In this document: positions 1-64,000 of the stretch, piece after piece
Layout of the letters: each line of letters opens with the position of its first letter
How positions within the stretch are numbered: position 1 is the stretch's first letter
Assembly (NCBI GenBank): GCA_017999435.1
Contig: JAGNLV010000001.1
Coordinates: 94,501-158,500 of the forward strand
Direction: 5' to 3'
Source: Candidatus Zixiibacteriota bacterium
Lineage (GTDB): Bacteria; Zixibacteria; MSB-5A5; GN15; FEB-12
Length of the DNA: 64,000 bases
Notes under the pieces: model-generated
What the model saw: only the letters and a program-made list of their open reading frames with translations
Told to the model about the DNA's origin: nothing
Database searches by the model: none
Program-made: the position numbers and the translations under genes

Positions 1-836
1 ATCTCGCCGCGCCGACTCTTGGTGGTGATGTACCCCCGCTCCCGATCCTCCTCCTCGTAGCAAAACCGAATGAGCGTGTCGAATGTCCGGATCACCGCCT
101 GGCACACGCGCTCCACCTGGTCGACCGGGACCATGAAGATGAAATCGTCGCCGGCGATGTGTCCGACAAACCCGCCGTCGCACAGGTCGCAGACGGCGTC
201 CTTGACCACGCGCGCGGTGAGCTGGATGACCTTGTCCCCCCGGTAGTATCCGTAGTAGTCGTTGTAGGCTTTGAAATTATCCAGGTCGACATAGCCGACC
301 GCGAACTCCGCCTGCATCTCGAGCATGCGCTGGATTTCCCGCTCGATGATTGCGGGCCCGGGCAGCCGCGTCGAGGGGTTGATCGACAGGTCGCGGCGGC
401 TGCGCTCGATCGCGGTCCTGATCCGCACTTTGACGAGCTTGTCCCGCCATTCCCCGTAGATGAAGTCCTCCGCCCCCTGTTCGTAGGCGGCCACCATGAC
501 GTCGGTCGGCGGGTCCGGGTGGTAGACGATGACCGGGATGATGGAGAGAAAGACGTTGTCCTTGATCGCTCGGATCATTTCCACTTCGACCGTCAGGTCG
601 TAGCGGCTGGCGATGACGATGGCGTCGACGGGAAAGCGATGGCAGATGGTCAGCAGCGTTTCGACCGAGCCGAAGTAATGGAAGGACACCTCCTGACCGG
701 CGAAAAACTGCCGAAGGTGGAAATCGAGGTCGACCCCAACCTGCTTGACCGCAAAGTGGTAGGTGGGCCGTTTCGGAGCCTCACTGGTCTTTGGGCCGGG
801 CCAGCTCCCGAGGATGGTACTTTCGATGCTCCGCAA
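1..836 (-). CDS. GGDEF-domain protein with N-terminal receiver-like domain (partial)
   Basis: The gene runs off the left edge of the window, so its C-terminus is missing (about 278 codons visible, no stop). The reading frame is open from the end of xerD. No ATG fits the N-terminus: a TTG at 836 or a later codon is the likely start, overlapping the xerD end. Residues about 30-145 look like a response-regulator-like alpha/beta domain. The rest is a GGDEF domain with the signature YVDLDNFKAYNDYYG and an active-site loop AGDDF in place of GGDEF. No RxxD inhibitory site is visible just before the loop. Family knowledge: such domains make or sense cyclic di-GMP. The variant loop leaves activity open. 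It lies downstream of comF and xerD and is probably cotranscribed with them. Confidence 0.75.
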   Translation of the reverse strand, partial: MRSIESTILGSWPGPKTSEAPKRPTYHFAVKQVGVDLDFHLRQFFAGQEVSFHYFGSVETLLTICHRFPVDAIVIASRYDLTVEVEMIRAIKDNVFLSIIPVIVYHPDPPTDVMVAAYEQGAEDFIYGEWRDKLVKVRIRTAIERSRRDLSINPSTRLPGPAIIEREIQRMLEMQAEFAVGYVDLDNFKAYNDYYGYYRGDKVIQLTARVVKDAVCDLCDGGFVGHIAGDDFIFMVPVDQVERVCQAVIRTFDTLIRFCYEEEDRERGYITTKSRRGE

Positions 837-1713
837 TGATATAGTCCCGGTCAATGGTCGTATAGATCTGTGTTGTAGATATATCGGCATGACCGAGCAT
901 TTCTTGTACGACGCGCAAATCCGCCCCCCCTTCAAGCAAATGGGTGGCAAAGGAATGCCGGAGCGTGTGGGGCGACACCGGTTTAGTGATCCCGGCTTTC
1001 AGCACCGCTTTCTTGATGATTTTCCATACCCCCACGCGAGAGATTTTCCCTCCTAAGTCGTTTCTCAACAACACGTTGGCCCCGTCGATCACCTTCCTGT
1101 CGGGCGCCTCGGCCAGGTATTCGTCAATCGCCCTCCGGGCATATCCCCCGAGCGGCACCAACCGTTGCTTGTTTCCCTTGCCGGTCACCCGGATGAACCC
1201 CGCCTCGAACTCGATATCTCCCAGCTCCAGGTCGATCAACTCTGAGATCCGCAGCCCGCTGCCGTACAGGAGTTCGATGATCATCCGGTCGCGCCAGCCG
1301 TGGCGCTGGGTCGTGTCGATCGAGTCGATCATCTGCTCGATCTCCCGGGGAGACAGATAGTGCGGATGGTACCTCGCAATTCTGGGCGCGGCGAGACCCG
1401 CCACCGGATTAGTCGCGATGACAGCGGAATCGACGAGATAGTTAAAGAACTGCTTTAAGGAGGAAATCTTGCGCGCCATGGTGGCCGGCTTCCGCCCCTT
1501 GGACGTGAGATGCTTCAGGTACGCCGCCGCGGCCCGGCTGTCGATACGTTCGACCGCAACCTGACCGGCAGCCTCCCCCTTCCTGCCAGGCGCCGCCAGC
1601 CGGGCAAACTCGCACAGATCTCTCCGGTACGCGGCCACCGAATTGGCTGCCATCCCGCGCTCCAGCTTGAGGTAGCCGAGGAAGTCTTCGATGTGTGCTG
1701 CGACTGTGCCCAT
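781..1713 (-). CDS. xerD: Tyrosine site-specific recombinase, XerD-type
   Basis: At 310 residues it has the usual length for XerC/XerD, the recombinases that resolve chromosome dimers at dif together with FtsK. The N-terminal SAM-like core-binding domain spans about residues 1-105 and the catalytic domain about 115-305. All catalytic residues can be placed: Arg155 (GSGLRISEL), Lys179 (TGKGNKQR), His249 and Arg252 (PHTLRHSFATH), His275 (MLGHADIST) and the nucleophile Tyr284 (QIYTTID). The C-terminal EHRKYHPRE resembles XerD more than XerC, but the D/C assignment is an inference. The ATG at 1713 lies 3 nt after the comF stop, so the two genes are translationally close. No integron or phage context is visible, which favours a housekeeping role. 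Confidence 0.9.
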   Translation of the reverse strand: MGTVAAHIEDFLGYLKLERGMAANSVAAYRRDLCEFARLAAPGRKGEAAGQVAVERIDSRAAAAYLKHLTSKGRKPATMARKISSLKQFFNYLVDSAVIATNPVAGLAAPRIARYHPHYLSPREIEQMIDSIDTTQRHGWRDRMIIELLYGSGLRISELIDLELGDIEFEAGFIRVTGKGNKQRLVPLGGYARRAIDEYLAEAPDRKVIDGANVLLRNDLGGKISRVGVWKIIKKAVLKAGITKPVSPHTLRHSFATHLLEGGADLRVVQEMLGHADISTTQIYTTIDRDYIIAEHRKYHPRELARPKDQ

Positions 1714-1716
1714 GAT

Positions 1717-2439
1717 CTAGACTCCGTGCGCCATCGCCGCCGCCCCGGCCACCCCATGCCCGGACGCTTCAAGCACGCGGCGCGCCTCTCGAATGGTCGC
1801 CCCGGTCGTGACGACATCATCAACCAGGATGAGGCCGCCGAGGCGCGGCCCGTCGTCATCGGCAGTTTCGAAAACCCCGTGCACGTTCACTTCCCTCCGT
1901 CGGCGGTCGATCCGTGCCTGGGGCCGGCGGTGTCGGACGCGCGCCAGCAGCTCCGTTTCGACCGGCAGCCCCAGCCGCTTGCCGAGCGCCTCCGCAAAGA
2001 CGCGCGCCTGGTTGTACCCCCGGTAGTGCTCGCGCCGCGGGTGCAGAGGTATAGGCACGAGGGCGCTGGCCTCGATCTCGCTCCGGTACCGGTCGACCAC
2101 CGGGGCCAGTCTCGCCGCGATCCAGTCCGCGGGAGCGACGATCCCTTTGAACTTAAACTGGAGGATGATTTCTTTCAGCGGGGGGCGGTAGTCGCCGAAC
2201 GCGAACAGCGGCCAGAACGCCGGCCCGCACTCGGGGCACCGTCCGCTGGCGGACATCACCGCTCCGCATCCGGCGCAGATGGTTCCCTCGAACGCCAGCG
2301 CCGCCAGGCCGGCCTCGCAGCGCCCGCACACCAGGTTGTCGCCATCGTAGAACACGCCGCATCCCAGGCACAGCGGCGGGAAGAGGAAGTCGAGCACGCT
2401 CCGGGTGACCGGATTTTCGATTAGGGCCGACCAGCGCAT
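1717..2439 (-). CDS. comF: ComF-family amidophosphoribosyltransferase-like protein
   Basis: This 240-residue protein has the classic ComF/GntX layout. An N-terminal cysteine-rich zinc-binding segment (CLGCGVFYDG, CGRCEAG, CAGCGAV, CPECG) is followed by a phosphoribosyltransferase fold with PIPLHPRREHYRGYNQ and the PRPP-binding loop LILVDDVVTTGATI near the C-terminus. Family knowledge: ComF proteins are cytoplasmic and help move incoming single-stranded DNA during transformation or act in gluconate/phosphate uptake; the exact reaction is unsettled. It heads a small minus-strand group with xerD (3 nt gap) and the GGDEF gene. A terminator-like hairpin lies immediately upstream at 2475-2506, separating it from the glycosyltransferase gene. 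Confidence 0.88.
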   Translation of the reverse strand: MRWSALIENPVTRSVLDFLFPPLCLGCGVFYDGDNLVCGRCEAGLAALAFEGTICAGCGAVMSASGRCPECGPAFWPLFAFGDYRPPLKEIILQFKFKGIVAPADWIAARLAPVVDRYRSEIEASALVPIPLHPRREHYRGYNQARVFAEALGKRLGLPVETELLARVRHRRPQARIDRRRREVNVHGVFETADDDGPRLGGLILVDDVVTTGATIREARRVLEASGHGVAGAAAMAHGV

Positions 2440-2474
2440 ACGGAATTCTCATCTCCCCGGCCCGGCGGCTCAAG

Positions 2475-2506
2475 CAAAAAACGCCTTCCCCATCATCGCG
2501 GGGCGT
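2475..2506 (-). terminator. Rho-independent terminator after the glycosyltransferase gene
   Basis: On the minus strand the arms ACGCC/GGCGT, extended by inner C:G pairs with a small bulge, are followed by six T. It overlaps the stop codon of the gene at 2493 and isolates comF-xerD from the upstream operon. Confidence 0.65.
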
Positions 2507-3476
2507 CGGATAGTTCAGGCAATTCGCCTTCCCGGACCATCAATCGCGCCTGGCCGTCGGCCTGGCGGATGAGCTTTCTTATCGGGTGCGGCGGAACCCC
2601 GCCGGACCGCCGGGCAATCCGCCGCAGCCGCCGGGCCATGCGCAGCTTGTACAGCCAGACCGCCGGCGGCGCGAAATGCTTGCGGGCGAAATAGAGTTCA
2701 TTGCGCAGCAGCGAGAGATCGAATTCGCGCTCCCGTCCGGTCACGCCGCGGTCCACTCCGCCCGCCGCCCGGTGGTGGGTCAGGCAGGCATCGGCGTCGA
2801 AAACCATGCGCAGCCCGGCGCGGCGGCAGCGCGCCCCGTAGTCGGCATCCTCGCGGACCAGGGCGCCGCAGAATAAGGGATCGAACTCCCCCACCCGGTC
2901 AGCCGCTCGGCGCGAGAGCGAGAAATTGCAGCCGGTGAGGGTGTTGGTGACGCCCGCCCGGTCGTGCGTGTTGCTGCCCACAAATCGCAGCCACGGCCGC
3001 ACCCACTGGGGCCGGTGCGCCACGCCGCGCCCCGGCTCCACCACCCGTCCCTGGACGACCTCGGCCCCGCGCCGGTGCGCGGCGACGTGGGCCGCGGCAA
3101 ATCCCGACCCGAACGTCGTGTCGTCGTCAATGAAGATGAGGATCTCGCCCCGCGCCTCGTGCAGCCCGCAGTTGCGCGCCGTGACCGCGCTGGGCGGTGC
3201 GTGCCGAATGACCCGCACCCGGTCGGCCGCGCCCTGGAGAAACCGGACCGTCTCCGGATCGTGCTCCCCGGTCTGATCGATGACGAGAATTTCCAGCGGG
3301 CGGTAGGACTGATTCAGCGCGCACCTCAGACAGGCCACCAGCGGTTCTTCGCGACCGTAGGTCGGGATGATCAGCGACACGCAGGGGAAGGTCTGATCCG
3401 CCATGCCTCCAAGATACCTTGCGGTCACGCCGGCGGCAAGGGCTCCCGCCTGCGCCCGCGCCGCGCCCGAGCTCAT
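2493..3476 (-). CDS. Family 2 glycosyltransferase
   Basis: GT-A fold glycosyltransferase of family 2. It shows the start strand CVSLIIPTYGREEPL, the mid motif PPSAVTARNCGLHEARGE and the nucleotide/metal-binding ILIFIDDDTTF, followed by GCNFSLSRRAADRVGEFDPLF and VREDADYGARCRRAG. It should transfer a sugar from a nucleotide-sugar to a surface polysaccharide or lipid; the acceptor is unknown. The ATG at 3476 overlaps the permease stop codon (ATGA), which favours coupling. The first 24 residues are low-complexity, however, and an internal ATG at 3404 directly precedes the conserved domain, so the true start may be 3404. No transmembrane segment is obvious. It is the last gene of the operon and ends in a T-rich terminator. 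Confidence 0.85.
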   Translation of the reverse strand: MSSGAARAQAGALAAGVTARYLGGMADQTFPCVSLIIPTYGREEPLVACLRCALNQSYRPLEILVIDQTGEHDPETVRFLQGAADRVRVIRHAPPSAVTARNCGLHEARGEILIFIDDDTTFGSGFAAAHVAAHRRGAEVVQGRVVEPGRGVAHRPQWVRPWLRFVGSNTHDRAGVTNTLTGCNFSLSRRAADRVGEFDPLFCGALVREDADYGARCRRAGLRMVFDADACLTHHRAAGGVDRGVTGREREFDLSLLRNELYFARKHFAPPAVWLYKLRMARRLRRIARRSGGVPPHPIRKLIRQADGQARLMVREGELPELSDAPR

Positions 3477-4600
3477 CCGGCCGCCGGTGTCATCCGTCCG
3501 CGCCGCAGGCGCCGCCGGATCTTCATCGCCAGCACCCGCGCCAGCAGCAGCACAAACAGCAGGCCGGCGGCGACGTGGTACCAGGAGGCATGGTCATGCC
3601 CGCCGGCGCGGAACGCGGCCGCGATACCCACGGTGCGGTAGGCCCAGTCGAGCGCGATCCCGCAGAGCACGGCCACAATCACAATCGACCCGAGGTACCG
3701 CGCCAGTCCCCACCCCTTGAGAATTTTGCCGACCACGGTCATCGAGGCCACATTGGTGGCCGGCCCCACCAGCAGGAAGACCAGCACCGCGCCCGGCGAA
3801 AACCCGGCTCCCAGGAGCGCCGCGGCCAGGGGTGTCGACGAGGTCGCGCAGATGTAGAGCGGCAGGCCGATCACGATCGCCCCGGCGTATCCGCCCCAGC
3901 CGGCGGTCAGCCACGGCGGCAGAGACAACAGCGCGCTGCCGAATACGGCCGCCACCAGACCCGCCAGCAGATACCCGACAAGGAGATAGACGGCCAGATC
4001 GCTGAACAAATCCGTGAACCCGTACCTGATCCCGGCCAGCACCCGGCTCAGCCAGGACGCGCGCGGGGCGCGATCGGCGATCCGTACCGGCGCGACGGCT
4101 GCGTTCGGCTCCGCTGCGCAGCCGCAGGCGCAGCCGTCTCCCCCGGCTGCCGCTCCGTCTTTCCCGGTCGGCCGGTCATCCGGAAAGGCCGCCTCGATGT
4201 TGCCCGCGGTGAACGCCGTCAGAAAAGCCGCGACCGGCCGCGCGACCGTCATGAGGGGATCCATGAGGCTCCAGGTGAGCAGGACGGAATCGACGCCCGA
4301 TTCGGGCGTGGCGATGAGAAAGGCGGTGGTGCCGGCTTTGCTCACGCCGGCCCGCCGGAGTTGATAGGCCACCGGCAGCACCGAACAGGAGCACAAAGGC
4401 AGCGGCACGCCGACCAGCGCGGTGGCGAACACTTCGCGCCGCCGTCCGCCGGAGACCAGTTTCCCGATTGTGCGGGCATTGAGCACGAGGTGGAGCAGCC
4501 CGGCCAGGACGAAACTGAGCAGAAGCAGCAAGGCCGAATCGACCACCATTGCCCAGGTCGCCTCGGCCCAGTTGCCCAAAAAAGTCGCTGCGCTATCCAT
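3473..4600 (-). CDS. Permease of the SO_0444 / DUF318 (ArsP-like) metal efflux family
   Basis: This 375-residue polytopic membrane protein has about eight hydrophobic segments in two halves. The first half carries the family hallmark GVPLPLCSCSVLPVAYQLRRAG and PESGVDSV. The second half repeats the pattern with LPLYICATSSTPLAAALL and GPATNVASM. The cytoplasmic linker contains a cysteine cluster (CACGCA), typical of SO_0444-type Cu/Zn efflux permeases and suggestive of metal sensing or binding. Family knowledge names copper, zinc or organo-arsenical export; the substrate here is undetermined. The start overlaps the end of the zinc-ribbon/TPR gene by 8 nt and the stop overlaps the glycosyltransferase start, so the three are translated from one transcript. 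Confidence 0.85.
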   Translation of the reverse strand: MDSAATFLGNWAEATWAMVVDSALLLLLSFVLAGLLHLVLNARTIGKLVSGGRRREVFATALVGVPLPLCSCSVLPVAYQLRRAGVSKAGTTAFLIATPESGVDSVLLTWSLMDPLMTVARPVAAFLTAFTAGNIEAAFPDDRPTGKDGAAAGGDGCACGCAAEPNAAVAPVRIADRAPRASWLSRVLAGIRYGFTDLFSDLAVYLLVGYLLAGLVAAVFGSALLSLPPWLTAGWGGYAGAIVIGLPLYICATSSTPLAAALLGAGFSPGAVLVFLLVGPATNVASMTVVGKILKGWGLARYLGSIVIVAVLCGIALDWAYRTVGIAAAFRAGGHDHASWYHVAAGLLFVLLLARVLAMKIRRRLRRGRMTPAAG

Positions 4601-5291
4601 TCAGGTTGCCGAGCAGTTCGCGCGCTTTGGCGGCGGCCGCCCCGGTCGGCTCAAGCTGGAGATACTTTTCCCAGTAGAAGCGGGCCGAGTCCGGCTTGCC
4701 CATGTCGAGATAGACGATGCCGATGTTGAAATTGGCGATGCCGTGTTCGGGGTGGGTCTGCATCACCTCACGGAACTCCTCAATGGCCCGCTCAGGCAGT
4801 CCCATGCCGTGGAGGCAAGCGCCGAAATCGGTGCGCACGTCGGGCGACGACGGATCGAGGGCCAGCGCCCGCCGATAACTCTCGGCCGCCACCGCATAGT
4901 TCCCGGCGTCCATGTACCGGTTCCCCGCCTGCACGAGTCCGTCGTAGTCGGCCGGCAGATCGCTCAGACCTCCGGTCATCCCGCCCATCGGGGCGCCCGG
5001 CACCTCCGGGTGGCCCGCCGGCGTCGCGGCGGAGGGCGGCTGCGGCGGAACGGCGGGGGTCCGAAACACGAACCAGCCGACCGTGATCAGCGCAAGCGCC
5101 CCGACAATGATCGCGCCGTCACGCATCCCGGTGGAGGCGCTGCGCGGCGCGCCCGCGGGAGGCTTTTTCGAGGCGGGTTTCCCGCCGCGGACCGGCTTAA
5201 CGTCAAGGTCGGTCGGCGCGCCGCAGGCGGCGCAGAAACGGTCCCCGGCCGTGAGGGGTTTGCCGCAAGCTGCACAAATGCTGTCCGTCAT
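4593..5291 (-). CDS. Zinc-ribbon, single-pass membrane TPR protein
   Basis: The 232-residue protein begins with a zinc ribbon (CAACGKPLTAGDRFCAACGA, residues 5-24), followed by a basic/proline linker and one hydrophobic segment (AIIVGALALITVGWFVF, about residues 60-77). After a Gly/Pro-rich spacer, the C-terminal half contains three TPR-like helical repeats (GNRYMDAGNYAVAAESYRRA, TDFGACLHGMGLPERAIEEF, FNIGIVYLDMGKPDSARFYW). A cytoplasmic zinc ribbon with an exported TPR tail is a common scaffold design; no enzymatic function is visible. It is the first gene of the operon with the permease and glycosyltransferase and has a good promoter just upstream (5324-5351). Confidence 0.75.
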   Translation of the reverse strand: MTDSICAACGKPLTAGDRFCAACGAPTDLDVKPVRGGKPASKKPPAGAPRSASTGMRDGAIIVGALALITVGWFVFRTPAVPPQPPSAATPAGHPEVPGAPMGGMTGGLSDLPADYDGLVQAGNRYMDAGNYAVAAESYRRALALDPSSPDVRTDFGACLHGMGLPERAIEEFREVMQTHPEHGIANFNIGIVYLDMGKPDSARFYWEKYLQLEPTGAAAAKARELLGNLNG

Positions 5292-5323
5292 GCCGTTGCT
5301 TTCCTTTGTATAGTTCAGCGGGC

Positions 5324-5351
5324 AATATAATCCACCTTAACCGCGCGGCAA
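5324..5351 (-). promoter_or_regulatory. Sigma-70-type promoter for the zinc-ribbon/permease operon
   Basis: TTGCCG, 16-nt spacer, TATATT, located 33 nt upstream of the ATG at 5291. Confidence 0.5.
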
Positions 5352-5381
5352 TCAAAAAGTGCCCGCGGTTCGGCAAGGGCC

Positions 5382-5409
5382 GTGACAAGCGCGTGACAAT
5401 TCGTATATT
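5382..5409 (+). promoter_or_regulatory. Sigma-70-type promoter for the M28 peptidase gene
   Basis: GTGACA, 16-nt spacer, TATATT, about 105 nt upstream of the start at 5516. It is divergent from the operon on the other strand. Confidence 0.45.
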
Positions 5410-5515
5410 GGCAAGCGATATTGTCCCCCCTGTTCTCTGTCGGCGGCCGACGGCGGGTTGATGCCGCCCGCCGGGAGTGCGAGGTTTTGGCGCTTGCCGG
5501 GTATAAGGAAGTTGT

Positions 5516-7231
5516 ATGAAGAGTATGCTCATCGCTGCGCTGCTGCTGCTGGCGCCGGCCGCTCCGGCGGTCCGGGCCGCTTACCTGATCACCGCGGATT
5601 CCCTGCGGGCCCACGAGATGGTTCTTGCCCATGATTCCCTCGAGGGGCGCCGGGTCGGCGAGGAGGGGGAAATGAAAGCCGCCCGCTACATCGAGTCCGC
5701 CTTCGCCGCGGCCGGGCTCCAGCCGCGCGGGACAGACGGTTCCTGGCTGCAGCCTTTCGAGTTCGTCAGGGCAATCGAGCTTGGTCCGGGCAACCGCCTC
5801 GTCCTCAACGGCGCGCCCCTGGCGCTCCACGGGGAGTTTGAGCCGATGAAGCAGTCGGCCAGCCTCGCGTTCGACTTCGACACCATTGTGGACGTCGGCT
5901 ACGGCATCACGGTCGAAGAGGCCGACGGCAATTACGACGATTACGCAGGCAAAGATGTCGCCGGCAAAGCCGTGCTGATCAAGCGCTACGCTCCATCTGC
6001 GGATGAAAACCCGCACGTGGACTTTGAACCATACAGTTCGCTCACCAGCAAGATCAACACTGCGCTCGAACATGACGCAGCCGGTATCTTCTTCATCACC
6101 CCCGAGGATCAGGACGACACGCTCCAGCCGATCGGCCCGGTCCGGATCACGCCGAAAGACATCCCCATCATCTTCCTGCGCCGCGCCGGATTCGAGCACC
6201 TGGGGCTCTCACTGAGCGATCCGGCCGTCCTGTCGGCCGAAGGGGCGGTGGAACTGGTCAAGGTCCACGACACCGGCTACAACGTGCTCGGCTACCTGCC
6301 GGGCGAGACCGACACGACAGTCATCATCGGCGCCCACTACGATCATCTCGGGTCTGGCGGCCCCGGAAGCGGCTCGCGCTATCTGGGCAACGATCCGCAG
6401 ATTCACAACGGCGCCGACGACAACGGATCGGGGACTTCGGTCCTGCTGGAGATCGCCCGCCACTATGCCGCGCAGGCCGAGAAACCGCACTATTCTCTCC
6501 TTTTCGCGGCCTTCAGCGGCGAGGAATTCGGCATTCTCGGCTCGAGCCATTTCGCCCGGGACATGACCGTCGACAGCGCGAAGGTTCGCATGATGGTCAA
6601 TATGGACATGGTCGGGCGGCTGGCCGAACAGGACAATGGGCTGGCGGTGATGGGGACCGGCACGACCGAGGCCTTCACCGTCTACTTCGACAGCCTCAGG
6701 CGTGAGGACGTGAAGATCACGCAGAAGAAGTCCGGCCAAGGGCCCTCCGACCACACCGCGTTCTACAATCGCGGCATTCCCGTCCTCATGTTCTTCACCG
6801 GCGCCCATAACGACTACCACAAGCCGGAGGACGATTGGGACAGGATTGACTACGCCGGCCTCGTCACGGTCGCCGACGTCGTGACCGATCTCGTTTCCTA
6901 TTTCGACCGCTATCCCGGCCCGCTGACATTCCAGAAGACCAAGGATCCTGACGAAGGCAAGCGCGCCTCGACGTTCTCCGTGACCCTGGGCATCATGCCC
7001 GACTACGTCGCGGAGGTCAAAGGTCTTCGCGTGGATAACGTGCAGCCCGACCGTCCCGGCGAACGGGCCGGTCTGCTGGCCGGCGACATCATCACGCGCA
7101 TGGGCGAGATCGAAATCGGGGACATCTACGACTACATGAACGCGCTCGGCCGCTTCCGCAAGGGCGACACGACCGTCGTCCGGGTCAATCGGAACGCCGA
7201 GACGGTGGATCTGACAGTTGTCTTTGAATAG
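5516..7231 (+). CDS. Secreted M28-family zinc aminopeptidase with PA and PDZ domains
   Basis: 571 residues with an N-terminal signal peptide (about residues 1-21, cleavage near VRAAY). Residues about 130-240 form a PA-like inserted domain. The M28 catalytic domain spans about 255-460 with di-zinc ligands recognisable as His274/Asp276 (GAHYDHLG), Asp302 (GADDNGSG), Glu336/337 (SGEEFG), Asp364 (NMDMVG) and His435 (HNDYHKPED). A PDZ domain follows (about 490-571, NVQPDRPGERAGLLAGDIITRMG). Family knowledge: these enzymes remove N-terminal amino acids from peptides outside the cytoplasm. Because PDZ is C-terminal, substrate or partner binding is likely. RBS AAGGAAG lies 6 nt upstream of the ATG. 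It is a single gene, not in an operon with its neighbours. Confidence 0.92.
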   Translation: MKSMLIAALLLLAPAAPAVRAAYLITADSLRAHEMVLAHDSLEGRRVGEEGEMKAARYIESAFAAAGLQPRGTDGSWLQPFEFVRAIELGPGNRLVLNGAPLALHGEFEPMKQSASLAFDFDTIVDVGYGITVEEADGNYDDYAGKDVAGKAVLIKRYAPSADENPHVDFEPYSSLTSKINTALEHDAAGIFFITPEDQDDTLQPIGPVRITPKDIPIIFLRRAGFEHLGLSLSDPAVLSAEGAVELVKVHDTGYNVLGYLPGETDTTVIIGAHYDHLGSGGPGSGSRYLGNDPQIHNGADDNGSGTSVLLEIARHYAAQAEKPHYSLLFAAFSGEEFGILGSSHFARDMTVDSAKVRMMVNMDMVGRLAEQDNGLAVMGTGTTEAFTVYFDSLRREDVKITQKKSGQGPSDHTAFYNRGIPVLMFFTGAHNDYHKPEDDWDRIDYAGLVTVADVVTDLVSYFDRYPGPLTFQKTKDPDEGKRASTFSVTLGIMPDYVAEVKGLRVDNVQPDRPGERAGLLAGDIITRMGEIEIGDIYDYMNALGRFRKGDTTVVRVNRNAETVDLTVVFE

Positions 7232-7449
7232 AAGAAGTTGCTGAGCAAGTCCCTGACGCCCCTGATGCCTGCAAAAGAGCACCGAATCAGTGCTGTAAAG
7301 GAGTACTCACGGATCCTGTTTCCGGTAAACATGGAGCTTGACAACGGCTATGCATCAGGTGTTCACTATGGATACTAAGGGGTTCATCGGGAGCCCCGCA
7401 TCATATTAAGCAGCGTAAGCACTGGCATTCAACACGGGAGGAAGTCACT

Positions 7450-9799
7450 ATACGAATCTTCATGCTCATAATGGGGTCGGTGGCCTTGGTGTCGGTTGCA
7501 GTCGCTGACACCACGCACGCAAATATCGCTTTAGAGTACGGAGACCTCAAGGGATCTGGTGGAGTTGAGATAGTCGGAGAGCCCAAACTCGGCGAGCCCT
7601 TCGACGTGGTGTTCAGATTCACCCCTGTGGACTCATTCAGTCATTCGAAGGGAATACCGGACACAGTGCTGATTCGTGGTAATCCAGGCGTCGAATTTGT
7701 GGGTGGAGACACTCTCTGGATAGGCTCTCTTACCCGGTGTCAGACCGTCGAGTTGAAGGCTCGGTTCGTCATCCGGGCGGAGATCAAGCGAGTCGTTACG
7801 GGCTGGGTGCACGCAGCACAGACATTGGGGCAGATCATTCCACCCCAATTCGGTCCAAATGCAGGAGTAGATGTTGGCCGTGAGTGTGTTGCACAGTTTC
7901 GAAGCAAACCCATCGATTTCCGCCAGGCTGAAGAGAACGATCAGATCAGCCGTCTCTGGCGCCTCAAGGTAACCGACACTGGCCTCATTTTGGCAGACAC
8001 GGCAGCAAGCAATGCTCCTTCTGAACTCAAGAGGCATCCGGTGATCGATAGTTTGGACCAAACCAACCGACGCGGGACGAGGAGGCCACGCCAGCTGCAC
8101 GGTGACGGACCGCCGATACTGCGCCCGCGGCAAACGACCCCCATCAATCTCAGCTCTGAGTCACCGGATACAATCCGAATCGCATACGATCCTACCCGCG
8201 AGGTGGAATTCTTCACGGACTCCGCTTTCACTGGATCCGTTCGGGTTTTTCTGCTGGAGGGAAACGCTGTGTATACTAAGTCCGGAGCAAGAACCGGCGT
8301 TTTCGAGTTGAAAGGTGATTCGGGGCGGGCCCTGTTTCGGGTGGAAGCTGGGTCGCTGGAACGAATTCTGCTTGTTCACGATGCCGCATGGTACTGAATG
8401 AGGGGACCGCCAATTATGTAAATAAGTTCGGAATCGAATGGCCGATCTGCAACGTTGGTCTGGGGATCTACGAATCCAATGATGGCGTGCGGTATACTCT
8501 GGACAGGCAGCTAGACATAGGCGCCAGCGGCTACTTCAGCTTTCAAACGAACAATCGCCGGGTTCGGTTCTATTTTGTTTCCATAAACGCATCCGCCGAA
8601 ATCGTGTACGCAGATAACCATGATTTCTCGCTCGATGATGAAACGTTTTGGCTTCATGCTCACGGCATCCAGGTCGATAACCCTGAATACACGAATGTCT
8701 ATGTTCCCGAAGTATACACATAGATCACTGACTTGTCTGTAGGAGGCGCGTGTAACATACTGGACATGTTTCGCCTTCTTCAGCAACTTCTCGTAGATGA
8801 CTTCGGTGAGCAAGACTTGGCTCCGTACATGGGGGTGATATGGGACGATCTAGACGGCTCAAAGTCAACGAGCGTCTACAATAGATTTGAGTACGATGGA
8901 GTTCCTGGATTCTACATTGCCAGCCGCGCGAACTTCCTTGATAATTGGGATGAATGGGATGGTCATGTTATTGCCCATGAATTTGCCCACCACCTCATGT
9001 TCAGCTATATGGAGCGGATACCCGGAGGAGGTGATCCATACGATTACCTGTTTCCGCTGTATGGCAGCGAGAATGCCCGTGCAGCACTGACGGAAGGTCG
9101 GGCTTTCTACGCAGGCTGCAGCTATCTTGGTGAGGTGGAGTTTGTCAACTCTACGTTCACCGATCCTGCATGTGATGTCAAGAATCTTGAATATCCGTTG
9201 CCCGACCCGCCTTATTACGATGACAATCAGAATCTCGAACCGTTGCCGCCACCACCTTTGAACCCGCAGTACGACGGCGCGCAGGTCCCCGGAGCTGTCG
9301 CCGTTTCTCTTATTGACCTTGATGACAATGCCGACGACGGCAACCAATATATTGGCGGCGCATTGTGGGGACACAACCAGGACTACAATGGCGGTTCCTG
9401 GTGGGCCGGTCCTGCCGCAATTTGGCATGTCCTGACAAACTACGACCCTGCCCGGCAGACCCAAACCATGATCACTGCTGGACCATTCGAGAGTTCAGAG
9501 CGGGCTGGCTCGACCTGGGCTATTCCTTCAGCACTGTCTTTGAGGACTTGTTTGCCGCTCACGCAATTGACGCAGTACTCCTATCGCCCGGCGACGTCGA
9601 TGGCGACAGCACGCTAACCATTAGCGATCTCACCCGTTTGATCGACTATCTCTTTCGCGGCGGCCCGGCACCCATTCCAATTCTGCGCGGCGACCTAAAT
9701 GGTGACTGTGGGGTAAACGTTGCCGACGTGACCCTCCTGATTGCCGTGCTGTTCCGCGGTGTGCCTCTGCCCACCGAGATGTGCGAGGAAGTGGCGTAG
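7450..9799 (+). pseudogene. Broken secreted metallopeptidase with C-terminal dockerin-like repeats
   Basis: Four consecutive open segments read as one protein interrupted by three lesions. They are a frame 7450/7462-8397, a shift near 8388-8397, an in-frame TAG at 8721-8723, and a second shift around 9470-9510, ending at 9799. The N-terminus has a hydrophobic signal-like stretch. The middle carries a zinc-peptidase motif HVIAHEFAHH, followed about 45 residues later by ALTEGRAFY, a gluzincin-like third ligand. The C-terminus has two calcium-binding type I repeats (GDVDGDSTLTISDL and GDLNGDCGVNVADV). A strong RBS (GGGAGG at 7436-7441) sits 8 nt before an ATA codon at 7450, whereas the first ATG is at 7462, so even the start codon may be decayed. 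GC is visibly lower than in the flanks. Assembly errors are an alternative explanation, but flanking genes are intact. Confidence 0.7.
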
Positions 9800-9843
9800 A
9801 CAGCGACGACAATTCCTCGCCCGGCCCCAATCGTCACGCTCCC

Positions 9844-12000
9844 CTACTCCATATTCTCGACATTCTCCAGGCTGTCCTTCCCCTTCGCCCGAACCACCTT
9901 GATCACCCCCTTGACCTTGCGCACTTTATCGAGAATTCGGTTCAGGTGCGCGAGGCTTGACACCTCGACGACGAATTCCCCCACCGCCGTCGTATCGCGC
10001 GCATACATTTCAGCCGCGCGGACATTGGTGTCGGCGGTCGCGATGGCCTGGGTGATGTCGCGGAGCATGTTCTTGCGGTCCTCGACCACCATCTCGAGCC
10101 GGACCACGAACGACTGCCCCTTGGCCGTATCCCAGCTTACGTCGATCTTGCGCTCCGGGGCCTGTTCCTGCAGCGAAATCGCCACCGTGCAGTCGGCCCG
10201 GTGAATGCTCACCCCCCGTCCGCGCGTGATGAATCCGACGATGTCCTCCCCCGGGATCGGCTGGCAGCATCCGGCGAAGCGGAACATCATGTCATCCAGG
10301 CCGTGGACCTTGATCCCCTTCGACCCGCGGATGCGTTCGATCACCCGTCCGACGAAGCCGGTTTCTTCCGGTTCGAGGGCGGGCTCGATCAGCGTCATGA
10401 GTTTGCCGACGCCCATGGCCCCGCTGCCGATGGCCGCGAGCAGCTCTTCGATCGTCTTCTTGTCCAGCTGCTGGGCGTAGCCCAGGAGCGTATCGCCGTC
10501 GGGCATTTTCAGCCGCTCTTCCTTGAGTTTGCGCTCCACGATTTCCTTGCCCAAAGCCACCGACCGCTCGAACCCGGCCTGCTTGAGCCAGCGGCGGATG
10601 CGCGACCGCGCCTGCGAGGTTTTCACCAGCTTGAGCCAGTCGTGCGAGGGCGTGCGGTTGGGATTGGTGATGATCTCGACGCTGTCGCCGGTCTGCAGTT
10701 CGGTCGAGAGCGGCTGGAGCCGCCCGTTGATTTTCGCCCCCGCACAGTGGATGCCGACCTCGCTGTGAATCTGGAAGGCGAAGTCCAGCGGGGTCGAACC
10801 CTTGGGCAGGTGAATCAGTTTCCCGGCGGGCGTGAACACGAAGATGTCCTCGGAGTACAGGTCGATCTTGAGGTATTCGAGGAAATCCGAGGGATTGGTC
10901 ATGTCCTTCTGCCACTCGAGAACGTCGCGCAACCAGACCATCTGGCGGTCGGAGCGGCTCATTTCCTGGCGTCCCTCTTTGTACAGCCAGTGCGCGGCGA
11001 TTCCGTTCTCGGCGACATAGTGCATCTGGTGGGTGCGGATCTGGATTTCGACGATCTTGTTGAGGGGGCCGAAGACCGCCGTGTGGAGCGACCGGTAGCC
11101 GTTCGGCTTCGGGTTCGCGATGTAATCGTCGAAGCGCCCCGACACCGGTTTCCACATGGCGTGGACGATACCCAGGGTGTGGTAGCACTCCCGCTCGGTG
11201 TTGACGATGCAGCGGATGGCGAACAGGTCGTGCATGTCCTCCATGGGCACGTTGCGGATGCGCATCTTGCGGTAGATCGAGTCGATGTGCTTGGCCCGCC
11301 CGTAGACGGTCGCCTGGATGCTGTTCTTGGTCAGCTCTTCCTTCAGCGGACGCACCACCTGTTCGATGTAGGCCTCGCGCTCCTCCCGCTTTTCTTTCAG
11401 CCGGGCGGCGATTTCAAAATATACCTCGGACTCGAGGTATTTCAGCGAGAGGTCCTCCAGTTCGGTCTTGATGCGGTTGATCCCGAAGCGGTGGGCGAGT
11501 GGCGCGTAGACGTCGTGCGTCTCCTGGGCGATCCGCCGCTGCTTGTCGGGCGGCAGGGCCTCGAGCGTCCGCATGTTGTGGAGGCGGTCGGCGAGCTTGA
11601 TGAGGATGACGCGGATGTCCCGCGCCATGGTGAGCAGCATCTTCCGGAAATACTCGACCTGCTGTTCCTCGCGCGAGGTGAATTCGACCGAGCCCAGTTT
11701 GGTCACGCCGTCGACGAGGTCCGCGATCTCGTCGCCGAACTCGGCCCGGAGGTGGTCGATCCCGATCTTGGTGTCCTCGACCACGTCGTGGACCAGCCCG
11801 GCGGCGATCGTGGTCGAATCCATGTGCTGCTCGGCGAGAATGAAAGCGACTTCGAGGCAGTGCTCGATGAACGGCTCCCCCGACTGCCGTTTCTGGCCGG
11901 CGTGGGCCCGGTCCGAGAACTCATAGGCTTTGCGGATCAGGGGAATGTTCACGTTGGCGTTGAACGATTCGATCCGTATGATGAACTCGGCCAGATTCAT
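9844..12000 (-). CDS. rel: Bifunctional (p)ppGpp synthetase/hydrolase, RelA/SpoT family
   Basis: 718 residues with the complete long-Rel architecture. An HD hydrolase domain (about 25-180, GLVHDVVEDT and YAPLAHRFGI) is followed by the synthetase domain (about 230-340, VYGRAKHIDSIYRKM, NPKPNGYRSLHT, EIQIRTHQMHYVAENGIAAHW). Then come TGS (about 385-445, IFVFTPAGKLIHLPKGSTPLDFA), helical/zinc-finger-like segments with AGCCQPIPGEDIVGFITRGRG, and a C-terminal ACT domain. It makes and degrades the stringent-response alarmone in the cytoplasm. The synthetase catalytic loop reads RFDDYIA, intermediate between the RxKD of bifunctional Rel and the ExDD of RelA; the intact HD site suggests a bifunctional enzyme. 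It is the last gene of the glycosyltransferase run, 7 nt after the preceding stop. Confidence 0.93.
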   Translation of the reverse strand: MNLAEFIIRIESFNANVNIPLIRKAYEFSDRAHAGQKRQSGEPFIEHCLEVAFILAEQHMDSTTIAAGLVHDVVEDTKIGIDHLRAEFGDEIADLVDGVTKLGSVEFTSREEQQVEYFRKMLLTMARDIRVILIKLADRLHNMRTLEALPPDKQRRIAQETHDVYAPLAHRFGINRIKTELEDLSLKYLESEVYFEIAARLKEKREEREAYIEQVVRPLKEELTKNSIQATVYGRAKHIDSIYRKMRIRNVPMEDMHDLFAIRCIVNTERECYHTLGIVHAMWKPVSGRFDDYIANPKPNGYRSLHTAVFGPLNKIVEIQIRTHQMHYVAENGIAAHWLYKEGRQEMSRSDRQMVWLRDVLEWQKDMTNPSDFLEYLKIDLYSEDIFVFTPAGKLIHLPKGSTPLDFAFQIHSEVGIHCAGAKINGRLQPLSTELQTGDSVEIITNPNRTPSHDWLKLVKTSQARSRIRRWLKQAGFERSVALGKEIVERKLKEERLKMPDGDTLLGYAQQLDKKTIEELLAAIGSGAMGVGKLMTLIEPALEPEETGFVGRVIERIRGSKGIKVHGLDDMMFRFAGCCQPIPGEDIVGFITRGRGVSIHRADCTVAISLQEQAPERKIDVSWDTAKGQSFVVRLEMVVEDRKNMLRDITQAIATADTNVRAAEMYARDTTAVGEFVVEVSSLAHLNRILDKVRKVKGVIKVVRAKGKDSLENVENME

Positions 12001-12007
12001 ATCGCCG

Positions 12008-13051
12008 TCATCCGACTGACTGCACGTGGTACAGGGCCACGACTTCCTCGACCACCCTCTCCACCGAGATGGTATCCATGCACCGGCACCCCTTGGGGGG
12101 GCACTCGCACTTGACTCCGGTCGGCTGGATGACCCGGTGCTGTTCGCCGAGCGGTCCCCAGCGCCGCGGCGAGACCGCCTTGCGGCTCGGGTAGAGGCCC
12201 ACGACGTGGGTGCCGACGGCGGTGGCCAAGTGGAGCGGGCCGGTGGAGTTGGCCACCACCACCCGCGCCTGCGACAGCACGGCCGCCAGCGTCCGCAGAT
12301 CGGTCTGGCCGGAGATGTCCCGCACGGCCACCGGCAGCCCGGCGGTGAGATCCGACAGCCCCTGGCCCTCCTCCTCCGATCCGGAGAGCACGACGCTCAG
12401 CCCCTCCCGGGACAGCTGGCAGTAGAGCTCGATAAAGCGCTCGGGCGGCCAGCGTTCGGCCGACCCGCGCGACCCGGGGTGGATAACGACAAACGATTCC
12501 TCCGCCCCGACGTCGTCGAGAATGCGCCGCGCGTTGCGCAGTTCCCGTTCCCGCAGGTACACCTTCGGGCTGGCCACCGTCTCGCCATCGCGGAAGAACT
12601 GGAGGAAGTCGAGGTTGTACTCGTACTCGTGTTTCACGTTGGCCTTGCGGCTGTGGGTGACGTGGTGGGTGAAGTAGATCGAGTGGAACCGGCGGGCGGT
12701 CCCGATGCGGATCGGGATTTCGGCCCGCTGGAACAACTGCGAGATCTGCCGTTCAGGGTACAGCGCCACGACCGCCCGGTAGCCTTCCATCCGTATCCGG
12801 TGCAGGAGGTCCTTCTTGTACAGGTTGTCGGTCCAGAGCTGGTCGTTCTGCACCCGGACGATCCGGTCGATGTGCGGGTTATTCTCCAGAATCGGCGAGG
12901 CGTACAGCGACGCCAGGACGTCGACGCGGCACTCGGGGTAGCGCCGCTTGATGGTCTCGACAAAGGGCAGCGCGAGGATGAGGTCGCCCAGCCGGTCGGT
13001 CCGGCTGATCAGGATTTTGTCCCCCGGCTGCAGGTCAATCTCCAAAGCCAT
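12008..13051 (-). CDS. Family 9 glycosyltransferase (heptosyltransferase-like)
   Basis: About 347 residues from the ATG at 13051, which is preceded by a GAGGGAG ribosome site; an in-frame upstream ATG at 13105 would add only 18 unlikely residues. The N-terminal domain starts with ILISRTDRLGDLILALPFVETIKRRYP, the ADP-heptose/lipid acceptor region of WaaC/WaaF-type enzymes. The C-terminal domain has VIHPGSRGSAERWP and ARVVVANSTGPLHLATAVGTHVVGLYP, the nucleotide-sugar site. A cysteine cluster near the end (VKCECPPKGCRC) is unusual and may bind metal. Probable role: adding a sugar to the LPS core at the inner face of the membrane. Its start overlaps the end of the upstream glycosyltransferase by 17 nt. 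Confidence 0.88.
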   Translation of the reverse strand: MALEIDLQPGDKILISRTDRLGDLILALPFVETIKRRYPECRVDVLASLYASPILENNPHIDRIVRVQNDQLWTDNLYKKDLLHRIRMEGYRAVVALYPERQISQLFQRAEIPIRIGTARRFHSIYFTHHVTHSRKANVKHEYEYNLDFLQFFRDGETVASPKVYLRERELRNARRILDDVGAEESFVVIHPGSRGSAERWPPERFIELYCQLSREGLSVVLSGSEEEGQGLSDLTAGLPVAVRDISGQTDLRTLAAVLSQARVVVANSTGPLHLATAVGTHVVGLYPSRKAVSPRRWGPLGEQHRVIQPTGVKCECPPKGCRCMDTISVERVVEEVVALYHVQSVG

Positions 13052-13820
13052 ACTGCTCCCTCTGTTCCGGGGTCGCGGTCCGCTGCAGGTGGCGCAGCTT
13101 GGCATATTTCACAAAGACCGCAACCGCCGACATCACCGAAATGATCCATCCCTCCATTCCATCGCGGAATCCCTGCCGGACAATATAATGCGAAAAGAAC
13201 GAGATCGGGGGCCGAATGACAAGATCATACCAGCGCGCGCGGCGGCCCCGGCGAAACGCCTCGCGCGCTCCGAGAGTCGTGTAAACGGCCGATTTGGCCA
13301 GGTAGTGCTCCAGAGTCGGGTAGCTGAAGTGCAGGAGTTCGCCGGACAGCCGCCCCACCGATCCGTCGACTTCCACCTGTTCGTGGACCACGGCCTCGTT
13401 GACATTCCCCTTTTCGCGGCGAAACAGGCGCAGAACCGGATCGGGGTACCATCCGCAGTGCGAGATCCAGCGGCCGAGGAAATTGGTGCGCCGGCCGACG
13501 TAGTAGCCGTCGTGCTCCCCGCCGCCGGCGGCCACCTGGCGGATCTGGTGGGCGAGCTCGGTTCCCACGACTTCATCGGCATCGAGCGACAGCACCCACT
13601 CCTGGGTGGCCAGCGCCACACCGCGCCGTTTGGCCGGGCCGAACCCCCGCCACTCCACGTCGCACACAACCGCCCCGCGCCGCCGCGCCAGCTCGGCCGT
13701 CCGGTCAGTCGATTGGGAATCGACGACGATGAGCTCGTCCGCCCAGGCCACCGACTCAAGGCAGCGCTCGATGTTGGCCTCCTCGTCCTTGGTGATGACC
13801 ACAACCGTCAGACCCATCAT
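13035..13820 (-). CDS. Family 2 glycosyltransferase, WaaE/KdtX-like
   Basis: About 261 residues from tandem ATGs at 13820/13817, overlapping the stop of the upstream gene (AATGATG) behind a GGAGG site. Motifs are LTVVVITKDEEANIERCLESV, DELIVVDSQSTDRTAELARR, WVLSLDADEVV and the C-terminal YPDPVLRLFRREKG with VHEQVEVDG. These are typical of the LPS-core beta-1,4-glucosyltransferase family (KdtX/WaaE). A hydrophobic amphipathic region near ISFFSHYIVRQGFRDGMEGW may associate with the membrane. Context with two family 9 enzymes and MsbA supports LPS/lipooligosaccharide core assembly; the specific sugar is not determined. Confidence 0.88.
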   Translation of the reverse strand: MMGLTVVVITKDEEANIERCLESVAWADELIVVDSQSTDRTAELARRRGAVVCDVEWRGFGPAKRRGVALATQEWVLSLDADEVVGTELAHQIRQVAAGGGEHDGYYVGRRTNFLGRWISHCGWYPDPVLRLFRREKGNVNEAVVHEQVEVDGSVGRLSGELLHFSYPTLEHYLAKSAVYTTLGAREAFRRGRRARWYDLVIRPPISFFSHYIVRQGFRDGMEGWIISVMSAVAVFVKYAKLRHLQRTATPEQREQYGFGD

Positions 13821-14923
13821 TCCTCCACGCCCAGCCGCCCGGCCGCGACCTGCTCGAAGGCCGCCATAACCTGGTCGACCGTGATGGCGAAAATGTTGTC
13901 CTCGCTCGGCGCGACGACGGCTCCGATGTCCTGCCCGTACGGCCGCCACTGGCGGAAGTTGCGTTCGTGGCAGCTGTACAGCCCGACCACCGGCACCTGG
14001 AGCGCCCGCGCGATATGCACGAGGCTGGTGTCGGGCGTGACGAGCAGGTCAAGCCGGCTGATCACGGCGGCCACCTGCCGGAGGGTGAGGCCGTCCGGCA
14101 CCAGGTGCACCCGCGCGTCGCGCACCGCCTGCACCAGTTCCTGCCCGCGGCGGCGGTCGCCGGGCACGACGATGACGATAATGCGGGCCCGGGGACGGGC
14201 GGCCAGGATGCGCGCCGCCAGCTCGGCCGATTTCTCCGGCTGCCACAGGCGCGACGGCATCCCGGCTGAAAGATTGAGCCCGACTGTCAAACTGCCGGCG
14301 CCGTCGGCCGCAGCCGCGCCGAGAAAGGCCGCGGCCAACTCCTGATCGCTGCGGCTCAGATGCGGCCCCGCGTACGGGTTAACGGCCGCAGGGTCGATGC
14401 CGAACGCCGCCAGCACCTGGAGCGTGCATTCAAGAATCTGTCCCCGGCCGGAGCGGTTGAAGTCGTAGTACCGGGCGTAGCGCTCCTTGCCCACGCCGAT
14501 CCGAGGCTTGCCGCGCGCCACGTACTCCGAGAGGTACAGGGTTGTGACCGAATCGCCGTAGACGAGGTCGACCACGCAGTCGTACTGCGCCCGCCGGAGG
14601 CGCCGGAGTTCGCGGAGGTCGTGCGGCGCCCGCTTGGTGTACATGTAGATCTCGTCGAAACGCGGGTCGCCCAGGGTGATGGCCGAATTTCGCGGCGATG
14701 CCAGCACCCCGATGCGCAGGTGGGGATACCGGGTCCGAAGAGCGTCGAAGACGGGGAAGGAAATGACCATGTCGCCGAGTTTGTCCGGGCGCAGGAAGAG
14801 CACTTTCCGCAGCGCCGCGCCGTCGAGCGGTCCCTCCCCGACCGGCCGCGGCCGGAGCAGCGACGCGGTGGCCCGGTAGAAGAACCGCTTGAACGAGTAC
14901 TCGAACTCCTTAAGCCGTCCCAT
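13817..14923 (-). CDS. Family 9 glycosyltransferase (second heptosyltransferase-like)
   Basis: About 368 residues from the ATG at 14923 (MGRLKEFEYSFKRFF), which overlaps the end of the upstream glycosyltransferase. An in-frame ATG at 15133 would add a low-complexity run and is rejected. The domain begins KVLFLRPDKLGDMVISFPVFDALRTRYP and later shows VGLNLSAGMPSRLWQPEK and LDLLVTPDTSLVHIARALQVPVVGLYS, the donor-site signature of WaaC/F/Q-like enzymes. The order of the four glycosyltransferase genes with overlapping ends implies stepwise assembly of one oligosaccharide. It is paralogous to the gene at 12008 but clearly diverged. Confidence 0.87.
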   Translation of the reverse strand: MGRLKEFEYSFKRFFYRATASLLRPRPVGEGPLDGAALRKVLFLRPDKLGDMVISFPVFDALRTRYPHLRIGVLASPRNSAITLGDPRFDEIYMYTKRAPHDLRELRRLRRAQYDCVVDLVYGDSVTTLYLSEYVARGKPRIGVGKERYARYYDFNRSGRGQILECTLQVLAAFGIDPAAVNPYAGPHLSRSDQELAAAFLGAAAADGAGSLTVGLNLSAGMPSRLWQPEKSAELAARILAARPRARIIVIVVPGDRRRGQELVQAVRDARVHLVPDGLTLRQVAAVISRLDLLVTPDTSLVHIARALQVPVVGLYSCHERNFRQWRPYGQDIGAVVAPSEDNIFAITVDQVMAAFEQVAAGRLGVEE

Positions 14924-16043
14924 GGCTCTGCCCGGCCTCCTCCAGTTGCGACAGGAAGAACCGCTCGACGTCATCGACAAGCCGGTCGGCGCTGAACCGC
15001 TGCTCGAATCGCTCCCGCCCGGCCCGTCCCAGGCGCGTGCGGGCGTCGGAATCGCAGGCCAGGGCGACCGCCGCCGCCGCCAGGGCCGCCGGATCGCGCG
15101 GCGGGAACAAGACTGCGCTCGACCCCTCCGCAACCACCTCGGGGATTCCCCCGACCCGCGTCGCGGCCACCGGCAGCCCGGCCCGCATCGCTTCGATCAG
15201 GACGAACCCGAAGGGCTCCTCCACCGCCGGGTGGAGCATGAAATCGCTCCCCGCCAGTTCCAGGTCGAAGTCGCGCAGCATACCCGCAAAAACGAAAAAG
15301 CTCTCCAGGCCTGCATCCGCGATGGCCGCTTTGAGACGAGTCTCGAGGGGGCCGTCCCCAAGCCAGAGAAACCGAATGTCCGGCGCCTGCCGGATGATCT
15401 CGCCGGCGGCCGCCACCAGGTAGGCGTGCCCCTTCTGATCGACAAATCTCCCGGAGGTCACCGCCACCAGCGCCGCCGGCGGCAGGCCGTACTTCTCGCG
15501 CAGCCGCCGCGCCGCCTGGGGCCGCTGTTCGTGCACCGGCCGGTCGGGGATTCCGTTCGGAATCACCGTGACCATCTCCGGACTGATGTAGCCGTGGGCG
15601 ACGATCTGCTTCTTGAGCGCGGCCGAGGGGGTGATGACGGCGTCGACCAGGCGGGGCGTGAGGAGGCGGTGCCGGAGGCGGTCTCCGGCGATGTCCAGTC
15701 CGACCCGCCAGATCACGCGCGGGCGGCCCGCCCAGCGGGCGGCGATTCCGGCCAGCCGGATGTCTTTATTGAAATTGACGGTGACGATATCGACAGCGCG
15801 CTGGCGCATGAAGGTGCGCAGGCGCGCGATCACGAGCGGACCGAAATCCCCGGCGATTGCCAGGTGGAGCGTCTCTACGCCCCGGGTATCGAGCTCGACC
15901 CGCCGAAGGAACTCTGCGCCCGTCCGCCCGACCACCGTGACCCGGTGTCCCCGCGCGGCCAATCCGCCGGAGACCAGCCGAATCCATTCTTCCATACCGC
16001 CGTAGGTTTCCGGTTCGATGGAGTCAAGCTGGAGTATGTGCAT
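14910..16043 (-). CDS. Family 4 glycosyltransferase
   Basis: About 377 residues from the ATG at 16043 (MHILQLDS), overlapping the 3' end of the transporter gene by 20 nt; the AGGAC before it may be the ribosome site. GT-B fold: N-terminal YGGMEEWIRLVSGGLAARGHRVTVVGR, linker VITPSAALKKQIVAHG and VIPNGIPDRPV, and the C-terminal donor domain with VTSGRFVDQKGHAYLVAAA, IRFLWLGDGPLETRL and the E-x7-E-like motif HPAVEEPFGFVLIEAMRAGLPVAATRVGG. Family knowledge: retaining transfer from a nucleotide-sugar. Probably builds the same surface glycan as its neighbours. Confidence 0.9.
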   Translation of the reverse strand: MHILQLDSIEPETYGGMEEWIRLVSGGLAARGHRVTVVGRTGAEFLRRVELDTRGVETLHLAIAGDFGPLVIARLRTFMRQRAVDIVTVNFNKDIRLAGIAARWAGRPRVIWRVGLDIAGDRLRHRLLTPRLVDAVITPSAALKKQIVAHGYISPEMVTVIPNGIPDRPVHEQRPQAARRLREKYGLPPAALVAVTSGRFVDQKGHAYLVAAAGEIIRQAPDIRFLWLGDGPLETRLKAAIADAGLESFFVFAGMLRDFDLELAGSDFMLHPAVEEPFGFVLIEAMRAGLPVAATRVGGIPEVVAEGSSAVLFPPRDPAALAAAAVALACDSDARTRLGRAGRERFEQRFSADRLVDDVERFFLSQLEEAGQSHGTA

Positions 16044-17940
16044 CGACGTCCTGAAACTGCATAGTGTACAGCCGGTTGTACAGTCCGTTGTGCCGCAGCA
16101 GGTCGGAGTGGCTCCCGCATTCGACAATGCGGCCGCGGTCGAGCACGATGATGCGGTCGGCATTCTTGACCGTCGACAGCCGGTGGGCGATCACCAGCAC
16201 CGTCCGGTCCCGCATGAGCCGGTCGATCGCCTCCTGAACGAGCAGCTCCGACTCGGTGTCGAGGGCCGACGTGGCTTCATCGAAGATCAGAATCGCCGGA
16301 TCGCGCAGGAGCGCGCGGGCGATCGCCACCCGCTGTCGCTGGCCTCCCGACAGCATCACCCCCCGATTCCCCACCGGCGTGTCGTAGCCCCGCTCGAATT
16401 CAGCGATAAACTGGTGGGCGTTGGCGATCCGCGCCGCCTCCTCGATCCGCTCGCGCGGGACGTCCGTCAAGCCGTACGCGATGTTGTTGGCGATCGTGTC
16501 ATTGAACAGGAGCGTCTCCTGGGTGACAATCCCCATCTGCCGCCGCAGCGAGGCCAGCGAGAGCGTGCGGATGTCATGCCCGTCGATCGCCACCCTCCCC
16601 CGCTGCGGATCGTAGAAGCGCGGGAGCAGGTCGAGCAGGGTGGACTTGCCCGCGCCCGAAGGTCCGACGATCGCGACCACCTCTCCCTTGCGCACCTCGA
16701 ACGTCACGTCGCGGAGGACGTCGTCGGAGGTTTCGTAGCGGAACCAGACGCCCTCGTAGCGGATTACCTCGCGGAACTCCGGCAGCACAACCGGCGCCGC
16801 CGGTTCGCCCACCGTCTCGGGGGCGTCGAGCACCTCGAAAATGCGTTCCGCCGCCGCCATCCCCTCCTGCAGCTTGATGTGGATCTGGCTGAGCGATTTG
16901 ACCGGTTTGATCATGGCGAGCATGGCGACGATGAAGGTGATGAAGTCCCCGGCGCTCAGCTCTCCCGTCCCGGCGATGATGCGCGTCCCCGCCACGAGCA
17001 GGATAAACAGCCCGGCCGTCGTCGCCAGCATGTCGTTGATCGGCGCCGCGAGGTGCCGGATCCGGGTCATGCGCAGAAGCGACCGGAAATACTGGTGGGT
17101 GGCCCGGAAGAACCGCCCGGTCTCGAACTCCTCGGTCGAAAACGCCTTCACGATCCGCAGGTTGGTGACCGCCTCCTCCAGCACCGAGTTGACGTCCGCC
17201 ATCCGCTCCTGCGTGCGGGCCGAGTACTTCCGAAGCTTCTTCCCCACGAACCAGATGAACACGAACACGAGCGGCATCACGATCATCGACAGCAGCGTCA
17301 GCTTCCAGCTCAGGATCACGAGGAAAGCGAACAGCACAATCACCGTGATGGCGTCGGTGACCAAATTGTTGAATCCGATGTCGACGGAATCATTGAGGAC
17401 GAGGACGTCGTTGGTGATCCGGGAGATGACCTGGCCGGTGCGCCGGCCGTGAAAATACCCGAGCGGCAGCCGTTGGTATTTCTCGAACAACTGGTCGCGA
17501 AAACGCCGCACCAGGGCTTGCTGGACGTAGGCCATGAAGTAGCCCCGCAGGTAGAGGAAGACGTTCTTGGCGATCACGACCAGAAAGGCCAGCCAGCAGA
17601 AGTTGAGAAGGGTCTGGCGGCGGTTGTCCGAGCGCACGATACCGTCGACCCAGGCCTGCATCGACTCCTTGACTTTGCCCAGCCGGGAGGAGAGCTTCTG
17701 GATCATCCCCGAGTTCCCGGTGGCTTCGCCGGGGGTCGCCGGCCGGACCTCGGCCGTAGCCGTCGGCGCCGCCACCGTCGCCATCGGATCGGACACCTCA
17801 AACAGCACCATGAGAAGCGGGCCGAGCATCCACACCAGCAGGCCGGCGAGCACTGCCGAGAGGGCCGCCGACACCGAGGCGGTGACCAGGTGCTTCCAGT
17901 AGGGTTTCAGGGCCGCGAGCGCCCGACGATACAGATTCAC
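16024..17940 (-). CDS. msbA: MsbA-like lipid-exporting ABC transporter
   Basis: 638 residues: an N-terminal membrane domain with six helices (about residues 10-370) fused to a nucleotide-binding domain. The latter has Walker A VGPSGAGKSTLLDLLPRFYDP, the Q-loop QETLLFNDTIANNIAYG, signature VMLSGGQRQRVAIARALL, Walker B ILIFDEATSALDTESE and the H-loop IAHRLSTVKNADRI. Homodimeric half-transporters of this type flip lipid A-core across the inner membrane. It is about 50 residues longer than typical MsbA because of an insertion near residues 45-85 rich in Ala/Thr/Gly. Being first in the run of four glycosyltransferases supports an LPS role. Confidence 0.88.
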   Translation of the reverse strand: MNLYRRALAALKPYWKHLVTASVSAALSAVLAGLLVWMLGPLLMVLFEVSDPMATVAAPTATAEVRPATPGEATGNSGMIQKLSSRLGKVKESMQAWVDGIVRSDNRRQTLLNFCWLAFLVVIAKNVFLYLRGYFMAYVQQALVRRFRDQLFEKYQRLPLGYFHGRRTGQVISRITNDVLVLNDSVDIGFNNLVTDAITVIVLFAFLVILSWKLTLLSMIVMPLVFVFIWFVGKKLRKYSARTQERMADVNSVLEEAVTNLRIVKAFSTEEFETGRFFRATHQYFRSLLRMTRIRHLAAPINDMLATTAGLFILLVAGTRIIAGTGELSAGDFITFIVAMLAMIKPVKSLSQIHIKLQEGMAAAERIFEVLDAPETVGEPAAPVVLPEFREVIRYEGVWFRYETSDDVLRDVTFEVRKGEVVAIVGPSGAGKSTLLDLLPRFYDPQRGRVAIDGHDIRTLSLASLRRQMGIVTQETLLFNDTIANNIAYGLTDVPRERIEEAARIANAHQFIAEFERGYDTPVGNRGVMLSGGQRQRVAIARALLRDPAILIFDEATSALDTESELLVQEAIDRLMRDRTVLVIAHRLSTVKNADRIIVLDRGRIVECGSHSDLLRHNGLYNRLYTMQFQDVDAHTPA

Positions 17941-18014
17941 TGACTTGCTCCGTAAGAAAGTGACCGGTCGGCAATATCGCTCCGGCGGGGAGGGAAGTCA
18001 ACCGCCCGGCGGTT

Positions 18015-18701
18015 TCAGGGTACGATCCGGACGGCGTTTTCAGGGATGGCGACCGCGAACCGGCCGGCGCTCATTTTCGCCCCGTGCTTTACCGTCCGCC
18101 GCTGCGCCGTCAGCCACAGGTCGGCGCCGTCCGCGAAACGGAACTCCTTGACCTGCCACCGGTCGTCGCGCCGGTCGTAGCGGATCTCCAGCCGCCAGGG
18201 ACATCCCCGCCCGCGAATCACAAAGCGCGGTTCATCGGGATCCACGTAATCGGCCTCCACCTCGAGATCCTCCGCCGCCCCGAGCGAATCGGGCGTGGTC
18301 GAAAGCAGTCCGGCAAGCGGCACCCGGACCTCCGCCTGCGCGCAGGCGTCCGACTCCAGGAGCGTCGGCACCGCCTCGTAGACATACTCGTTGGAACCAG
18401 GGAAATAGACTCTCAGTGAATCCTCGCGCAGCCATCCTTTGAGCGCCCCTTTGCCGAGATAGCCCCGTCCACCCAGACCGATCAGCGTGTCGGTGTAGTA
18501 GATCTCCAACCGCACCGACGTCGGCTTCCCCTCCCGCACCAGGCGCGCATCGAAGAGGTAGGCGTCGGCGGTGACTTCCACCCGATCGAGGTCGGCGCGC
18601 GTTTCCGGCGCCCCTCCCCGGTACCCGCCGGCGCAGCCGGCCGACAGGACAAGCGCGAGCGCCGCCGACGGCATGATGACTATGCCCCGCCGCGTGCGCA
18701 T
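18015..18701 (-). CDS. Outer-membrane-type lipoprotein, function unknown
   Basis: About 228 residues from the ATG at 18701; the GGAG lies 5 nt away after overlap with the M50 stop region. The N-terminus is a lipoprotein signal: basic MRTRRG, hydrophobic core and the lipobox LSAGC (Cys at about residue 23). The mature part has beta-rich stretches (VRLEIYYTDTLIGLGGRGYLG, LRVYFPGSNEYVYEAVPTLL, WRLEIRYDRRDDRWQVKEFRF) reminiscent of LolA/LolB or DUF4292-like lipoproteins. That resemblance is an inference from pattern only. It sits between the M50 protease gene and msbA, suggesting envelope work. Confidence 0.65.
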   Translation of the reverse strand: MRTRRGIVIMPSAALALVLSAGCAGGYRGGAPETRADLDRVEVTADAYLFDARLVREGKPTSVRLEIYYTDTLIGLGGRGYLGKGALKGWLREDSLRVYFPGSNEYVYEAVPTLLESDACAQAEVRVPLAGLLSTTPDSLGAAEDLEVEADYVDPDEPRFVIRGRGCPWRLEIRYDRRDDRWQVKEFRFADGADLWLTAQRRTVKHGAKMSAGRFAVAIPENAVRIVP

Positions 18702-18702
18702 C

Positions 18703-19320
18703 TCATGCTCCGAGAAGCAGCGGGATGAGGACCCGCATGATTGGGACAAGGATGACACTGACCGCTCCGGTCACCACCAGCAGCAGGAGCACGAACGGCG
18801 CGATCCGGTCGAAAGAGTCCAGCGCCGACCCCATTTCCTCGGGAAGAACATTGCGAAGCATATGCGAACCGTCCAGCGGAAACAGGGGAATCAGGTTGAA
18901 AACTGCCAGGGCGATGTTGACCTGCACGGCGAACATAAGAAACAACGGGACCGCTTCGGGCAGAGACCCCGCGTGCGGACCCAGGATCCGGAAGAGCGAT
19001 CCGAAGGCCAGCGCGAGGGTAAGATTGGACAGCGGCCCGGCTGCCGAGATCCAGAAATCCGCCCGGCGCGGGTTGCGCAGATTCCACGGGTTGACCGGCA
19101 CCGGCTTCGCCCAGCCGAAGGTGAACTGCGAGAAAACCATCACAATCGTGCCGAAGAGGTCCAGATGCGCCAGGGGGTTGAAGGTCAGCCGCCCGAGGTC
19201 CCGCGCCGTGGTGTCGCCGAACCAGTAGGCCAGGTAGGCATGCGAGAATTCGTGGAAGGTCAGCGAAAAGAGGATCGCCGGTCCCGCCAGGAGCGCCCGC
19301 TGGAGAAAGTCCGCATCCAT
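18703..19320 (-). CDS. Site-2-type M50 family membrane metalloprotease
   Basis: About 205 residues from the ATG at 19320. Polytopic, with the zinc motif HEFSH in the first membrane helix (LLAGPAILFSLTFHEFSHAYLAYWFGD) and the third ligand region NLIPLFPLDGSHML. It also has the family landmarks GRLTFNPLAHLD, GWAKPVPVNPWNLRNPRRADFWISAAGPLSNL. This is the compact YwhC/Rip-like group without a PDZ domain, thought to cleave membrane-embedded substrates. Its target is unknown. A consensus TATAAT lies about 50 nt upstream. It precedes the lipoprotein gene with almost no gap. Confidence 0.9.
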   Translation of the reverse strand: MDADFLQRALLAGPAILFSLTFHEFSHAYLAYWFGDTTARDLGRLTFNPLAHLDLFGTIVMVFSQFTFGWAKPVPVNPWNLRNPRRADFWISAAGPLSNLTLALAFGSLFRILGPHAGSLPEAVPLFLMFAVQVNIALAVFNLIPLFPLDGSHMLRNVLPEEMGSALDSFDRIAPFVLLLLVVTGAVSVILVPIMRVLIPLLLGA

Positions 19321-19368
19321 CACATAATCTCGCGCGCCGCCGGGTTGAAGCGTCCCGACGACATGCAC

Positions 19369-19374
19369 ATTATA
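19369..19374 (-). promoter_or_regulatory. Possible -10 box (TATAAT) for the M50 protease gene
   Basis: A perfect TATAAT on the minus strand, 48 nt before the ATG at 19320, but the hexamer 17 nt upstream is a poor -35. Confidence 0.35.
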
Positions 19375-19453
19375 CGGCGCGGTCGGCCCGACGGCCACCA
19401 AAAACCCGACGCGGAGCTGTCCCCCCGACGCGGCCTGTCAGCGGGCGCCCGGT

Positions 19454-20806
19454 TCAGGCGTAGATCCCCCGCAGGCGCACGACTTCGACCACCCGCGTAA
19501 TCGCCAGCATGTAGGCGGCGATGCGCATGTCCACATGGTGTTCCTGCGCTACCCGCAGAACGTCGTTGAACGCCATCACCATCTTCTCCTCGAGCCGACG
19601 GTTCACTTCCTCCTCCGACCAGAAATAGCCGATCCGGTTCTGGACCCACTCGAAGTACGACACGGTCACGCCGCCCGCGTTGGCGAGAATGTCGGGGATG
19701 ACCATGATCCCTTTCTTGTTCAGGATCGCGTCCGCCTCCGGCGTGGTCGGTCCGTTGGCGCCCTCGGCGATGATCCTCGCCCGCACAGTCTTCGCATTCG
19801 CGTGCGTGATCTGATTTTCCAGGGCGGCCGGCACCAGGATATCGACCTCGGCCGCCAGAACGTCGGCCGCCTCGATAGCCTCGGCGCGGGGAAATCCCAC
19901 GATCGTCCGCTTCTGTTGGGCGTACTCGAGGAGCGCCTCGATATCCAGCCCGTGCGGATCGCGGAGCGCGCCGTTCACGTCGGAGACGTGGGTGACTTTC
20001 ACCCCCAGCTCGTGCAGCAGTTTGGCCGAGATCGAACCGACGTTGCCGAACCCCTGCACGGCGGCGGTGCAGCGGCCAAGTTCGAAGCCGAGGTAGCGCG
20101 CCGCTTCCCTGACGCAGAGGGCGACGCCGCGCCCGGTCGCCTCGACGCGCCCGCGCGACCCGCCCAACTGCAGCGGCTTGCCGGTGACCACGCCCGGCAC
20201 CGGGTGCGCCGCCCGCATCGAGTAGGTGTCCATGAACCACGCCATCACCTGCGGGCCGGTGCCGACGTCCGGCGCCGGCACATCCTGGTCCGGACCGAAC
20301 AGGTCCACCATGTCCGCCGCGTACCGCCGGGTCAGCCGCTCCAGCTCGCTCAGCGAGAGCTTGGTCGGATCGCACACGATCCCTCCCTTGCCGCCGCCGA
20401 AAGGTATGTTGACGACCGCGCTCTTCCAGGTCATCCACGAGGCCAGCGCCTGCACCTCGTCGAGCGTGACATCCGGATGGTAGCGGATCCCGCCCTTGGC
20501 GGGACCGCGGGCGATCGAATGCTGCACGCGATAGGCCAAAAACATCCGCCAGGTGCCGTCATCCATCTGCACCGGCAGGTGCATGATGGTGCTGCGGCGG
20601 GGGAGTTTGATGAAATTGAGCAGTTCCGGTTCGAGGTTCAGCTTCGCGGCCGCCATGTCGAACTGCTTCATCACGTTGCCGAAGACCGAAATGGGGATGG
20701 TGCGGTCGCGGACGGACACCACGCTGCGAGGGTGTTCGCGCCGCTTGGGTTTGCCGGAGTTCTTTGTCGATGTCTCGCTCGCCTTGACAGGGGATGACTT
20801 GGCCAC
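19454..20806 (-). CDS. gdhA: Glutamate dehydrogenase (Glu/Leu/Phe/Val family)
   Basis: 450 residues, a few tens longer at the N-terminus than the usual ~420-residue hexameric enzyme because of a Lys/Ser-rich leader (about residues 1-30). Key motifs are GPAKGGIRYHPDVTLDEVQALASWMTWKSAV (substrate-binding Lys residues), PFGGGKGGI with the catalytic Lys, PAPDVGTGPQVMAWFMDTYS, the dinucleotide loop VQGFGNVGS and AEGANGPTTPEAD. It interconverts glutamate and 2-oxoglutarate with ammonia and NAD(P). The gene starts 25 nt after the 3-methyladenine glycosylase stop with GAGAGGTGAGG ahead of the ATG, so it is probably in the same transcript. Confidence 0.93.
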   Translation of the reverse strand: MAKSSPVKASETSTKNSGKPKRREHPRSVVSVRDRTIPISVFGNVMKQFDMAAAKLNLEPELLNFIKLPRRSTIMHLPVQMDDGTWRMFLAYRVQHSIARGPAKGGIRYHPDVTLDEVQALASWMTWKSAVVNIPFGGGKGGIVCDPTKLSLSELERLTRRYAADMVDLFGPDQDVPAPDVGTGPQVMAWFMDTYSMRAAHPVPGVVTGKPLQLGGSRGRVEATGRGVALCVREAARYLGFELGRCTAAVQGFGNVGSISAKLLHELGVKVTHVSDVNGALRDPHGLDIEALLEYAQQKRTIVGFPRAEAIEAADVLAAEVDILVPAALENQITHANAKTVRARIIAEGANGPTTPEADAILNKKGIMVIPDILANAGGVTVSYFEWVQNRIGYFWSEEEVNRRLEEKMVMAFNDVLRVAQEHHVDMRIAAYMLAITRVVEVVRLRGIYA

Positions 20807-20831
20807 GGTTCCTCACCTCTCTTCACTGCGG

Positions 20832-21440
20832 TTATCCCGGCCGGGACAGGGACTTGGCATTTTGGTCGTAGAATCGCCACATCCGTTCGGCGCCGACGCG
20901 GATCCCGATGCGCGGGGACCGGCCGACCGCCTCAACCGGCGCGTGGCGGTCCTCAAGATACAGAACATCACGGGTCAAATCAATGCCGTTTTGCCGGCGG
21001 GTCAGTCCGAATCCCCGGCACAACTTCCCCGGTCCCGCCAGCCAGGCGTGGGGTCCGTTTCCCGAGGATCGCCGGGCGATGAGATCCAGGCCCTCTGCCG
21101 GATCGGCCGCCCGCACCAGCACGGCCGCCGGCTGTCCCTCCGGTTCGGTCACGACATTCAGGCAGTAGTACATGCCGTAGATGAAGTAGATGTAGCTGAA
21201 ACCGGGCGGTCCGAACATGACCTCGTTGCGCGCGGTTTTTCCGCGGCTGGCGTGACACGCCGGGTCGTCCTGCCCGATGTAGGCCTCGACTTCGGTGATC
21301 CGGGCGGCCAGCCGGCCGCGCGGCGAGCGGTAGACGATGAACTTGCCCAGCAGATCGGGCGCGACCTCGAGTGTAGGCCGGGCGTAGAACGAGCGGGGGA
21401 GTTTTTTCGGGGAACGTGTCGCCGCCACCCGGGACCTCAC
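20832..21440 (-). CDS. mpg: 3-methyladenine DNA glycosylase (AAG/MPG type)
   Basis: 202 residues, the usual size for the single-domain Mpg family (Pur_DNA_glyco fold). Motifs are LAPDLLGKFIV-like (EVAPDLLGKFIVYRSP), ARITEVEAYIGQDDPACHAS with the catalytic Glu, GKTARNEVMFGPPGFSYIYFIYGMYYCLNVV and GPGKLCRGFGL. It excises alkylated and deaminated purines in base-excision repair. Translation most likely starts at a GTG (21440) that overlaps the TGA of the upstream PHP gene. Confidence 0.92.
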   Translation of the reverse strand: MRSRVAATRSPKKLPRSFYARPTLEVAPDLLGKFIVYRSPRGRLAARITEVEAYIGQDDPACHASRGKTARNEVMFGPPGFSYIYFIYGMYYCLNVVTEPEGQPAAVLVRAADPAEGLDLIARRSSGNGPHAWLAGPGKLCRGFGLTRRQNGIDLTRDVLYLEDRHAPVEAVGRSPRIGIRVGAERMWRFYDQNAKSLSRPG

Positions 21441-22288
21441 TCGCCGTAGTAGGGCGCCTGCTCGGCCACCAGCGGCGCCGCGGCATCGAAATCAAGCCCC
21501 ACCTGTTCGGGACGGTGGGAGTCCGACCCCAGGCGCTCGACGCGCACGCCGGCCCGCCGGGCCGCGTGGATGAGGCCGGGCGGCGGATAGTATTCCCCCA
21601 GCCCGTGGCGGATCGCCGAGGTATTGATCTCCATGGCCGTGCCCCCGGCGCGGAGCGCCTCCCACAGCTCCGGCAGGTAAGGCCGGTGGAGCTCGTTGAT
21701 GATGCTCCCGTAGTACTGCTCGCCGAACCGCCGGTAGTAGGTGAGGTGCGCCAGAGCGCTGAACAGCCCGGTGCGCGCGGCCAGCACCGCCTGGCGAAAG
21801 TATTCCTCGATGAGCCGCTCGGGCGCCATGCGCCCAAGATTCCCCTCGGTGTCGTGCGAGCAGATGCAGACGTCGCCGACATCATGAATGCCGCACAGCA
21901 CGTAGTCGAAGGGGTAGCGCTCGATCGCCCCCCGCACCGTGTCCTCGCAGCCTTCCCACCACCCGACCTCGATCCCGAGTTTGACCATCAACCCGCGGGG
22001 GTAGTATTCGTCGTGCGCCCGGTGCACCTCGTCGACATAGGGGGCCAGGTGTTCCGGGGCGGCCCGCCGTTCGACCCCTTTGATCCGCACGAAACAGTCG
22101 CCGGAATCGACCGCCGGGTTCGTGTCGTAGTGGGTGACGAAGCAGATCTCCGCCAGCCCCCGGGCGAGGGCCGCCCGGCAGTACTCGTCGATTGTCCCCA
22201 CGGCGTCGGTCGAATAATCGCAGTGGACGTGGAAGTCGGTCAGGTGCGGCGTGGCCAGCCGCGCGATGTTCGGCTCAGACATAATCAT
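21437..22288 (-). CDS. PHP-domain phosphatase, histidinol-phosphatase-like (HisK type)
   Basis: 283 residues of a PHP TIM-barrel-like metal-dependent phosphoesterase. The metal-binding motifs appear in family order: DFHVHCDYSTDA, FVTHYD, LGIEVGWW, CGIHDV, SALAHLTYY, AMEINTSAIRHG and LGSDSHRPEQVG. The nearest known function is histidinol phosphate phosphatase of the HisK/PHP group, but no his genes are nearby, so the substrate remains open. It begins at 22288 (or ATG 22282), inside the 3' end of the metallo-hydrolase gene, and its stop overlaps the mpg start. Confidence 0.85.
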   Translation of the reverse strand: MIMSEPNIARLATPHLTDFHVHCDYSTDAVGTIDEYCRAALARGLAEICFVTHYDTNPAVDSGDCFVRIKGVERRAAPEHLAPYVDEVHRAHDEYYPRGLMVKLGIEVGWWEGCEDTVRGAIERYPFDYVLCGIHDVGDVCICSHDTEGNLGRMAPERLIEEYFRQAVLAARTGLFSALAHLTYYRRFGEQYYGSIINELHRPYLPELWEALRAGGTAMEINTSAIRHGLGEYYPPPGLIHAARRAGVRVERLGSDSHRPEQVGLDFDAAAPLVAEQAPYYGE

Positions 22289-22913
22289 CCATCAGGAAGG
22301 GGTTGTTCACACGCTCGCCGCCCACCGTGGTCGTGGGTCCGTGGCCGGGGTAACAGATCACCCCGTCCGGCAGCGTCAGTATCTTCGCCCGAATCGACCG
22401 GATCAGTTGCGTGTGGGAACCGCCGGGCAGGTCGGTCCGGCCGATCGACCCCCAGAAGAGGGTGTCGCCGGTGAAGAGCACGCCGGCCCGCTCGTCCAGG
22501 TAGCACACGCCGCCGGGCGAATGCCCGGGCGTCGCGAGCACCCGCAGGTCAAACGGCCCTGCCGACACCACCTCATTGTCCCGCAACAGCTTGTCCGGCA
22601 CCGGGGTCGTCACCGGGCGCCCCACGAGGGCTGAGATATTCGCCGTCGGATTGGCCAGCAGCTTCTCCTCGCCGGCTCCGGCCCAGAGCGGAATTCCGTA
22701 CTGCTTCATCAGCGGCGACACCGCCGCGATGTGGTCGCCGTGTCCGTGCGTCAGCAGCACCGCGGCCGGCTCAAACCCGGCCTTCGTAACCGCGTCCGCG
22801 ATCCGCTCTTCTTCATCGCCGGGGTCGATAATGACCCCGCGTCCGGCCGCGTCGCCCCAATACAGATAGCAGTTGACCTGAAAGGCGCCGACGACGAGTG
22901 TTTGTACTTGCAT
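22275..22913 (-). CDS. Metallo-beta-lactamase-fold hydrolase, glyoxalase II-like
   Basis: About 212 residues from the ATG at 22913 (MQVQTLVVGAFQVNCYLY); longer in-frame starts upstream are not credible. Metal ligands are seen in THGHGDHIAAV, ATPGHSPGGVCYL, LFTGDTLFWGSIGRTDLPGG and YPGHGPTTTVG, the layout of the YcbL/GloB-like group that hydrolyses thioesters such as S-lactoyl or hydroxyacyl conjugates. It is the first gene of a long minus-strand run. A strong promoter lies so close (-10 at 22925-22930) that the mRNA leader would be only a few nucleotides, and no Shine-Dalgarno site is visible. Confidence 0.88.
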   Translation of the reverse strand: MQVQTLVVGAFQVNCYLYWGDAAGRGVIIDPGDEEERIADAVTKAGFEPAAVLLTHGHGDHIAAVSPLMKQYGIPLWAGAGEEKLLANPTANISALVGRPVTTPVPDKLLRDNEVVSAGPFDLRVLATPGHSPGGVCYLDERAGVLFTGDTLFWGSIGRTDLPGGSHTQLIRSIRAKILTLPDGVICYPGHGPTTTVGGERVNNPFLMDDYV

Positions 22914-22924
22914 ATCAGGGTCCC

Positions 22925-22952
22925 AAGATAGCGGCGGAGAGCAGCTTGTCAA
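22925..22952 (-). promoter_or_regulatory. Strong sigma-70-type promoter for the metallo-hydrolase operon
   Basis: TTGACA, 16-nt spacer, TATCTT. The -10 ends 12 nt before the ATG at 22913, implying a nearly leaderless transcript. Confidence 0.65.
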
Positions 22953-23019
22953 CGCCCTTTTGTGCGCGGCGCGCGCCCGCGGAGCTTGTGAAAAAAATAA
23001 CATCTCTCCCCGATTCGTG

Positions 23020-23048
23020 TTGACCCTTCCGAGAGGACCGCTTATATT
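23020..23048 (+). promoter_or_regulatory. Strong sigma-70-type promoter for prfB
   Basis: TTGACC, 17-nt spacer, TATATT; the RBS GGAGGT (23065-23070) and ATG (23080) follow directly. Confidence 0.65.
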
Positions 23049-23079
23049 TGACCCTTCCAGATACGGAGGTGACGGCGCG

Positions 23080-24220
23080 ATGCTGGCAGAATTGAAGATC
23101 CGTGTCCCCGAACTGAAAGGTCGCCTCGAAAAGCTTGCGAGGTATCTTTGACCTGGGGGCACGCCGAGACAAAGTGAAAGAACTCGAAGACGCTTCCGGC
23201 GCCCCGGACTTCTGGGATGACAACCAGCGCGCCCAGGGGATCCTGAAAGAACTCGCGGTCCATCGCCGGTGGCTTGAGAGTTACGAGCGCCTCGCCGCCG
23301 ATCTCACGGCCGTGGAGGAACTGCTGGAGCTGGCCGACGCCGTGGAGAGCCCGGGCGAGCTGGTCGAACTGGAAGCGACCCTGGACGGCGTTGAGAAGGA
23401 GCTCGCCCGCATTGAATCGGCCGCCCTGCTGTCCGGACCGGACGACCACCGCAACGCCATTCTCTCCATCCACCCGGGGGCCGGGGGCACCGAATCGCAG
23501 GATTGGGCGGACATGCTCTTTCGCATGTACAACCGCTGGGCCGAGCGCAACGGCTTCACCGTCGAACTCATGGATTACCAGCCGGGCGACGAGGCCGGAC
23601 TGAAATCGGCGACGCTCGAAATCAAGGGGGACTACGCCTTCGGCTACCTCAAAGCCGAATCGGGCGTCCACCGCCTCGTGCGCATCTCCCCGTTCGATGC
23701 AGCCGCCCGCCGCCATACGTCCTTCGTCTCCGTGCACGTCTTCCCGGAAGTCGAGGGCAACATCGAAATCGAGATCCGGGAGGAGGAGGTGCGGATCGAC
23801 ACCTACCGTTCCTCGGGGGCCGGCGGGCAGCACGTCAACAAGACATCCTCGGCCATTCGGCTGACCCACCTCCCGACCGGGATCGTGGTGACTTGCCAGT
23901 CCGAGCGCAGCCAGCACAAGAATAAAGAGGCCGCCTTCACCGTCCTCAAGTCCCGCCTCTACCAGCTCAAACGGGAGGAGGAGGCCAAGAAGATGGCCAA
24001 GTTCGAGGAGTCCAAAAAGAAGATCGAGTGGGGGTCACAGATCCGCTCGTACGTCTTCCAGCCCTACCAGATGGTCAAGGACCACCGGACATCGGTGGAA
24101 ACGGGCAACGTGCAGGCGGTGATGGACGGCGACCTGGAGGAGTTCATCCAGGCTTTTCTGACTGATCCGGAACTCAATGACAGTCTCGGGGCGCTCGCGC
24201 CGACCGGGAATACACAATAG
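23080..24220 (+). CDS. prfB: Peptide chain release factor 2, expressed by programmed +1 frameshift
   Basis: The gene starts at ATG 23080 behind GGAGGT and reads [23 protein letters not shown] before an in-frame TGA (23149-23151). The site AGGTATCTTTGAC is the classical RF2 frameshift signal: ribosomes slip +1 on CTTT and continue [14 protein letters not shown] to the stop at 24220, giving about 379 residues. Domains 2-4 show the UGA-recognition tripeptide region (…[15 protein letters not shown]), and the catalytic GGQ loop is [23 protein letters not shown]2 terminates at UGA and UAA; low RF2 lets the ribosome pause and shift, an autoregulatory loop. It is the first gene of the plus-strand run with pta. 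Confidence 0.95.
23140..23152 (+). promoter_or_regulatory. prfB programmed +1 frameshift site
   Basis: AGGTATCTTTGAC. CTT in the P site is followed by the UGA stop (23149-23151), with a purine-rich AGG just upstream acting as an internal Shine-Dalgarno. The downstream frame resumes at GAC. Confidence 0.9.
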
Positions 24221-24240
24221 TCGAACTGTGGGAGTGCATC

Positions 24241-25233
24241 ATGGATGCCGTATCGCTCATAAAGGAACGTGCCCGGAAGAAACACGGGACAGTGGTGCTG
24301 CCGGAAGGCGCCGAGCCCCGGAGTATTGAGGCCGCCAAGAAGCTCACCGCCGAGAAGATCGCGCGGGTCATTCTCCTGGGCGACCCGGACAAAATCGCGG
24401 CCGAGGCAAAAGGCCGGGGGCTGCAGCTCGGCGCCGTCGAGGTGATCACGCCGCGCCGGCACCCCGAGTTCGAGGCATATGCCCACGAGCTGTACGAGAT
24501 GCGCAAGGCCAAGGGGCTCACCCCCGACCAGGCGCGCGAGCAGATGGCCACCGAGCTGTACTTCGGCGCCATGCTCGTGCGCCACGACCGGGCCGACGCC
24601 TCGGTCGCCGGCGCCGTCAACACCACCGGCAACGTCCTGCGCGCCGCCATCCACGTCCTCGGGCTGAAACCCGGCATCACCACCGTCTCGAGCTGCTTTC
24701 TCATGACGATCCCGGAATACCGGGGAGAGAAGAACAAGGTGTTCGTGTTCGCCGACTGCGCGGTCGTGCCCAACCCGACGCCCGAGCAGCTCGCCTCGAT
24801 TGCCGTGTCCTCGGCCGACACTCTGCGCTTCCTCCTCGGGGAGGAGCCGCGCGTCGCCCTGCTGTCCTTTTCGACCAAAGGTTCGGCCGCGCACGAGGAT
24901 GTCGACAAGGTACTGGCCGCGCTGGCCCTGTTGAAGAAAGAGCACCCGGATCTGAAGGCGGACGGAGAATTTCAGCTGGATGCCGCGATCGTGCCGGAAG
25001 TCGGGGCGAAGAAGGCCCCCGGTTCGGCGATCGCCGGCAGCGCCAACGTCCTGGTCTTCCCCGATCTCGACGCGGGCAACATCGGCTACAAGCTGACCCA
25101 GCGCCTGGCCAAGGCCACCGCCACCGGCCCGATCATCCAGGGACTCGCCAAACCCGCCAACGATCTCTCGCGCGGCTGTTCGGCCGATGACATCGTCGAC
25201 GTCAGCGCGATCGCGACACTTTTACGAGGGTAG
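24241..25233 (+). CDS. pta: Phosphate acetyltransferase
   Basis: 330 residues, the length of the short single-domain Pta. Motifs are [19 protein letters not shown] at the N-terminus, the central [27 protein letters not shown], and the C-terminal [47 protein letters not shown]. It interconverts acetyl-CoA and acetyl phosphate in the cytoplasm. No ackA is in the window, but an ADP-forming acyl-CoA synthetase is (51 kb), giving an alternative acetate route. It starts 20 nt after prfB and ends 4 nt before the next aminotransferase start. Confidence 0.93.
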
Positions 25234-25237
25234 GACC

Positions 25238-26455
25238 ATGAGCATCAGTCAACTGGCCCGGGAAGTCAAGGAGTCGCCGACGCTCAAGCTCAACGAGGCC
25301 GCCCGCCTCCTGAAAGAGCGCGGCGAACCCGTGATTCACCTCGGCGCTGGAGAGCCCAAGAGCAAAGTCCCCATCGACGCCGTGCTCGCCAGCGCGGCCA
25401 AACTCACCTCGGCAGAAATCCGGTATACCCCCACGGAGGGCATCCCCTCCCTCATCAAGGCGATCATCCGGTACACCGAGGAGAACTACAACAAGGTTGT
25501 CGGCCCCCGCAACGTCATCGCCTTCTCCGGCGCCAAGCAGGCCTTCTACAACCTCATGATGACCATCGTCAACCCCCAGGACGAGGTCATCATCGTCGCC
25601 CCCTACTGGGTCAGCTACCCGGAAATCGTCCGCATGGTCTACGGCGTCCCGGTCATCGTCACCCCCGAGAGCGGCCGCTTCGAACCGACCATGGCGGACA
25701 TCACCCAGCAGGTCAGTTCGTACACGAAAGCGATTGTCATCAACAGCCCGAACAACCCATCCGGGGCCGTCTACAGCGAGGACTTCATCGGCGAGATCGT
25801 CCAGTACTGCGAGAAGAAGGGGATCTACCTGATCATGGACGACATCTACCACAAGCTGGTGTTTTCCGACGGCAAGTGGACGCCCTGCTACAAGTATGCG
25901 AAGGACCAGTCCGAGAACTCCCGTCTGATCGTGGTCAACGGCGTCTCGAAATCGTACGCGATGACCGGGTTCCGGATCGGCTGGACGGTGGCCAACCAGA
26001 ACATCACGGCCGCGATGATCAACATTTCGGCCCAGAACACCTCGTGCCCGTCGGTGGTCGCGCAGGCGGCCGCGGCCGGCGCCCTCATGGGCGTCCAGAG
26101 CAGCGTCGAGAGCCTCCGTCTCACGCTGGAGAACAACGCCAAGGTGATGGTGAACGAGCTGCGGGCCTTCAACGGCGTCGTCATCGACCCGCCCAAAGGC
26201 ACGTTCTACTGCCTGCCGGATTTCCGCGCCTACCAGAAGGATTCGGTCAAGTTGTCGAAGTTCCTCCTCGATGTTGCCCGGGTTGTCAGCGTCCCCGGCA
26301 AAGAGTTCGGCCTTGAGGGCCGCCTGCGCCTCTCCTTCTGCGGCACGATCAAGGAGATCAAGGAAGGTGTGGCCCGCATCAAGTGGGCTCTCGATCCCGA
26401 GTCGCCCAACGAAATCTACATCGGCGACCGCAAAATGCGGAGGGATTGGAAATGA
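25238..26455 (+). CDS. Class I/II PLP-dependent aminotransferase, aspartate aminotransferase-like
   Basis: 405 residues of fold-type I aminotransferase. Landmarks are PVIHLGAGEPKSKVP, RYTPTEGIPSLIKAI, the PLP-contact region FSGAKQAFYNLMM, the conserved INSPNNPSGAVYSE, DDIYHKLVF and the Schiff-base lysine in VNGVSKSYAMTGFRIGW, plus the carboxylate Arg in GRLRLSFCG. Family knowledge supports aspartate/2-oxoglutarate transamination, but substrates cannot be fixed by sequence alone. It lies between pta and pckA. The pckA ATG overlaps its TGA, so oxaloacetate production and consumption may be coupled. Confidence 0.9.
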   Translation: MSISQLAREVKESPTLKLNEAARLLKERGEPVIHLGAGEPKSKVPIDAVLASAAKLTSAEIRYTPTEGIPSLIKAIIRYTEENYNKVVGPRNVIAFSGAKQAFYNLMMTIVNPQDEVIIVAPYWVSYPEIVRMVYGVPVIVTPESGRFEPTMADITQQVSSYTKAIVINSPNNPSGAVYSEDFIGEIVQYCEKKGIYLIMDDIYHKLVFSDGKWTPCYKYAKDQSENSRLIVVNGVSKSYAMTGFRIGWTVANQNITAAMINISAQNTSCPSVVAQAAAAGALMGVQSSVESLRLTLENNAKVMVNELRAFNGVVIDPPKGTFYCLPDFRAYQKDSVKLSKFLLDVARVVSVPGKEFGLEGRLRLSFCGTIKEIKEGVARIKWALDPESPNEIYIGDRKMRRDWK

Positions 26456-28122
26456 CCCAGTACATCATCGACATCAAGACCCCGGCCCAGAAGGAGGCCG
26501 GCGCGGTCAAGAGCGAATACGGCCTGGACAACCACGGCTTCACCAACCTCCACAACGTCTACTGGAACCTCCCGAGCGAGGCTCTCTACGAAGAGGCCAT
26601 CTTCCGCGGCGAGGGGAAAGTGACCCACGGCGGCGCGCTCACCGTGAGCACCGGCAAACACACGGCCCGGTCGGCCAACGACAAGTTCGTCGTCCGCGAA
26701 CCCTCCACCGAAGACCGCATCTGGTGGGGCGAATACAACCGCCCCTTCAGCCTCGACAAGTTCCATCTCGTGTGGAACCGCCTCCAGGGTTTCCTCCAGG
26801 GGCGCGATCTCTTCGTGCAGGACTGCTACTGCGGCGCCGACAAGAACTACCGGCTCCCCATCCGCGTCATCACCGAGTACGCCTGGCACTCCCTCTTCGC
26901 CCGCAACATGTTCATCGAGCCGGCCACCAACGACGAACTCCGCCGCTTCGTGCCGGAGTTCACGATCGTCTCCATCCCCTCGTTCAAGGGGCTGCCGCAG
27001 ATTGACGGCACGCTGTCCGAGACCTTCATCCTGCTGAACTTCGACGAAAAGCTCTGCCTCATCGGCAATTCCGGTTACGGCGGCGAGATCAAGAAGTCCG
27101 CCTTCACCGTCATGAATTTCCTGCTGCCGCTCGAAGGCGTGCTCTCCATGCACTGCTCGGCCAACGTCGGCGACGACGGCGCCTCGGCGCTCTTCTTCGG
27201 CCTCTCCGGGACCGGCAAGACGACCTTGTCGGCCGACCCGAAGCGGGGCCTCATCGGCGACGACGAGCACGGCTGGAGCGACGAAGGGATCTTCAATTTC
27301 GAGGGCGGCTGCTACGCCAAGGTGATCGCGCTCTCCCCGACCGCGGAGCCGCAGATTTACGCCTGCACGCGCAAGTTCGGGACGATCCTGGAAAACGTCG
27401 CTTTCGACACCGTCTCGCGCCTTCTGGACCTTGACGATGAGCGTCTCACGGAGAACACCCGGGCCGCCTACCCGCTCGAGTACATCGACAACGCCGTACC
27501 CGACAAGCAGGCGGGCCACCCCAAGAACATCGTGATGCTCACGTGCGACGCCTCGGGGGTGATGCCCCCGATCGCGCGGCTGACGCCGGAGCAGGCGATG
27601 TACCACTTCATATCCGGCTACACCTCCAAGGTCGCGGGGACCGAGGTCGATCTGGGCAAGGAGCCGGAGATCACCTTCTCAGCCTGTTTCGGGGCGCCCT
27701 TCATGGTCCACCACCCGGCGTTCTATGCCGACATGCTGCGCAACAAGATGCTCAAGTACGGGGCGACCTGTTGGCTGGTCAACACCGGCTGGACCGGCGG
27801 CCCGTACGGCATCGGCAAGCGCATCAGCATCCACCACACCCGGACCCTGCTGAACGCGGCGCTCGACGGCACTCTCAGCCAGGTCGAATACCGCACCGAC
27901 CCCGTCTTCGGCTTTCAAGTCCCGAAGTCCTGTCCCGGCGTGCCGGACAAAGTGCTGCGGCCGATCGAAGGGTGGGAAGACCCGAAAGCATACGAGGACA
28001 AGTACTTGCAGCTCGCGGCACTGTTCATCGAGAACTTCAAGAAGTTCGCCGATGGCACTCCGCCCGAGGTCGTCAAGGCGGGTCCGACCAAAGAGGGCAT
28101 CAGCGCGTTGCGCGGCGCCTGA
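26452..28122 (+). CDS. pckA: Phosphoenolpyruvate carboxykinase (ATP)
   Basis: 556 residues, near the ~540 of bacterial ATP-type PEPCK. Recognisable motifs are the kinase-1a P-loop GLSGTGKTTLSADPKRGLIG, kinase-2 region DDEHGWSDEGIFNFEGGCYAK, the PEPCK-specific MHCSANVG and the adenine site NTRAAYPLEYI, with TGWTGGPYGIGKRI near the end. It converts oxaloacetate plus ATP to PEP, CO2 and ADP (or the reverse). The start overlaps the TGA of the preceding aminotransferase (AAATGAC). About 110 nt further on a strong hairpin separates it from the second aminotransferase. Confidence 0.95.
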   Translation: MTQYIIDIKTPAQKEAGAVKSEYGLDNHGFTNLHNVYWNLPSEALYEEAIFRGEGKVTHGGALTVSTGKHTARSANDKFVVREPSTEDRIWWGEYNRPFSLDKFHLVWNRLQGFLQGRDLFVQDCYCGADKNYRLPIRVITEYAWHSLFARNMFIEPATNDELRRFVPEFTIVSIPSFKGLPQIDGTLSETFILLNFDEKLCLIGNSGYGGEIKKSAFTVMNFLLPLEGVLSMHCSANVGDDGASALFFGLSGTGKTTLSADPKRGLIGDDEHGWSDEGIFNFEGGCYAKVIALSPTAEPQIYACTRKFGTILENVAFDTVSRLLDLDDERLTENTRAAYPLEYIDNAVPDKQAGHPKNIVMLTCDASGVMPPIARLTPEQAMYHFISGYTSKVAGTEVDLGKEPEITFSACFGAPFMVHHPAFYADMLRNKMLKYGATCWLVNTGWTGGPYGIGKRISIHHTRTLLNAALDGTLSQVEYRTDPVFGFQVPKSCPGVPDKVLRPIEGWEDPKAYEDKYLQLAALFIENFKKFADGTPPEVVKAGPTKEGISALRGA

Positions 28123-28183
28123 TACTTCCGCCGCCGCACTGCCTCACACTGGCGGCGGGCGGCCCGTACAGTGTCTGTGTCTG

Positions 28184-28214
28184 CCAGGCGAAACCGCTTT
28201 CGGTTTCGCCTTGG
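28184..28214. other. Strong inverted repeat between pckA and the second aminotransferase
   Basis: The 13-nt arm CCAGGCGAAACCG pairs with CGGTTTCGCC-TTGG across a 4-nt loop with one bulge. It could be a transcription terminator without a T-run, a processing site or a protector of the upstream mRNA. Confidence 0.5.
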
Positions 28215-28235
28215 CATGACCGGAAGATGGCAGCG

Positions 28236-29450
28236 ATGAAGCTCTCGTCGAATATGGCGTTGCTTCGGCCCTCGGGGACGACTGCGTATTTTTCCCGCGT
28301 GCGCGACCTGGTGCACGAGGGGCAGGACATCGTCTCCCTGGCCACCGGGGAGCTCCATTTCGCCACGCCCGAACACGTCGCCCGCGCCGGGATGGCCGCC
28401 ATCAGCGAGGGCCACACCAAGTACACGCTGTCCTCCGGCATCCGCGACCTCCGCACCGCCATCGCCCGATTCGTCTCCGAGACTCACGGCCTCCGTTTCG
28501 CGCCGGACCAGGTCGTCGTCGCCAGCGGCTCCAAGCAGGCCTTGTTCAACGCCCTCTATGCAATCTCCGGACCCGGCGGCGAGGTCATCATCCCCTCACC
28601 GTACTATCCGAGTTACCCGGAACAGGTCAAGATGGCCGGCGCTGTCCCGGTGCTGCTGCCGACCCGGCCCGAGGACGGTTTCCAGATCGACGAACCCGCC
28701 CTCCGCGCGGCTATCACCGACCGCAGCCGCGCCGTGATCGTCAATTCTCCTCACAACCCGACCGGCGCCGTTTGTTCCGAGAGCGCTCTCCGGGCCGTCG
28801 CCGCCGTCGCGAGGGAACGCGGCCTCTGGGTAATAACTGATGACATTTACGAGGCGATCGTCTACCCGCCCGCCGAGTCGTATCGCCTGCTCCGCCTGGC
28901 TCCCGATCTGGCCGACCAGGTGATCATTGTGAGCGGCTTCTCGAAGAGCTACGCCATGACCGGGTGGCGCATCGGCTACGCGGTCGGTCCGCGAAAAGTG
29001 ATTGAGGCGATGACTCTGGTCCAGTCGCACGTAACCAACAACGCCTCGTCGATCTCTCAGCATGCCGCCCTGGCGGCGCTGGAGGAGCCGGACTTCTTCC
29101 GAAAAGACCTGGTGATCCGGCTCCAGACCCAGCGCGACCGGGCCCTGGCCGCCCTCCGCGCCATCCCCGGCATTACCTGTCCGAACGCCGACGGCGCTTT
29201 CTACCTCTTCCCCGACATTTCCGGCCTCCTCGGCGGCAAAGTCGGCGACCGCCCGATGATGACCTCCGCCGACCTGGCCCTCTTTCTGCTTGAGCGGCAC
29301 GGCGTGGCCGTCGTGCCGGGTTCCGCTTTCTGGGCGGAAAACCATCTCCGTATATCCTACGCCGCGGCCGAGCACCGACTCGTCGAGGGTTTGCGACGGC
29401 TGGGAGAGGGCGTCGCCCAGCTCCGCCCAAGGGTACGAAATGGGAACTAA
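28236..29450 (+). CDS. Second class I/II PLP-dependent aminotransferase
   Basis: About 404 residues from the ATG at 28236 (GGAAG 9 nt upstream; ATG 28227 is an alternative). It has the same fold and motifs as its neighbour at 25238: VASGSKQALFNALY, VNSPHNPTGAVCSE, DDIYEAIVYPP, the PLP-lysine VSGFSKSYAMTGWRIGY, DGAFYLFPDISG and NHLRISYA. The two enzymes are clearly paralogous members of the AspC/AlaT-like subgroup. Substrate is undetermined. It ends the plus-strand metabolic group before the FmdB-like gene; a weakly AT-rich stretch follows. Confidence 0.9.
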   Translation: MKLSSNMALLRPSGTTAYFSRVRDLVHEGQDIVSLATGELHFATPEHVARAGMAAISEGHTKYTLSSGIRDLRTAIARFVSETHGLRFAPDQVVVASGSKQALFNALYAISGPGGEVIIPSPYYPSYPEQVKMAGAVPVLLPTRPEDGFQIDEPALRAAITDRSRAVIVNSPHNPTGAVCSESALRAVAAVARERGLWVITDDIYEAIVYPPAESYRLLRLAPDLADQVIIVSGFSKSYAMTGWRIGYAVGPRKVIEAMTLVQSHVTNNASSISQHAALAALEEPDFFRKDLVIRLQTQRDRALAALRAIPGITCPNADGAFYLFPDISGLLGGKVGDRPMMTSADLALFLLERHGVAVVPGSAFWAENHLRISYAAAEHRLVEGLRRLGEGVAQLRPRVRNGN

Positions 29451-29558
29451 TTCCGTGTAAAATGTGATATATTTGTCGGTGCGCCTGTCTCGGCCCCGGC
29501 CGGACAGGCCACCGGGCGAGAATCTGTGAGCTGATTGACAAGGAGTGATGGACGACCG

Positions 29559-29804
29559 ATGCCGACCTACCAGTACGTGTGTAACGAATGCGGCTGCCGT
29601 TTCGAGGAGTTTCAGCGCATCAGCGAACTGCCTCTGACCGAATGCCCGAAATGCCAGGGCTATGTCGAGCGGGTGATTTCCGGCGGGGCCGGTTTCCTCT
29701 TCAAGGGCAGCGGATTCTACATTACCGATTATCGCAAGAAGGACTACAAGGACGCCGCCCAGAAAGAAACGTCCGGCATAACGACCAAGACCGAAAATTC
29801 GTGA
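29559..29804 (+). CDS. FmdB-family zinc-ribbon protein
   Basis: 81 residues beginning with the family start MPTYQYVCNECGCRFEEFQ. The Cys pairs of the ribbon are CNECG and CPKCQG, followed by VISGGAGFLFKGSGFYITDYR, the conserved FmdB tail. Family knowledge: FmdB-like ribbons are widespread and possibly transcriptional or assembly factors; the function is unsettled. AAGGAG lies 13 nt before the ATG at 29559, which is wide; a TTG at 29535 in frame is less likely because the family begins at MPTY. Confidence 0.85.
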   Translation: MPTYQYVCNECGCRFEEFQRISELPLTECPKCQGYVERVISGGAGFLFKGSGFYITDYRKKDYKDAAQKETSGITTKTENS

Positions 29805-29886
29805 GCGCCGAAGCGGCGGCGCCGGAGAGCCGCACAATCGCCGGCACGCCCTTTTTCGCAAACGCCCGACCAGGAGACGGCCCCCG

Positions 29887-31251
29887 ATGCGCGCTTCCGA
29901 CTTTACGGCCCTGCGCTCATTACTTTCTTCTCCGGAAGCCTTGGTCCTTGAGGTCGAGGCCCACGACGCATACCACCATGACGCGACCGATTTTCGCGGC
30001 CGGCCGGCCGCCATTGTCTTTGCCGCCGGTGAGGCGGATGTCGTTGCGGCCGTCCGGTTTTGCGCCGAGCGCGGCCTCCCCCTCGTGGGACGCGGCGCTG
30101 GGACCGGGCTCTCCGGGGGGTGTGTTCCGGCCAACGGCGAGCTCGTCGTGTCCACCGAGCGCCTGACCGAGCTGTCGATCGACCCCGCCCGCCGCATTGC
30201 GTTCTGCGGCCCGGGCGTCATCACCAAACATCTTCAGGATCAGGCCCTCGTCCACGGTCTGGCCTATCCTCCCGACCCGGCGTCATTCGACCAGTCGACC
30301 CTGGGCGGCAACGTTGCCGAGAACGCGGGCGGCCTGCGCTGCAAGCGGTTCGGCGTCACCCGCGACTACGTGCTGGGCGTGCGGGGGGTGACCGGGGAGG
30401 GCCGCCTCCTCGAGACCGGTATCTTCAATCAGAACCGCGGCTTCGACCTCATGGACATCCTCATCGGTTCCGAGGGGACACTGGCCATCATCACCCGGAT
30501 AGCTCTCCGTCTCATCCTCGCCGGCGCCACGGGAATAACCATCCTGGTCGCCTTCCGCCAACCAGAGGATGCCGCCCGGGCCGTGGCTGAGATCACCGGC
30601 TCCGGCCTTATCCCCACGGTTCTGGAGTATGTCGACGGAGATGCGGCCGCCGCCGCCAACGCATATAGGAGGACCGAAGGGATCGATCGCGCCGCCGCTG
30701 TCCTGCTGATCGAGACCACCGAGCGCGACCCGGAAGAGGAAACTGCGCACATCCGGGCTGTCTGCGAACGTCACCGCGCCTCGTACCTGCGTGTCGAGCC
30801 GGACGCCCAGGCGGCCGAAACTCTATGGGACGTCAGACGCAACATCTCGACCGCCCTCAAAGCGATGGCCGCGATCCGCGTGTCCGAAGACGTGGCGGTT
30901 CCGAACTCCAAATTCCCGTCGCTGGTGGCGTTTGTGATGGAGATGAACGCGGCCAGCCCCCTGCGGATCAACTCGTATGGCCACGCGGGCGACGGCAACC
31001 TGCATGTCAACTTCATCAGCATGACCGGCTCTGAGGCGGACCGGGCCGAGATCGGGCGCCGGGTTGAGCAATTGATGCGCCGGACGATCGCGTTGGGCGG
31101 GACGTTGTCGGGCGAGCACGGGATCGGACTGGCAAAACGCCGCTTTCTCAGTCTTGAATTCGATCCGGCCACGCGGGCGGCGATGCAGAAGTTCAAGGAT
31201 GTTTTCGACCCGCATGACATTCTCGGGCGCGGCAAAATCTTCGAAAAATGA
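29887..31251 (+). CDS. glcD: FAD-binding oxidase, GlcD/D-lactate dehydrogenase-like
   Basis: 454 residues with two domains. The N-terminal PCMH-type FAD domain contains GRPAAIVFAAGEADVVAAVRFC, PLVGRGAGTGLSGGCVPANG, PPDPASFDQSTLGGNVAENAGG and GSEGTLAII. The C-terminal FAD-linked oxidase domain ends with the metal/substrate motif SYGHAGDGNLHVN and LSGEHGIGLAK. This is the catalytic subunit type of glycolate or D-lactate dehydrogenase; no GlcE or GlcF partner lies nearby. The missing iron-sulfur partner makes the electron acceptor unclear. It starts about 80 nt after the zinc-ribbon gene, perhaps in the same transcript, and is separated from gltA by its own promoter. Confidence 0.9.
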   Translation: MRASDFTALRSLLSSPEALVLEVEAHDAYHHDATDFRGRPAAIVFAAGEADVVAAVRFCAERGLPLVGRGAGTGLSGGCVPANGELVVSTERLTELSIDPARRIAFCGPGVITKHLQDQALVHGLAYPPDPASFDQSTLGGNVAENAGGLRCKRFGVTRDYVLGVRGVTGEGRLLETGIFNQNRGFDLMDILIGSEGTLAIITRIALRLILAGATGITILVAFRQPEDAARAVAEITGSGLIPTVLEYVDGDAAAAANAYRRTEGIDRAAAVLLIETTERDPEEETAHIRAVCERHRASYLRVEPDAQAAETLWDVRRNISTALKAMAAIRVSEDVAVPNSKFPSLVAFVMEMNAASPLRINSYGHAGDGNLHVNFISMTGSEADRAEIGRRVEQLMRRTIALGGTLSGEHGIGLAKRRFLSLEFDPATRAAMQKFKDVFDPHDILGRGKIFEK

Positions 31252-31282
31252 CCCCCCTTTCGGGCTTTTTGCCCGACCCCAC

Positions 31283-31311
31283 TTGACAAGCCTGCAGCCA
31301 GGTGTTACACT
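31283..31311 (+). promoter_or_regulatory. Sigma-70 promoter for citrate synthase
   Basis: TTGACA, 17-nt spacer, TACACT. Transcription should begin near 31318, leaving a leader of about 90 nt. Confidence 0.7.
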
Positions 31312-31322
31312 ACCGCCCGTTA

Positions 31323-31340
31323 ATGTGAAACCTTTCACAT
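31323..31340. promoter_or_regulatory. Palindromic operator, Rex-like or CRP-like, upstream of gltA
   Basis: ATGTGAAACCTTTCACAT has perfect 8-nt arms. It matches the Rex redox-repressor pattern (TTGTGAA-N4-TTCACAA) except at the outermost bases, and also the CRP half-sites (TGTGA-N6-TCACA). It sits just downstream of the predicted start of transcription, a position expected for repression. Confidence 0.6.
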
Positions 31341-31407
31341 ATTGGGGACCTGACAAAACGGTAATATCCTCTCGCGTTAAACCTTCAAGAATTAAAAGGA
31401 GCAATCG

Positions 31408-32703
31408 ATGGCCAAAACATTGAAGGAAACTCTCGCCGATCTCATTCCCAAGTGGCGCGAGGAGCGCACGAGACTCGCCAAGGAGCACGGCGATGTCAAG
31501 ATTTCCGACGTCACAATCGCACAGGCGTTCGGCGGCATGCGCGGCGTCAAGGGTCTGGTGTGCGACACCTCGGTCGTGGAACCCGACCAGGGCCTCATCA
31601 TTCGCGGCATCCCGATCGGCAAGCTGACCGACCGTCTGCCCGAAGAGATCTTCTGGCTCCTCTGCACCGGCAATCTCCCGACCGCGGACGAGCTCAAGGG
31701 TCTGCAGAAGGAACTCCGCGCGGCCGCGGAGATTCCGCCGTACGTCCTCAAAGTTCTCAAGGCGATGCCCAAGACGTCGCACCCGATGGCCATGCTCGAC
31801 ACGGGCATTCTCGTCATGGAGAACGAGTCGCAGTTCCGCAAGCGCTACACCGATGGGATGAAGAAGGACGTCTACTGGGAGCCGGCACTCGAGGACTCGA
31901 TCCGCATCCTCGGCACGATCACCGGGATCGCGGCCGCGGTCTACCGCATCAAGTATTTCAAGGGCGACCTCATCGAGCTCAATAAGAAAGAGGACTGGGC
32001 GGCCGACTATGTCAAGATGCTCGGTTTGCCGCCGCACAAGGGGGATACCGCGCGCATGATGCGGCTGTACCTCGTGCTCCACTGCGACCACGAGGGCGGC
32101 AACGTCTCCGCCTTCTCCGCCCACACCGTCGGCAGCGCGCTCTCCGATCCCTACTACGCCCTCAGCGCGGGTCTCAACGGTCTGGCCGGCCCTCTCCACG
32201 GCTTGGCGAACCAGGAGTGCCTCGCGTGGGTGCTTGAGACCATCGAGAAATTCGGCGGCGCCCCGAGCGAGGAGCAGCTGCGCAAGTACGCGTGGGAGAC
32301 GCTCAACAGCGGCAAAGTGGTTCCCGGCTACGGCCACGCCGTCCTGCGCGTCACCGATCCCCGCTTCACCGCGTTCATCGAGTTCGGCAAGAAGTACCTC
32401 GCCAAGGATCCGGTCTTCCAGACCGTCAACCGCGTCTTCAACGTGGTCCCCGACGTGCTCAAGGAGCAGGGGAAAGCGAAGGATCCGTGGCCGAATGTCG
32501 ATGCCGCTTCGGGGTCGGTTCTCTACCCGTTCGGCCTGACGCAATTCGAGTACTACACGGTGCTCTTCAGCGTGTCGCGCGCCATGGGGATCCTCTCCCA
32601 GCTCGTGCTCAACCGCGCCCTGGGCACCGCTATCACCCGCCCGAAGTCGGTCAGCACCGAGTGGCTGGGCAAGCAGGTGAAGAAGGCGAGCGTGCCGGCC
32701 TGA
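31408..32703 (+). CDS. gltA: Citrate synthase, mitochondrial (type I)-like
   Basis: 431 residues; condenses oxaloacetate and acetyl-CoA into citrate at the entry of the TCA cycle. The sequence resembles eukaryotic mitochondrial citrate synthase rather than the short bacterial type II enzyme: GVKGLVCDTSVVEPDQGLIIRGIPI, HCDHEGGNVSAFSAHTVGSAL, GPLHGLANQE (catalytic His) and VVPGYGHAVLRVTDPRF (catalytic His). The catalytic Asp lies in PNVDAASGS, with YYTVLFSVSRAMG following. An AAGGAG site lies 7 nt before the ATG. The gene has its own promoter, a palindromic operator and a strong terminator, so it is a self-contained, regulated transcription unit. Confidence 0.95.
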   Translation: MAKTLKETLADLIPKWREERTRLAKEHGDVKISDVTIAQAFGGMRGVKGLVCDTSVVEPDQGLIIRGIPIGKLTDRLPEEIFWLLCTGNLPTADELKGLQKELRAAAEIPPYVLKVLKAMPKTSHPMAMLDTGILVMENESQFRKRYTDGMKKDVYWEPALEDSIRILGTITGIAAAVYRIKYFKGDLIELNKKEDWAADYVKMLGLPPHKGDTARMMRLYLVLHCDHEGGNVSAFSAHTVGSALSDPYYALSAGLNGLAGPLHGLANQECLAWVLETIEKFGGAPSEEQLRKYAWETLNSGKVVPGYGHAVLRVTDPRFTAFIEFGKKYLAKDPVFQTVNRVFNVVPDVLKEQGKAKDPWPNVDAASGSVLYPFGLTQFEYYTVLFSVSRAMGILSQLVLNRALGTAITRPKSVSTEWLGKQVKKASVPA

Positions 32704-32741
32704 GCGGCTGGGCGTCTCTTCCCACGAGACCATGAAAACAC

Positions 32742-32777
32742 GCCGGCCTGCTCGGACGAGCGGGCCGGCTTCATTTT
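32742..32777 (+). terminator. Rho-independent terminator of gltA
   Basis: 12-bp GC-rich stem GCCGGCCTGCTC/GAGCGGGCCGGC with loop GGAC, followed by TTCATTTT. The convergent gene on the minus strand ends 21 nt further on. Confidence 0.8.
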
Positions 32778-32797
32778 GCCCGGACGCGGCGGGCGCC

Positions 32798-33610
32798 TCA
32801 CATAAACCACGGCCTTCGCCCGTGGACAACGTCGCCGAATTCCCGCATGAACGCCATTTCCTCGTCCGCCAGCGGCCCCTGCTCGAGGGCGAGCAGGTTT
32901 TGCCGCAACTGCGCGGCATTCGAGGGGGCGGTCAGCGCAACGTCCACACAGGGATGGGACAGCACGAACCGGTAGCACTGGGGCGCGGTCGGAATCGGCC
33001 GGTCCGCCGGCCACCCTCTGGGCCGCCGCAGCAGTTGCCGCCAGCGCGTCGCCGTGTAGCTGATCACGGTCGGATGGTGGGCCGCCACATGGGGGAATAT
33101 GTCCGTCTCCGCTCCGCGGTGGGCCGCGCTGTAGCGCATCATCAGAGTGTCCACCCTCCCCTCCGCGATGAGCTGCCCGGCGAAGCGCCGATCGTGGCAC
33201 GACACCCCCACTCCCCGGACCTTCCCCTCCTCCCTCAGCCGCAGCAGATCCTCCTGAACCCGCGCGGGGAACTCGCGGGGTTTCATCACGCCCAGGAAAA
33301 GGAAGTAGTCGAGATAGTCCGTGCCGAGCTGCCGAAGCCGCTTCTCGCACGACTTTCTGACGTCGGTGTGCGTCCAGATCAGGTTGTACGCGCCGGTGAC
33401 CACGACGAACCGGTCGCGGCCGGTTCTAAAGAGATTGCGCAGCGCCCGGATCATTTGGAAATCGAATCCGTAAGCGAAAAACAGGGTTACTCCGCAGTCG
33501 ACCGCCTCGTAGATCGTTTTTTTCCCCGGCCAGTACGACGCCGAGAGCCCCAGCCGCCGCACCGGTCTCCCGGTAGCTCCCAGGATGGCGGTGTCAAACG
33601 CGGTCGTCAT
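32798..33610 (-). CDS. Aldo/keto reductase-fold protein lacking parts of the catalytic tetrad
   Basis: About 270 residues from the ATG at 33610, which overlaps the symporter stop (TGATGAC). It follows the AKR plan: an N-terminal strand TAILGATGRPVRRLGLSASY, GVTLFFAYGFD near the place of the usual FDTAxxYG, then VVVTGAYN where catalytic Lys is expected (VxxxTK), and YLDYFLFLGVMKP where the active-site His is expected (DLYxxH). The Tyr is retained, but Asp, Lys and His seem replaced. It continues with RVQEDLLRLREEGKVRGVGVSCHDR and HPTVISYTATR, AKR-like. Thus it is probably inactive as a normal reductase or works by a different mechanism. It is downstream of the dicarboxylate symporter in the same transcript. 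Confidence 0.8.
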   Translation of the reverse strand: MTTAFDTAILGATGRPVRRLGLSASYWPGKKTIYEAVDCGVTLFFAYGFDFQMIRALRNLFRTGRDRFVVVTGAYNLIWTHTDVRKSCEKRLRQLGTDYLDYFLFLGVMKPREFPARVQEDLLRLREEGKVRGVGVSCHDRRFAGQLIAEGRVDTLMMRYSAAHRGAETDIFPHVAAHHPTVISYTATRWRQLLRRPRGWPADRPIPTAPQCYRFVLSHPCVDVALTAPSNAAQLRQNLLALEQGPLADEEMAFMREFGDVVHGRRPWFM

Positions 33611-35007
33611 CACCGGCTGCCTGACCCTCCCTCCTCGGCCGCCTCGGGTCCGTGAGCCGACGGCTCCGCGGGATCCCCATTGCCCCCGCTCGGCGCGAAC
33701 TCGTACCCCTCCGATCGCGCCACGAACGTCGCCGCCGTGATATCGCCGGTCACATTCAGCGTGGTCCGACACATGTCGAGAATCCGATCGACGCCGAGGA
33801 TCACGGCAATGAGGGCCGGGTTCACGCCGATCGTCGCCAGGACGATGACGATGAAGGGGATCGATCCCGACGGCACGCCGGCCGTGCCGATCCCGCCGAG
33901 GATGGCCATATAAGCGACGAGAATCTGCTGCCCGAGGCTCAGATCGACGCCGGAGAGCTGCGCCAAAAACAGCACCGTGACTCCTTCGTACAACGCCGTT
34001 CCGTTCTGATTGGCGGTCGCCCCGACAGTCAGCACAAAGGTGCTGATTTCGCGCGGCACGCCGAGGTTCCGCTGCGTCTCGGCCAGCGCGGTGGGCAGGG
34101 TGGCGTTCGAGGACGAGGTCGAGAAGGCGGTGAGCATCACCGTGCGGATCCGCCGGAAGAAGTACAGAGGGTTGAGCCGCGACAACAGGTAGACCGACAG
34201 CGAGTACACGCCGAACATATGCAGGGCCAGCCCCAGGAGCACGGTGACGATGAACCAGCCGAGGGCGCCGAGGAGGTCGAGGCCGAATTCAGCAAGGTTG
34301 GTGAACACCAGGCAGGCGACCGCATACGGCGCCAGGAGCATGATCAGGTCGATCAGTTTGGCCGCCAGCCCGAAGAGCGACTCCATGAGCGAGACAAACG
34401 GCCGCGCCAGCCCGGCCGGCACGAGGGTCGCCGCGATGCCCAGAGCGAGCGCGAAAAACATGAGGTGGAGCATGTTCGGCGTCTCCCCCCCCACCGCCGC
34501 GAGCGGGTTCGCGGGCACAATGGTCCGCACCACCCGCATCAGCGGGGACTCCCCCGACCCCGTCTGCACCGCCTCCACCCGTTCGGCCGCCTCCGTCCCA
34601 TAGCGCGACTCAAGCGCCGTTGCCGTGGCCGGGTCGACCCGCTCCCCCGGCCGGATCATGTTGCTCAGCGTGATGCCGATGACGACCGAGATGGTGGAGA
34701 TCGCGAACGTGTAGGCGAGCGCTTTCAGGCCGACACGTCCCAAAGTGCGCAGGTCGCCGATCCCCGCCACCCCCACGATGAGCGACGAAAACACCAGCGG
34801 CACAACCACCATCAGGAGAAGCCGCAGAAACAGCTGTCCGACGGGTTCGGTCACATGGTGAATCACCCACGCGACCGTCGGATCGGTTCCGCCCGCCGCG
34901 AGATTGGCCGCCACGCCGCCAATGACACCCAGAAGCAGACCATAGAGAATCTTGAGATAGAGCGGGCGTCGGCGTCGGGAACCGGGGGCGGGAATGTGTG
35001 GTGTCAT
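33610..35007 (-). CDS. Dicarboxylate/amino acid:cation symporter (DAACS, GltP/DctA-like)
   Basis: About 465 residues from the ATG at 35007. It is a polytopic transporter with the SLC1/DctA signatures: KILYGLLLGVIGGVAANL at the start, LLLMVVVPLVFSSLIVGVAG, the serine-rich hairpin TAFSTSSSNATLPTALAE, TVGATANQNGTALYEGVTVLFLAQ and GIGTAGVPSGSIPFIVIVLATIG with DRILDMCRTTLNVTGDITAA. It carries C4-dicarboxylates or acidic amino acids with Na+ or H+. Substrate identity is open. A TTGCGC-TATATT promoter lies just upstream, and the AKR-like gene follows with overlapping codons. Confidence 0.9.
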   Translation of the reverse strand: MTPHIPAPGSRRRRPLYLKILYGLLLGVIGGVAANLAAGGTDPTVAWVIHHVTEPVGQLFLRLLLMVVVPLVFSSLIVGVAGIGDLRTLGRVGLKALAYTFAISTISVVIGITLSNMIRPGERVDPATATALESRYGTEAAERVEAVQTGSGESPLMRVVRTIVPANPLAAVGGETPNMLHLMFFALALGIAATLVPAGLARPFVSLMESLFGLAAKLIDLIMLLAPYAVACLVFTNLAEFGLDLLGALGWFIVTVLLGLALHMFGVYSLSVYLLSRLNPLYFFRRIRTVMLTAFSTSSSNATLPTALAETQRNLGVPREISTFVLTVGATANQNGTALYEGVTVLFLAQLSGVDLSLGQQILVAYMAILGGIGTAGVPSGSIPFIVIVLATIGVNPALIAVILGVDRILDMCRTTLNVTGDITAATFVARSEGYEFAPSGGNGDPAEPSAHGPEAAEEGGSGSR

Positions 35008-35034
35008 GTTCGGCTGCTTTTCTTCCGGTGGGCC

Positions 35035-35064
35035 AATATAGAGGCGCGGCCCTCCCGCGCGCAA
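35035..35064 (-). promoter_or_regulatory. Sigma-70-type promoter for the symporter operon
   Basis: TTGCGC, 18-nt spacer, TATATT, 28 nt upstream of the ATG at 35007. Confidence 0.5.
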
Positions 35065-35147
35065 GCCGTCCGTCTCCCGCCGGCGAAAGATTTCTTGGCG
35101 ATCTCACCTTTCGGGACCGGCGGCCGACGCCGCGGATCCCGGAGGGG

Positions 35148-36179
35148 TCAGGGGCTGATGAACAGGTGCTGCATGATCCAGAAACTGCCGGCCGCGATCA
35201 GCCCGGCCGCCGGCAGCGTCAGTATCCAGGCCCAGACGACCCGCTGCACCACTCCCCACTTGATCCCCGACAGGTTGGTGGTCGCGCCGACGCCGACAAT
35301 CCCCCCCGTGATCGTGTGGGTCGTCGACACCGGGATCCCCCAGTGCGTGGCCACAAACAGGGTCGCGGCTCCGGCCGTCTCCGCGCAGAATCCGCCGACC
35401 GGCTTGAGTTTGGTGATCTTCATCCCCATCGTCTTGACGATCCGCCAGCCGCCGAACGCGGTGCCGAGTCCCATCGCGAGGTTCGACGACACGATGATCC
35501 ACATCGTATCCCAATTGCCCAGCGATAGTTTCGTATCGGGGCTCATCATCCCGCCGGCGATGAGGAGCGCCATGATGATCCCCATCGTCTTCTGCGCATC
35601 GTTCCCGCCGTGCCCGAGCGAGTACAGCGACGCCGAGAGCAGTTGCCCGCGGCGGAAGAGCCGGTCGACCGAATTCGGCCGCCAGCGCCGAAAGAGCCAG
35701 AACACGCCGAGCATGAAAGAGAATCCCAGGACGAGGCCGATCATCGGCGCCAGCGGGATGAATTGGACGGTTTTCCAGACGTTGTCCCAGCGGATCACAT
35801 CGAGCCCCCGGTAGGCCAGCCCGGCCCCCGCCACCCCGCCGATCAGGGCATGCGACGACGAGGTGGGCAGACCGAGCCACCAGGTGATGAGGTCCCAGAT
35901 GATCGCCCCGATCAGGCCGGCCAGCACGACGTAGACATACACGGTGTCTTTGCCGTCGATGCGCACGATCTTGGACACCGTGTCGGCCACGCGGGGGACG
36001 AAGACGAACATGGCTGTGAAGTTGAAGAAAGCGGCCCAGAGGACCGCCAGGCGCGGGTTGAGCACGCGCGTCGACACGACCGTCGCAATCGAGTTCGCGG
36101 CGTCGTGGAATCCGTTGATGATATCGAAAACCAGCGCCGCGCCGATTGCCCCGATGACGACGATCTGAAGCGGTTCCAT
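35148..36179 (-). CDS. pit: Low-affinity inorganic phosphate transporter, PiT family
   Basis: 343 residues with about ten membrane helices. Both PiT signature motifs are present: GFHDAANSIATVVSTRVL in the first half and GGNDAQKTMGIIMALL in the second. LPTSSSHALIGGVAGAG and IPVSTTHTITGGIVGVGA show the internal repeat. It couples phosphate (or metal-phosphate) uptake to cation flux across the inner membrane. Five bases after the DUF47 partner gene it begins, so the two form the common Pit/PhoU-like pair. Confidence 0.93.
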   Translation of the reverse strand: MEPLQIVVIGAIGAALVFDIINGFHDAANSIATVVSTRVLNPRLAVLWAAFFNFTAMFVFVPRVADTVSKIVRIDGKDTVYVYVVLAGLIGAIIWDLITWWLGLPTSSSHALIGGVAGAGLAYRGLDVIRWDNVWKTVQFIPLAPMIGLVLGFSFMLGVFWLFRRWRPNSVDRLFRRGQLLSASLYSLGHGGNDAQKTMGIIMALLIAGGMMSPDTKLSLGNWDTMWIIVSSNLAMGLGTAFGGWRIVKTMGMKITKLKPVGGFCAETAGAATLFVATHWGIPVSTTHTITGGIVGVGATTNLSGIKWGVVQRVVWAWILTLPAAGLIAAGSFWIMQHLFISP

Positions 36180-36183
36180 CGAC

Positions 36184-36813
36184 TCAGGATGCCTCGATAA
36201 CGATGCCCGAGATGATGTTCGCGACTTCCTGGCAACGATCGGTCGCCCGCTCCACCCGCTCGAACATCTCCTTCCACTTGATCACCAGGAACACGTCCTT
36301 TTCCTCTGCGAACAGGCGCACGAGGGCCGCCCGCAAGAGGTCGTCGGCCTCCCGCTCCGCCTCGTACACTGCCTGGCAGCATTCCTGGATCGCCTCGGCC
36401 TTACGGTTGAGCGCGGGGAGATCGCGCACCGCTTTGTCGAGCTCGCGCACCGAGGCGATCAGGACCTGGGTGAGCTGCCGGATTTCCGGCCGCATCACGG
36501 TCAGACCGTAAAGCTGAAACCGCGCCGCGGCCGAGTCGACGCAGTCGATGATGTCGTCGATGCGCTTGATCAGGCGGTGGATATCGGCCCGATCGATCGG
36601 GGTGATGAAGGTGGCGTGCAGCGCATCGATGCACTGGTGCGTCACCTCGTCGGCGTCATGCTCCAGTTGCTCGATCCGCGCCACCCGGCCGGCAACGTCG
36701 TTGGACGAATTCACCAGGTTGTCCAGTTCGACGCACACTTCGATCGCCAGCCCGCTCGTCTGCTCGAAGAACTTAAAGAAGCTGGTTTCTCTGGGAAGGA
36801 GTTTCTCTAACAT
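36184..36813 (-). CDS. DUF47 / PhoU-like Pit accessory protein
   Basis: About 209 residues from the ATG at 36813 (MLEKLLPRETSFFKFFEQ). All-helical, PhoU-like; landmark segments are ARIEQLEHDADEVTHQCIDALHATFITPIDRADIHRLIKRIDDIID and IKWKEMFERVERATDRCQEVANIISGIV. Family knowledge: DUF47 proteins are encoded next to Pit-type transporters and modulate their activity, as is the case here (5-nt gap to pit). A good promoter lies about 80 nt upstream. Confidence 0.92.
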   Translation of the reverse strand: MLEKLLPRETSFFKFFEQTSGLAIEVCVELDNLVNSSNDVAGRVARIEQLEHDADEVTHQCIDALHATFITPIDRADIHRLIKRIDDIIDCVDSAAARFQLYGLTVMRPEIRQLTQVLIASVRELDKAVRDLPALNRKAEAIQECCQAVYEAEREADDLLRAALVRLFAEEKDVFLVIKWKEMFERVERATDRCQEVANIISGIVIEAS

Positions 36814-36891
36814 GGCATCTCCCGTCTGAGACGCCCGGTCATGGTCCGGCGGCGTCGTTCGAGGATATTCCCCGGTCACAAATCAGGGGCA

Positions 36892-36920
36892 ATCTTAACA
36901 CGATCCGAACCGTCGGGCAA
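36892..36920 (-). promoter_or_regulatory. Sigma-70-type promoter for DUF47-pit
   Basis: TTGCCC, 17-nt spacer, TAAGAT, about 80 nt upstream of the ATG at 36813. Confidence 0.55.
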
Positions 36921-37080
36921 GCGATTTAAGCGGAAATATTGCCCCGTCGGTCGCCGCTCGGCCGGTCGACCCGGGCGTCGCGGCCGCGAATAACCGAAAG
37001 CCAATAAGGAGGTTGACCGGTCAAGTGTCCGCCGGGGCCGGCCGGCCAAGTGTGATCCCGCTCCCCCGTCCCGAAATAGG

Positions 37081-37108
37081 ACCGGCCCGCGCGGAGAGGC
37101 GGGCCGGT
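37081..37108 (-). terminator. Hairpin terminator after malic enzyme
   Basis: 10-bp stem ACCGGCCCGC/GCGGGCCGGT, 34 nt past the stop codon on the minus strand. The following T-tract (CCTATTTC) is weak. Confidence 0.5.
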
Positions 37109-37141
37109 GAGTAATTGCAGGTTCGTGTGTCGAAGTTTACG

Positions 37142-38866
37142 CTAATGCCCCATGTCTGCCCGGTAGGGGTAGTACTTCGGCTCCCACATGGCGCCGCGGA
37201 TGAGGGCTGCGAGGCGGTCATCGGAGGCGGCCAGGCCGATGCCTTCATCGCGCGCCTGCCGGGCCACCGCCAGCGCCACCGCGAACGAGATCTCGCGGGC
37301 GTTTTCGAGTGCGGGCAGCAGACACCCGGTCGACCGCATCTCCTCGGTGACCATGTCCGAAATGGCGCAGGTGGCGGCGTGAAACATGCGGTGCGAAACC
37401 TTCTGCGCCTGGCAGACGATCGCCCCGAGACCCATGCCGGGGAAGACATACAGGTTGTTGCACTGCGACACCGTCATCTCCCGCCCGTCCGGCAGCGTCA
37501 CCGGCCGACTGGGGCTCCCCGTGGCGATGATGCCCCGTCCTCCGGTCGCCGCCACCACCGCCTCCGGGGTCGTTTCGCAGCACGAGGTCGGGTTGGACAG
37601 CGCCAGGATGACCGGCCGCGGAGCATTCGCCGCCAGCGCCGCGAGGATCTCCGGGGTGAAAGCTCCCTTTTGTCCCGACAGACCGATGAGGGTCGTGATC
37701 CGTCCGTGCCGGATGACCTCCTGGAGATTGGGCGCCCGGTCCTTGGGCGCCGGCCAGTCCGCCGCGACCTCGCGGGGCTGCCGGAACTCCGCCTGATAGG
37801 CGTCCGCCGGGTCGCCCTGGAGCAGGAGTCCATTGACATCGACTGCGAATATCCGGCGTCTCGCCTCGGCCGTCGACAGGCCGCCCTCGAGCGTGAGCAG
37901 CGTGACGAGGGCGTTCGCCACGCCGCAGCCGGCCTGGCCGAAACCGAAAATGGCGATCCGCTCCTCGGCCGCCGGCCGTCCGGTCAAGCGAAAGGCCGAG
38001 CGCAGCACGGCCGCGGCGGTGGCGCCCGTCCCCTGGATGTCGTCGTTGAAACTGAGGATGCGCTCGTGGTACCGCTCGAGCAGCGTGGCGGCGTGCTGCT
38101 TGCCGAAGTCCTCCCACTGCAGGAGGGCGCGCGGGAAGACGCGCCGCAGGCCCTGCACGAAACGCTCGATCACCTCGTAGTAGGCGTCCCCCGTCAGGCG
38201 CGGCTGGCGGTACCCGGTGTAGAGCGGATCGTTCAGCAGCCGCTCGTTGTTGGTACCGACGTCGATCATCACCGGCAGGGTCGAGGCGGGATGGATGCCG
38301 GCGGCCGCGACGTAGAGGGCGATTTTGCCGATCGGGATGCCCATGCCGTCGGCCCCCAGGTCGCCGAGGCCGAGAATCCGCTCGCCGTCGGTCGCCACCA
38401 CGAGCGACACGTTGGGCAGCCCGACGTTGCGCAGGATTTGCTCCATCCACTCGACATTCGAGGGCGAGACGTAGATGCCGCGCCACCGGCGGATGATGTG
38501 TGAGCGTTTCAGGCAGCCCAGGCCGACCGTCGGCGTGTACACGATCGGCAGCATCTCCTCGATGTGGTGCGCCAACAGCGAGTAGAAGACGGTCTCGTTG
38601 CGGTCGAGCAGTCCGATCAACTCAACGTATTTGTCAAGGTCGCTGTTCATGGACTTGATGATGTTGTGGTTGCGCGTACGCTGCTGTTCCAGCGTCCCCA
38701 CCTGATCCGCCAGTAGACCGAGGAGCTCGAATTCGTTTCGTTCGGCCCGGGTGAACGCGTACCCCTTGTTCAGCAGAGGATCCGACACGAGCATGTGTCC
38801 CTTGTGGGGCACGGCGTAGTAGATTTCGTTCGTGAGGGGATCCACCCGCATGTCAAAGCGCTTCAT
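37142..38866 (-). CDS. maeA: NAD(P)-dependent malic enzyme, MaeA/SfcA type
   Basis: 574 residues from the ATG at 38866 (MKRFDMRVDPLTN), with AAGGAG 8 nt away; upstream in-frame codons lack support. It is the long single-domain malic enzyme type. Motifs are NYETVFY-like ETVFYSLLAHHIEEMLPIVYTPTVG, RGIYVSPSN, VVATDGERILGLGDLGADGMGIPIGK (catalytic Lys/Asp region), FNDDIQGTGATAAA and the dinucleotide loop IFGFGQAGCGVANAL. It decarboxylates malate to pyruvate, feeding the C3-C4 node with PEPCK and PPDK. It has its own promoter and a hairpin terminator. Confidence 0.93.
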   Translation of the reverse strand: MKRFDMRVDPLTNEIYYAVPHKGHMLVSDPLLNKGYAFTRAERNEFELLGLLADQVGTLEQQRTRNHNIIKSMNSDLDKYVELIGLLDRNETVFYSLLAHHIEEMLPIVYTPTVGLGCLKRSHIIRRWRGIYVSPSNVEWMEQILRNVGLPNVSLVVATDGERILGLGDLGADGMGIPIGKIALYVAAAGIHPASTLPVMIDVGTNNERLLNDPLYTGYRQPRLTGDAYYEVIERFVQGLRRVFPRALLQWEDFGKQHAATLLERYHERILSFNDDIQGTGATAAAVLRSAFRLTGRPAAEERIAIFGFGQAGCGVANALVTLLTLEGGLSTAEARRRIFAVDVNGLLLQGDPADAYQAEFRQPREVAADWPAPKDRAPNLQEVIRHGRITTLIGLSGQKGAFTPEILAALAANAPRPVILALSNPTSCCETTPEAVVAATGGRGIIATGSPSRPVTLPDGREMTVSQCNNLYVFPGMGLGAIVCQAQKVSHRMFHAATCAISDMVTEEMRSTGCLLPALENAREISFAVALAVARQARDEGIGLAASDDRLAALIRGAMWEPKYYPYRADMGH

Positions 38867-38914
38867 GAGTAACACTCCTTCACGGCGGCCGCTGTCAAGC
38901 GGCAGCCGGGCTGC

Positions 38915-38943
38915 AATATACCGGCAGGCGGCGCGACTGTCAA
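38915..38943 (-). promoter_or_regulatory. Consensus sigma-70 promoter for malic enzyme
   Basis: TTGACA, 17-nt spacer, TATATT, about 50 nt upstream of the ATG at 38866; the strongest match in the window. Confidence 0.75.
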
Positions 38944-39020
38944 GGCGGCGCGGGCAGCACCGCCCGGGCCCGGAATTCGCCGGCCGTGTGCGGCGACACC
39001 GGCTGTCACCCGCTCGCGCC

Positions 39021-39056
39021 ATAAAGAAAACCGGCCCGCTCGAAAAAGCGGGCCGG
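39021..39056 (-). terminator. Rho-independent terminator of the H+-pyrophosphatase gene
   Basis: 10-bp stem CCGGCCCGCT/AGCGGGCCGG, then TTTTCTTT in the minus direction, 27 nt past the stop codon. Confidence 0.8.
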
Positions 39057-39082
39057 CTGTCAATACTCAATGGAAACCGGGC

Positions 39083-41626
<2,544 letters not shown>

Positions 41627-41733
41627 AGATTCGCGTCTCCTTTTTTCTACTAGTATCGTCACTCAGGTCACATTTGCCCGCTGTTGACACGGCCCTGTAT
41701 TTTCACTTGAAGGCACGGCGTTTGAAAAGCGGA

Positions 41734-41761
41734 AATATATGAATCGCGATCCTCAACGCAA
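41734..41761 (-). promoter_or_regulatory. Sigma-70-type promoter for hppA
   Basis: TTGCGT, 16-nt spacer, TATATT, about 110 nt upstream of the ATG at 41626. Confidence 0.5.
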
Positions 41762-41874
41762 CATTTTTGATCGGGGCTTGTGACGGATCGCGCAAGCGAC
41801 ACCGGGGGACAGGGATCCGTCTGCGGCACTCCCGATCGCTGAAATTGGCCTAACTTCAATATTGTCAATGTCTT

Positions 41875-41897
41875 TTGCGGAGCACATAGGTCCGCAA
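41875..41897. repeat. Perfect inverted repeat upstream of hppA
   Basis: 7-nt arms TTGCGGA and TCCGCAA with a 9-nt spacer. No T-run follows on either strand, so an operator is more likely than a terminator. Confidence 0.35.
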
Positions 41898-42004
41898 TAT
41901 AGGTTTTGATGTCTGGTCAAACTTACCGCCTTCTTCACGGTCACGGCCCGGCCGGTTTCGCCCGATCGGCCTGTCCGGAACGCCCCCCCGGCTCCGCCGA
42001 CCGG

Positions 42005-42751
42005 CTACATCAGGCTGTACCCTCCGTCCACAATCAACGTCTGGCCGGTAATCCAGCTCGCCCCGTCCCCGCACAGAAACACCACCGCCTCCGCGACTTC
42101 CTCCGGGCGCCCGATGCGCCCGAAAGGAGTGCGGGCGGTTACCTGCTTTTTCATCTCCTCGTAGTTGGGGAAAACTTTGAGCGCGTCGGTGTCGATGAAC
42201 CCGCCGGAGACGCAGTTGATGTAAATCTCCCGGGAGGCCATTTCGATGGCCGCGTAGCGCACCATATTCTCGACCGCCGCTTTCGACACGCCGATCGCCG
42301 CGTATCCGGGAATGTAGCGGATCGACCCGAGCGAGGAGAGGGCGACGACCTTGCTCCCCCGCGGCATCATCGGAATCCCCATCTGGATCAACTGGAGGAA
42401 CGCCCGCGCATTCGTGTGCATGGCGATCTCCCAGTCCTTGCGGTCGATATTCATCATGTCGGTGTAGGTCCCGAGGGCCGCGTTCGACACGAGGATGTCG
42501 AGCTTGCGGTATTTCTCGCGGATGGTCTTGAGCACGTCGGCGACCTGCTCCATGTTCCCCATGTTGGCGCGGATCGCGGTCGCCTCCACCCCAAACTTCT
42601 CCAGCTCGGCCACCGCCTCCTGCGCATTCGACCGGCTGCGGAAATAGGTGAGCACGATATGCGCGCCGCGCGCGGCGAGTTTCCGGCACACCGCCAGCCC
42701 GATCCCCCGCGTCCCCCCCGACACAAACGCAACTTTCCCCTCGAACTCCAT
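42005..42751 (-). CDS. fabL: Enoyl-ACP reductase, FabL type (SDR family)
   Basis: 248 residues of short-chain dehydrogenase fold with the NADP-binding GGTRGIGLAVC. The closest pattern is Bacillus FabL: SSLGSIRYIPGY, then GVSKAAVENMVRYAAIEM, and VSGGFIDTDALKVFPN. The catalytic Tyr-x6-Lys (YAAIGVSK) is the enoyl-reductase spacing rather than the Y-x3-K of ordinary SDRs. It would reduce trans-2-enoyl-ACP in fatty-acid elongation. A FabI is not in the window. It starts 41 nt downstream of lipB. Confidence 0.85.
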   Translation of the reverse strand: MEFEGKVAFVSGGTRGIGLAVCRKLAARGAHIVLTYFRSRSNAQEAVAELEKFGVEATAIRANMGNMEQVADVLKTIREKYRKLDILVSNAALGTYTDMMNIDRKDWEIAMHTNARAFLQLIQMGIPMMPRGSKVVALSSLGSIRYIPGYAAIGVSKAAVENMVRYAAIEMASREIYINCVSGGFIDTDALKVFPNYEEMKKQVTARTPFGRIGRPEEVAEAVVFLCGDGASWITGQTLIVDGGYSLM

Positions 42752-42791
42752 CAGGTCTCCTTTCCTTCCGTTGTCCCCGTCGCCCGCAAAC

Positions 42792-43493
42792 CTAGATTGT
42801 GTAGCCGCCGGACTGCGATTCGAGATCCTCGGCGATCGCCTCGAGCGCCACCGGGTCGAACTGGGTGTGGAAGCGCTCGGCGTAGCCGCGCAGGAGCGCC
42901 TGCGCGAAGGCCTGCATGTCGACCGGTCGGCCGAGTTGCTCGGCGGCCGAGGTCATCAGGTCGGCGCTGAGCCCGCACGGCTCCATCTGGGCAAACTCGC
43001 GCAGGTCGGTGTTGAGGTTGATCGCCGCGCCGTGGAACGTGATCCACTTCTTCACCGCCACCCCGATCGAGGCTATCTTCTTCGGGCCCACCCAGACCCC
43101 GGTGTACTCCTCCCCGAGGCGGGCCGCGATCTCCCACTCGGCGAGAGCATCGACGATTCCCTGCTGGATCGCGGTCATAAAGGCGTGGAGATCCCGCCCG
43201 CGGCGGGCGAGATTGAAGATGAAGTAGACCACGAGTTGTCCGGGACCATGCCAGGTGACATCGCCGCCCCGCTCAACAAACACCGGCGCCGAGGAAATGT
43301 TCCGGTAGTGCTCCTCGTGCCCGTCGCGGCCGACCGTGCACACGGCCGGGTGTTCGACGAACATGATCGTATCGCGGGCCATCCCTTCGCGCCGCATCTT
43401 GACCAGCCCGCGCTGCCAGGCGAGCGCCCGCTCGTACTCGACCCGGCCGACCTCCAGCACCCAGCCGTAGGGACGTGGCGTGTAGACCGACAT
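42792..43493 (-). CDS. lipB: Lipoyl(octanoyl) transferase LipB
   Basis: 233 residues. Motifs are VGRDGHEEHYRN, RGGDVTWHGPGQLVVYFIF, KKIASIGVAVKKWITFHGAAINLN and MEPCGL with the active-site Cys. The conserved Lys (GPKKIASIG) and Cys form the catalytic dyad. It transfers octanoate from ACP onto lipoyl domains, the first step of lipoate synthesis. The neighbouring E2 gene, just one base upstream, encodes such a lipoyl domain, and fabL supplying fatty acyl groups follows, so the trio looks functionally matched. Confidence 0.94.
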   Translation of the reverse strand: MSVYTPRPYGWVLEVGRVEYERALAWQRGLVKMRREGMARDTIMFVEHPAVCTVGRDGHEEHYRNISSAPVFVERGGDVTWHGPGQLVVYFIFNLARRGRDLHAFMTAIQQGIVDALAEWEIAARLGEEYTGVWVGPKKIASIGVAVKKWITFHGAAINLNTDLREFAQMEPCGLSADLMTSAAEQLGRPVDMQAFAQALLRGYAERFHTQFDPVALEAIAEDLESQSGGYTI

Positions 43494-43494
43494 C

Positions 43495-44841
43495 CTACCG
43501 CAGGTGCAGCGCCAGCCGCCGGGGATCGGCCAGCAGTTCGTGGATCCGGTGCAGAAACTGCACCGCCGTGTGGCCGTCGATCAGCCGGTGGTCGAACGAC
43601 AGGCCGAACGACGAAATGTCGCGGATGGCGATCTCGCCATTGACCACCCAGGGCCGCTTCACAATCGCGTGGACGCCGAGGATCGCCACCTGGGGCTGGT
43701 TGATGATCGGCGTCGAGGCAGTCGCCCCGAACATGCCGGCGTTCGTGATCGAGAATGTCCCCCCGCTCACGTCGTCCGGAACCAGCCGGTTCCGCTTCGC
43801 CTTATCCCCCAGCTGGGCGATCTCCACCGCCAGCTCGACGACCGACTTCTTGTCGGCATCCTTGATCACCGGGACGATCAAGCCTTCCTCGCGGGCGGCG
43901 GCGATGCCGATGTTATAGTAGTTCTTGTAGATGATCTCTTTCTCGGTCATCGAGGCGTTCAGTTTCGGGTACTCCTTCAGCGCCACACAGACCGCCTTCA
44001 CGATGAACGGCATGAAGGTGATATTGGCCCCGTAGGTTGCCCGGAAATCCGTCTTGATCTCGTTGCGGAAGGCCGCGAGGTCGGTCAGGTCGAGTTCCTC
44101 GAACGTGGTCACGTGCGGCGAGGTCTGGACCGACCGCACCATGTGCTCGGAGATCGACTTGCGTATTCCCGTCACCGGCTCGCGCCGTTCACGCTGCGAT
44201 TCGGGCAGGGGCGCGAACTTGGGGACCTCGATCGTGACCTTCGGGGCGGCAGGGACCGCCGGCGGCGGCGTCTCCGGACGTGGGCCGGCCGCGGCGCTCT
44301 CCGGCGGCGCGGGCGCAGGGATCGGCGCCGCCGCAAACCCTTGGGCCAGGCTCCGCTCCTCGACTGCCCGGAGCACATCTTCGACCTTGACGATCCCGTC
44401 CTTGCCGGTCGGCACGATGGTCGCCGGATCCAGCGAGTACTCCCGGATCATCACCCGCACCTTGGGCGAGAGTTTCCCCTGCCCCGCCGGCGCCGTCCCG
44501 GCCACGGCCGGACGCGGCTTCGGCGGCGCAGCCGGGGCGGAAACAGCCGCCGGAGCCGCCTGGGGCCGTTCCTCGGAGGTCTTGGCCGTCTTCGCCGCCG
44601 CGCCCCCGTCGTCAATGGTGGCGATGCGCGTTCCCACCGGGACGACCTCCCCCTCCTTGGCATACAGGTGCGTGAGAATCCCGTCCGTCTCCGACGGGAT
44701 TTCGATATTGATCTTGTCGGTCATCAGCTCGACCAGCGGCTGATCCGCTTTCACCCGGTCGCCGATTTTGACCTTCCATTCGAGGATAGTTCCCTCGAGC
44801 ACCGATTCCCCCATCTGCGGGACGAGAACATCAACTGCCAT
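43495..44841 (-). CDS. 2-oxoacid dehydrogenase E2 component (dihydrolipoyl acyltransferase)
   Basis: 448 residues with the full E2 plan. The lipoyl domain (about 1-78) carries the modified lysine in LMTDKINIEIP. Ala/Pro-rich linkers flank a peripheral subunit-binding domain (about 125-160, KLSPKVRVMIREYSLDPATIV). The C-terminal catalytic domain has the active-site DHRLIDG in FGLSFDHRLIDGHTAVQFL. E2 collects acyl groups from E1 onto CoA. E1 and E3 are not in the window, so pyruvate, 2-oxoglutarate or branched-chain substrate cannot be chosen; the single lipoyl domain and PSBD fit a branched-chain or generic BkdB-type E2. Own promoter upstream. Confidence 0.9.
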   Translation of the reverse strand: MAVDVLVPQMGESVLEGTILEWKVKIGDRVKADQPLVELMTDKINIEIPSETDGILTHLYAKEGEVVPVGTRIATIDDGGAAAKTAKTSEERPQAAPAAVSAPAAPPKPRPAVAGTAPAGQGKLSPKVRVMIREYSLDPATIVPTGKDGIVKVEDVLRAVEERSLAQGFAAAPIPAPAPPESAAAGPRPETPPPAVPAAPKVTIEVPKFAPLPESQRERREPVTGIRKSISEHMVRSVQTSPHVTTFEELDLTDLAAFRNEIKTDFRATYGANITFMPFIVKAVCVALKEYPKLNASMTEKEIIYKNYYNIGIAAAREEGLIVPVIKDADKKSVVELAVEIAQLGDKAKRNRLVPDDVSGGTFSITNAGMFGATASTPIINQPQVAILGVHAIVKRPWVVNGEIAIRDISSFGLSFDHRLIDGHTAVQFLHRIHELLADPRRLALHLR

Positions 44842-44893
44842 CGCTCCATTTCCTTATCTGGCAAACATATAATGATTTCTAATCCAAGCTGTT

Positions 44894-44923
44894 AATATAC
44901 GGAAAATCTACCGGAAGAGTCAA
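44894..44923 (-). promoter_or_regulatory. Sigma-70-type promoter for E2-lipB-fabL
   Basis: TTGACT, 18-nt spacer, TATATT, about 53 nt upstream of the ATG at 44841. Confidence 0.6.
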
Positions 44924-44941
44924 GGATCCCCTGCGGAAATG

Positions 44942-46021
44942 CTAAGCGATTTCAAGCATCTTTTCCAGCGCCAGGCGAGCCTCGCTGCGGATCGGCTCTT
45001 TTACCGCAATCGGCTTGACCGTATCGAGATTCTCCAGCGTGTAGACCAGGTCATTGAGCGTCGTCCGGTACATGTTGGCGCACACCGGGCAGGTCTGCCC
45101 CGAGAGCTCGAAGATTCTCTTGTCGGGATGCTCCAGGGCCATCCGGTGGATCAGGTTGATCTCAGTGCCGATCGCGATCGTGCTCCCGGCTGGCGCCTTG
45201 CGGCAGAAGTCGACAATGTGCGAGGTCGACCCGACACTGTCGGCCAGCCGGACCACCTCGTGGGGGCACTCGGGATGCACGACCACCTTCACCCCGGGGT
45301 AGTCGCGCCGCACCTGTTCGACGTGTTCGGCGCGGAAATTGGTGTGGACGTGGCAGTGCCCCTTCCAGAGGATGATCTTCGCCTTCTCCATCTGCGCGCG
45401 GGTCAGCCCGCCGCCGTCCCGCTTGAAGTCCCACAGCACCATCTCCTCGGGGGCGATGCCGAGGGCGATCCCGGTGTTGTAGCCGAGGTGTTCGTCCGGG
45501 AAAAAGAAGACCTTCTCCCGCAGCCCGAAGGCCCAGGTGAGGGCCGCCCTGGCGTTGGACGAGGTGCAGATCAGCCCACCGTGGCGCCCGGTAAAGGCCT
45601 TGAGCCCGGCCGCCGTGTTCATGTAGGAGATCGGCATGACCCGGCGGTCGCCGCCGAATTCCTCGAGACACTCCCAGGCCGCCAGCACATCCGCCATCTC
45701 GGCCATGTCCGCCATCGGACACCCGGCCAGCGGATTCGGGAGGAAGACCTTCTGCTCCGGCGCGGTGAGGACATCGGCCGACTCGGCCATGAAGTGGACG
45801 CCGCAGAACACGATGAACTCCGCCTCGCGCTGGGCGGCGGCCAGCTTCGACAGCCCGTAACTGTCGCCGAGGTGGTCGTGGAAAGCCGCCACCTCCACAC
45901 GCTGGTAGTGGTGCGTGAGGATCAAGAGGCGTTTGCCGAGCCGGTCGCGGACCGCCTGCGCCCGCGCCTGCAGATCGTCGACCGTCGCCTCGCGGTACTC
46001 TTTGGGAAGGGCGAAATACAT
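44942..46021 (-). CDS. nadA: Quinolinate synthase
   Basis: 359 residues; condenses iminoaspartate with dihydroxyacetone phosphate to quinolinate for NAD biosynthesis. The three [4Fe-4S]-ligating Cys are visible in NPLAGCPMADM, VHPECPHEVV and CPVCANMY. Other landmarks are THHYQRVEVAAFHDHLGDSYGL, FCGVHFMAESADVL and HCHVHTNF. It starts 4 nt after the stop of the ferredoxin-NADP reductase and is the last gene of the redox operon, linking iron-sulfur and peroxide defence with NAD supply. No nadB or nadC lies beside it. Confidence 0.95.
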   Translation of the reverse strand: MYFALPKEYREATVDDLQARAQAVRDRLGKRLLILTHHYQRVEVAAFHDHLGDSYGLSKLAAAQREAEFIVFCGVHFMAESADVLTAPEQKVFLPNPLAGCPMADMAEMADVLAAWECLEEFGGDRRVMPISYMNTAAGLKAFTGRHGGLICTSSNARAALTWAFGLREKVFFFPDEHLGYNTGIALGIAPEEMVLWDFKRDGGGLTRAQMEKAKIILWKGHCHVHTNFRAEHVEQVRRDYPGVKVVVHPECPHEVVRLADSVGSTSHIVDFCRKAPAGSTIAIGTEINLIHRMALEHPDKRIFELSGQTCPVCANMYRTTLNDLVYTLENLDTVKPIAVKEPIRSEARLALEKMLEIA

Positions 46022-46025
46022 GACC

Positions 46026-47102
46026 CTACTCCCGATCCTCTTCCCCGCGGCTCTGCTGCTGCCGCTGCTGCAGCTTGCGCATCACCACCTCATGTTTCTC
46101 CGTCGAATGCCCCGGGCTGACTTTGGCCCGCGGGTCGAGGTACGCTTTCGCGTTGTTGACCGCGATCGCGACCTCGCCGCAGCCGGTCGAGATCAGCTTC
46201 AGCTTCCCCTCGTACGTCACGATATCTCCGGCCGCGTAAATACCTTCTACATTGGTACGCATTCGGGTGTCCACCCGAATGGCGTTTTTGTCCAGTTCCA
46301 GCCCCCACCCCTCGATCGGTCCGAGGTTGGTGAGGAAACCGATGTTGAGCACGACCGCGTCGACCGCCAAGCGCTCCTCGTGGCCGGTCCGGGTCTGCAC
46401 AATGGTCGCCCCCTCCACCCAGTCCTCCCCGCGCAGCTCTTTCAGCTCCCAGAACGGGTAGAGCAGCCGGACCCGGGAGTTTTTCACCTTGCGCACCGAA
46501 TCCTCGTGGGCGGAGAAGAACGAGTTGCGGTGGATGTGAGTGACCGACCGGGCCACCGGTCCGAGCATCATGGAGTAGTCGAACGCCGCGTCGCCACCGC
46601 CGACAATGAGCACGTCCTTGTCCGCAAAATCGCGCAGCCGCCGGCAGAAGTAATAGACGCCGCGGCCCTCGAGTTTTTCCACGTTCGGCACGTCCATCCG
46701 TTTGGGGATGTACGCTCCGAGCCCGGCGCACACGACTACGGTGCGCGTGTAGTGCGCCTGCCGGTCGGTGGTGAGCCGGAACACGCCGTCCCCCTCGCGC
46801 GTCACCTCGGTGACTTTCTCTCCGAGACAGAAAGTGTTGGTCGGGTACTGCGCCGCCTGGGCCTCGAACTGCCGCACGAGATCCTTGGCCAGCACTTTCG
46901 GGAACCCGGCCACGTCGTAGATGTATTTCTCGGGGTAGAGCGCCATGAGGCCGCCCCCCACTTCTTCGAGCATGTCGATAGCCTTGGCCCGCATCATGCG
47001 CAGCCCGGCGTAGTACATCCCGTACATGGCCACCGGCCCGGCCCCGATAAACGACACATCGTAGATGTCGCGCGAGTCGTGTCTTGCTTCGTGTTCGCTC
47101 AT
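46026..47102 (-). CDS. Ferredoxin/flavodoxin--NADP+ reductase, TrxR-like (YumC type)
   Basis: About 358 residues from the ATG at 47102 (MSEHEARHDSRD). FAD motif VSFIGAGPVAMYGMYYAGL and NAD(P) motif DVLIVGGGDAAFDYSMML, with GIYAAGDIVTYEGKLKLISTGCGEVAIAVNNA at the end. The thioredoxin-reductase CxxC is absent (YYFCRRLRD has a single Cys), placing it in the FNR type 2 / YumC branch that reduces ferredoxin with NADPH. Next to a Sec-peroxiredoxin and a rubredoxin-like protein it may supply electrons to the peroxide-reducing chain. Confidence 0.9.
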   Translation of the reverse strand: MSEHEARHDSRDIYDVSFIGAGPVAMYGMYYAGLRMMRAKAIDMLEEVGGGLMALYPEKYIYDVAGFPKVLAKDLVRQFEAQAAQYPTNTFCLGEKVTEVTREGDGVFRLTTDRQAHYTRTVVVCAGLGAYIPKRMDVPNVEKLEGRGVYYFCRRLRDFADKDVLIVGGGDAAFDYSMMLGPVARSVTHIHRNSFFSAHEDSVRKVKNSRVRLLYPFWELKELRGEDWVEGATIVQTRTGHEERLAVDAVVLNIGFLTNLGPIEGWGLELDKNAIRVDTRMRTNVEGIYAAGDIVTYEGKLKLISTGCGEVAIAVNNAKAYLDPRAKVSPGHSTEKHEVVMRKLQQRQQQSRGEEDRE

Positions 47103-47124
47103 ATCCTCTTGCCGGCCTTGTCCC

Positions 47125-47574
47125 TTACTCCGCCGCCCGGATCGCCGCCTCCACTTCGTCCCAGGCGGCGTGCCCCCGCGCGGCGAAGACCACCCGTCCG
47201 TCCCGCCCGAGCGCATACACCGTCCGCCGCACGACCAGGAGAAAGGGCGTCTTGCAGCCGAACGCCCGCGTCACCCGCCAGTCGGCATCCGACAGGATCG
47301 GGAAGTGCAGTCCCAGCAGGAGCGCCCACTGGCGGTGTTCCGCGAGGGTCGCCGGATTGACCGCCAGGACCCGCGCTCCGTGCCTCTCGAAATCCGCCCG
47401 CCGGTCTTCCAGACCGGCCAATTGGTGGTTTCACCCGGGCGTGTTGTTCTTCGGGTAAAACACTATCACCGCAAACCGTCCGGCCAGGGCCTCGGTTCCC
47501 AGCCGGCCGCCACTCGAGGCGGGCAGGTCGAACGGCGGCGCGGCACCGCCCACCGGGATCAACGCGCTCTTCAG
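47125..47574 (-). CDS. Selenocysteine-containing peroxiredoxin (BCP/Prx-like)
   Basis: Two open stretches in the same frame are separated by an in-frame TGA (47431-47433). Joined, they form a single BCP-like peroxiredoxin: VGGAAPPFDLPASSG, then FAVIVFYPKNNTPG-TGA-NHQLAGLEDRRADF, then VLAVNPATLAEHRQW and LHFPILSDADWRVTRAFG. TGA occupies exactly the peroxidatic cysteine position of the TPGC motif, and a SECIS-like hairpin follows. I read it as selenocysteine (residue 48). Length ~149 fits the family. Start is uncertain: CTG 47574 behind GGAGG, overlapping the upstream stop, or TTG 47562. A stop/pseudogene is less likely because position and hairpin both fit. Confidence 0.85.
47400..47433 (-). 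promoter_or_regulatory. Bacterial SECIS element with its UGA codon
   Basis: After the UGA come 12 nt, then the stem GCCGGTC/GACCGGC (7 perfect pairs) with loop UGGAA. The loop guanines are 21-22 nt past the UGA, within the range of known bacterial SECIS elements. Confidence 0.75.
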
Positions 47575-48119
47575 CGGTCCTCCCCCGCGCCCCGGTCGCC
47601 GGCCGCCGCGGCGCTCTCGTCTTCGCGCTTCAACTCCGCGAGACACCGAAAGAGCTTGCCGTTGTCGGGCAGTTCCGATGAAGGGACCACCTCGATGTAG
47701 CGGATGATGCCGCGCTTGTCGATCACGACTACCGCGCGCTCGGCGAAGCCCCGTTCGGAGAGCACGCCGTACTTTTCGGCCACGCCGCCGTGCGGCCAGA
47801 AATCGGACATCAGGGGAAACGACAGCCCGCCGAGGGAGCGCGCCCAGGCCAGGTGGCAGGGGCGGGAGTCCACCGAGATCGCCAGCAACTGCGCCTCGTA
47901 CCGCGCGAACTCGTCGATCAACCCCTGGTACTCCGGGATCTGGGTCGCGCACACGGGCGTCCAGTCCCCCGGGTAGAAGGCCAGCACCACGATCCGCCGC
48001 CCCTCGTACCACGCCAGGTTGAGGTCGCCCTCGTTGTGGGTGGGCAGCGTGAAATCGGGGGCCTCGTCACCGACCTCCAGGGTTCTGGTCCGGGTCTTTA
48101 CGCGCTCAGGCGCCGCCAT
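47571..48119 (-). CDS. Peroxiredoxin with normal cysteine
   Basis: About 182 residues from the ATG at 48119 (MAAPERVKTRT). AhpC/TSA fold: LEVGDEAPDFTLPTHNEGD, the peroxidatic FYPGDWTPVCATQIPEYQ with Cys, AISVDSRPCHLAWARSLGGLSFPLMSDF and VVVIDKRGIIRYIEVVP. A second Cys (RPCHLAW) may resolve the disulfide. It reduces hydrogen or organic peroxides. Its stop overlaps the start region of the selenocysteine paralogue, so Cys and Sec forms are produced together. Confidence 0.92.
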   Translation of the reverse strand: MAAPERVKTRTRTLEVGDEAPDFTLPTHNEGDLNLAWYEGRRIVVLAFYPGDWTPVCATQIPEYQGLIDEFARYEAQLLAISVDSRPCHLAWARSLGGLSFPLMSDFWPHGGVAEKYGVLSERGFAERAVVVIDKRGIIRYIEVVPSSELPDNGKLFRCLAELKREDESAAAAGDRGAGEDR

Positions 48120-48136
48120 CGTTCGCCGTCCTGCGG

Positions 48137-48322
48137 TCACTGAAATTCGCCGTAGTACTCGTCATCATCGTCCCCCTCGTCCTCCTCTCGGGCTTCATCA
48201 AGCTCATCTTCCGGTTCGTACCGTTCGGTGAACCGGCTGCCCGGGGCGCCGCAGACGGGGCACACGGGCGGCGGCTCATCGTCCTCGTGGATAAGCCCGC
48301 AGATGACACACTCCCACTGCAT
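48137..48322 (-). CDS. Rubredoxin-like iron protein with acidic tail
   Basis: Only 61 residues. A rubrerythrin-type rubredoxin domain occupies the first ~38: MQWECVICGLIHEDDEPPPVCPVCGAPGS, with two CxxC knuckles binding one iron or zinc. The C-terminal third is extremely acidic (EDELDEAREEDEGDDDDEYY), unusual and perhaps a docking tail. Family knowledge: such small proteins pass electrons to rubrerythrin or peroxidases. It lies between the ferritin-like gene and the first peroxiredoxin. Confidence 0.88.
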   Translation of the reverse strand: MQWECVICGLIHEDDEPPPVCPVCGAPGSRFTERYEPEDELDEAREEDEGDDDDEYYGEFQ

Positions 48323-48378
48323 ACGTTCCTCACCGTCACCGCCGCCTCACCCGGCGGCGTGGTCCCGGCGCCGCGCCG

Positions 48379-48879
48379 TCAGTGTTCCAGCGGCGACGTA
48401 TCGTCGAGACCGAACCAGAAGTAGTTCCCGGAAATCGCGTCCTTTTCCGCCTGGAGCAGTTCGTAGTGCCGGTGCTCCTCCTCGGCCAGGCTGTCGAAAA
48501 CCTCGCGAAATTCCGGATCGTCCACCAAGTCCCGCTCCGTCTGGTAGTACCGGGTCGCCGCCAGCTCCGCCTCGATGGCGAGATTGATGAATTCCATCTC
48601 GCTCTTGCGTTCCTCCAGCCGTCCCTTGCGGAACACCTGGGCCAGGGCGTTGATCCCCTTCGGCGGCAGGTCGCCGATCTCCGGTCCGATGTGCTTGTGG
48701 AAAATCTCCACGAGCGTGTGCTTGTGGCGCACCTCGTCGTCCCGGAGGTTCTTCAGTTTCCGCTTGGCGTCCGGGTTGGTCGCCCGCTCCATGAGGAGAT
48801 CGTAGAACGTGTAGCCGTCCTCTTCTCCCTTGATCGCCTTCTTGAGCGTCTCGGCGATGTACTCTTTGGTCTTCGCCAT
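48379..48879 (-). CDS. Rubrerythrin-type ferritin-like di-iron protein
   Basis: About 166 residues from the ATG at 48879 (MAKTKEYIAE). A four-helix ferritin-like domain: helix 1 AIKGEEDGYTFYDLLMERA, helix 2 LRDDEVRHKHTLVEIFHKH, helix 3 INLAIEAELAATRYYQTERDL, helix 4 FDSLAEEEHRHYELLQAEKDAI. Glu and His in ExxH arrangements supply the di-iron ligands. The rubredoxin half is encoded separately just downstream, suggesting a split rubrerythrin. Expected role: peroxide reduction in the cytoplasm of an oxygen-sensitive cell. It starts 20 nt after gltX. Confidence 0.88.
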   Translation of the reverse strand: MAKTKEYIAETLKKAIKGEEDGYTFYDLLMERATNPDAKRKLKNLRDDEVRHKHTLVEIFHKHIGPEIGDLPPKGINALAQVFRKGRLEERKSEMEFINLAIEAELAATRYYQTERDLVDDPEFREVFDSLAEEEHRHYELLQAEKDAISGNYFWFGLDDTSPLEH

Positions 48880-48899
48880 ATGGCCCCTTTCCGGGCCTC

Positions 48900-50363
48900 T
48901 CATGAGGCCCCGGGCGTTGCGTGAATATAATCAATGGCCTTGCGCAGGCGCTCGAGAACCGCCGAGCGACCCAGGAGCGCCATGATCTCGTACAGCCCCG
49001 GCCCGGCCGGCATCCCCGAAATCGCCAGCCGCGTCGGGTGTATGACGCTCGCCTTCTTCACCCCCGCCGCAGCGGCCGCCGCCTCCACCGCCCGCTCGCA
49101 GTTGTCGGCCGTCAGCTCCGCGAGCGGTTCGAGCTGGTCGGCTAGGCGGGCCAGCAGGTCGGCCGCCCCCCCGTGAAAATGCTTCGCCGCCGCCGCCGCG
49201 TCGTAGCGGTAGTCGAACGCGAAGAAGTACCCGCCGAGGGCCGCGAAATCGGTCACCCGCCGCACCCGGTCCTTGAGCAGCCCGACCACCTCGCAGAGAT
49301 ATTTCCAGCGCGTCTCGAGCCAATACTTGGTGGTGAGCCCGGCCTCGACCAGCAGCGGGGCCGCCATCGTGGCCAGGTCGTGATTGCTCCGGCGGAGGAG
49401 GTGTTCGCGGTTGAAGGCCTCGAGCTTTTCCTCGTCGAAGACGGCGTTCGAGGCGTTGAAGTAGGCCGGCGTGAACAGCGCGATCAGCTCCTCCCGGGTA
49501 TAGATCTCGCGGTCGGTCTTGGGATTCCACCCGAGCAGGCACAGGTAGTTGAACATCGCCTCCGGCAGGATTCCCTCACGGCTGTACTGGTTGACGTCCT
49601 TGTCCCCCAGCCGCTTCGAGACTTTCTTCTTGTCCGGGCGGAGAATCAGCGGCAGGTGTCCGAACTGCGGAATCTCCCACCCCAGCGCCCGGTACACGTG
49701 GATTTGCTTGAAGGTGTTCGTGACGTGGTCGTTTCCCCGGATCACATGGGTGATCCCCATTTCGTGATCGTCGACCACCACCGCGAGATTGTAGGTGGCC
49801 GACCCATCCGAGCGCGCGATCACCATGTCCTCGATATCGTCGCTGTGCCGGCCAAGGTCGCCGAGCACGAGGTCGTGGAAACGCGTCTCCCCCTCCGGCA
49901 CGAGAATGCGGATCGCGTAGGGCATGCCCGCCGCCACGCGCCGCGCGATCTCGTCCGGCGGCAGCCGCAGGCAGCGCCGGTCGTAGCGGAGCGGCTGCTT
50001 GCGCGCCTTGGCCTCCTCCCGTCCCCGCTCGAGTTCCGCGGGCGTGCAGAAACAGCGGTACCCGCGGCCCAGCTCGAGAATGCGCCGCGCGCAGGCGTTG
50101 TAGGTGTCGAGCCGCTGCGACTGGTACGTGATCGCCTCGTCCCATTGCAGTCCCAGCCAGCGCATGGCGTCGAGAATGGGCGCGATCAGATCCGCCTGCG
50201 ACCGCGCCTGGTCGGTGTCCTCGATACGCACGAGGAACTTCCCGCCGGAGTGCCGAGCAAACAGCCAGTTGAAAATGGCCGTCCGGGCCGTCCCCACGTG
50301 GAGGTAGCCCGTCGGCGACGGGGCGATGCGTACGCGAATGGATCGATCGGTCATTTCCGGCAT
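48900..50363 (-). CDS. gltX: Glutamyl-tRNA synthetase
   Basis: 487 residues, class I aminoacyl-tRNA synthetase. The HIGH-like motif is APSPTGYLHVGTARTA, and the KMSKS-like motif is KKVSKRLGD; other landmarks are RIEDTDQARS, DIEDMVIARSDGSATYNLAVVVDDHEMGITHVIRGNDH and LLGWNPKTD. It charges tRNA-Glu (and often tRNA-Gln in bacteria with GatCAB). The ATG at 50363 directly follows the stop of the upstream gene; an in-frame ATG at 50354 is an alternative. Confidence 0.96.
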   Translation of the reverse strand: MPEMTDRSIRVRIAPSPTGYLHVGTARTAIFNWLFARHSGGKFLVRIEDTDQARSQADLIAPILDAMRWLGLQWDEAITYQSQRLDTYNACARRILELGRGYRCFCTPAELERGREEAKARKQPLRYDRRCLRLPPDEIARRVAAGMPYAIRILVPEGETRFHDLVLGDLGRHSDDIEDMVIARSDGSATYNLAVVVDDHEMGITHVIRGNDHVTNTFKQIHVYRALGWEIPQFGHLPLILRPDKKKVSKRLGDKDVNQYSREGILPEAMFNYLCLLGWNPKTDREIYTREELIALFTPAYFNASNAVFDEEKLEAFNREHLLRRSNHDLATMAAPLLVEAGLTTKYWLETRWKYLCEVVGLLKDRVRRVTDFAALGGYFFAFDYRYDAAAAAKHFHGGAADLLARLADQLEPLAELTADNCERAVEAAAAAAGVKKASVIHPTRLAISGMPAGPGLYEIMALLGRSAVLERLRKAIDYIHATPGAS

Positions 50364-50936
50364 CTACGGCTGGGTCGGTTTCTCGGGTTCCTCGGGAGGT
50401 CCGCCCGGCGGGGGCGCCTCAGGGAGCGGCCGGTGCGGCGCCTGGGGCTCCGGGCGCGCCTCCGGAGGCGGCGGCGGGGGCGGCATCGGCGAGCCGGAGT
50501 AGGGTCCCGGCCGCCCGGTGGGCGGCGGATAGGCCGGATAGGGCGGCGCGGGTGCGGGATAGCGCGGGAACGGCGGCGGCGCTTGCGCCGCGCCGCTCGG
50601 ATCCCCCCACTCCACCACCGTGTACGTGATTTCCAGCCCGCCCAGAATGCGGGCGGTGACATTGTACACGCCCGCGCCGATGGCGAAGGTGATGGTCCCG
50701 AACACCGCCCCGAAAATCGCGTACCCGATCGGCAGAATCACCAGGAGGAGTCCCACCGGCATGGCCGCGAACTCCGAGCCGCCGGCTCCCGCCGGCATCA
50801 TCGTCGACATCACCGCCATGAGCGGGGCCATAAAGAGGGCCGCCACCAGGCCCATGATGAATCCCATGATCAGGTTCAGGAAAAAACCGATCTTGACCGC
50901 CGTCCAGACCGAGACCGCTTTCAGCTCCAGTTTCAT
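50364..50936 (-). CDS. Small membrane protein with proline-rich tail (DUF3566-like)
   Basis: 190 residues. The first ~105 hold two long hydrophobic regions: VKIGFFLNLIMGFIMGLVAALF, and VILPIGYAIFGAVFGTITFAIGAGVYN with TARILGGLEI. That layout resembles the DUF3566 membrane family. The remaining 85 residues are Pro/Gly/Ala-rich (PAPAPPYPAYPPPTGRPG), probably disordered and cytoplasmic. No function is known. It has its own promoter and leads into gltX and the redox operon. Confidence 0.65.
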   Translation of the reverse strand: MKLELKAVSVWTAVKIGFFLNLIMGFIMGLVAALFMAPLMAVMSTMMPAGAGGSEFAAMPVGLLLVILPIGYAIFGAVFGTITFAIGAGVYNVTARILGGLEITYTVVEWGDPSGAAQAPPPFPRYPAPAPPYPAYPPPTGRPGPYSGSPMPPPPPPPEARPEPQAPHRPLPEAPPPGGPPEEPEKPTQP

Positions 50937-51002
50937 CGCGTCCTCCCGGGTGTTCCCACCCTTCTCCGCCCCGGACGGCGGGTCGCCGCCGGGGGTGGTG
51001 CC

Positions 51003-51030
51003 AAGATACGCCGCCGGTGCGGAAATTCAA
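51003..51030 (-). promoter_or_regulatory. Sigma-70-type promoter for the DUF3566-like/gltX operon
   Basis: TTGAAT, 16-nt spacer, TATCTT, about 67 nt upstream of the ATG at 50936. Confidence 0.55.
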
Positions 51031-51045
51031 GCGATAATCCGGCCC

Positions 51046-53157
51046 TCAGCCCTCTTTCATGATGAACCGCGCATCCACCGCCTTGCACCGCGCGCGCTCC
51101 GGCGAGGCGATGAAGGGGTTGATGTCGACTTCGCTGAAGGCGTCGAAATCCTTCACCAGCTGCGACACCTTCAGCAGCGTGTCCTCGACCGTCGCCAGAT
51201 CGACCGGCGGGGCCCCACGGTACCCTTTCAGGAGCGGGTAGGACTTCAGCGAGCGCATCATGTCGCGCACATCTGCGGTCGTGAGCGGGTTGATCCGGAA
51301 GGCGACGTCTTTCATGATTTCCACGTAGATCCCGCCCAGTCCGAACATGATGAGGGGCCCGAACGAGGGATCGGTGGTCATGCCCATAACCGTCTCGACC
51401 CCGCCCGCCACCATTTGCTGGAGGGCCACCGCGAACGTCTCGCCCGCGGCGCGCTCGGCCGCGACCCGTTTGCGGAGTTCGCGGAACGCGTCGCGCACCT
51501 CTCGTTCGGTGCGCAGGTCGAGCATCACGCCGCCGACCTCAGTCTTGTGGAGAATCGCCGGCGCCGCCACCTTCATCACCACCGGCAGCCCCATCCCTTT
51601 CGCAATCGCGGCCGCCTCTCGCTCGCTGCTGGCGAAGCGGTACTCGGCCGCCGGGATGCCGTAGGCGCACAAAATCTCGATCGCCTCCGCACCCACGATT
51701 GTCGTGCGGCTTTCCGTGCGCGCCCGCTCGATGACCGCCTGCACCCGGTCCGGGTCAACCTCGAAGGTCCGGACTTTCCCCCGGGGGGCATTCATGCGCC
51801 GGCGGTAGTGGCTCACCGTCGCCAGCGTCTTCGCGATCGCCTCGGGGTAGATGTAGACGGGGATGCCGTGGCTGCGGAGGTGTTCGATGCCGGCCGAATT
51901 GCGGCTGGCCCCCATGAAACAGGCGAGCACCGTCTTCTTCGTCCCGGCCACCGCCTCCTGGATGCTCCGCGCCACCTCGAGTTCGTCGATCGTCACCGGC
52001 GGGACGAAGATGGGGATGATGCTGTCGTAGCGCTTGTCGGTGATGATGGCGCCGAGCGTCCTGCGGAACTGCTCGGGACCGGCCCCGGCCACCATGTCCA
52101 TCGGGTTGGCGAACGACGCGTCCTCGGAACTGAACTGCCGCAGCCGCTTCACCGTCTCGGGCGACAGCGGCGGCATCTCCATCCCGTTGTTGATCAGGGC
52201 GTCGGTGGCGAGAATCCCCGGGCCGCCGGCGTTGGTCACCACCGCCACCCGGTTCCCCTGCGGCACCGGCTGCATCGACAGCGCCTTCGCCACGTCGAAC
52301 AGCTCCTCCACCGTGTCGACGCGCATCACGCCGGTCTGGTCGAAGAGCGCGTCCACACCCACGTCGAGCCCGGCCAGGGCGCCGGTGTGCGACGAGGCCG
52401 CCTTGGCGCCGAGCGTCGTCCGCCCCGATTTCACCGCCACGATCGGCTTCGTCCGCGACAACTCCCGGGCGATCAGCGTGAAGTGCCGCGGGTTGCCGAA
52501 ATTCTCCAGGTACATGAGGATGATGTCCGTGTCCGGATCATCGCGGAAATACTCGAGGATGTCGTTCGAGGAGATGTCGGCCTTGTTGCCGATCGAGGCG
52601 ACCAGCGAGAACCCGATCCCGAGCTCGCGGGCGTGGTTCATGATCGCCTCCCCCATCGCCCCCGACTGGGTGATGAAGCCGACCCGGCCCCGTTTCGGAA
52701 ACACCTTCCCGAAAGTGGCGTTGAGATTCACCTCCGGGCTGGTGTTGACGATGCCGAAACAGTTCGGTCCGACCATGCGCATGCCGTAGTCCTGGACGAC
52801 GCGCACGAGCTCCATTTCCCGTTTCTTCCCCTCCCGGCCGGTCTCGGAGAAACCGGCGGAGATGACGACCAGCCCTTTGACCCCTTTTTCGCCGCACTGG
52901 CGTGCGACCTCGGCGACGAATTCCTTGGGCACGATCACAATGGCGAGATCGACCGAGTCCGGCACGTCGAGAATGGTCGAGTAGGCCTTGATCGAGTGGA
53001 TCACGGGCGCTTTCGGGTTGACCGGGAAGACCTTGCCGTTGAATTCGGCGACGAGGATGTTGTGGAGGGTTTCGCGGCCGATCGTGCCGGGCCGCGTGGA
53101 GGCCCCGATGACCGCCACCGATTTGGGCCGAAAGATCGCATCGAGCGCGCGTTTCAT
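51046..53157 (-). CDS. ADP-forming acyl-CoA (acetyl-CoA) synthetase, fused alpha-beta type
   Basis: 703 residues combining the CoA-binding/ligase alpha part and the ATP-grasp beta part, as in archaeal and protist ACD. The N-terminal CoA-binding domain shows SVAVIGASTRPGTIG and VGPNCFGIVN; the ligase domain has the phospho-His region KAASSHTGALAG. The ATP-grasp C-terminal domain includes GAEAIEILCAYGIPAAEYRFA, VVMKVAAPAILHKTEVGGVMLDL and FGPLIMFGLGGIYVEIMKDVAFRINP. It converts acyl-CoA + ADP + Pi to acid + ATP (or the reverse). Energy conservation from acetyl-CoA complements pta. Confidence 0.92.
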   Translation of the reverse strand: MKRALDAIFRPKSVAVIGASTRPGTIGRETLHNILVAEFNGKVFPVNPKAPVIHSIKAYSTILDVPDSVDLAIVIVPKEFVAEVARQCGEKGVKGLVVISAGFSETGREGKKREMELVRVVQDYGMRMVGPNCFGIVNTSPEVNLNATFGKVFPKRGRVGFITQSGAMGEAIMNHARELGIGFSLVASIGNKADISSNDILEYFRDDPDTDIILMYLENFGNPRHFTLIARELSRTKPIVAVKSGRTTLGAKAASSHTGALAGLDVGVDALFDQTGVMRVDTVEELFDVAKALSMQPVPQGNRVAVVTNAGGPGILATDALINNGMEMPPLSPETVKRLRQFSSEDASFANPMDMVAGAGPEQFRRTLGAIITDKRYDSIIPIFVPPVTIDELEVARSIQEAVAGTKKTVLACFMGASRNSAGIEHLRSHGIPVYIYPEAIAKTLATVSHYRRRMNAPRGKVRTFEVDPDRVQAVIERARTESRTTIVGAEAIEILCAYGIPAAEYRFASSEREAAAIAKGMGLPVVMKVAAPAILHKTEVGGVMLDLRTEREVRDAFRELRKRVAAERAAGETFAVALQQMVAGGVETVMGMTTDPSFGPLIMFGLGGIYVEIMKDVAFRINPLTTADVRDMMRSLKSYPLLKGYRGAPPVDLATVEDTLLKVSQLVKDFDAFSEVDINPFIASPERARCKAVDARFIMKEG

Positions 53158-53172
53158 ACCGCCTCATACTCT

Positions 53173-53209
53173 GACCGGCCGGGACGCGCTGCCGCGCCGC
53201 CGGCCGGTC
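53173..53209. other. Strong inverted repeat between ppdK and the acyl-CoA synthetase gene
   Basis: Perfect 10-nt arms GACCGGCCGG and CCGGCCGGTC with a 17-nt loop. There is no T-run, so it may be an attenuator or mRNA end hairpin rather than a simple terminator. Confidence 0.4.
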
Positions 53210-53261
53210 TCGTCTGGTTTGTGTCCCGGCCGCCGTGGGGCCGCCGGAACGCCTCGCCGTC

Positions 53262-56183
53262 CTACTCGGTCCCGGTGCGGCCTTTCCCCTTCCCCTTCTG
53301 CTCCTGGAGCGTCGCCTGGGCGGCCGCCAGCCGCGCGATCGGCACCCGGAAGGGGGAGCAGGAGACATAGTTCATACCGACCTCGTTGCAGAAGTGGATG
53401 GAGGCCGGATCGCCGCCGTGCTCGCCGCAGATCCCGATTTTCAGATCGGGCTTGGTCCGGCGGCCGCGCTCGACCCCCAGGCGCACGAGCTGCCCGACGC
53501 CCTGCTGGTCGAGCGACACGAACGGATCCTTCGGCAGGATTCCGCTGTCGACATAGTGGCGCAGGAACCGTCCGGCGTCGTCGCGCGAGAACCCCATCGT
53601 CATCTGGGTGAGGTCGTTGGTGCCGAAGCTGAAGAAGTCGGCCTCGGCGGCGATCTGGTCGGCCGTCAGGGCCGCCCGCGGCACCTCGATCATCGTGCCC
53701 ACGAGGTAGGTCAGGTCCTTGACCTTGTACTTGTTGACCACCTCGTTGGCCACCCGGAGCACGACCTCCTTCTGGTTGCGCAGCTCGTTGACGTGTCCCA
53801 CCAGCGGGATCATGATCTCGGGCAGCACCGCTTTCTTCTGGCGCGCCAACTCGCACGCCGCCTCCATGATCGCCCGCACCTGCATCTCGGTGATTTCGGG
53901 GAACAGGATGCCGAGCCGGCAGCCGCGGAACCCGAGCATGGGGTTGGTCTCGGCGAGCTCGTTGATGCGCGCGATCACGCGCTCGAGCCGGGCCAGCTTC
54001 TCGTCGTACTCCTCGTCCTTCGGCTCGAGTTTGGCGATCTTCGCCTTGACCTCGTCGCGGTTGGGCAGGAACTCGTGCAGCGGCGGATCGAGCGTCCGCA
54101 CGGTCACCGGTTTCCCCTGCATGGCGTCGAAGATTTCCTTGAAGTCCTTCTTCTGGAAGCGCACCAGTTTGTCCAGGGCCGCCTGGCGTTCCTCGGGGGT
54201 TTCGGCGAGGATCATCTCCTGCACGATGGGAATGCGGTCCTCGGCGAAGAACATGTGTTCGGTGCGGCACAGGCCGATACCCTCGGCGCCGAACTTGATC
54301 GCCTGCGCGGCGTCGCGCGGCGTGTCGGCGTTGGTCCGCACTTTCAGCCGGCGGATCTCATCGGCCCAGAGCATGAACTCGCTGAATTCGCCCGACAGCT
54401 CCGGCTCGATCGTCGGCACCTCGCCGAGGATCACCTCGCCCGTGGTCCCGTTGAGGGTGATGATCTCCCCCTCTTTGATCGCGAGTTTGCCCACCTGGAA
54501 CTGCTTCTTGGCCGGGTTGACGCGGATCGCCTCGGCCCCGGAGACGCAGCACTTTCCCATGCCGCGGGCGACCACGGCCGCGTGCGAGGTCATGCCGCCG
54601 CGCGCCGTGAGGATACCGGCCGCGACATTCATGCCCTCGATATCGTCCGGGTTCGTCTCCTCGCGCACGAGGATCGCAGGCGTCTTCTCGCCGTGCCTGA
54701 CCACGTCCTCGGCCGTGAAATACACCTTCCCCGAGGCCGCGCCCGGCGAGGCCGGCAGACCCTTCGCCAGCACCTCGTACGAGGCTCTCGGGTCAAGCCG
54801 CGGGTGGAGGAGCTGGTCGAGGCTGCTCGGCTCGACCCGCTCGAGCGCCTCCTCCTTGGTGATCAGCTTCTCTTTGACCATGTCCACCGCGATCTTGATC
54901 GCCGCCTGCACCGTCCGCTTGCCGTTGCGCGTCTGGAGCATATACAGCTTCCCCTCCTCGATCGTGAACTCGAAATCCTGCACGTCGCGGTAGTGCTTCT
55001 CCAGCCGGGTGGTGATTTCCACGAGATGCTTGTAGGCCTGCGGCATCTCCTCCTTGAGCTGGACGATCGGCTGGGGCGTGCGGATGCCGGCCACCACGTC
55101 CTCTCCCTGCGCGTTCACGAGATACTCGCCGTAGAACTCCTTCGTCCCGGTGGCGGGATTGCGCGTGAACCCCACCCCGGTCGCAGAGTTGTTCCCCATG
55201 TTCCCGAACACCATGGCCTGAATGTTCACGGCCGTGCCGAGATCCGACGGGATATCGTGCATCCGCCGGTAAGAGATCGCGCGCGGGTTGTTCCAGCTGC
55301 GGAACACGGCGTCGCGCGCCATGCGCAGTTGCTGCCACGGATCCTCGGGGAACTCCTCGCCGGATTTCCGCCGGCAGATGTGTTTGAACTTCTTGATAAT
55401 GTCCCGCAGGTCCCCTTCCTGCAGCGATGAATCCTGCTTGATCCGGCGCTCTTTCTTCTTCTTGTCGATCACCTGCTCGAACTCGCTCTTGTCGATGCCC
55501 AGGACGACGTTGCCGAACATCGCGATGAACCGCCGGTAAACGTCGAGCGCGAACCGCTGGCTGCCCGTTTTTTTCGCCAGACCTTCGACTGTCTCGGCGT
55601 TGAGTCCGAGGTTGAGGACGGTATCCATCATCCCCGGCATGGAGAACTTCGCCCCCGAGCGCACCGAGACCAGGAGCGGATCGGCCGGGTTGCCGAATTC
55701 CTTGCCGACCGATTTTTCGATCATGCCGACGTGTTTCTCGAGGTCGGCGTCGATCGGGCCGGGCACCTGCAGGTTGTTATCGTAGTAGAGGTTGCACACC
55801 TCGGTGGTGATCGTGAACCCGGGCGGCACGGGCACTCCGGCCCGGCTCATCTCGGCCAGGTTTGCGCCTTTGCCCCCCAGCAAAGCCTTCATGTCGGCGC
55901 TGCCGTCCGCCTTGCCGTCCCCGAAGTAGTAGTAGAATTTCCCCTTCGCCACGGCCTCGGCGATTTTGGCCGACACGGCGACGTTCTTTCCGGCCGGTCT
56001 TTTGGCCGCCGGCGCCGGTTTGTGCGCCGTTTTTTTCAGACCGCCCGCATCTTTCGGCGGGGCGATCTTTTTCGGCGTTTTCTCGCTCGGAGTCGGCCGC
56101 GCCGTCTTCCGACCCGCATCCTTCTTGGAGGCTTGTTTGGCCGTCTGCTTCACCGTCTTCTTGGCCGCCTTCTTAGCTGGCAT
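53262..56183 (-). CDS. ppdK: Pyruvate, phosphate dikinase with Lys/Ala-rich N-terminal extension
   Basis: 973 residues versus about 875-880 typical. Residues 1-70 are an extra Lys/Ala/Pro/Thr stretch beginning MPAKKAAKKTVKQTAKQASKK, resembling histone H1-like tails. From about residue 80 the enzyme is standard: the nucleotide-binding domain with ALLGGKGANLAEM, SVRSGAKFSMPGMMDTVLNLGLN; the phospho-His domain ILTARGGMTSHAAVVARGMGK; and the PEP-binding barrel with LCRTEHMFF, NPMLGFRGCRLG and ICGEHGGDP. It interconverts pyruvate + ATP + Pi and PEP + AMP + PPi, pairing with the PPi-driven pump. Both nearby promoter and hairpins suggest a separate unit. Confidence 0.95.
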   Translation of the reverse strand: MPAKKAAKKTVKQTAKQASKKDAGRKTARPTPSEKTPKKIAPPKDAGGLKKTAHKPAPAAKRPAGKNVAVSAKIAEAVAKGKFYYYFGDGKADGSADMKALLGGKGANLAEMSRAGVPVPPGFTITTEVCNLYYDNNLQVPGPIDADLEKHVGMIEKSVGKEFGNPADPLLVSVRSGAKFSMPGMMDTVLNLGLNAETVEGLAKKTGSQRFALDVYRRFIAMFGNVVLGIDKSEFEQVIDKKKKERRIKQDSSLQEGDLRDIIKKFKHICRRKSGEEFPEDPWQQLRMARDAVFRSWNNPRAISYRRMHDIPSDLGTAVNIQAMVFGNMGNNSATGVGFTRNPATGTKEFYGEYLVNAQGEDVVAGIRTPQPIVQLKEEMPQAYKHLVEITTRLEKHYRDVQDFEFTIEEGKLYMLQTRNGKRTVQAAIKIAVDMVKEKLITKEEALERVEPSSLDQLLHPRLDPRASYEVLAKGLPASPGAASGKVYFTAEDVVRHGEKTPAILVREETNPDDIEGMNVAAGILTARGGMTSHAAVVARGMGKCCVSGAEAIRVNPAKKQFQVGKLAIKEGEIITLNGTTGEVILGEVPTIEPELSGEFSEFMLWADEIRRLKVRTNADTPRDAAQAIKFGAEGIGLCRTEHMFFAEDRIPIVQEMILAETPEERQAALDKLVRFQKKDFKEIFDAMQGKPVTVRTLDPPLHEFLPNRDEVKAKIAKLEPKDEEYDEKLARLERVIARINELAETNPMLGFRGCRLGILFPEITEMQVRAIMEAACELARQKKAVLPEIMIPLVGHVNELRNQKEVVLRVANEVVNKYKVKDLTYLVGTMIEVPRAALTADQIAAEADFFSFGTNDLTQMTMGFSRDDAGRFLRHYVDSGILPKDPFVSLDQQGVGQLVRLGVERGRRTKPDLKIGICGEHGGDPASIHFCNEVGMNYVSCSPFRVPIARLAAAQATLQEQKGKGKGRTGTE

Positions 56184-56230
56184 AGAATGTCCCTTTCGCC
56201 AACGAATCGCGTTGTGAAAATTTGTGCGAA

Positions 56231-56258
56231 TCTATACAAAAATCTCCATCGGCGCAAC
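56231..56258 (-). promoter_or_regulatory. Possible sigma-70-type promoter for ppdK
   Basis: GTTGCG, 16-nt spacer, TATAGA, about 48 nt upstream of the ATG at 56183. Confidence 0.4.
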
Positions 56259-56298
56259 ACAAAAGGCGGCCGAAACTTAACGTGAGTTCCGGCCGCCT
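56259..56298 (-). terminator. Rho-independent terminator of the small basic protein gene
   Basis: 9-bp stem AGGCGGCCG/CGGCCGCCT, extended through AACT/AGTT, followed by TTTTGTGTTG on the minus strand. Confidence 0.7.
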
Positions 56299-56326
56299 GA
56301 AACCTGTCGAGAGCGCCATCGCGGCG

Positions 56327-56671
56327 CTACATCGTGAAGAGACGTTCGCCCTTGATGATCTTGTCGAGAATGCGCGCCGCTTTCTCGGCGGGCGCATGCA
56401 TGATGTCCGAGCTGTTGAAAGTCGTGCGCACCACCTCGCGCGGGCAGAGAGAATTGGCTTTCCCGCGACCGCCGCGCGCTTTCTTCTTGTGCTTCAGATT
56501 GTACTGGCGCTGATACTCCTTCGCCTTCTCCTTGTGCATCTGGTAGTACCGTCGCTGATACTCTCGGCGCGCCTCGGCCGTGGAAAGCTTTGTTCTGGTC
56601 TCCCCGTTCTCGGGAGCGGTAGTCGAATGCGCGACGGGATTGGCTACAGTCGTTATGCGAGGCCGAGCCAC
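56327..56671 (-). CDS. Small highly basic protein with tandem 15-residue repeat
   Basis: 114 residues, not recognised as a known family. An unstructured Thr/Ala start is followed by two adjacent copies of a charged unit: EYQRRYYQMHKEKAK (residues 37-51) and EYQRQYNLKHKKKAR (52-66). A Gly/Arg/Lys-rich stretch and a C-terminal helix (APAEKAARILDKIIKGERLF) come next. The very basic, helical repeats suggest nucleic-acid or ribosome binding; this is an inference. It has a consensus promoter (56773-56800) and a good terminator (56259-56298), so it is a monocistronic, probably well-expressed gene. Codons look normal, supporting a real gene. Confidence 0.7.
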   Translation of the reverse strand: MARPRITTVANPVAHSTTAPENGETRTKLSTAEARREYQRRYYQMHKEKAKEYQRQYNLKHKKKARGGRGKANSLCPREVVRTTFNSSDIMHAPAEKAARILDKIIKGERLFTM

Positions 56672-56772
56672 GTTCCTACCTCACTTTCCCTGTGTTGTAG
56701 TGGCTACCCTTTTCGTAACGGACGATGCGCTTCCGGGCTCCACTCCGGTCGCGCTTGGCTCCTCCACAGGGA

Positions 56773-56800
56773 TGATAGGAAATCCTTACTGTATGTCAAG
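56773..56800 (-). promoter_or_regulatory. Consensus sigma-70 promoter for the small basic protein gene
   Basis: TTGACA, 16-nt spacer, TATCAT, about 100 nt upstream of the ATG at 56671. Confidence 0.65.
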
Positions 56801-57140
56801 CATTTTTTTCCGAAGACGCGAAATATTTTTCGGTAATCTTCATTTACATAATGACTTGACAAATCCCGTTTTCTCTTCTTCTACAACCTCCTTTCCCGGC
56901 GCCTGTTACGCGTATTGTCGCGACCCGGCGGAAGCCCCTGTGCGACAGTACGCTAACTGCAGCGTCCGGAATTTTCAACATACACTGCCTGGTCATTGTC
57001 GCCTGCCTCAAACTCCGTCTGTCGGTCATGCGATGCGTTAAACAACCCCGAAAAGTTCCATGCAGACCAATAGCTTCAGCCCCAACAGTATAATTCCATA
57101 AACTCAAATCAACAAAAAACTATCGAAAAATTGCAACCCT

Positions 57141-57183
57141 CAAAGAAAAAAGAAATCCCGCCGGTTATAGACCCGGCGGGATT
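57141..57183 (-). terminator. Rho-independent terminator of the eight-gene membrane operon
   Basis: 11-bp perfect stem AATCCCGCCGG/CCGGCGGGATT with an 8-nt loop, followed by TTCTTTTTTCTTT, 23 nt past the stop of the last gene. Confidence 0.9.
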
Positions 57184-57205
57184 AATCGTCACCCGGTCGG
57201 TCCGC

Positions 57206-58045
57206 TCAAACCTGCGGCCCGGCGACCTGATTCCGGCTCTTCAAATACAGCCGTATCTCATTTACGATATAGGCCACCACGACCGCCACCAGCAGCCAAC
57301 CCACCAGCTGGTACCAGGCCGAGTACCCCTCGATGGGTGTTTCCCCCGCGTTCCAGCCGACTTTGCGCCAACTGTCGACATCCTGCACGCGGTTAATGAA
57401 CAGCGAAATACGCGCCATCACGGTGAATCCGAACGAGGCGCCGAACCCGATCATCAGAATCCAGATGCCGAAGGTCGCGACCCGCCCGAACACCCCGGTG
57501 TGGGCTTTCGAAAAGAAGAAGTAGGTCAGCCCCGCAATCGATCCGACTGCGATGATCACCTGCGACAGCCCGCTGAACGGATCCAGCACGTAGAACAGGT
57601 TGGAGCTGCCGATGAAGTCGCCCCAGGTGTCCCACTTGAAGTCGTACATGGTCGCCTGAAGCTGGCGGATCACCCGGTTTCCGAGATCGAGCGGAATGGA
57701 GACGCCGACCGCAATACCGATGTACATCGACATCGGCCAGCGCGACACCCACTGATAGTTCTTCGAGAAACGCGTCCACATCATCACGCCGAGGAGGGCC
57801 GGGATGATGCGGTACCATTGGGTGGAGTCGAGAAAAGCGAGGTACACGCTGCCGTCCGACAGCGGCTGGAACAGTTTCGGCACCAGCCCGTTGTGCCAGA
57901 GAATGATCACGAAGTACCCGGCCGAGACGCCCACGACGATGTGTTCAGCCACCTTGTAGAACGGGTTGTCCTTGTACAGGAAGCTGAAGGTCGCCAGCGT
58001 CAGAAACACGCCGCCGGTGAACCAGAGGAAAGTCCCGAAATCCAT
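57206..58045 (-). CDS. Module gene D (downstream copy): polytopic membrane protein with LYKDNPFYK motif
   Basis: 279 residues, function unknown. It is clearly homologous to the gene at 61215. Both share an N-terminal helix followed by the motif FLYKDNPFYK(V/F)AEH and a series of helices with similar spacing (VGVSAGYFVIILWHNGLVPKL here). A second conserved block is the C-terminal AYFFFSKAHTGVFGRVATFGIWILMIGFGASFGFTVMARISLFINRV. About 7-8 membrane segments are predicted by eye. It ends the operon and is followed by a strong terminator. One base separates it from the C gene, so tight coupling is likely. It shows no nucleotide-binding or catalytic motif. Confidence 0.8.
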   Translation of the reverse strand: MDFGTFLWFTGGVFLTLATFSFLYKDNPFYKVAEHIVVGVSAGYFVIILWHNGLVPKLFQPLSDGSVYLAFLDSTQWYRIIPALLGVMMWTRFSKNYQWVSRWPMSMYIGIAVGVSIPLDLGNRVIRQLQATMYDFKWDTWGDFIGSSNLFYVLDPFSGLSQVIIAVGSIAGLTYFFFSKAHTGVFGRVATFGIWILMIGFGASFGFTVMARISLFINRVQDVDSWRKVGWNAGETPIEGYSAWYQLVGWLLVAVVVAYIVNEIRLYLKSRNQVAGPQV

Positions 58046-58046
58046 C

Positions 58047-58925
58047 TTACTGGCCTCCTTCCCGCTTCTGGCGACGGCGGCTGGCGAAGAACCCGACGTT
58101 GCCCATGACGATGAAGAGGATGATGACGATGTGGGCCCAGAGCTGTACTTTCATGCCGTCCATCGCCCGGCCCGGGTTGTCCGCCAGATACTCGTACTGG
58201 GCCGCCCCGAGCAGCCCGCCCATGATCCCGAGCACCTGGCCGGAACCGAGGTACGGGTAGTATTGGGCGGTCGACACGCCCGTCAGCCCCAGGGCGAGCG
58301 GGAACCCGAACCGTCCCTGCCCGTAGTTGATCCAGGCGTCGGTGATGTTTCCGCTGGACAGGTCCACGACCAGGTCGACCTGTCCGTAGTTGATCACCCC
58401 CTGCATCATGGGCAGCGAGTCCAGCGGCGTCCCGTAGTAGTCGGAGGGGAAAGGAATGCGGAAGTCCTGCCCCATGCCGAGGATCACCAGTCCGTAGTAG
58501 GGCTTGTAGCCGAGGAAGGCGTAGTCGATCCCGTTGACGATTTCGCGGGGCGGATAGACCACGCCGTTGTACTCCTTCTCCACTTTGAGCGAGTCGCTCA
58601 CGTCGCGGATCAACTGGTCGGCCATCCCCGGGCCGTTCTGCGAGAGCGCGGTGAAGATGATCCTCTTCTTCTGGCGCCAGGCCTGCTCGATCATGGCGTA
58701 GGCCATGGGGTGCAGTTCGGCCAGGCTGTTCGGATCGTAGTCGATCGCGATGAAAATGATCGCGCCGGGCTTCAGCTGCTCGACAAAATCGAAAATGCTC
58801 CTCACTTCCGGCTCGACCAGAATCGGCACCGTGAACGGCATCGCGTAGGCGACCACGCACACGACGACGAGGAAGAGGAAGACCCAGCGCCGGTCCAGCT
58901 TCATCAGCTTCTCAAATATACTCAT
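58047..58925 (-). CDS. Module gene C (downstream copy): membrane-anchored Rossmann-like domain protein
   Basis: 292 residues, function unknown, homologous to the gene at 62024. An N-terminal membrane helix (about 13-34) precedes a soluble alpha/beta domain (about 40-260), and a C-terminal helix (about 264-281, HIVIILFIVMGNVGFF) ends in a basic tail. Conserved segments between the copies are IFIAIDYDPNSLAELHPMAYAM / ILISFDFDPAMAPEVQPMANAI and QVLGIMGGLLGAAQYE / QIVGILGGVKGAAEYE. The domain probably lies outside the cytoplasm, as the C-terminal tail is basic. No enzyme motif is evident. Confidence 0.8.
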   Translation of the reverse strand: MSIFEKLMKLDRRWVFLFLVVVCVVAYAMPFTVPILVEPEVRSIFDFVEQLKPGAIIFIAIDYDPNSLAELHPMAYAMIEQAWRQKKRIIFTALSQNGPGMADQLIRDVSDSLKVEKEYNGVVYPPREIVNGIDYAFLGYKPYYGLVILGMGQDFRIPFPSDYYGTPLDSLPMMQGVINYGQVDLVVDLSSGNITDAWINYGQGRFGFPLALGLTGVSTAQYYPYLGSGQVLGIMGGLLGAAQYEYLADNPGRAMDGMKVQLWAHIVIILFIVMGNVGFFASRRRQKREGGQ

Positions 58926-58935
58926 GGCGTCCTCC

Positions 58936-59766
58936 TCACCCTCTCCCCATGTAGCCGCGTTCGATGCCGAGCATGACTTTGATCGACGTCGAGACGATGC
59001 CCAGGCCGATCCCGATCAGGATCGCCCGCTGCGCGGCCTGGTTCGGCACATTCATGAGCCAGTTCGACAGCTTGGAGTAGAACCCGGTCTCCGCGGCGAA
59101 CGGCAGGTAGGGGTTGAAACGCACCATGACGATGAGCGCGGCCAGCAGCAGCAGCGTCGCCATCAGGTTGCGCGCCCGGAACGCCCGGTAGGCCGCCGAG
59201 GCGATGAAGAACGCGAGCAGCGCGAACATCGTCGCCAAAATCGGCATCATCACGTAGTCGAAGAAGTGCCGGAACATCGGGTTGGTCAGTCCTTCCTGAG
59301 TGTAGAAGAAGAACCCCCAGTTCTTGTCCAGCGCCGGCAGCAGGAACTCGACCACGACCAGGACGAGGGCCACCAGGGCGTAGAGCTTCTTCCGGCCGGC
59401 GTCGCCCGTCGCCCCGATCTGGATCAGGGCCAACAGGAGCACCGTAAACAGAATGAGCCACAGCCAGTAGGTTCCCCACGACTGGGCACCCGCCTCTTTC
59501 CCGACGAACCCGAACGAGATCATCAGGAACAGGCCGATGAGCGTCAGGTAGTTGTACCCCCAGAAGGGGCGCTTGCTGCGGATCCGGTCCACCGACACGC
59601 GGAAGAGCGACCAGATTCCCAAAGCCAGCGCGAAAATGCCGATGATGTAAATCCAGTCGAGGAAGAACTCGTACAGCCACTCGAAAGACTCGTGGGGCAC
59701 GAAATACTGGACCACCTGGAAGAGCGCGAACAGGAAGACCAGCAGGAAGGGAATTTGTCGTTTCAT
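58936..59766 (-). CDS. Module gene B (downstream copy): polytopic membrane protein with C-terminal LGIER motif
   Basis: 276 residues from the ATG at 59766 (MKRQIPFLLVFLFAL). About seven to eight membrane segments. The homologue is at 62986. Shared signatures are LFRVSVDRIRSKRPFWGYNYLTLIG near the middle and the striking C-terminus QAAQRAILIGIGLGIVSTSIKVMLGIERGYMG, matched by GQRAIMIGIGLGVVAMSLRIILGIERSYLG. The copies differ in length, with about 50 extra residues here. Function unknown. It lies 16 nt after the A gene and 10 nt before the C gene. Confidence 0.8.
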   Translation of the reverse strand: MKRQIPFLLVFLFALFQVVQYFVPHESFEWLYEFFLDWIYIIGIFALALGIWSLFRVSVDRIRSKRPFWGYNYLTLIGLFLMISFGFVGKEAGAQSWGTYWLWLILFTVLLLALIQIGATGDAGRKKLYALVALVLVVVEFLLPALDKNWGFFFYTQEGLTNPMFRHFFDYVMMPILATMFALLAFFIASAAYRAFRARNLMATLLLLAALIVMVRFNPYLPFAAETGFYSKLSNWLMNVPNQAAQRAILIGIGLGIVSTSIKVMLGIERGYMGRG

Positions 59767-59782
59767 ACTCGCAGTCCTCCCG

Positions 59783-61183
59783 TCAGTTGCCGACGTTGAA
59801 CCACGTGCGGAACGCGGCCCAGCCGAGGTTGGTGGCGAACAGGCCGATGATCGCCAGGACAATCACGGCCGCTTTCATGTAATCCTGGGCCTTGAGCGAG
59901 CCGAGCAGCACCGGTTCGCGCCCGAGGTAGGCCGAGGCGGCGTAGAGCTCTTCGCCGATGAGAGTGTAGTCGCAGGCGACGATGAAGAAGGGTATCTGCG
60001 CGATCTCGTCGGTCCCCGAAATCTGGATCGAGCCCGCCAGCGCCCCGGTCTCCGCGAGAATCAGCGACTCGGCGTAGAACTTCCCCATGTAGACGTTGGT
60101 GGCGGGCCGCTCGCGCATCATGATCCCGTTCACCGCCGCCACGTAGGCGAACTGCGACTGGGTGACGAAGTGAACGATGTCTTCCTTGTAGTCGTCGGGC
60201 CGGCCGGCATCGAGATAGGCCGACTTGACCACCTCCTGGGCCACCGACATGACGATCGGGTCGTAGGTCGGCACGTTGAGCGAGGTCTGGTATTCGGCCA
60301 CCCGCTTGGCCACCCGGCCGAGGACAGTGAAGGACGCGATGGTCGCCACGTCCGCCGCCGTCCCGAGCCCGAGCACGTAGAGGATCGGACGTCCCATCTC
60401 GGTGGCCCGCCCGATGGCGTCATCGACCGCCTCGATCCCCGCCAGCGGCCGCACGTAGAGGTCCGCGCCGCGCCGCGCCCGGTCCACAAGGATCACGATG
60501 AGCGCGCCGAAGAGCAGCACCGCGATCAGCACCGCCACCTTCCCCGTGTTGAACCACTGCCCGGCGCTCTGCACCGGTCCGACCACGGCGGACGAGGCCC
60601 GCACCAGCGGGTCGGCCGTCACCGCATCCACCCGGTAGTAGAAATCTGTGTGATCGGGGACGAAGGCGTCGTCCCACTCGTCCTTGTTTCCGGTGTGGGT
60701 GAAGGTCCTGGTCCCCGCGGGCGCCACCGCCCCGTCCCAGGTCCGGAATTCGCCGCCGGCGGGATAGCCCGCGTAGGCCGCCCGGAGCCGGTCCACGGTT
60801 TCGAGATACGCCTCGCGGAGCGAATCGCGCCGGTGGCCCAGGCCCCCGCCGCCCTCGGCGATCTGCGTGCGCACCGCCTCCGCGGCCGTGCGGATGGTCG
60901 CCAGTGTGTCGACGAGATAGGGCACCCATCGATACATTTCGTAGCCCAGCACTGAGCCGGCCCCACCGCCGTCGTCAGCCGACAAGTCCCACGTGAGCAC
61001 GACCGCGTGGCCGTGATCGTTCGGCTTGTCGACGGCCCGCACGTTGACCGGCGGCGCCGGCGCCGCAATCGCGGCGGCGGGCGGGCTGGCAAGCGCCGTA
61101 TCGGCCGGCGCGGCCTCCTGCCCGAACGCCGGGCCCGCAAGGACAACCGCCAGTCCCAGCGCCAATAGCCATCTAAGCTTCAT
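59783..61183 (-). CDS. Module gene A (downstream copy): signal peptide, FN3-like, DUF6754-like membrane protein
   Basis: About 466 residues from the ATG at 61183, behind a strong GAGGAGAGAGG site. A signal peptide (1-21, FGQE cleavage) is followed by an Ala/Pro linker, an FN3-like region with insertions (about 44-205, VVLTWDLSADD and DFYYRVDAVTADP), one membrane helix (216-234), a conserved domain (about 240-440) and a C-terminal helix. The conserved part includes RPILYVLGLGTAADVATIASF, AESLILAETGALAGSIQISG and FFIVACDYTLIGEELYAASAYLG. I believe it is the Pfam DUF6754 family, but have not verified this. The other copy (63657-64000) shares this end. Confidence 0.8.
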   Translation of the reverse strand: MKLRWLLALGLAVVLAGPAFGQEAAPADTALASPPAAAIAAPAPPVNVRAVDKPNDHGHAVVLTWDLSADDGGGAGSVLGYEMYRWVPYLVDTLATIRTAAEAVRTQIAEGGGGLGHRRDSLREAYLETVDRLRAAYAGYPAGGEFRTWDGAVAPAGTRTFTHTGNKDEWDDAFVPDHTDFYYRVDAVTADPLVRASSAVVGPVQSAGQWFNTGKVAVLIAVLLFGALIVILVDRARRGADLYVRPLAGIEAVDDAIGRATEMGRPILYVLGLGTAADVATIASFTVLGRVAKRVAEYQTSLNVPTYDPIVMSVAQEVVKSAYLDAGRPDDYKEDIVHFVTQSQFAYVAAVNGIMMRERPATNVYMGKFYAESLILAETGALAGSIQISGTDEIAQIPFFIVACDYTLIGEELYAASAYLGREPVLLGSLKAQDYMKAAVIVLAIIGLFATNLGWAAFRTWFNVGN

Positions 61184-61214
61184 ACCTCTCTCCTCGTTGA
61201 GAGTGCCTCTTGTG

Positions 61215-62027
61215 TCATCCAATCAATCCGAGCCACTGGTCGAACAGAAACGTCACCCGGCCGACCAGCAGCGATATTCGGCCCATCACAGTATAACCAA
61301 ACGACGCCCCGAACGTAATCATGAGAATCCAGATTCCCACCCGCGACGCGGCCCCGAACGCCCCCCGGTGCTCCTTGCTGAAGAAAAAGTAGATCAGGCC
61401 GCAGACGACCCCCAGGAAGACCACCCAGTTGGCCGCCATCAACACCAGCTGGCTGGTCGCGGAGAGCGAGAGATTGCTGAGGAAGTGGCCCGCCCCCTGC
61501 CAGTCGACCACCAGCGGCACGAACGTCGAGGACACCTGCTCGATGAAATCGGAGCGGAGGTACCGGACAAAATTGAACCCCGCGGTCGTGCCGACAATGA
61601 ACGCCAGCGGCCAGCGCGAGATCCAGCCGGCTTTGCGCGACAGCCGGAGCAGCAGGAGAATGCCCAGCACCACCGGCAGCAGGTAGAAGAGGTTGCGGGC
61701 CTCCGGGTCATAGGGCACTTCGAAGAACCGCGACAGCGTCTCCGACACGCGGGGCACGAGATTCCCCACGATCGTCGACCAGAAGCCCATCGACATCCAG
61801 AAGGCCGCCGAGACCCCGACGAAGAGGTGCTCGGCGAACTTGTAGAACGGGTTGTCCTTGTACAGGAACGACAGGATCGCCAGCGTGAGGAAAGCAGCCA
61901 CGGTGACGAGCAGTCCCTGCCGGATGTAGTGCTCCTCGGCGCCGCGCAGTCCGGTCGCCTTGACCGCCCAACTGACGGCGCAGAGCAGCACGACCGCCGC
62001 GAGCACGAGAACCGCCGGCCGCCTCAT
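61215..62027 (-). CDS. Module gene D (upstream copy): polytopic membrane protein with LYKDNPFYK motif
   Basis: 270 residues, homologue of the gene at 57206. After a first helix (VLVLAAVVLLCAVSWAVK) comes FLTLAILSFLYKDNPFYKFAEHLFVGVSAAFWMSMGFW, then several helices with LPVVLGILLLLRLSRKAGWISRWPLAFIVGT, and the conserved LIYFFFSKEHRGAFGAASRVGIWILMITFGASFGYTVMGRISLLVGRV. Unlike the downstream copy it has an additional N-terminal helix. Function unknown. The ATG overlaps the TGA of the C gene (ATGA), and 31 nt separate its stop from the downstream A copy. Confidence 0.8.
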   Translation of the reverse strand: MRRPAVLVLAAVVLLCAVSWAVKATGLRGAEEHYIRQGLLVTVAAFLTLAILSFLYKDNPFYKFAEHLFVGVSAAFWMSMGFWSTIVGNLVPRVSETLSRFFEVPYDPEARNLFYLLPVVLGILLLLRLSRKAGWISRWPLAFIVGTTAGFNFVRYLRSDFIEQVSSTFVPLVVDWQGAGHFLSNLSLSATSQLVLMAANWVVFLGVVCGLIYFFFSKEHRGAFGAASRVGIWILMITFGASFGYTVMGRISLLVGRVTFLFDQWLGLIG

Positions 62028-62989
62028 GCGCCCTGCCCCCGGCTCTTCCGCCGCGCCATGAAGAATGAGAAGTTGCCGATCAGAATGAAGGCGATGATGA
62101 CCATGTGCGAGAGCGTCTGCGGCCCCATCATGCGCAGCCCCGGCGTGTCCATCCCCGCCAGCCGGTCGCGGTAGTTGTGCGCCAGTTCCGACTCATACTC
62201 GGCCGCCCCTTTGACGCCGCCGAGAATGCCGACAATCTGCTTGGGATAGTACGGGTAAATCTCCGGCGCCACCACGGCCGCGACCCCGCCCGCGATCGGC
62301 ACCCCGCCCGGGTCGCCGACAAACAGGATCCACTCCTTCACCCCGGGCTTGCCGCCGCCGATGGAAATGACCAGTTCGACGTCCCGCACCGATTTGACCC
62401 CCTCGAGGACGGGGATGTCGCTGTACGGCCGGTTGTCGATGTCGGTCGGGAACATCTTCTTCAGGTCGGTGACGATCACGTTGAGCACGCCCTCGTTGCC
62501 CGCTTTGTAACCGAGCACGACGTAGTCCTCCCCGGGCCGCTTGTCGGGGAACTCGCGCGCGATGACGTTCTCGAGAGTCTGCGTCATGAGCGCCTGCCCG
62601 GTGGCCCAGAGCGACATGAAGATCACTTTGTGTCCGCGCAGCATCGCGTGGCGCGTGATCGCGTTCGCCATCGGCTGCACTTCGGGCGCCATGGCCGGGT
62701 CAAAATCGAACGAGATCAGGATATGCGCGCCCGCGGGGATGCTCTCCAACTTGTCGTACAGCCGCTTCACCACCGGCGTCGCTTTCTCCGTGAACGTAAT
62801 CGGAAACAGAAGCGGGGCGGCGACGGCGAGGAAGATAAAGATGAAAATCACGCGCCGCCCGACCTCTTTCCCCTGAAAGCTGCGGACAAAGAGCCAGAGG
62901 AGCCCGCCGCCGATCACCAGCAGCGACACGGCCCGGCCGATATCGGCCGCCGCCACCAGGGGCGCCGTCAGCCACGGAAACACCGTCAT
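62024..62989 (-). CDS. Module gene C (upstream copy): membrane-anchored Rossmann-like domain protein
   Basis: 321 residues, homologue of the gene at 58047. Two N-terminal helices (about 19-36 and 46-64, against one in the other copy) precede a soluble domain (about 70-285) and a C-terminal helix (about 290-308) with a basic end. Conserved segments are ILISFDFDPAMAPEVQPMANAI, KVIFMSLWATGQALMTQTLENV, QIVGILGGVKGAAEYESEL and GNFSFFMARRKS. A Gly-rich loop VISIGGGKPGVKEW could bind a ligand, but no known motif matches. Overlaps its neighbours by ATGA on both sides. Function unknown. Confidence 0.8.
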   Translation of the reverse strand: MTVFPWLTAPLVAAADIGRAVSLLVIGGGLLWLFVRSFQGKEVGRRVIFIFIFLAVAAPLLFPITFTEKATPVVKRLYDKLESIPAGAHILISFDFDPAMAPEVQPMANAITRHAMLRGHKVIFMSLWATGQALMTQTLENVIAREFPDKRPGEDYVVLGYKAGNEGVLNVIVTDLKKMFPTDIDNRPYSDIPVLEGVKSVRDVELVISIGGGKPGVKEWILFVGDPGGVPIAGGVAAVVAPEIYPYYPKQIVGILGGVKGAAEYESELAHNYRDRLAGMDTPGLRMMGPQTLSHMVIIAFILIGNFSFFMARRKSRGQGA

Positions 62990-63660
62990 CGCTCCTCCCC
63001 GAGGTACGAGCGTTCAATCCCGAGGATGATGCGCAGCGACATGGCCACCACGCCCAGCCCGATCCCGATCATGATCGCCCGCTGTCCCGCGAGATTCGGC
63101 GCGTTCATGATCCACATGGCCAGGTTGGGGATCTCGAGCACCGACAGCGACTCGGGCATCCACGACGTCAGGTACATCCCGAAGGGCGTCCGCCCGATCA
63201 GGATGATCGTCGCCGCGACCAGCAGTATCGTCGCCTCGCGGTTCTTCGCCCGGAACGCCCGGTACGAGGCCGAGGCGACAAAGAAAGCCAAAAGCGAGTA
63301 CATCGTCGCCCCCAGCGGCACGAGGACATAGTCGAAAATGAGCTGAAACAGCGACCCGGATTCGGTCGGCGCGGCGGCGATTCCTCCCGGGTTCCCGAGC
63401 TTGAACAGCCCGATCACCAGCATCCCGAGGAATCCGCCCAGGGTGACGATCGAATAGCCCCAGTCGGTCTGGCGGCGCGACAGCTTCGTCACGTGCACGC
63501 GCAGCAGGTTCCCGCCGCCCAGAAAGAACGCGAACACGGCGATGATATCGAAGAAGACCGTGAAGTCCTCGCCGAGGTTCTCAATCGGCGGGATGAACAC
63601 GGCGAAAATGAGCAGCATCCCGATAAAGAACGTGATGAACAGCGGTACTTCGCGTCTCAT
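62986..63660 (-). CDS. Module gene B (upstream copy): polytopic membrane protein with C-terminal LGIER motif
   Basis: 224 residues, homologue of the gene at 58936. Helices at MRREVPLFITFFIGMLLIFAVF, FFDIIAVFAFFLGGGNLLRV and later, with the shared LRVHVTKLSRRQTDWGYSIVTLGG. The end GQRAIMIGIGLGVVAMSLRIILGIERSYLGEER is the most conserved part between copies. It lacks an internal segment present in the other copy. Both ends overlap by ATGA with its neighbours, which argues that the module is translated as one unit. Function unknown. Confidence 0.8.
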   Translation of the reverse strand: MRREVPLFITFFIGMLLIFAVFIPPIENLGEDFTVFFDIIAVFAFFLGGGNLLRVHVTKLSRRQTDWGYSIVTLGGFLGMLVIGLFKLGNPGGIAAAPTESGSLFQLIFDYVLVPLGATMYSLLAFFVASASYRAFRAKNREATILLVAATIILIGRTPFGMYLTSWMPESLSVLEIPNLAMWIMNAPNLAGQRAIMIGIGLGVVAMSLRIILGIERSYLGEER

Positions 63661-64000
63661 ATCGTCGAAAACACCTTCGTGAGCCAGCGCCAGACGGCGT
63701 CGGCGGTTTCACTTCCCAGACCGGCGAGCGTGGCCGCGGCCACGCCGACCAAAATCGCGGCCAGCGCAATCCCTTTCCCCACGTCCTGCCCCTTGAGCGA
63801 TCCCAACGCTTTCGGCTCCCCGGACAGGTAGGCGGAGGCGGCGAACAGCTCCTCGCCGATGAGGGTGAAATCGCAGGCGGCGACAAAGAAGGGCAGTTGC
63901 GCAGGGCGGGCCGTCCCGGCGATCTGGATCGCCCCGACCGAGTTGCCCGCCTCCGCCAGGATGAGCGACTCGGCAAAGAACGCCCCGAGGAGAAACACGG
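63657..64000 (-). CDS. Module gene A (upstream copy), C-terminal part only
   Basis: Only the last ~113 residues are inside the window; the gene continues past the right edge, so its start, signal peptide and FN3-like part cannot be seen. The visible part aligns with the end of the gene at 59783: AESLILAEAGNSVGAIQIAGTARPAQLPFFVAACDFTLIGEELFAASAYLSGEPKALGSLKGQD matches its AESLILAETGALAGSIQISG and FFIVACDYTLIGEELYAASAYLG. A final membrane helix follows. The stop overlaps the B gene start by ATGA. Confidence 0.75.
   Translation of the reverse strand, partial: VFLLGAFFAESLILAEAGNSVGAIQIAGTARPAQLPFFVAACDFTLIGEELFAASAYLSGEPKALGSLKGQDVGKGIALAAILVGVAAATLAGLGSETADAVWRWLTKVFSTI

Follow-up and report, generated by a model that had tools for sequence, protein, structure and literature searches.

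The 64,000-nucleotide stretch of a Candidatus Zixiibacteriota genome analyzed here (the window) contains a peroxiredoxin gene whose apparent stop codon is almost certainly read as selenocysteine (Sec) at the catalytic position. Standard annotation would end this gene at the UGA, with loss of the active site. The analysis shows the motif, the fold and the lack of a conserved second Cys, and we infer peroxidase activity, Sec insertion and the reductant; the proposal as a whole, namely a Sec-peroxidase made by SelB- and hairpin-directed Sec insertion that probably relies on an external reductant in a 1-Sec cycle, is one that we put forward with high confidence.

The Gene and Its Reading Frame

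The gene lies on the minus strand, a point that the initial annotation left unstated, and the features of the locus are as follows.

46026..47102, minus strand: pyridine-nucleotide flavoprotein, TrxR/FNR2-related, without CxxC, candidate reductase
47125..47562, minus strand: Sec peroxiredoxin gene, TTG start preferred, 145 residues with Sec
47127-47125, minus strand: TAA stop of the Sec peroxiredoxin gene
47400..47418, minus strand: bacterial SECIS-like hairpin, stem GCCGGUC/GACCGGC, loop UGGAA (47411-47407)
47431..47433, minus strand: in-frame UGA, predicted Sec codon, peroxidatic position of PxxxTxxU
47571..48140, minus strand: tandem peroxiredoxin Prx1, Cys (DWTPVC)
48137..48322, minus strand: small protein with a rubredoxin-like domain, position kept in most relatives
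48379..48903, minus strand: rubrerythrin-family protein, position conserved

When positions 47577-47125 are translated with UGA read as Sec, they give one open peroxiredoxin, ...AVIVFYPKNNTPG-U-NHQLAGLEDRR..., which runs to the TAA and has the active-site context ...FYPKNNTPG-U-NHQLAG.... The initial annotation had placed the UGA at the Cys of a TPGC motif (codon 47433-47431) and had described a frame that is open on both sides of it and encodes a single peroxiredoxin, and translation confirms it on both points. Its extent of 47125-47574 holds at the end of the gene but less well at the start: the codon at 47574 is an in-frame CTG, a possible alternative start that overlaps the upstream stop (CTGA), and TTG at 47562 is the likelier start codon because it aligns with the ATG starts of relatives (MLPLG, MLEIG). 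In a profile search the protein matches AhpC-TSA (PF00578) at 88.3 bits, against a cut-off of 26.

A Predicted 1-Sec Peroxidase

In a 16-row alignment that includes Cys peroxiredoxins, with residues numbered from the TTG, P37, T41 and C/U44 never vary and R113 hardly does; the Sec family by itself has T46, U49 and R118 (family alignment numbering) without exception. The motif in the window, PKNNTPGU, is a PxxxTxxU. A structure model built from the 16-row alignment (pLDDT 94; an earlier six-row AlphaFold model with pLDDT 50 was left unused) has the peroxiredoxin fold, and the closest structure is Mycobacterium tuberculosis AhpE (Z 24.1, 1.4 A over 145 residues).

The resolving cysteine is where members of the family differ. 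Alignment residue 85, the resolving position in alpha-3, is Cys in 7 of the 15 members found and Ala, Ser or Val in the other 8, while the CxxxxC arrangement, with a Cys five residues past the peroxidatic one, occurs in none of the 15, and 6 of them are free of Cys apart from the Sec position. The window protein, with Ala at residue 85, lacks the resolving Cys that marks a 2-Cys PrxQ; its single other Cys, residue 108, recurs in the member from genome G039 alone. Since the alpha-3 Cys is missing and the sole other Cys is poorly conserved, the protein is probably a 1-Sec enzyme, and the likeliest mechanism appears to be a 1-Sec cycle that draws on a reductant from outside.

Under this mechanism, tRNA-Sec would be charged by SelA and SelD, and Sec would be inserted at codon 44 (TTG numbering) by SelB bound to the hairpin past the UGA. 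The selenolate, held by PxxxT and the conserved Arg, would then attack H2O2 or organic peroxides and become a selenenic acid, and the oxidized enzyme would probably be reduced by an outside thiol or redox partner. The neighboring rubredoxin and flavoprotein are candidate reductants on the strength of gene order.

The alternative that survives best is a selenoprotein that is not primarily a scavenger, for example a peroxide sensor or a thiol oxidase that oxidizes a partner. Small peroxiredoxins can serve as relays, and the absence of a resolving Cys from 8 of the 15 members implies that the oxidized form must react with another molecule, which would suit such a role. However, the peroxidatic motif is complete, the Arg is present, and clustering with rubrerythrin and a second peroxiredoxin is typical of scavenging, so that we regard a sensor or oxidase as unlikely and continue to favor a Sec-peroxidase.

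Gene Neighborhood and Peroxide Defense

In most relatives the gene order is gltX, rubrerythrin, rubredoxin-like protein, Prx1, Sec peroxiredoxin, FNR/TrxR-like flavoprotein, nadA and E2, with exceptions in which the flavoprotein or the rubredoxin is missing or a gltX-like gene is inserted. The reported coupling to a normal-Cys peroxiredoxin is seen in the window, where Prx1 (47571-48140) adjoins the gene upstream in the same direction. The lack of a CxxC motif means that the flavoprotein is not the usual kind of thioredoxin reductase; rubredoxin may plausibly supply electrons to the Sec peroxiredoxin.

The initial annotation went further and assigned the protein to the organism's main peroxide defense. 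This is not established, because the genome encodes several other peroxiredoxins: the Sec enzyme is one of at least four, so that at least three more accompany it, and rubrerythrin is present as well. Two of the other peroxiredoxins lie elsewhere, one a PrxQ (TPGCTTEAC) and one a Cys peroxiredoxin (DWSSGC) that is probably exported and is encoded about 2 kb from selD. Our search for catalase found none.

Conservation of the UGA Codon

Members of the family were sought in 80 genomes of the same order, and 15 were found, the window gene included, in independent metagenome-assembled genomes (MAGs); those with public records are labeled Candidatus Zixiibacteriota, with one Calditrichota. Alignment of homologues had been proposed as a way to see whether others carry Cys or Sec, and the answer for this branch is Sec throughout, the aligned codon being UGA in every one of the 15 members. 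Recurrence of the same UGA in separate MAGs excludes a local sequencing error, which had been named as a possible refutation, and SelA is present in all 15 carrier genomes. When 132 genomes of the phylum were searched with a profile, no Cys member of the branch turned up: the lowest-scoring branch member reached 195 bits, and the next full-length match, at about 118 bits, has no internal stop. The statement that the branch is always Sec covers these 132 genomes and a pattern-limited scan of GTDB contigs. In a tree with the other peroxiredoxins of these genomes the Sec branch forms one clade (support 98/95) with one change.

One copy, in genome G060 (L076/L098; C24, about 284.7-285.1 kb), scores between 195 and about 118 bits; an in-frame deletion has removed its whole active-site segment together with the Sec codon. 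This copy is either decayed or an assembly fault; SelA is present in this genome.

Conservation of the protein runs through the UGA, and third codon positions are the most divergent on both sides of it. Between the window gene and L023, dN is 0.28 and dS 1.75 before the UGA, and dN is 0.50 and dS 1.97 after it. The branch leading to the window copy is long (1.89), so this particular copy may be under relaxed constraint. The long branch, together with the decay that the G060 copy illustrates, is what might be cited in favor of a pseudogene whose UGA arose by nonsense mutation or is an error of sequencing, yet the shared codon in all 15 members from separate MAGs, the purifying pattern downstream of the UGA and the full Sec machinery of the genome leave this explanation very improbable, and we retain the reading of a functional Sec codon.

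Selenocysteine Machinery and the Use of UGA

The window's own genome (3.5 Mb in 7 contigs, 98% complete) was checked for the four genes that the initial annotation had said to look for, and the products of all of them are there, each above its curated cut-off: a tRNA-Sec with a UCA anticodon (67.9 bits, cut-off 47), SelA (500.6 bits, encoded directly before SelB), SelB (313 bits, cut-off 242) and SelD (377 bits). With this machinery and the UGA conserved in every member, the prediction that the organism decodes Sec is well supported. SelD is itself a predicted selenoprotein (G000 C3:411295-412218, L017), with Sec at the usual active-site position in TCAG-UGA-ASK.

UGA ends 28 of the 44 long open reading frames in the window and is the commonest stop codon, and when the 64 kb were screened by the G+C content of codon positions, the Sec peroxiredoxin was the only read-through candidate found. 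With UGA in ordinary use as a stop and the Sec machinery present, a reassigned code and a lack of machinery both drop out as objections. Genome-wide reassignment of UGA to Cys or Trp, which the open frame alone would allow, is the least probable reading of all, against this use of UGA as a stop, the single read-through candidate, and the dedicated tRNA-Sec (UCA) with SelA, SelB and SelD.

Within the order, SelA occurs in 73 of 80 genomes and a TPGU peroxiredoxin in 15; use of Sec is thus nearly universal in the lineage. The locus adds a lineage with SelA in nearly all genomes to the map of selenoprotein peroxide defense. A peroxiredoxin-like protein in genome G030 (L097; C472, about 4678-4992) has a UGA in a UxxC motif (GGWUPYC) and is probably a further selenoprotein; SelA was not found in this genome, which is 81% complete.

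The SECIS-like Hairpin

In the window gene the stem begins 12 nt and the loop 19 nt after the UGA. The published bSECIS model specifies a loop of 3-9 nt with a G in the first two positions and a stem of 4-16 bp, at 16-37 nt from the UGA, with a folding energy (MFE) of <= -7.5 (PMC13188914); the window hairpin has a stem of 7-8 bp, a loop of UGGAA or GGA, a spacing of 19-20 nt and an energy of -13.2 kcal/mol. The earlier description of a 7-bp GC stem with loop UGGAA, placed 12 nt past the UGA as in bacterial SECIS elements, is therefore correct and agrees with the published constraints. Of the 1684 TGA triplets that the 64-kb window has on its two strands, 98.6% are followed by a weaker hairpin than this one, and the segment that holds it has an MFE of -26.3, where shuffled versions average -19.9 (z -2.2). 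Scanned against Rfam at gathering thresholds, the window gave no matches, and hence none to a curated SECIS family.

The best evidence comes from a test in which the protein is fixed, synonymous codons are shuffled and folding is compared across the family. Folding exceeds that of the shuffled versions most clearly in the 13 codons that directly follow the UGA (Stouffer -4.1 to -4.2), the next strongest stretch of the gene reaching -2.4, and we take this as evidence for an RNA element under selection just downstream of the UGA.

At one fixed stem position across the family, 62% of cells are paired and covariation is weak, likely because there are at least two hairpin registers; RNAalifold found no consensus structure on the fixed family alignment. 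In a register scan, 8 of the 15 members, the window gene among them, have their hairpin at 19-20 nt from the UGA, with (U)GGA(U/C) as its loop. In 5 members (G007, G015-G018) the best-scoring hairpin is of the CUC-GGUUC-GAG type, 37 nt after the UGA, and in the remaining 2 (G054, G056) there is a stem with loop CUUGA, which departs from the G rule. The difference in register, about 20 nt against about 37 nt, follows clades (e.g., L023, L026, L027 and L028 against L022 and L024). It is likely, then, that the SECIS-like hairpin changes register within one gene family, which would show how far a SECIS element can shift. No stable hairpin with a loop of the published kind was found at L034 and L035, and L025 conforms to the loop rule weakly.

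Cys/Sec Exchange in the Tandem Partner

Prx1 has a UGA at its own peroxidatic position (mostly DWTPVU) in 12 relatives from two other families of the order (L034, L035, L050, L051 and L089-L096), and G054 and G056 have Sec in both genes of the pair. The Cys/Sec label of Prx1 needs 4 changes on the tree, and these may run in either direction. A Sec-only branch next to a neighbor that exchanges Cys and Sec amounts to a natural experiment on keeping selenium at a catalytic site.

We tentatively consider the possibility, to which we give somewhat less than even weight, of a peroxiredoxin subfamily in the Zixibacteria lineage that is obligately Sec, with no Cys orthologue, with dedicated rubredoxin/flavoprotein recycling and with a partner that switches between Cys and Sec. 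If the obligate-Sec reading is true, Sec is fixed by chemistry and is not an optional upgrade.

Comparison with Known Peroxiredoxins

Sec-containing peroxiredoxins (TxxU/PxxxTxxU) are already known from COG1225 in the Sargasso Sea set (PMC1088965) and from PrxU of Eubacterium acidaminophilum (Soehling et al. 2001, as cited in PMC13188914). Our literature search found no paper on Zixibacteria peroxiredoxin selenoproteins, which is weak evidence of novelty; what is new is the apparently Sec-only branch, together with the conserved cluster of anti-peroxide genes in which it lies.

Like the known Sec enzymes, the window protein is a peroxiredoxin by fold and has Sec as the peroxidatic residue of PxxxTxxU, and its UGA precedes a bSECIS-like hairpin. 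It differs from them in belonging to a small PrxQ/AhpE-like form whose found members are all Sec and in lacking the resolving Cys. No NCBIfam equivalog cut-off is reached, those for PrxQ/BCP and PrxU included, and the score against the PrxU equivalog (NF040737) is 29.8 bits where the cut-off is 270. The thiol peroxidase Prx-SUH (NF045827) is likewise of the Sec type, going by its name and a review's table, but its listed motif is CxxU, and the window protein has no match to it at E<=0.001.

Among Cys enzymes, the best PDB sequence match is Xanthomonas campestris PrxQ/BCP (5iox/5ipg/5iiz; E about 4e-16), whose peroxidatic Cys aligns with the window UGA, so that a TPG[C/U] active site is common to both; the window protein has Sec for Cys, no CxxxxC and Ala at the position of Cys84. 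The best structural match, M. tuberculosis AhpE (PDB 4xih, 1xxu), is a 1-Cys enzyme that needs no resolving Cys, and the window protein, at 26% identity to it, has Sec instead of Cys and would be expected to use different physiological reductants.
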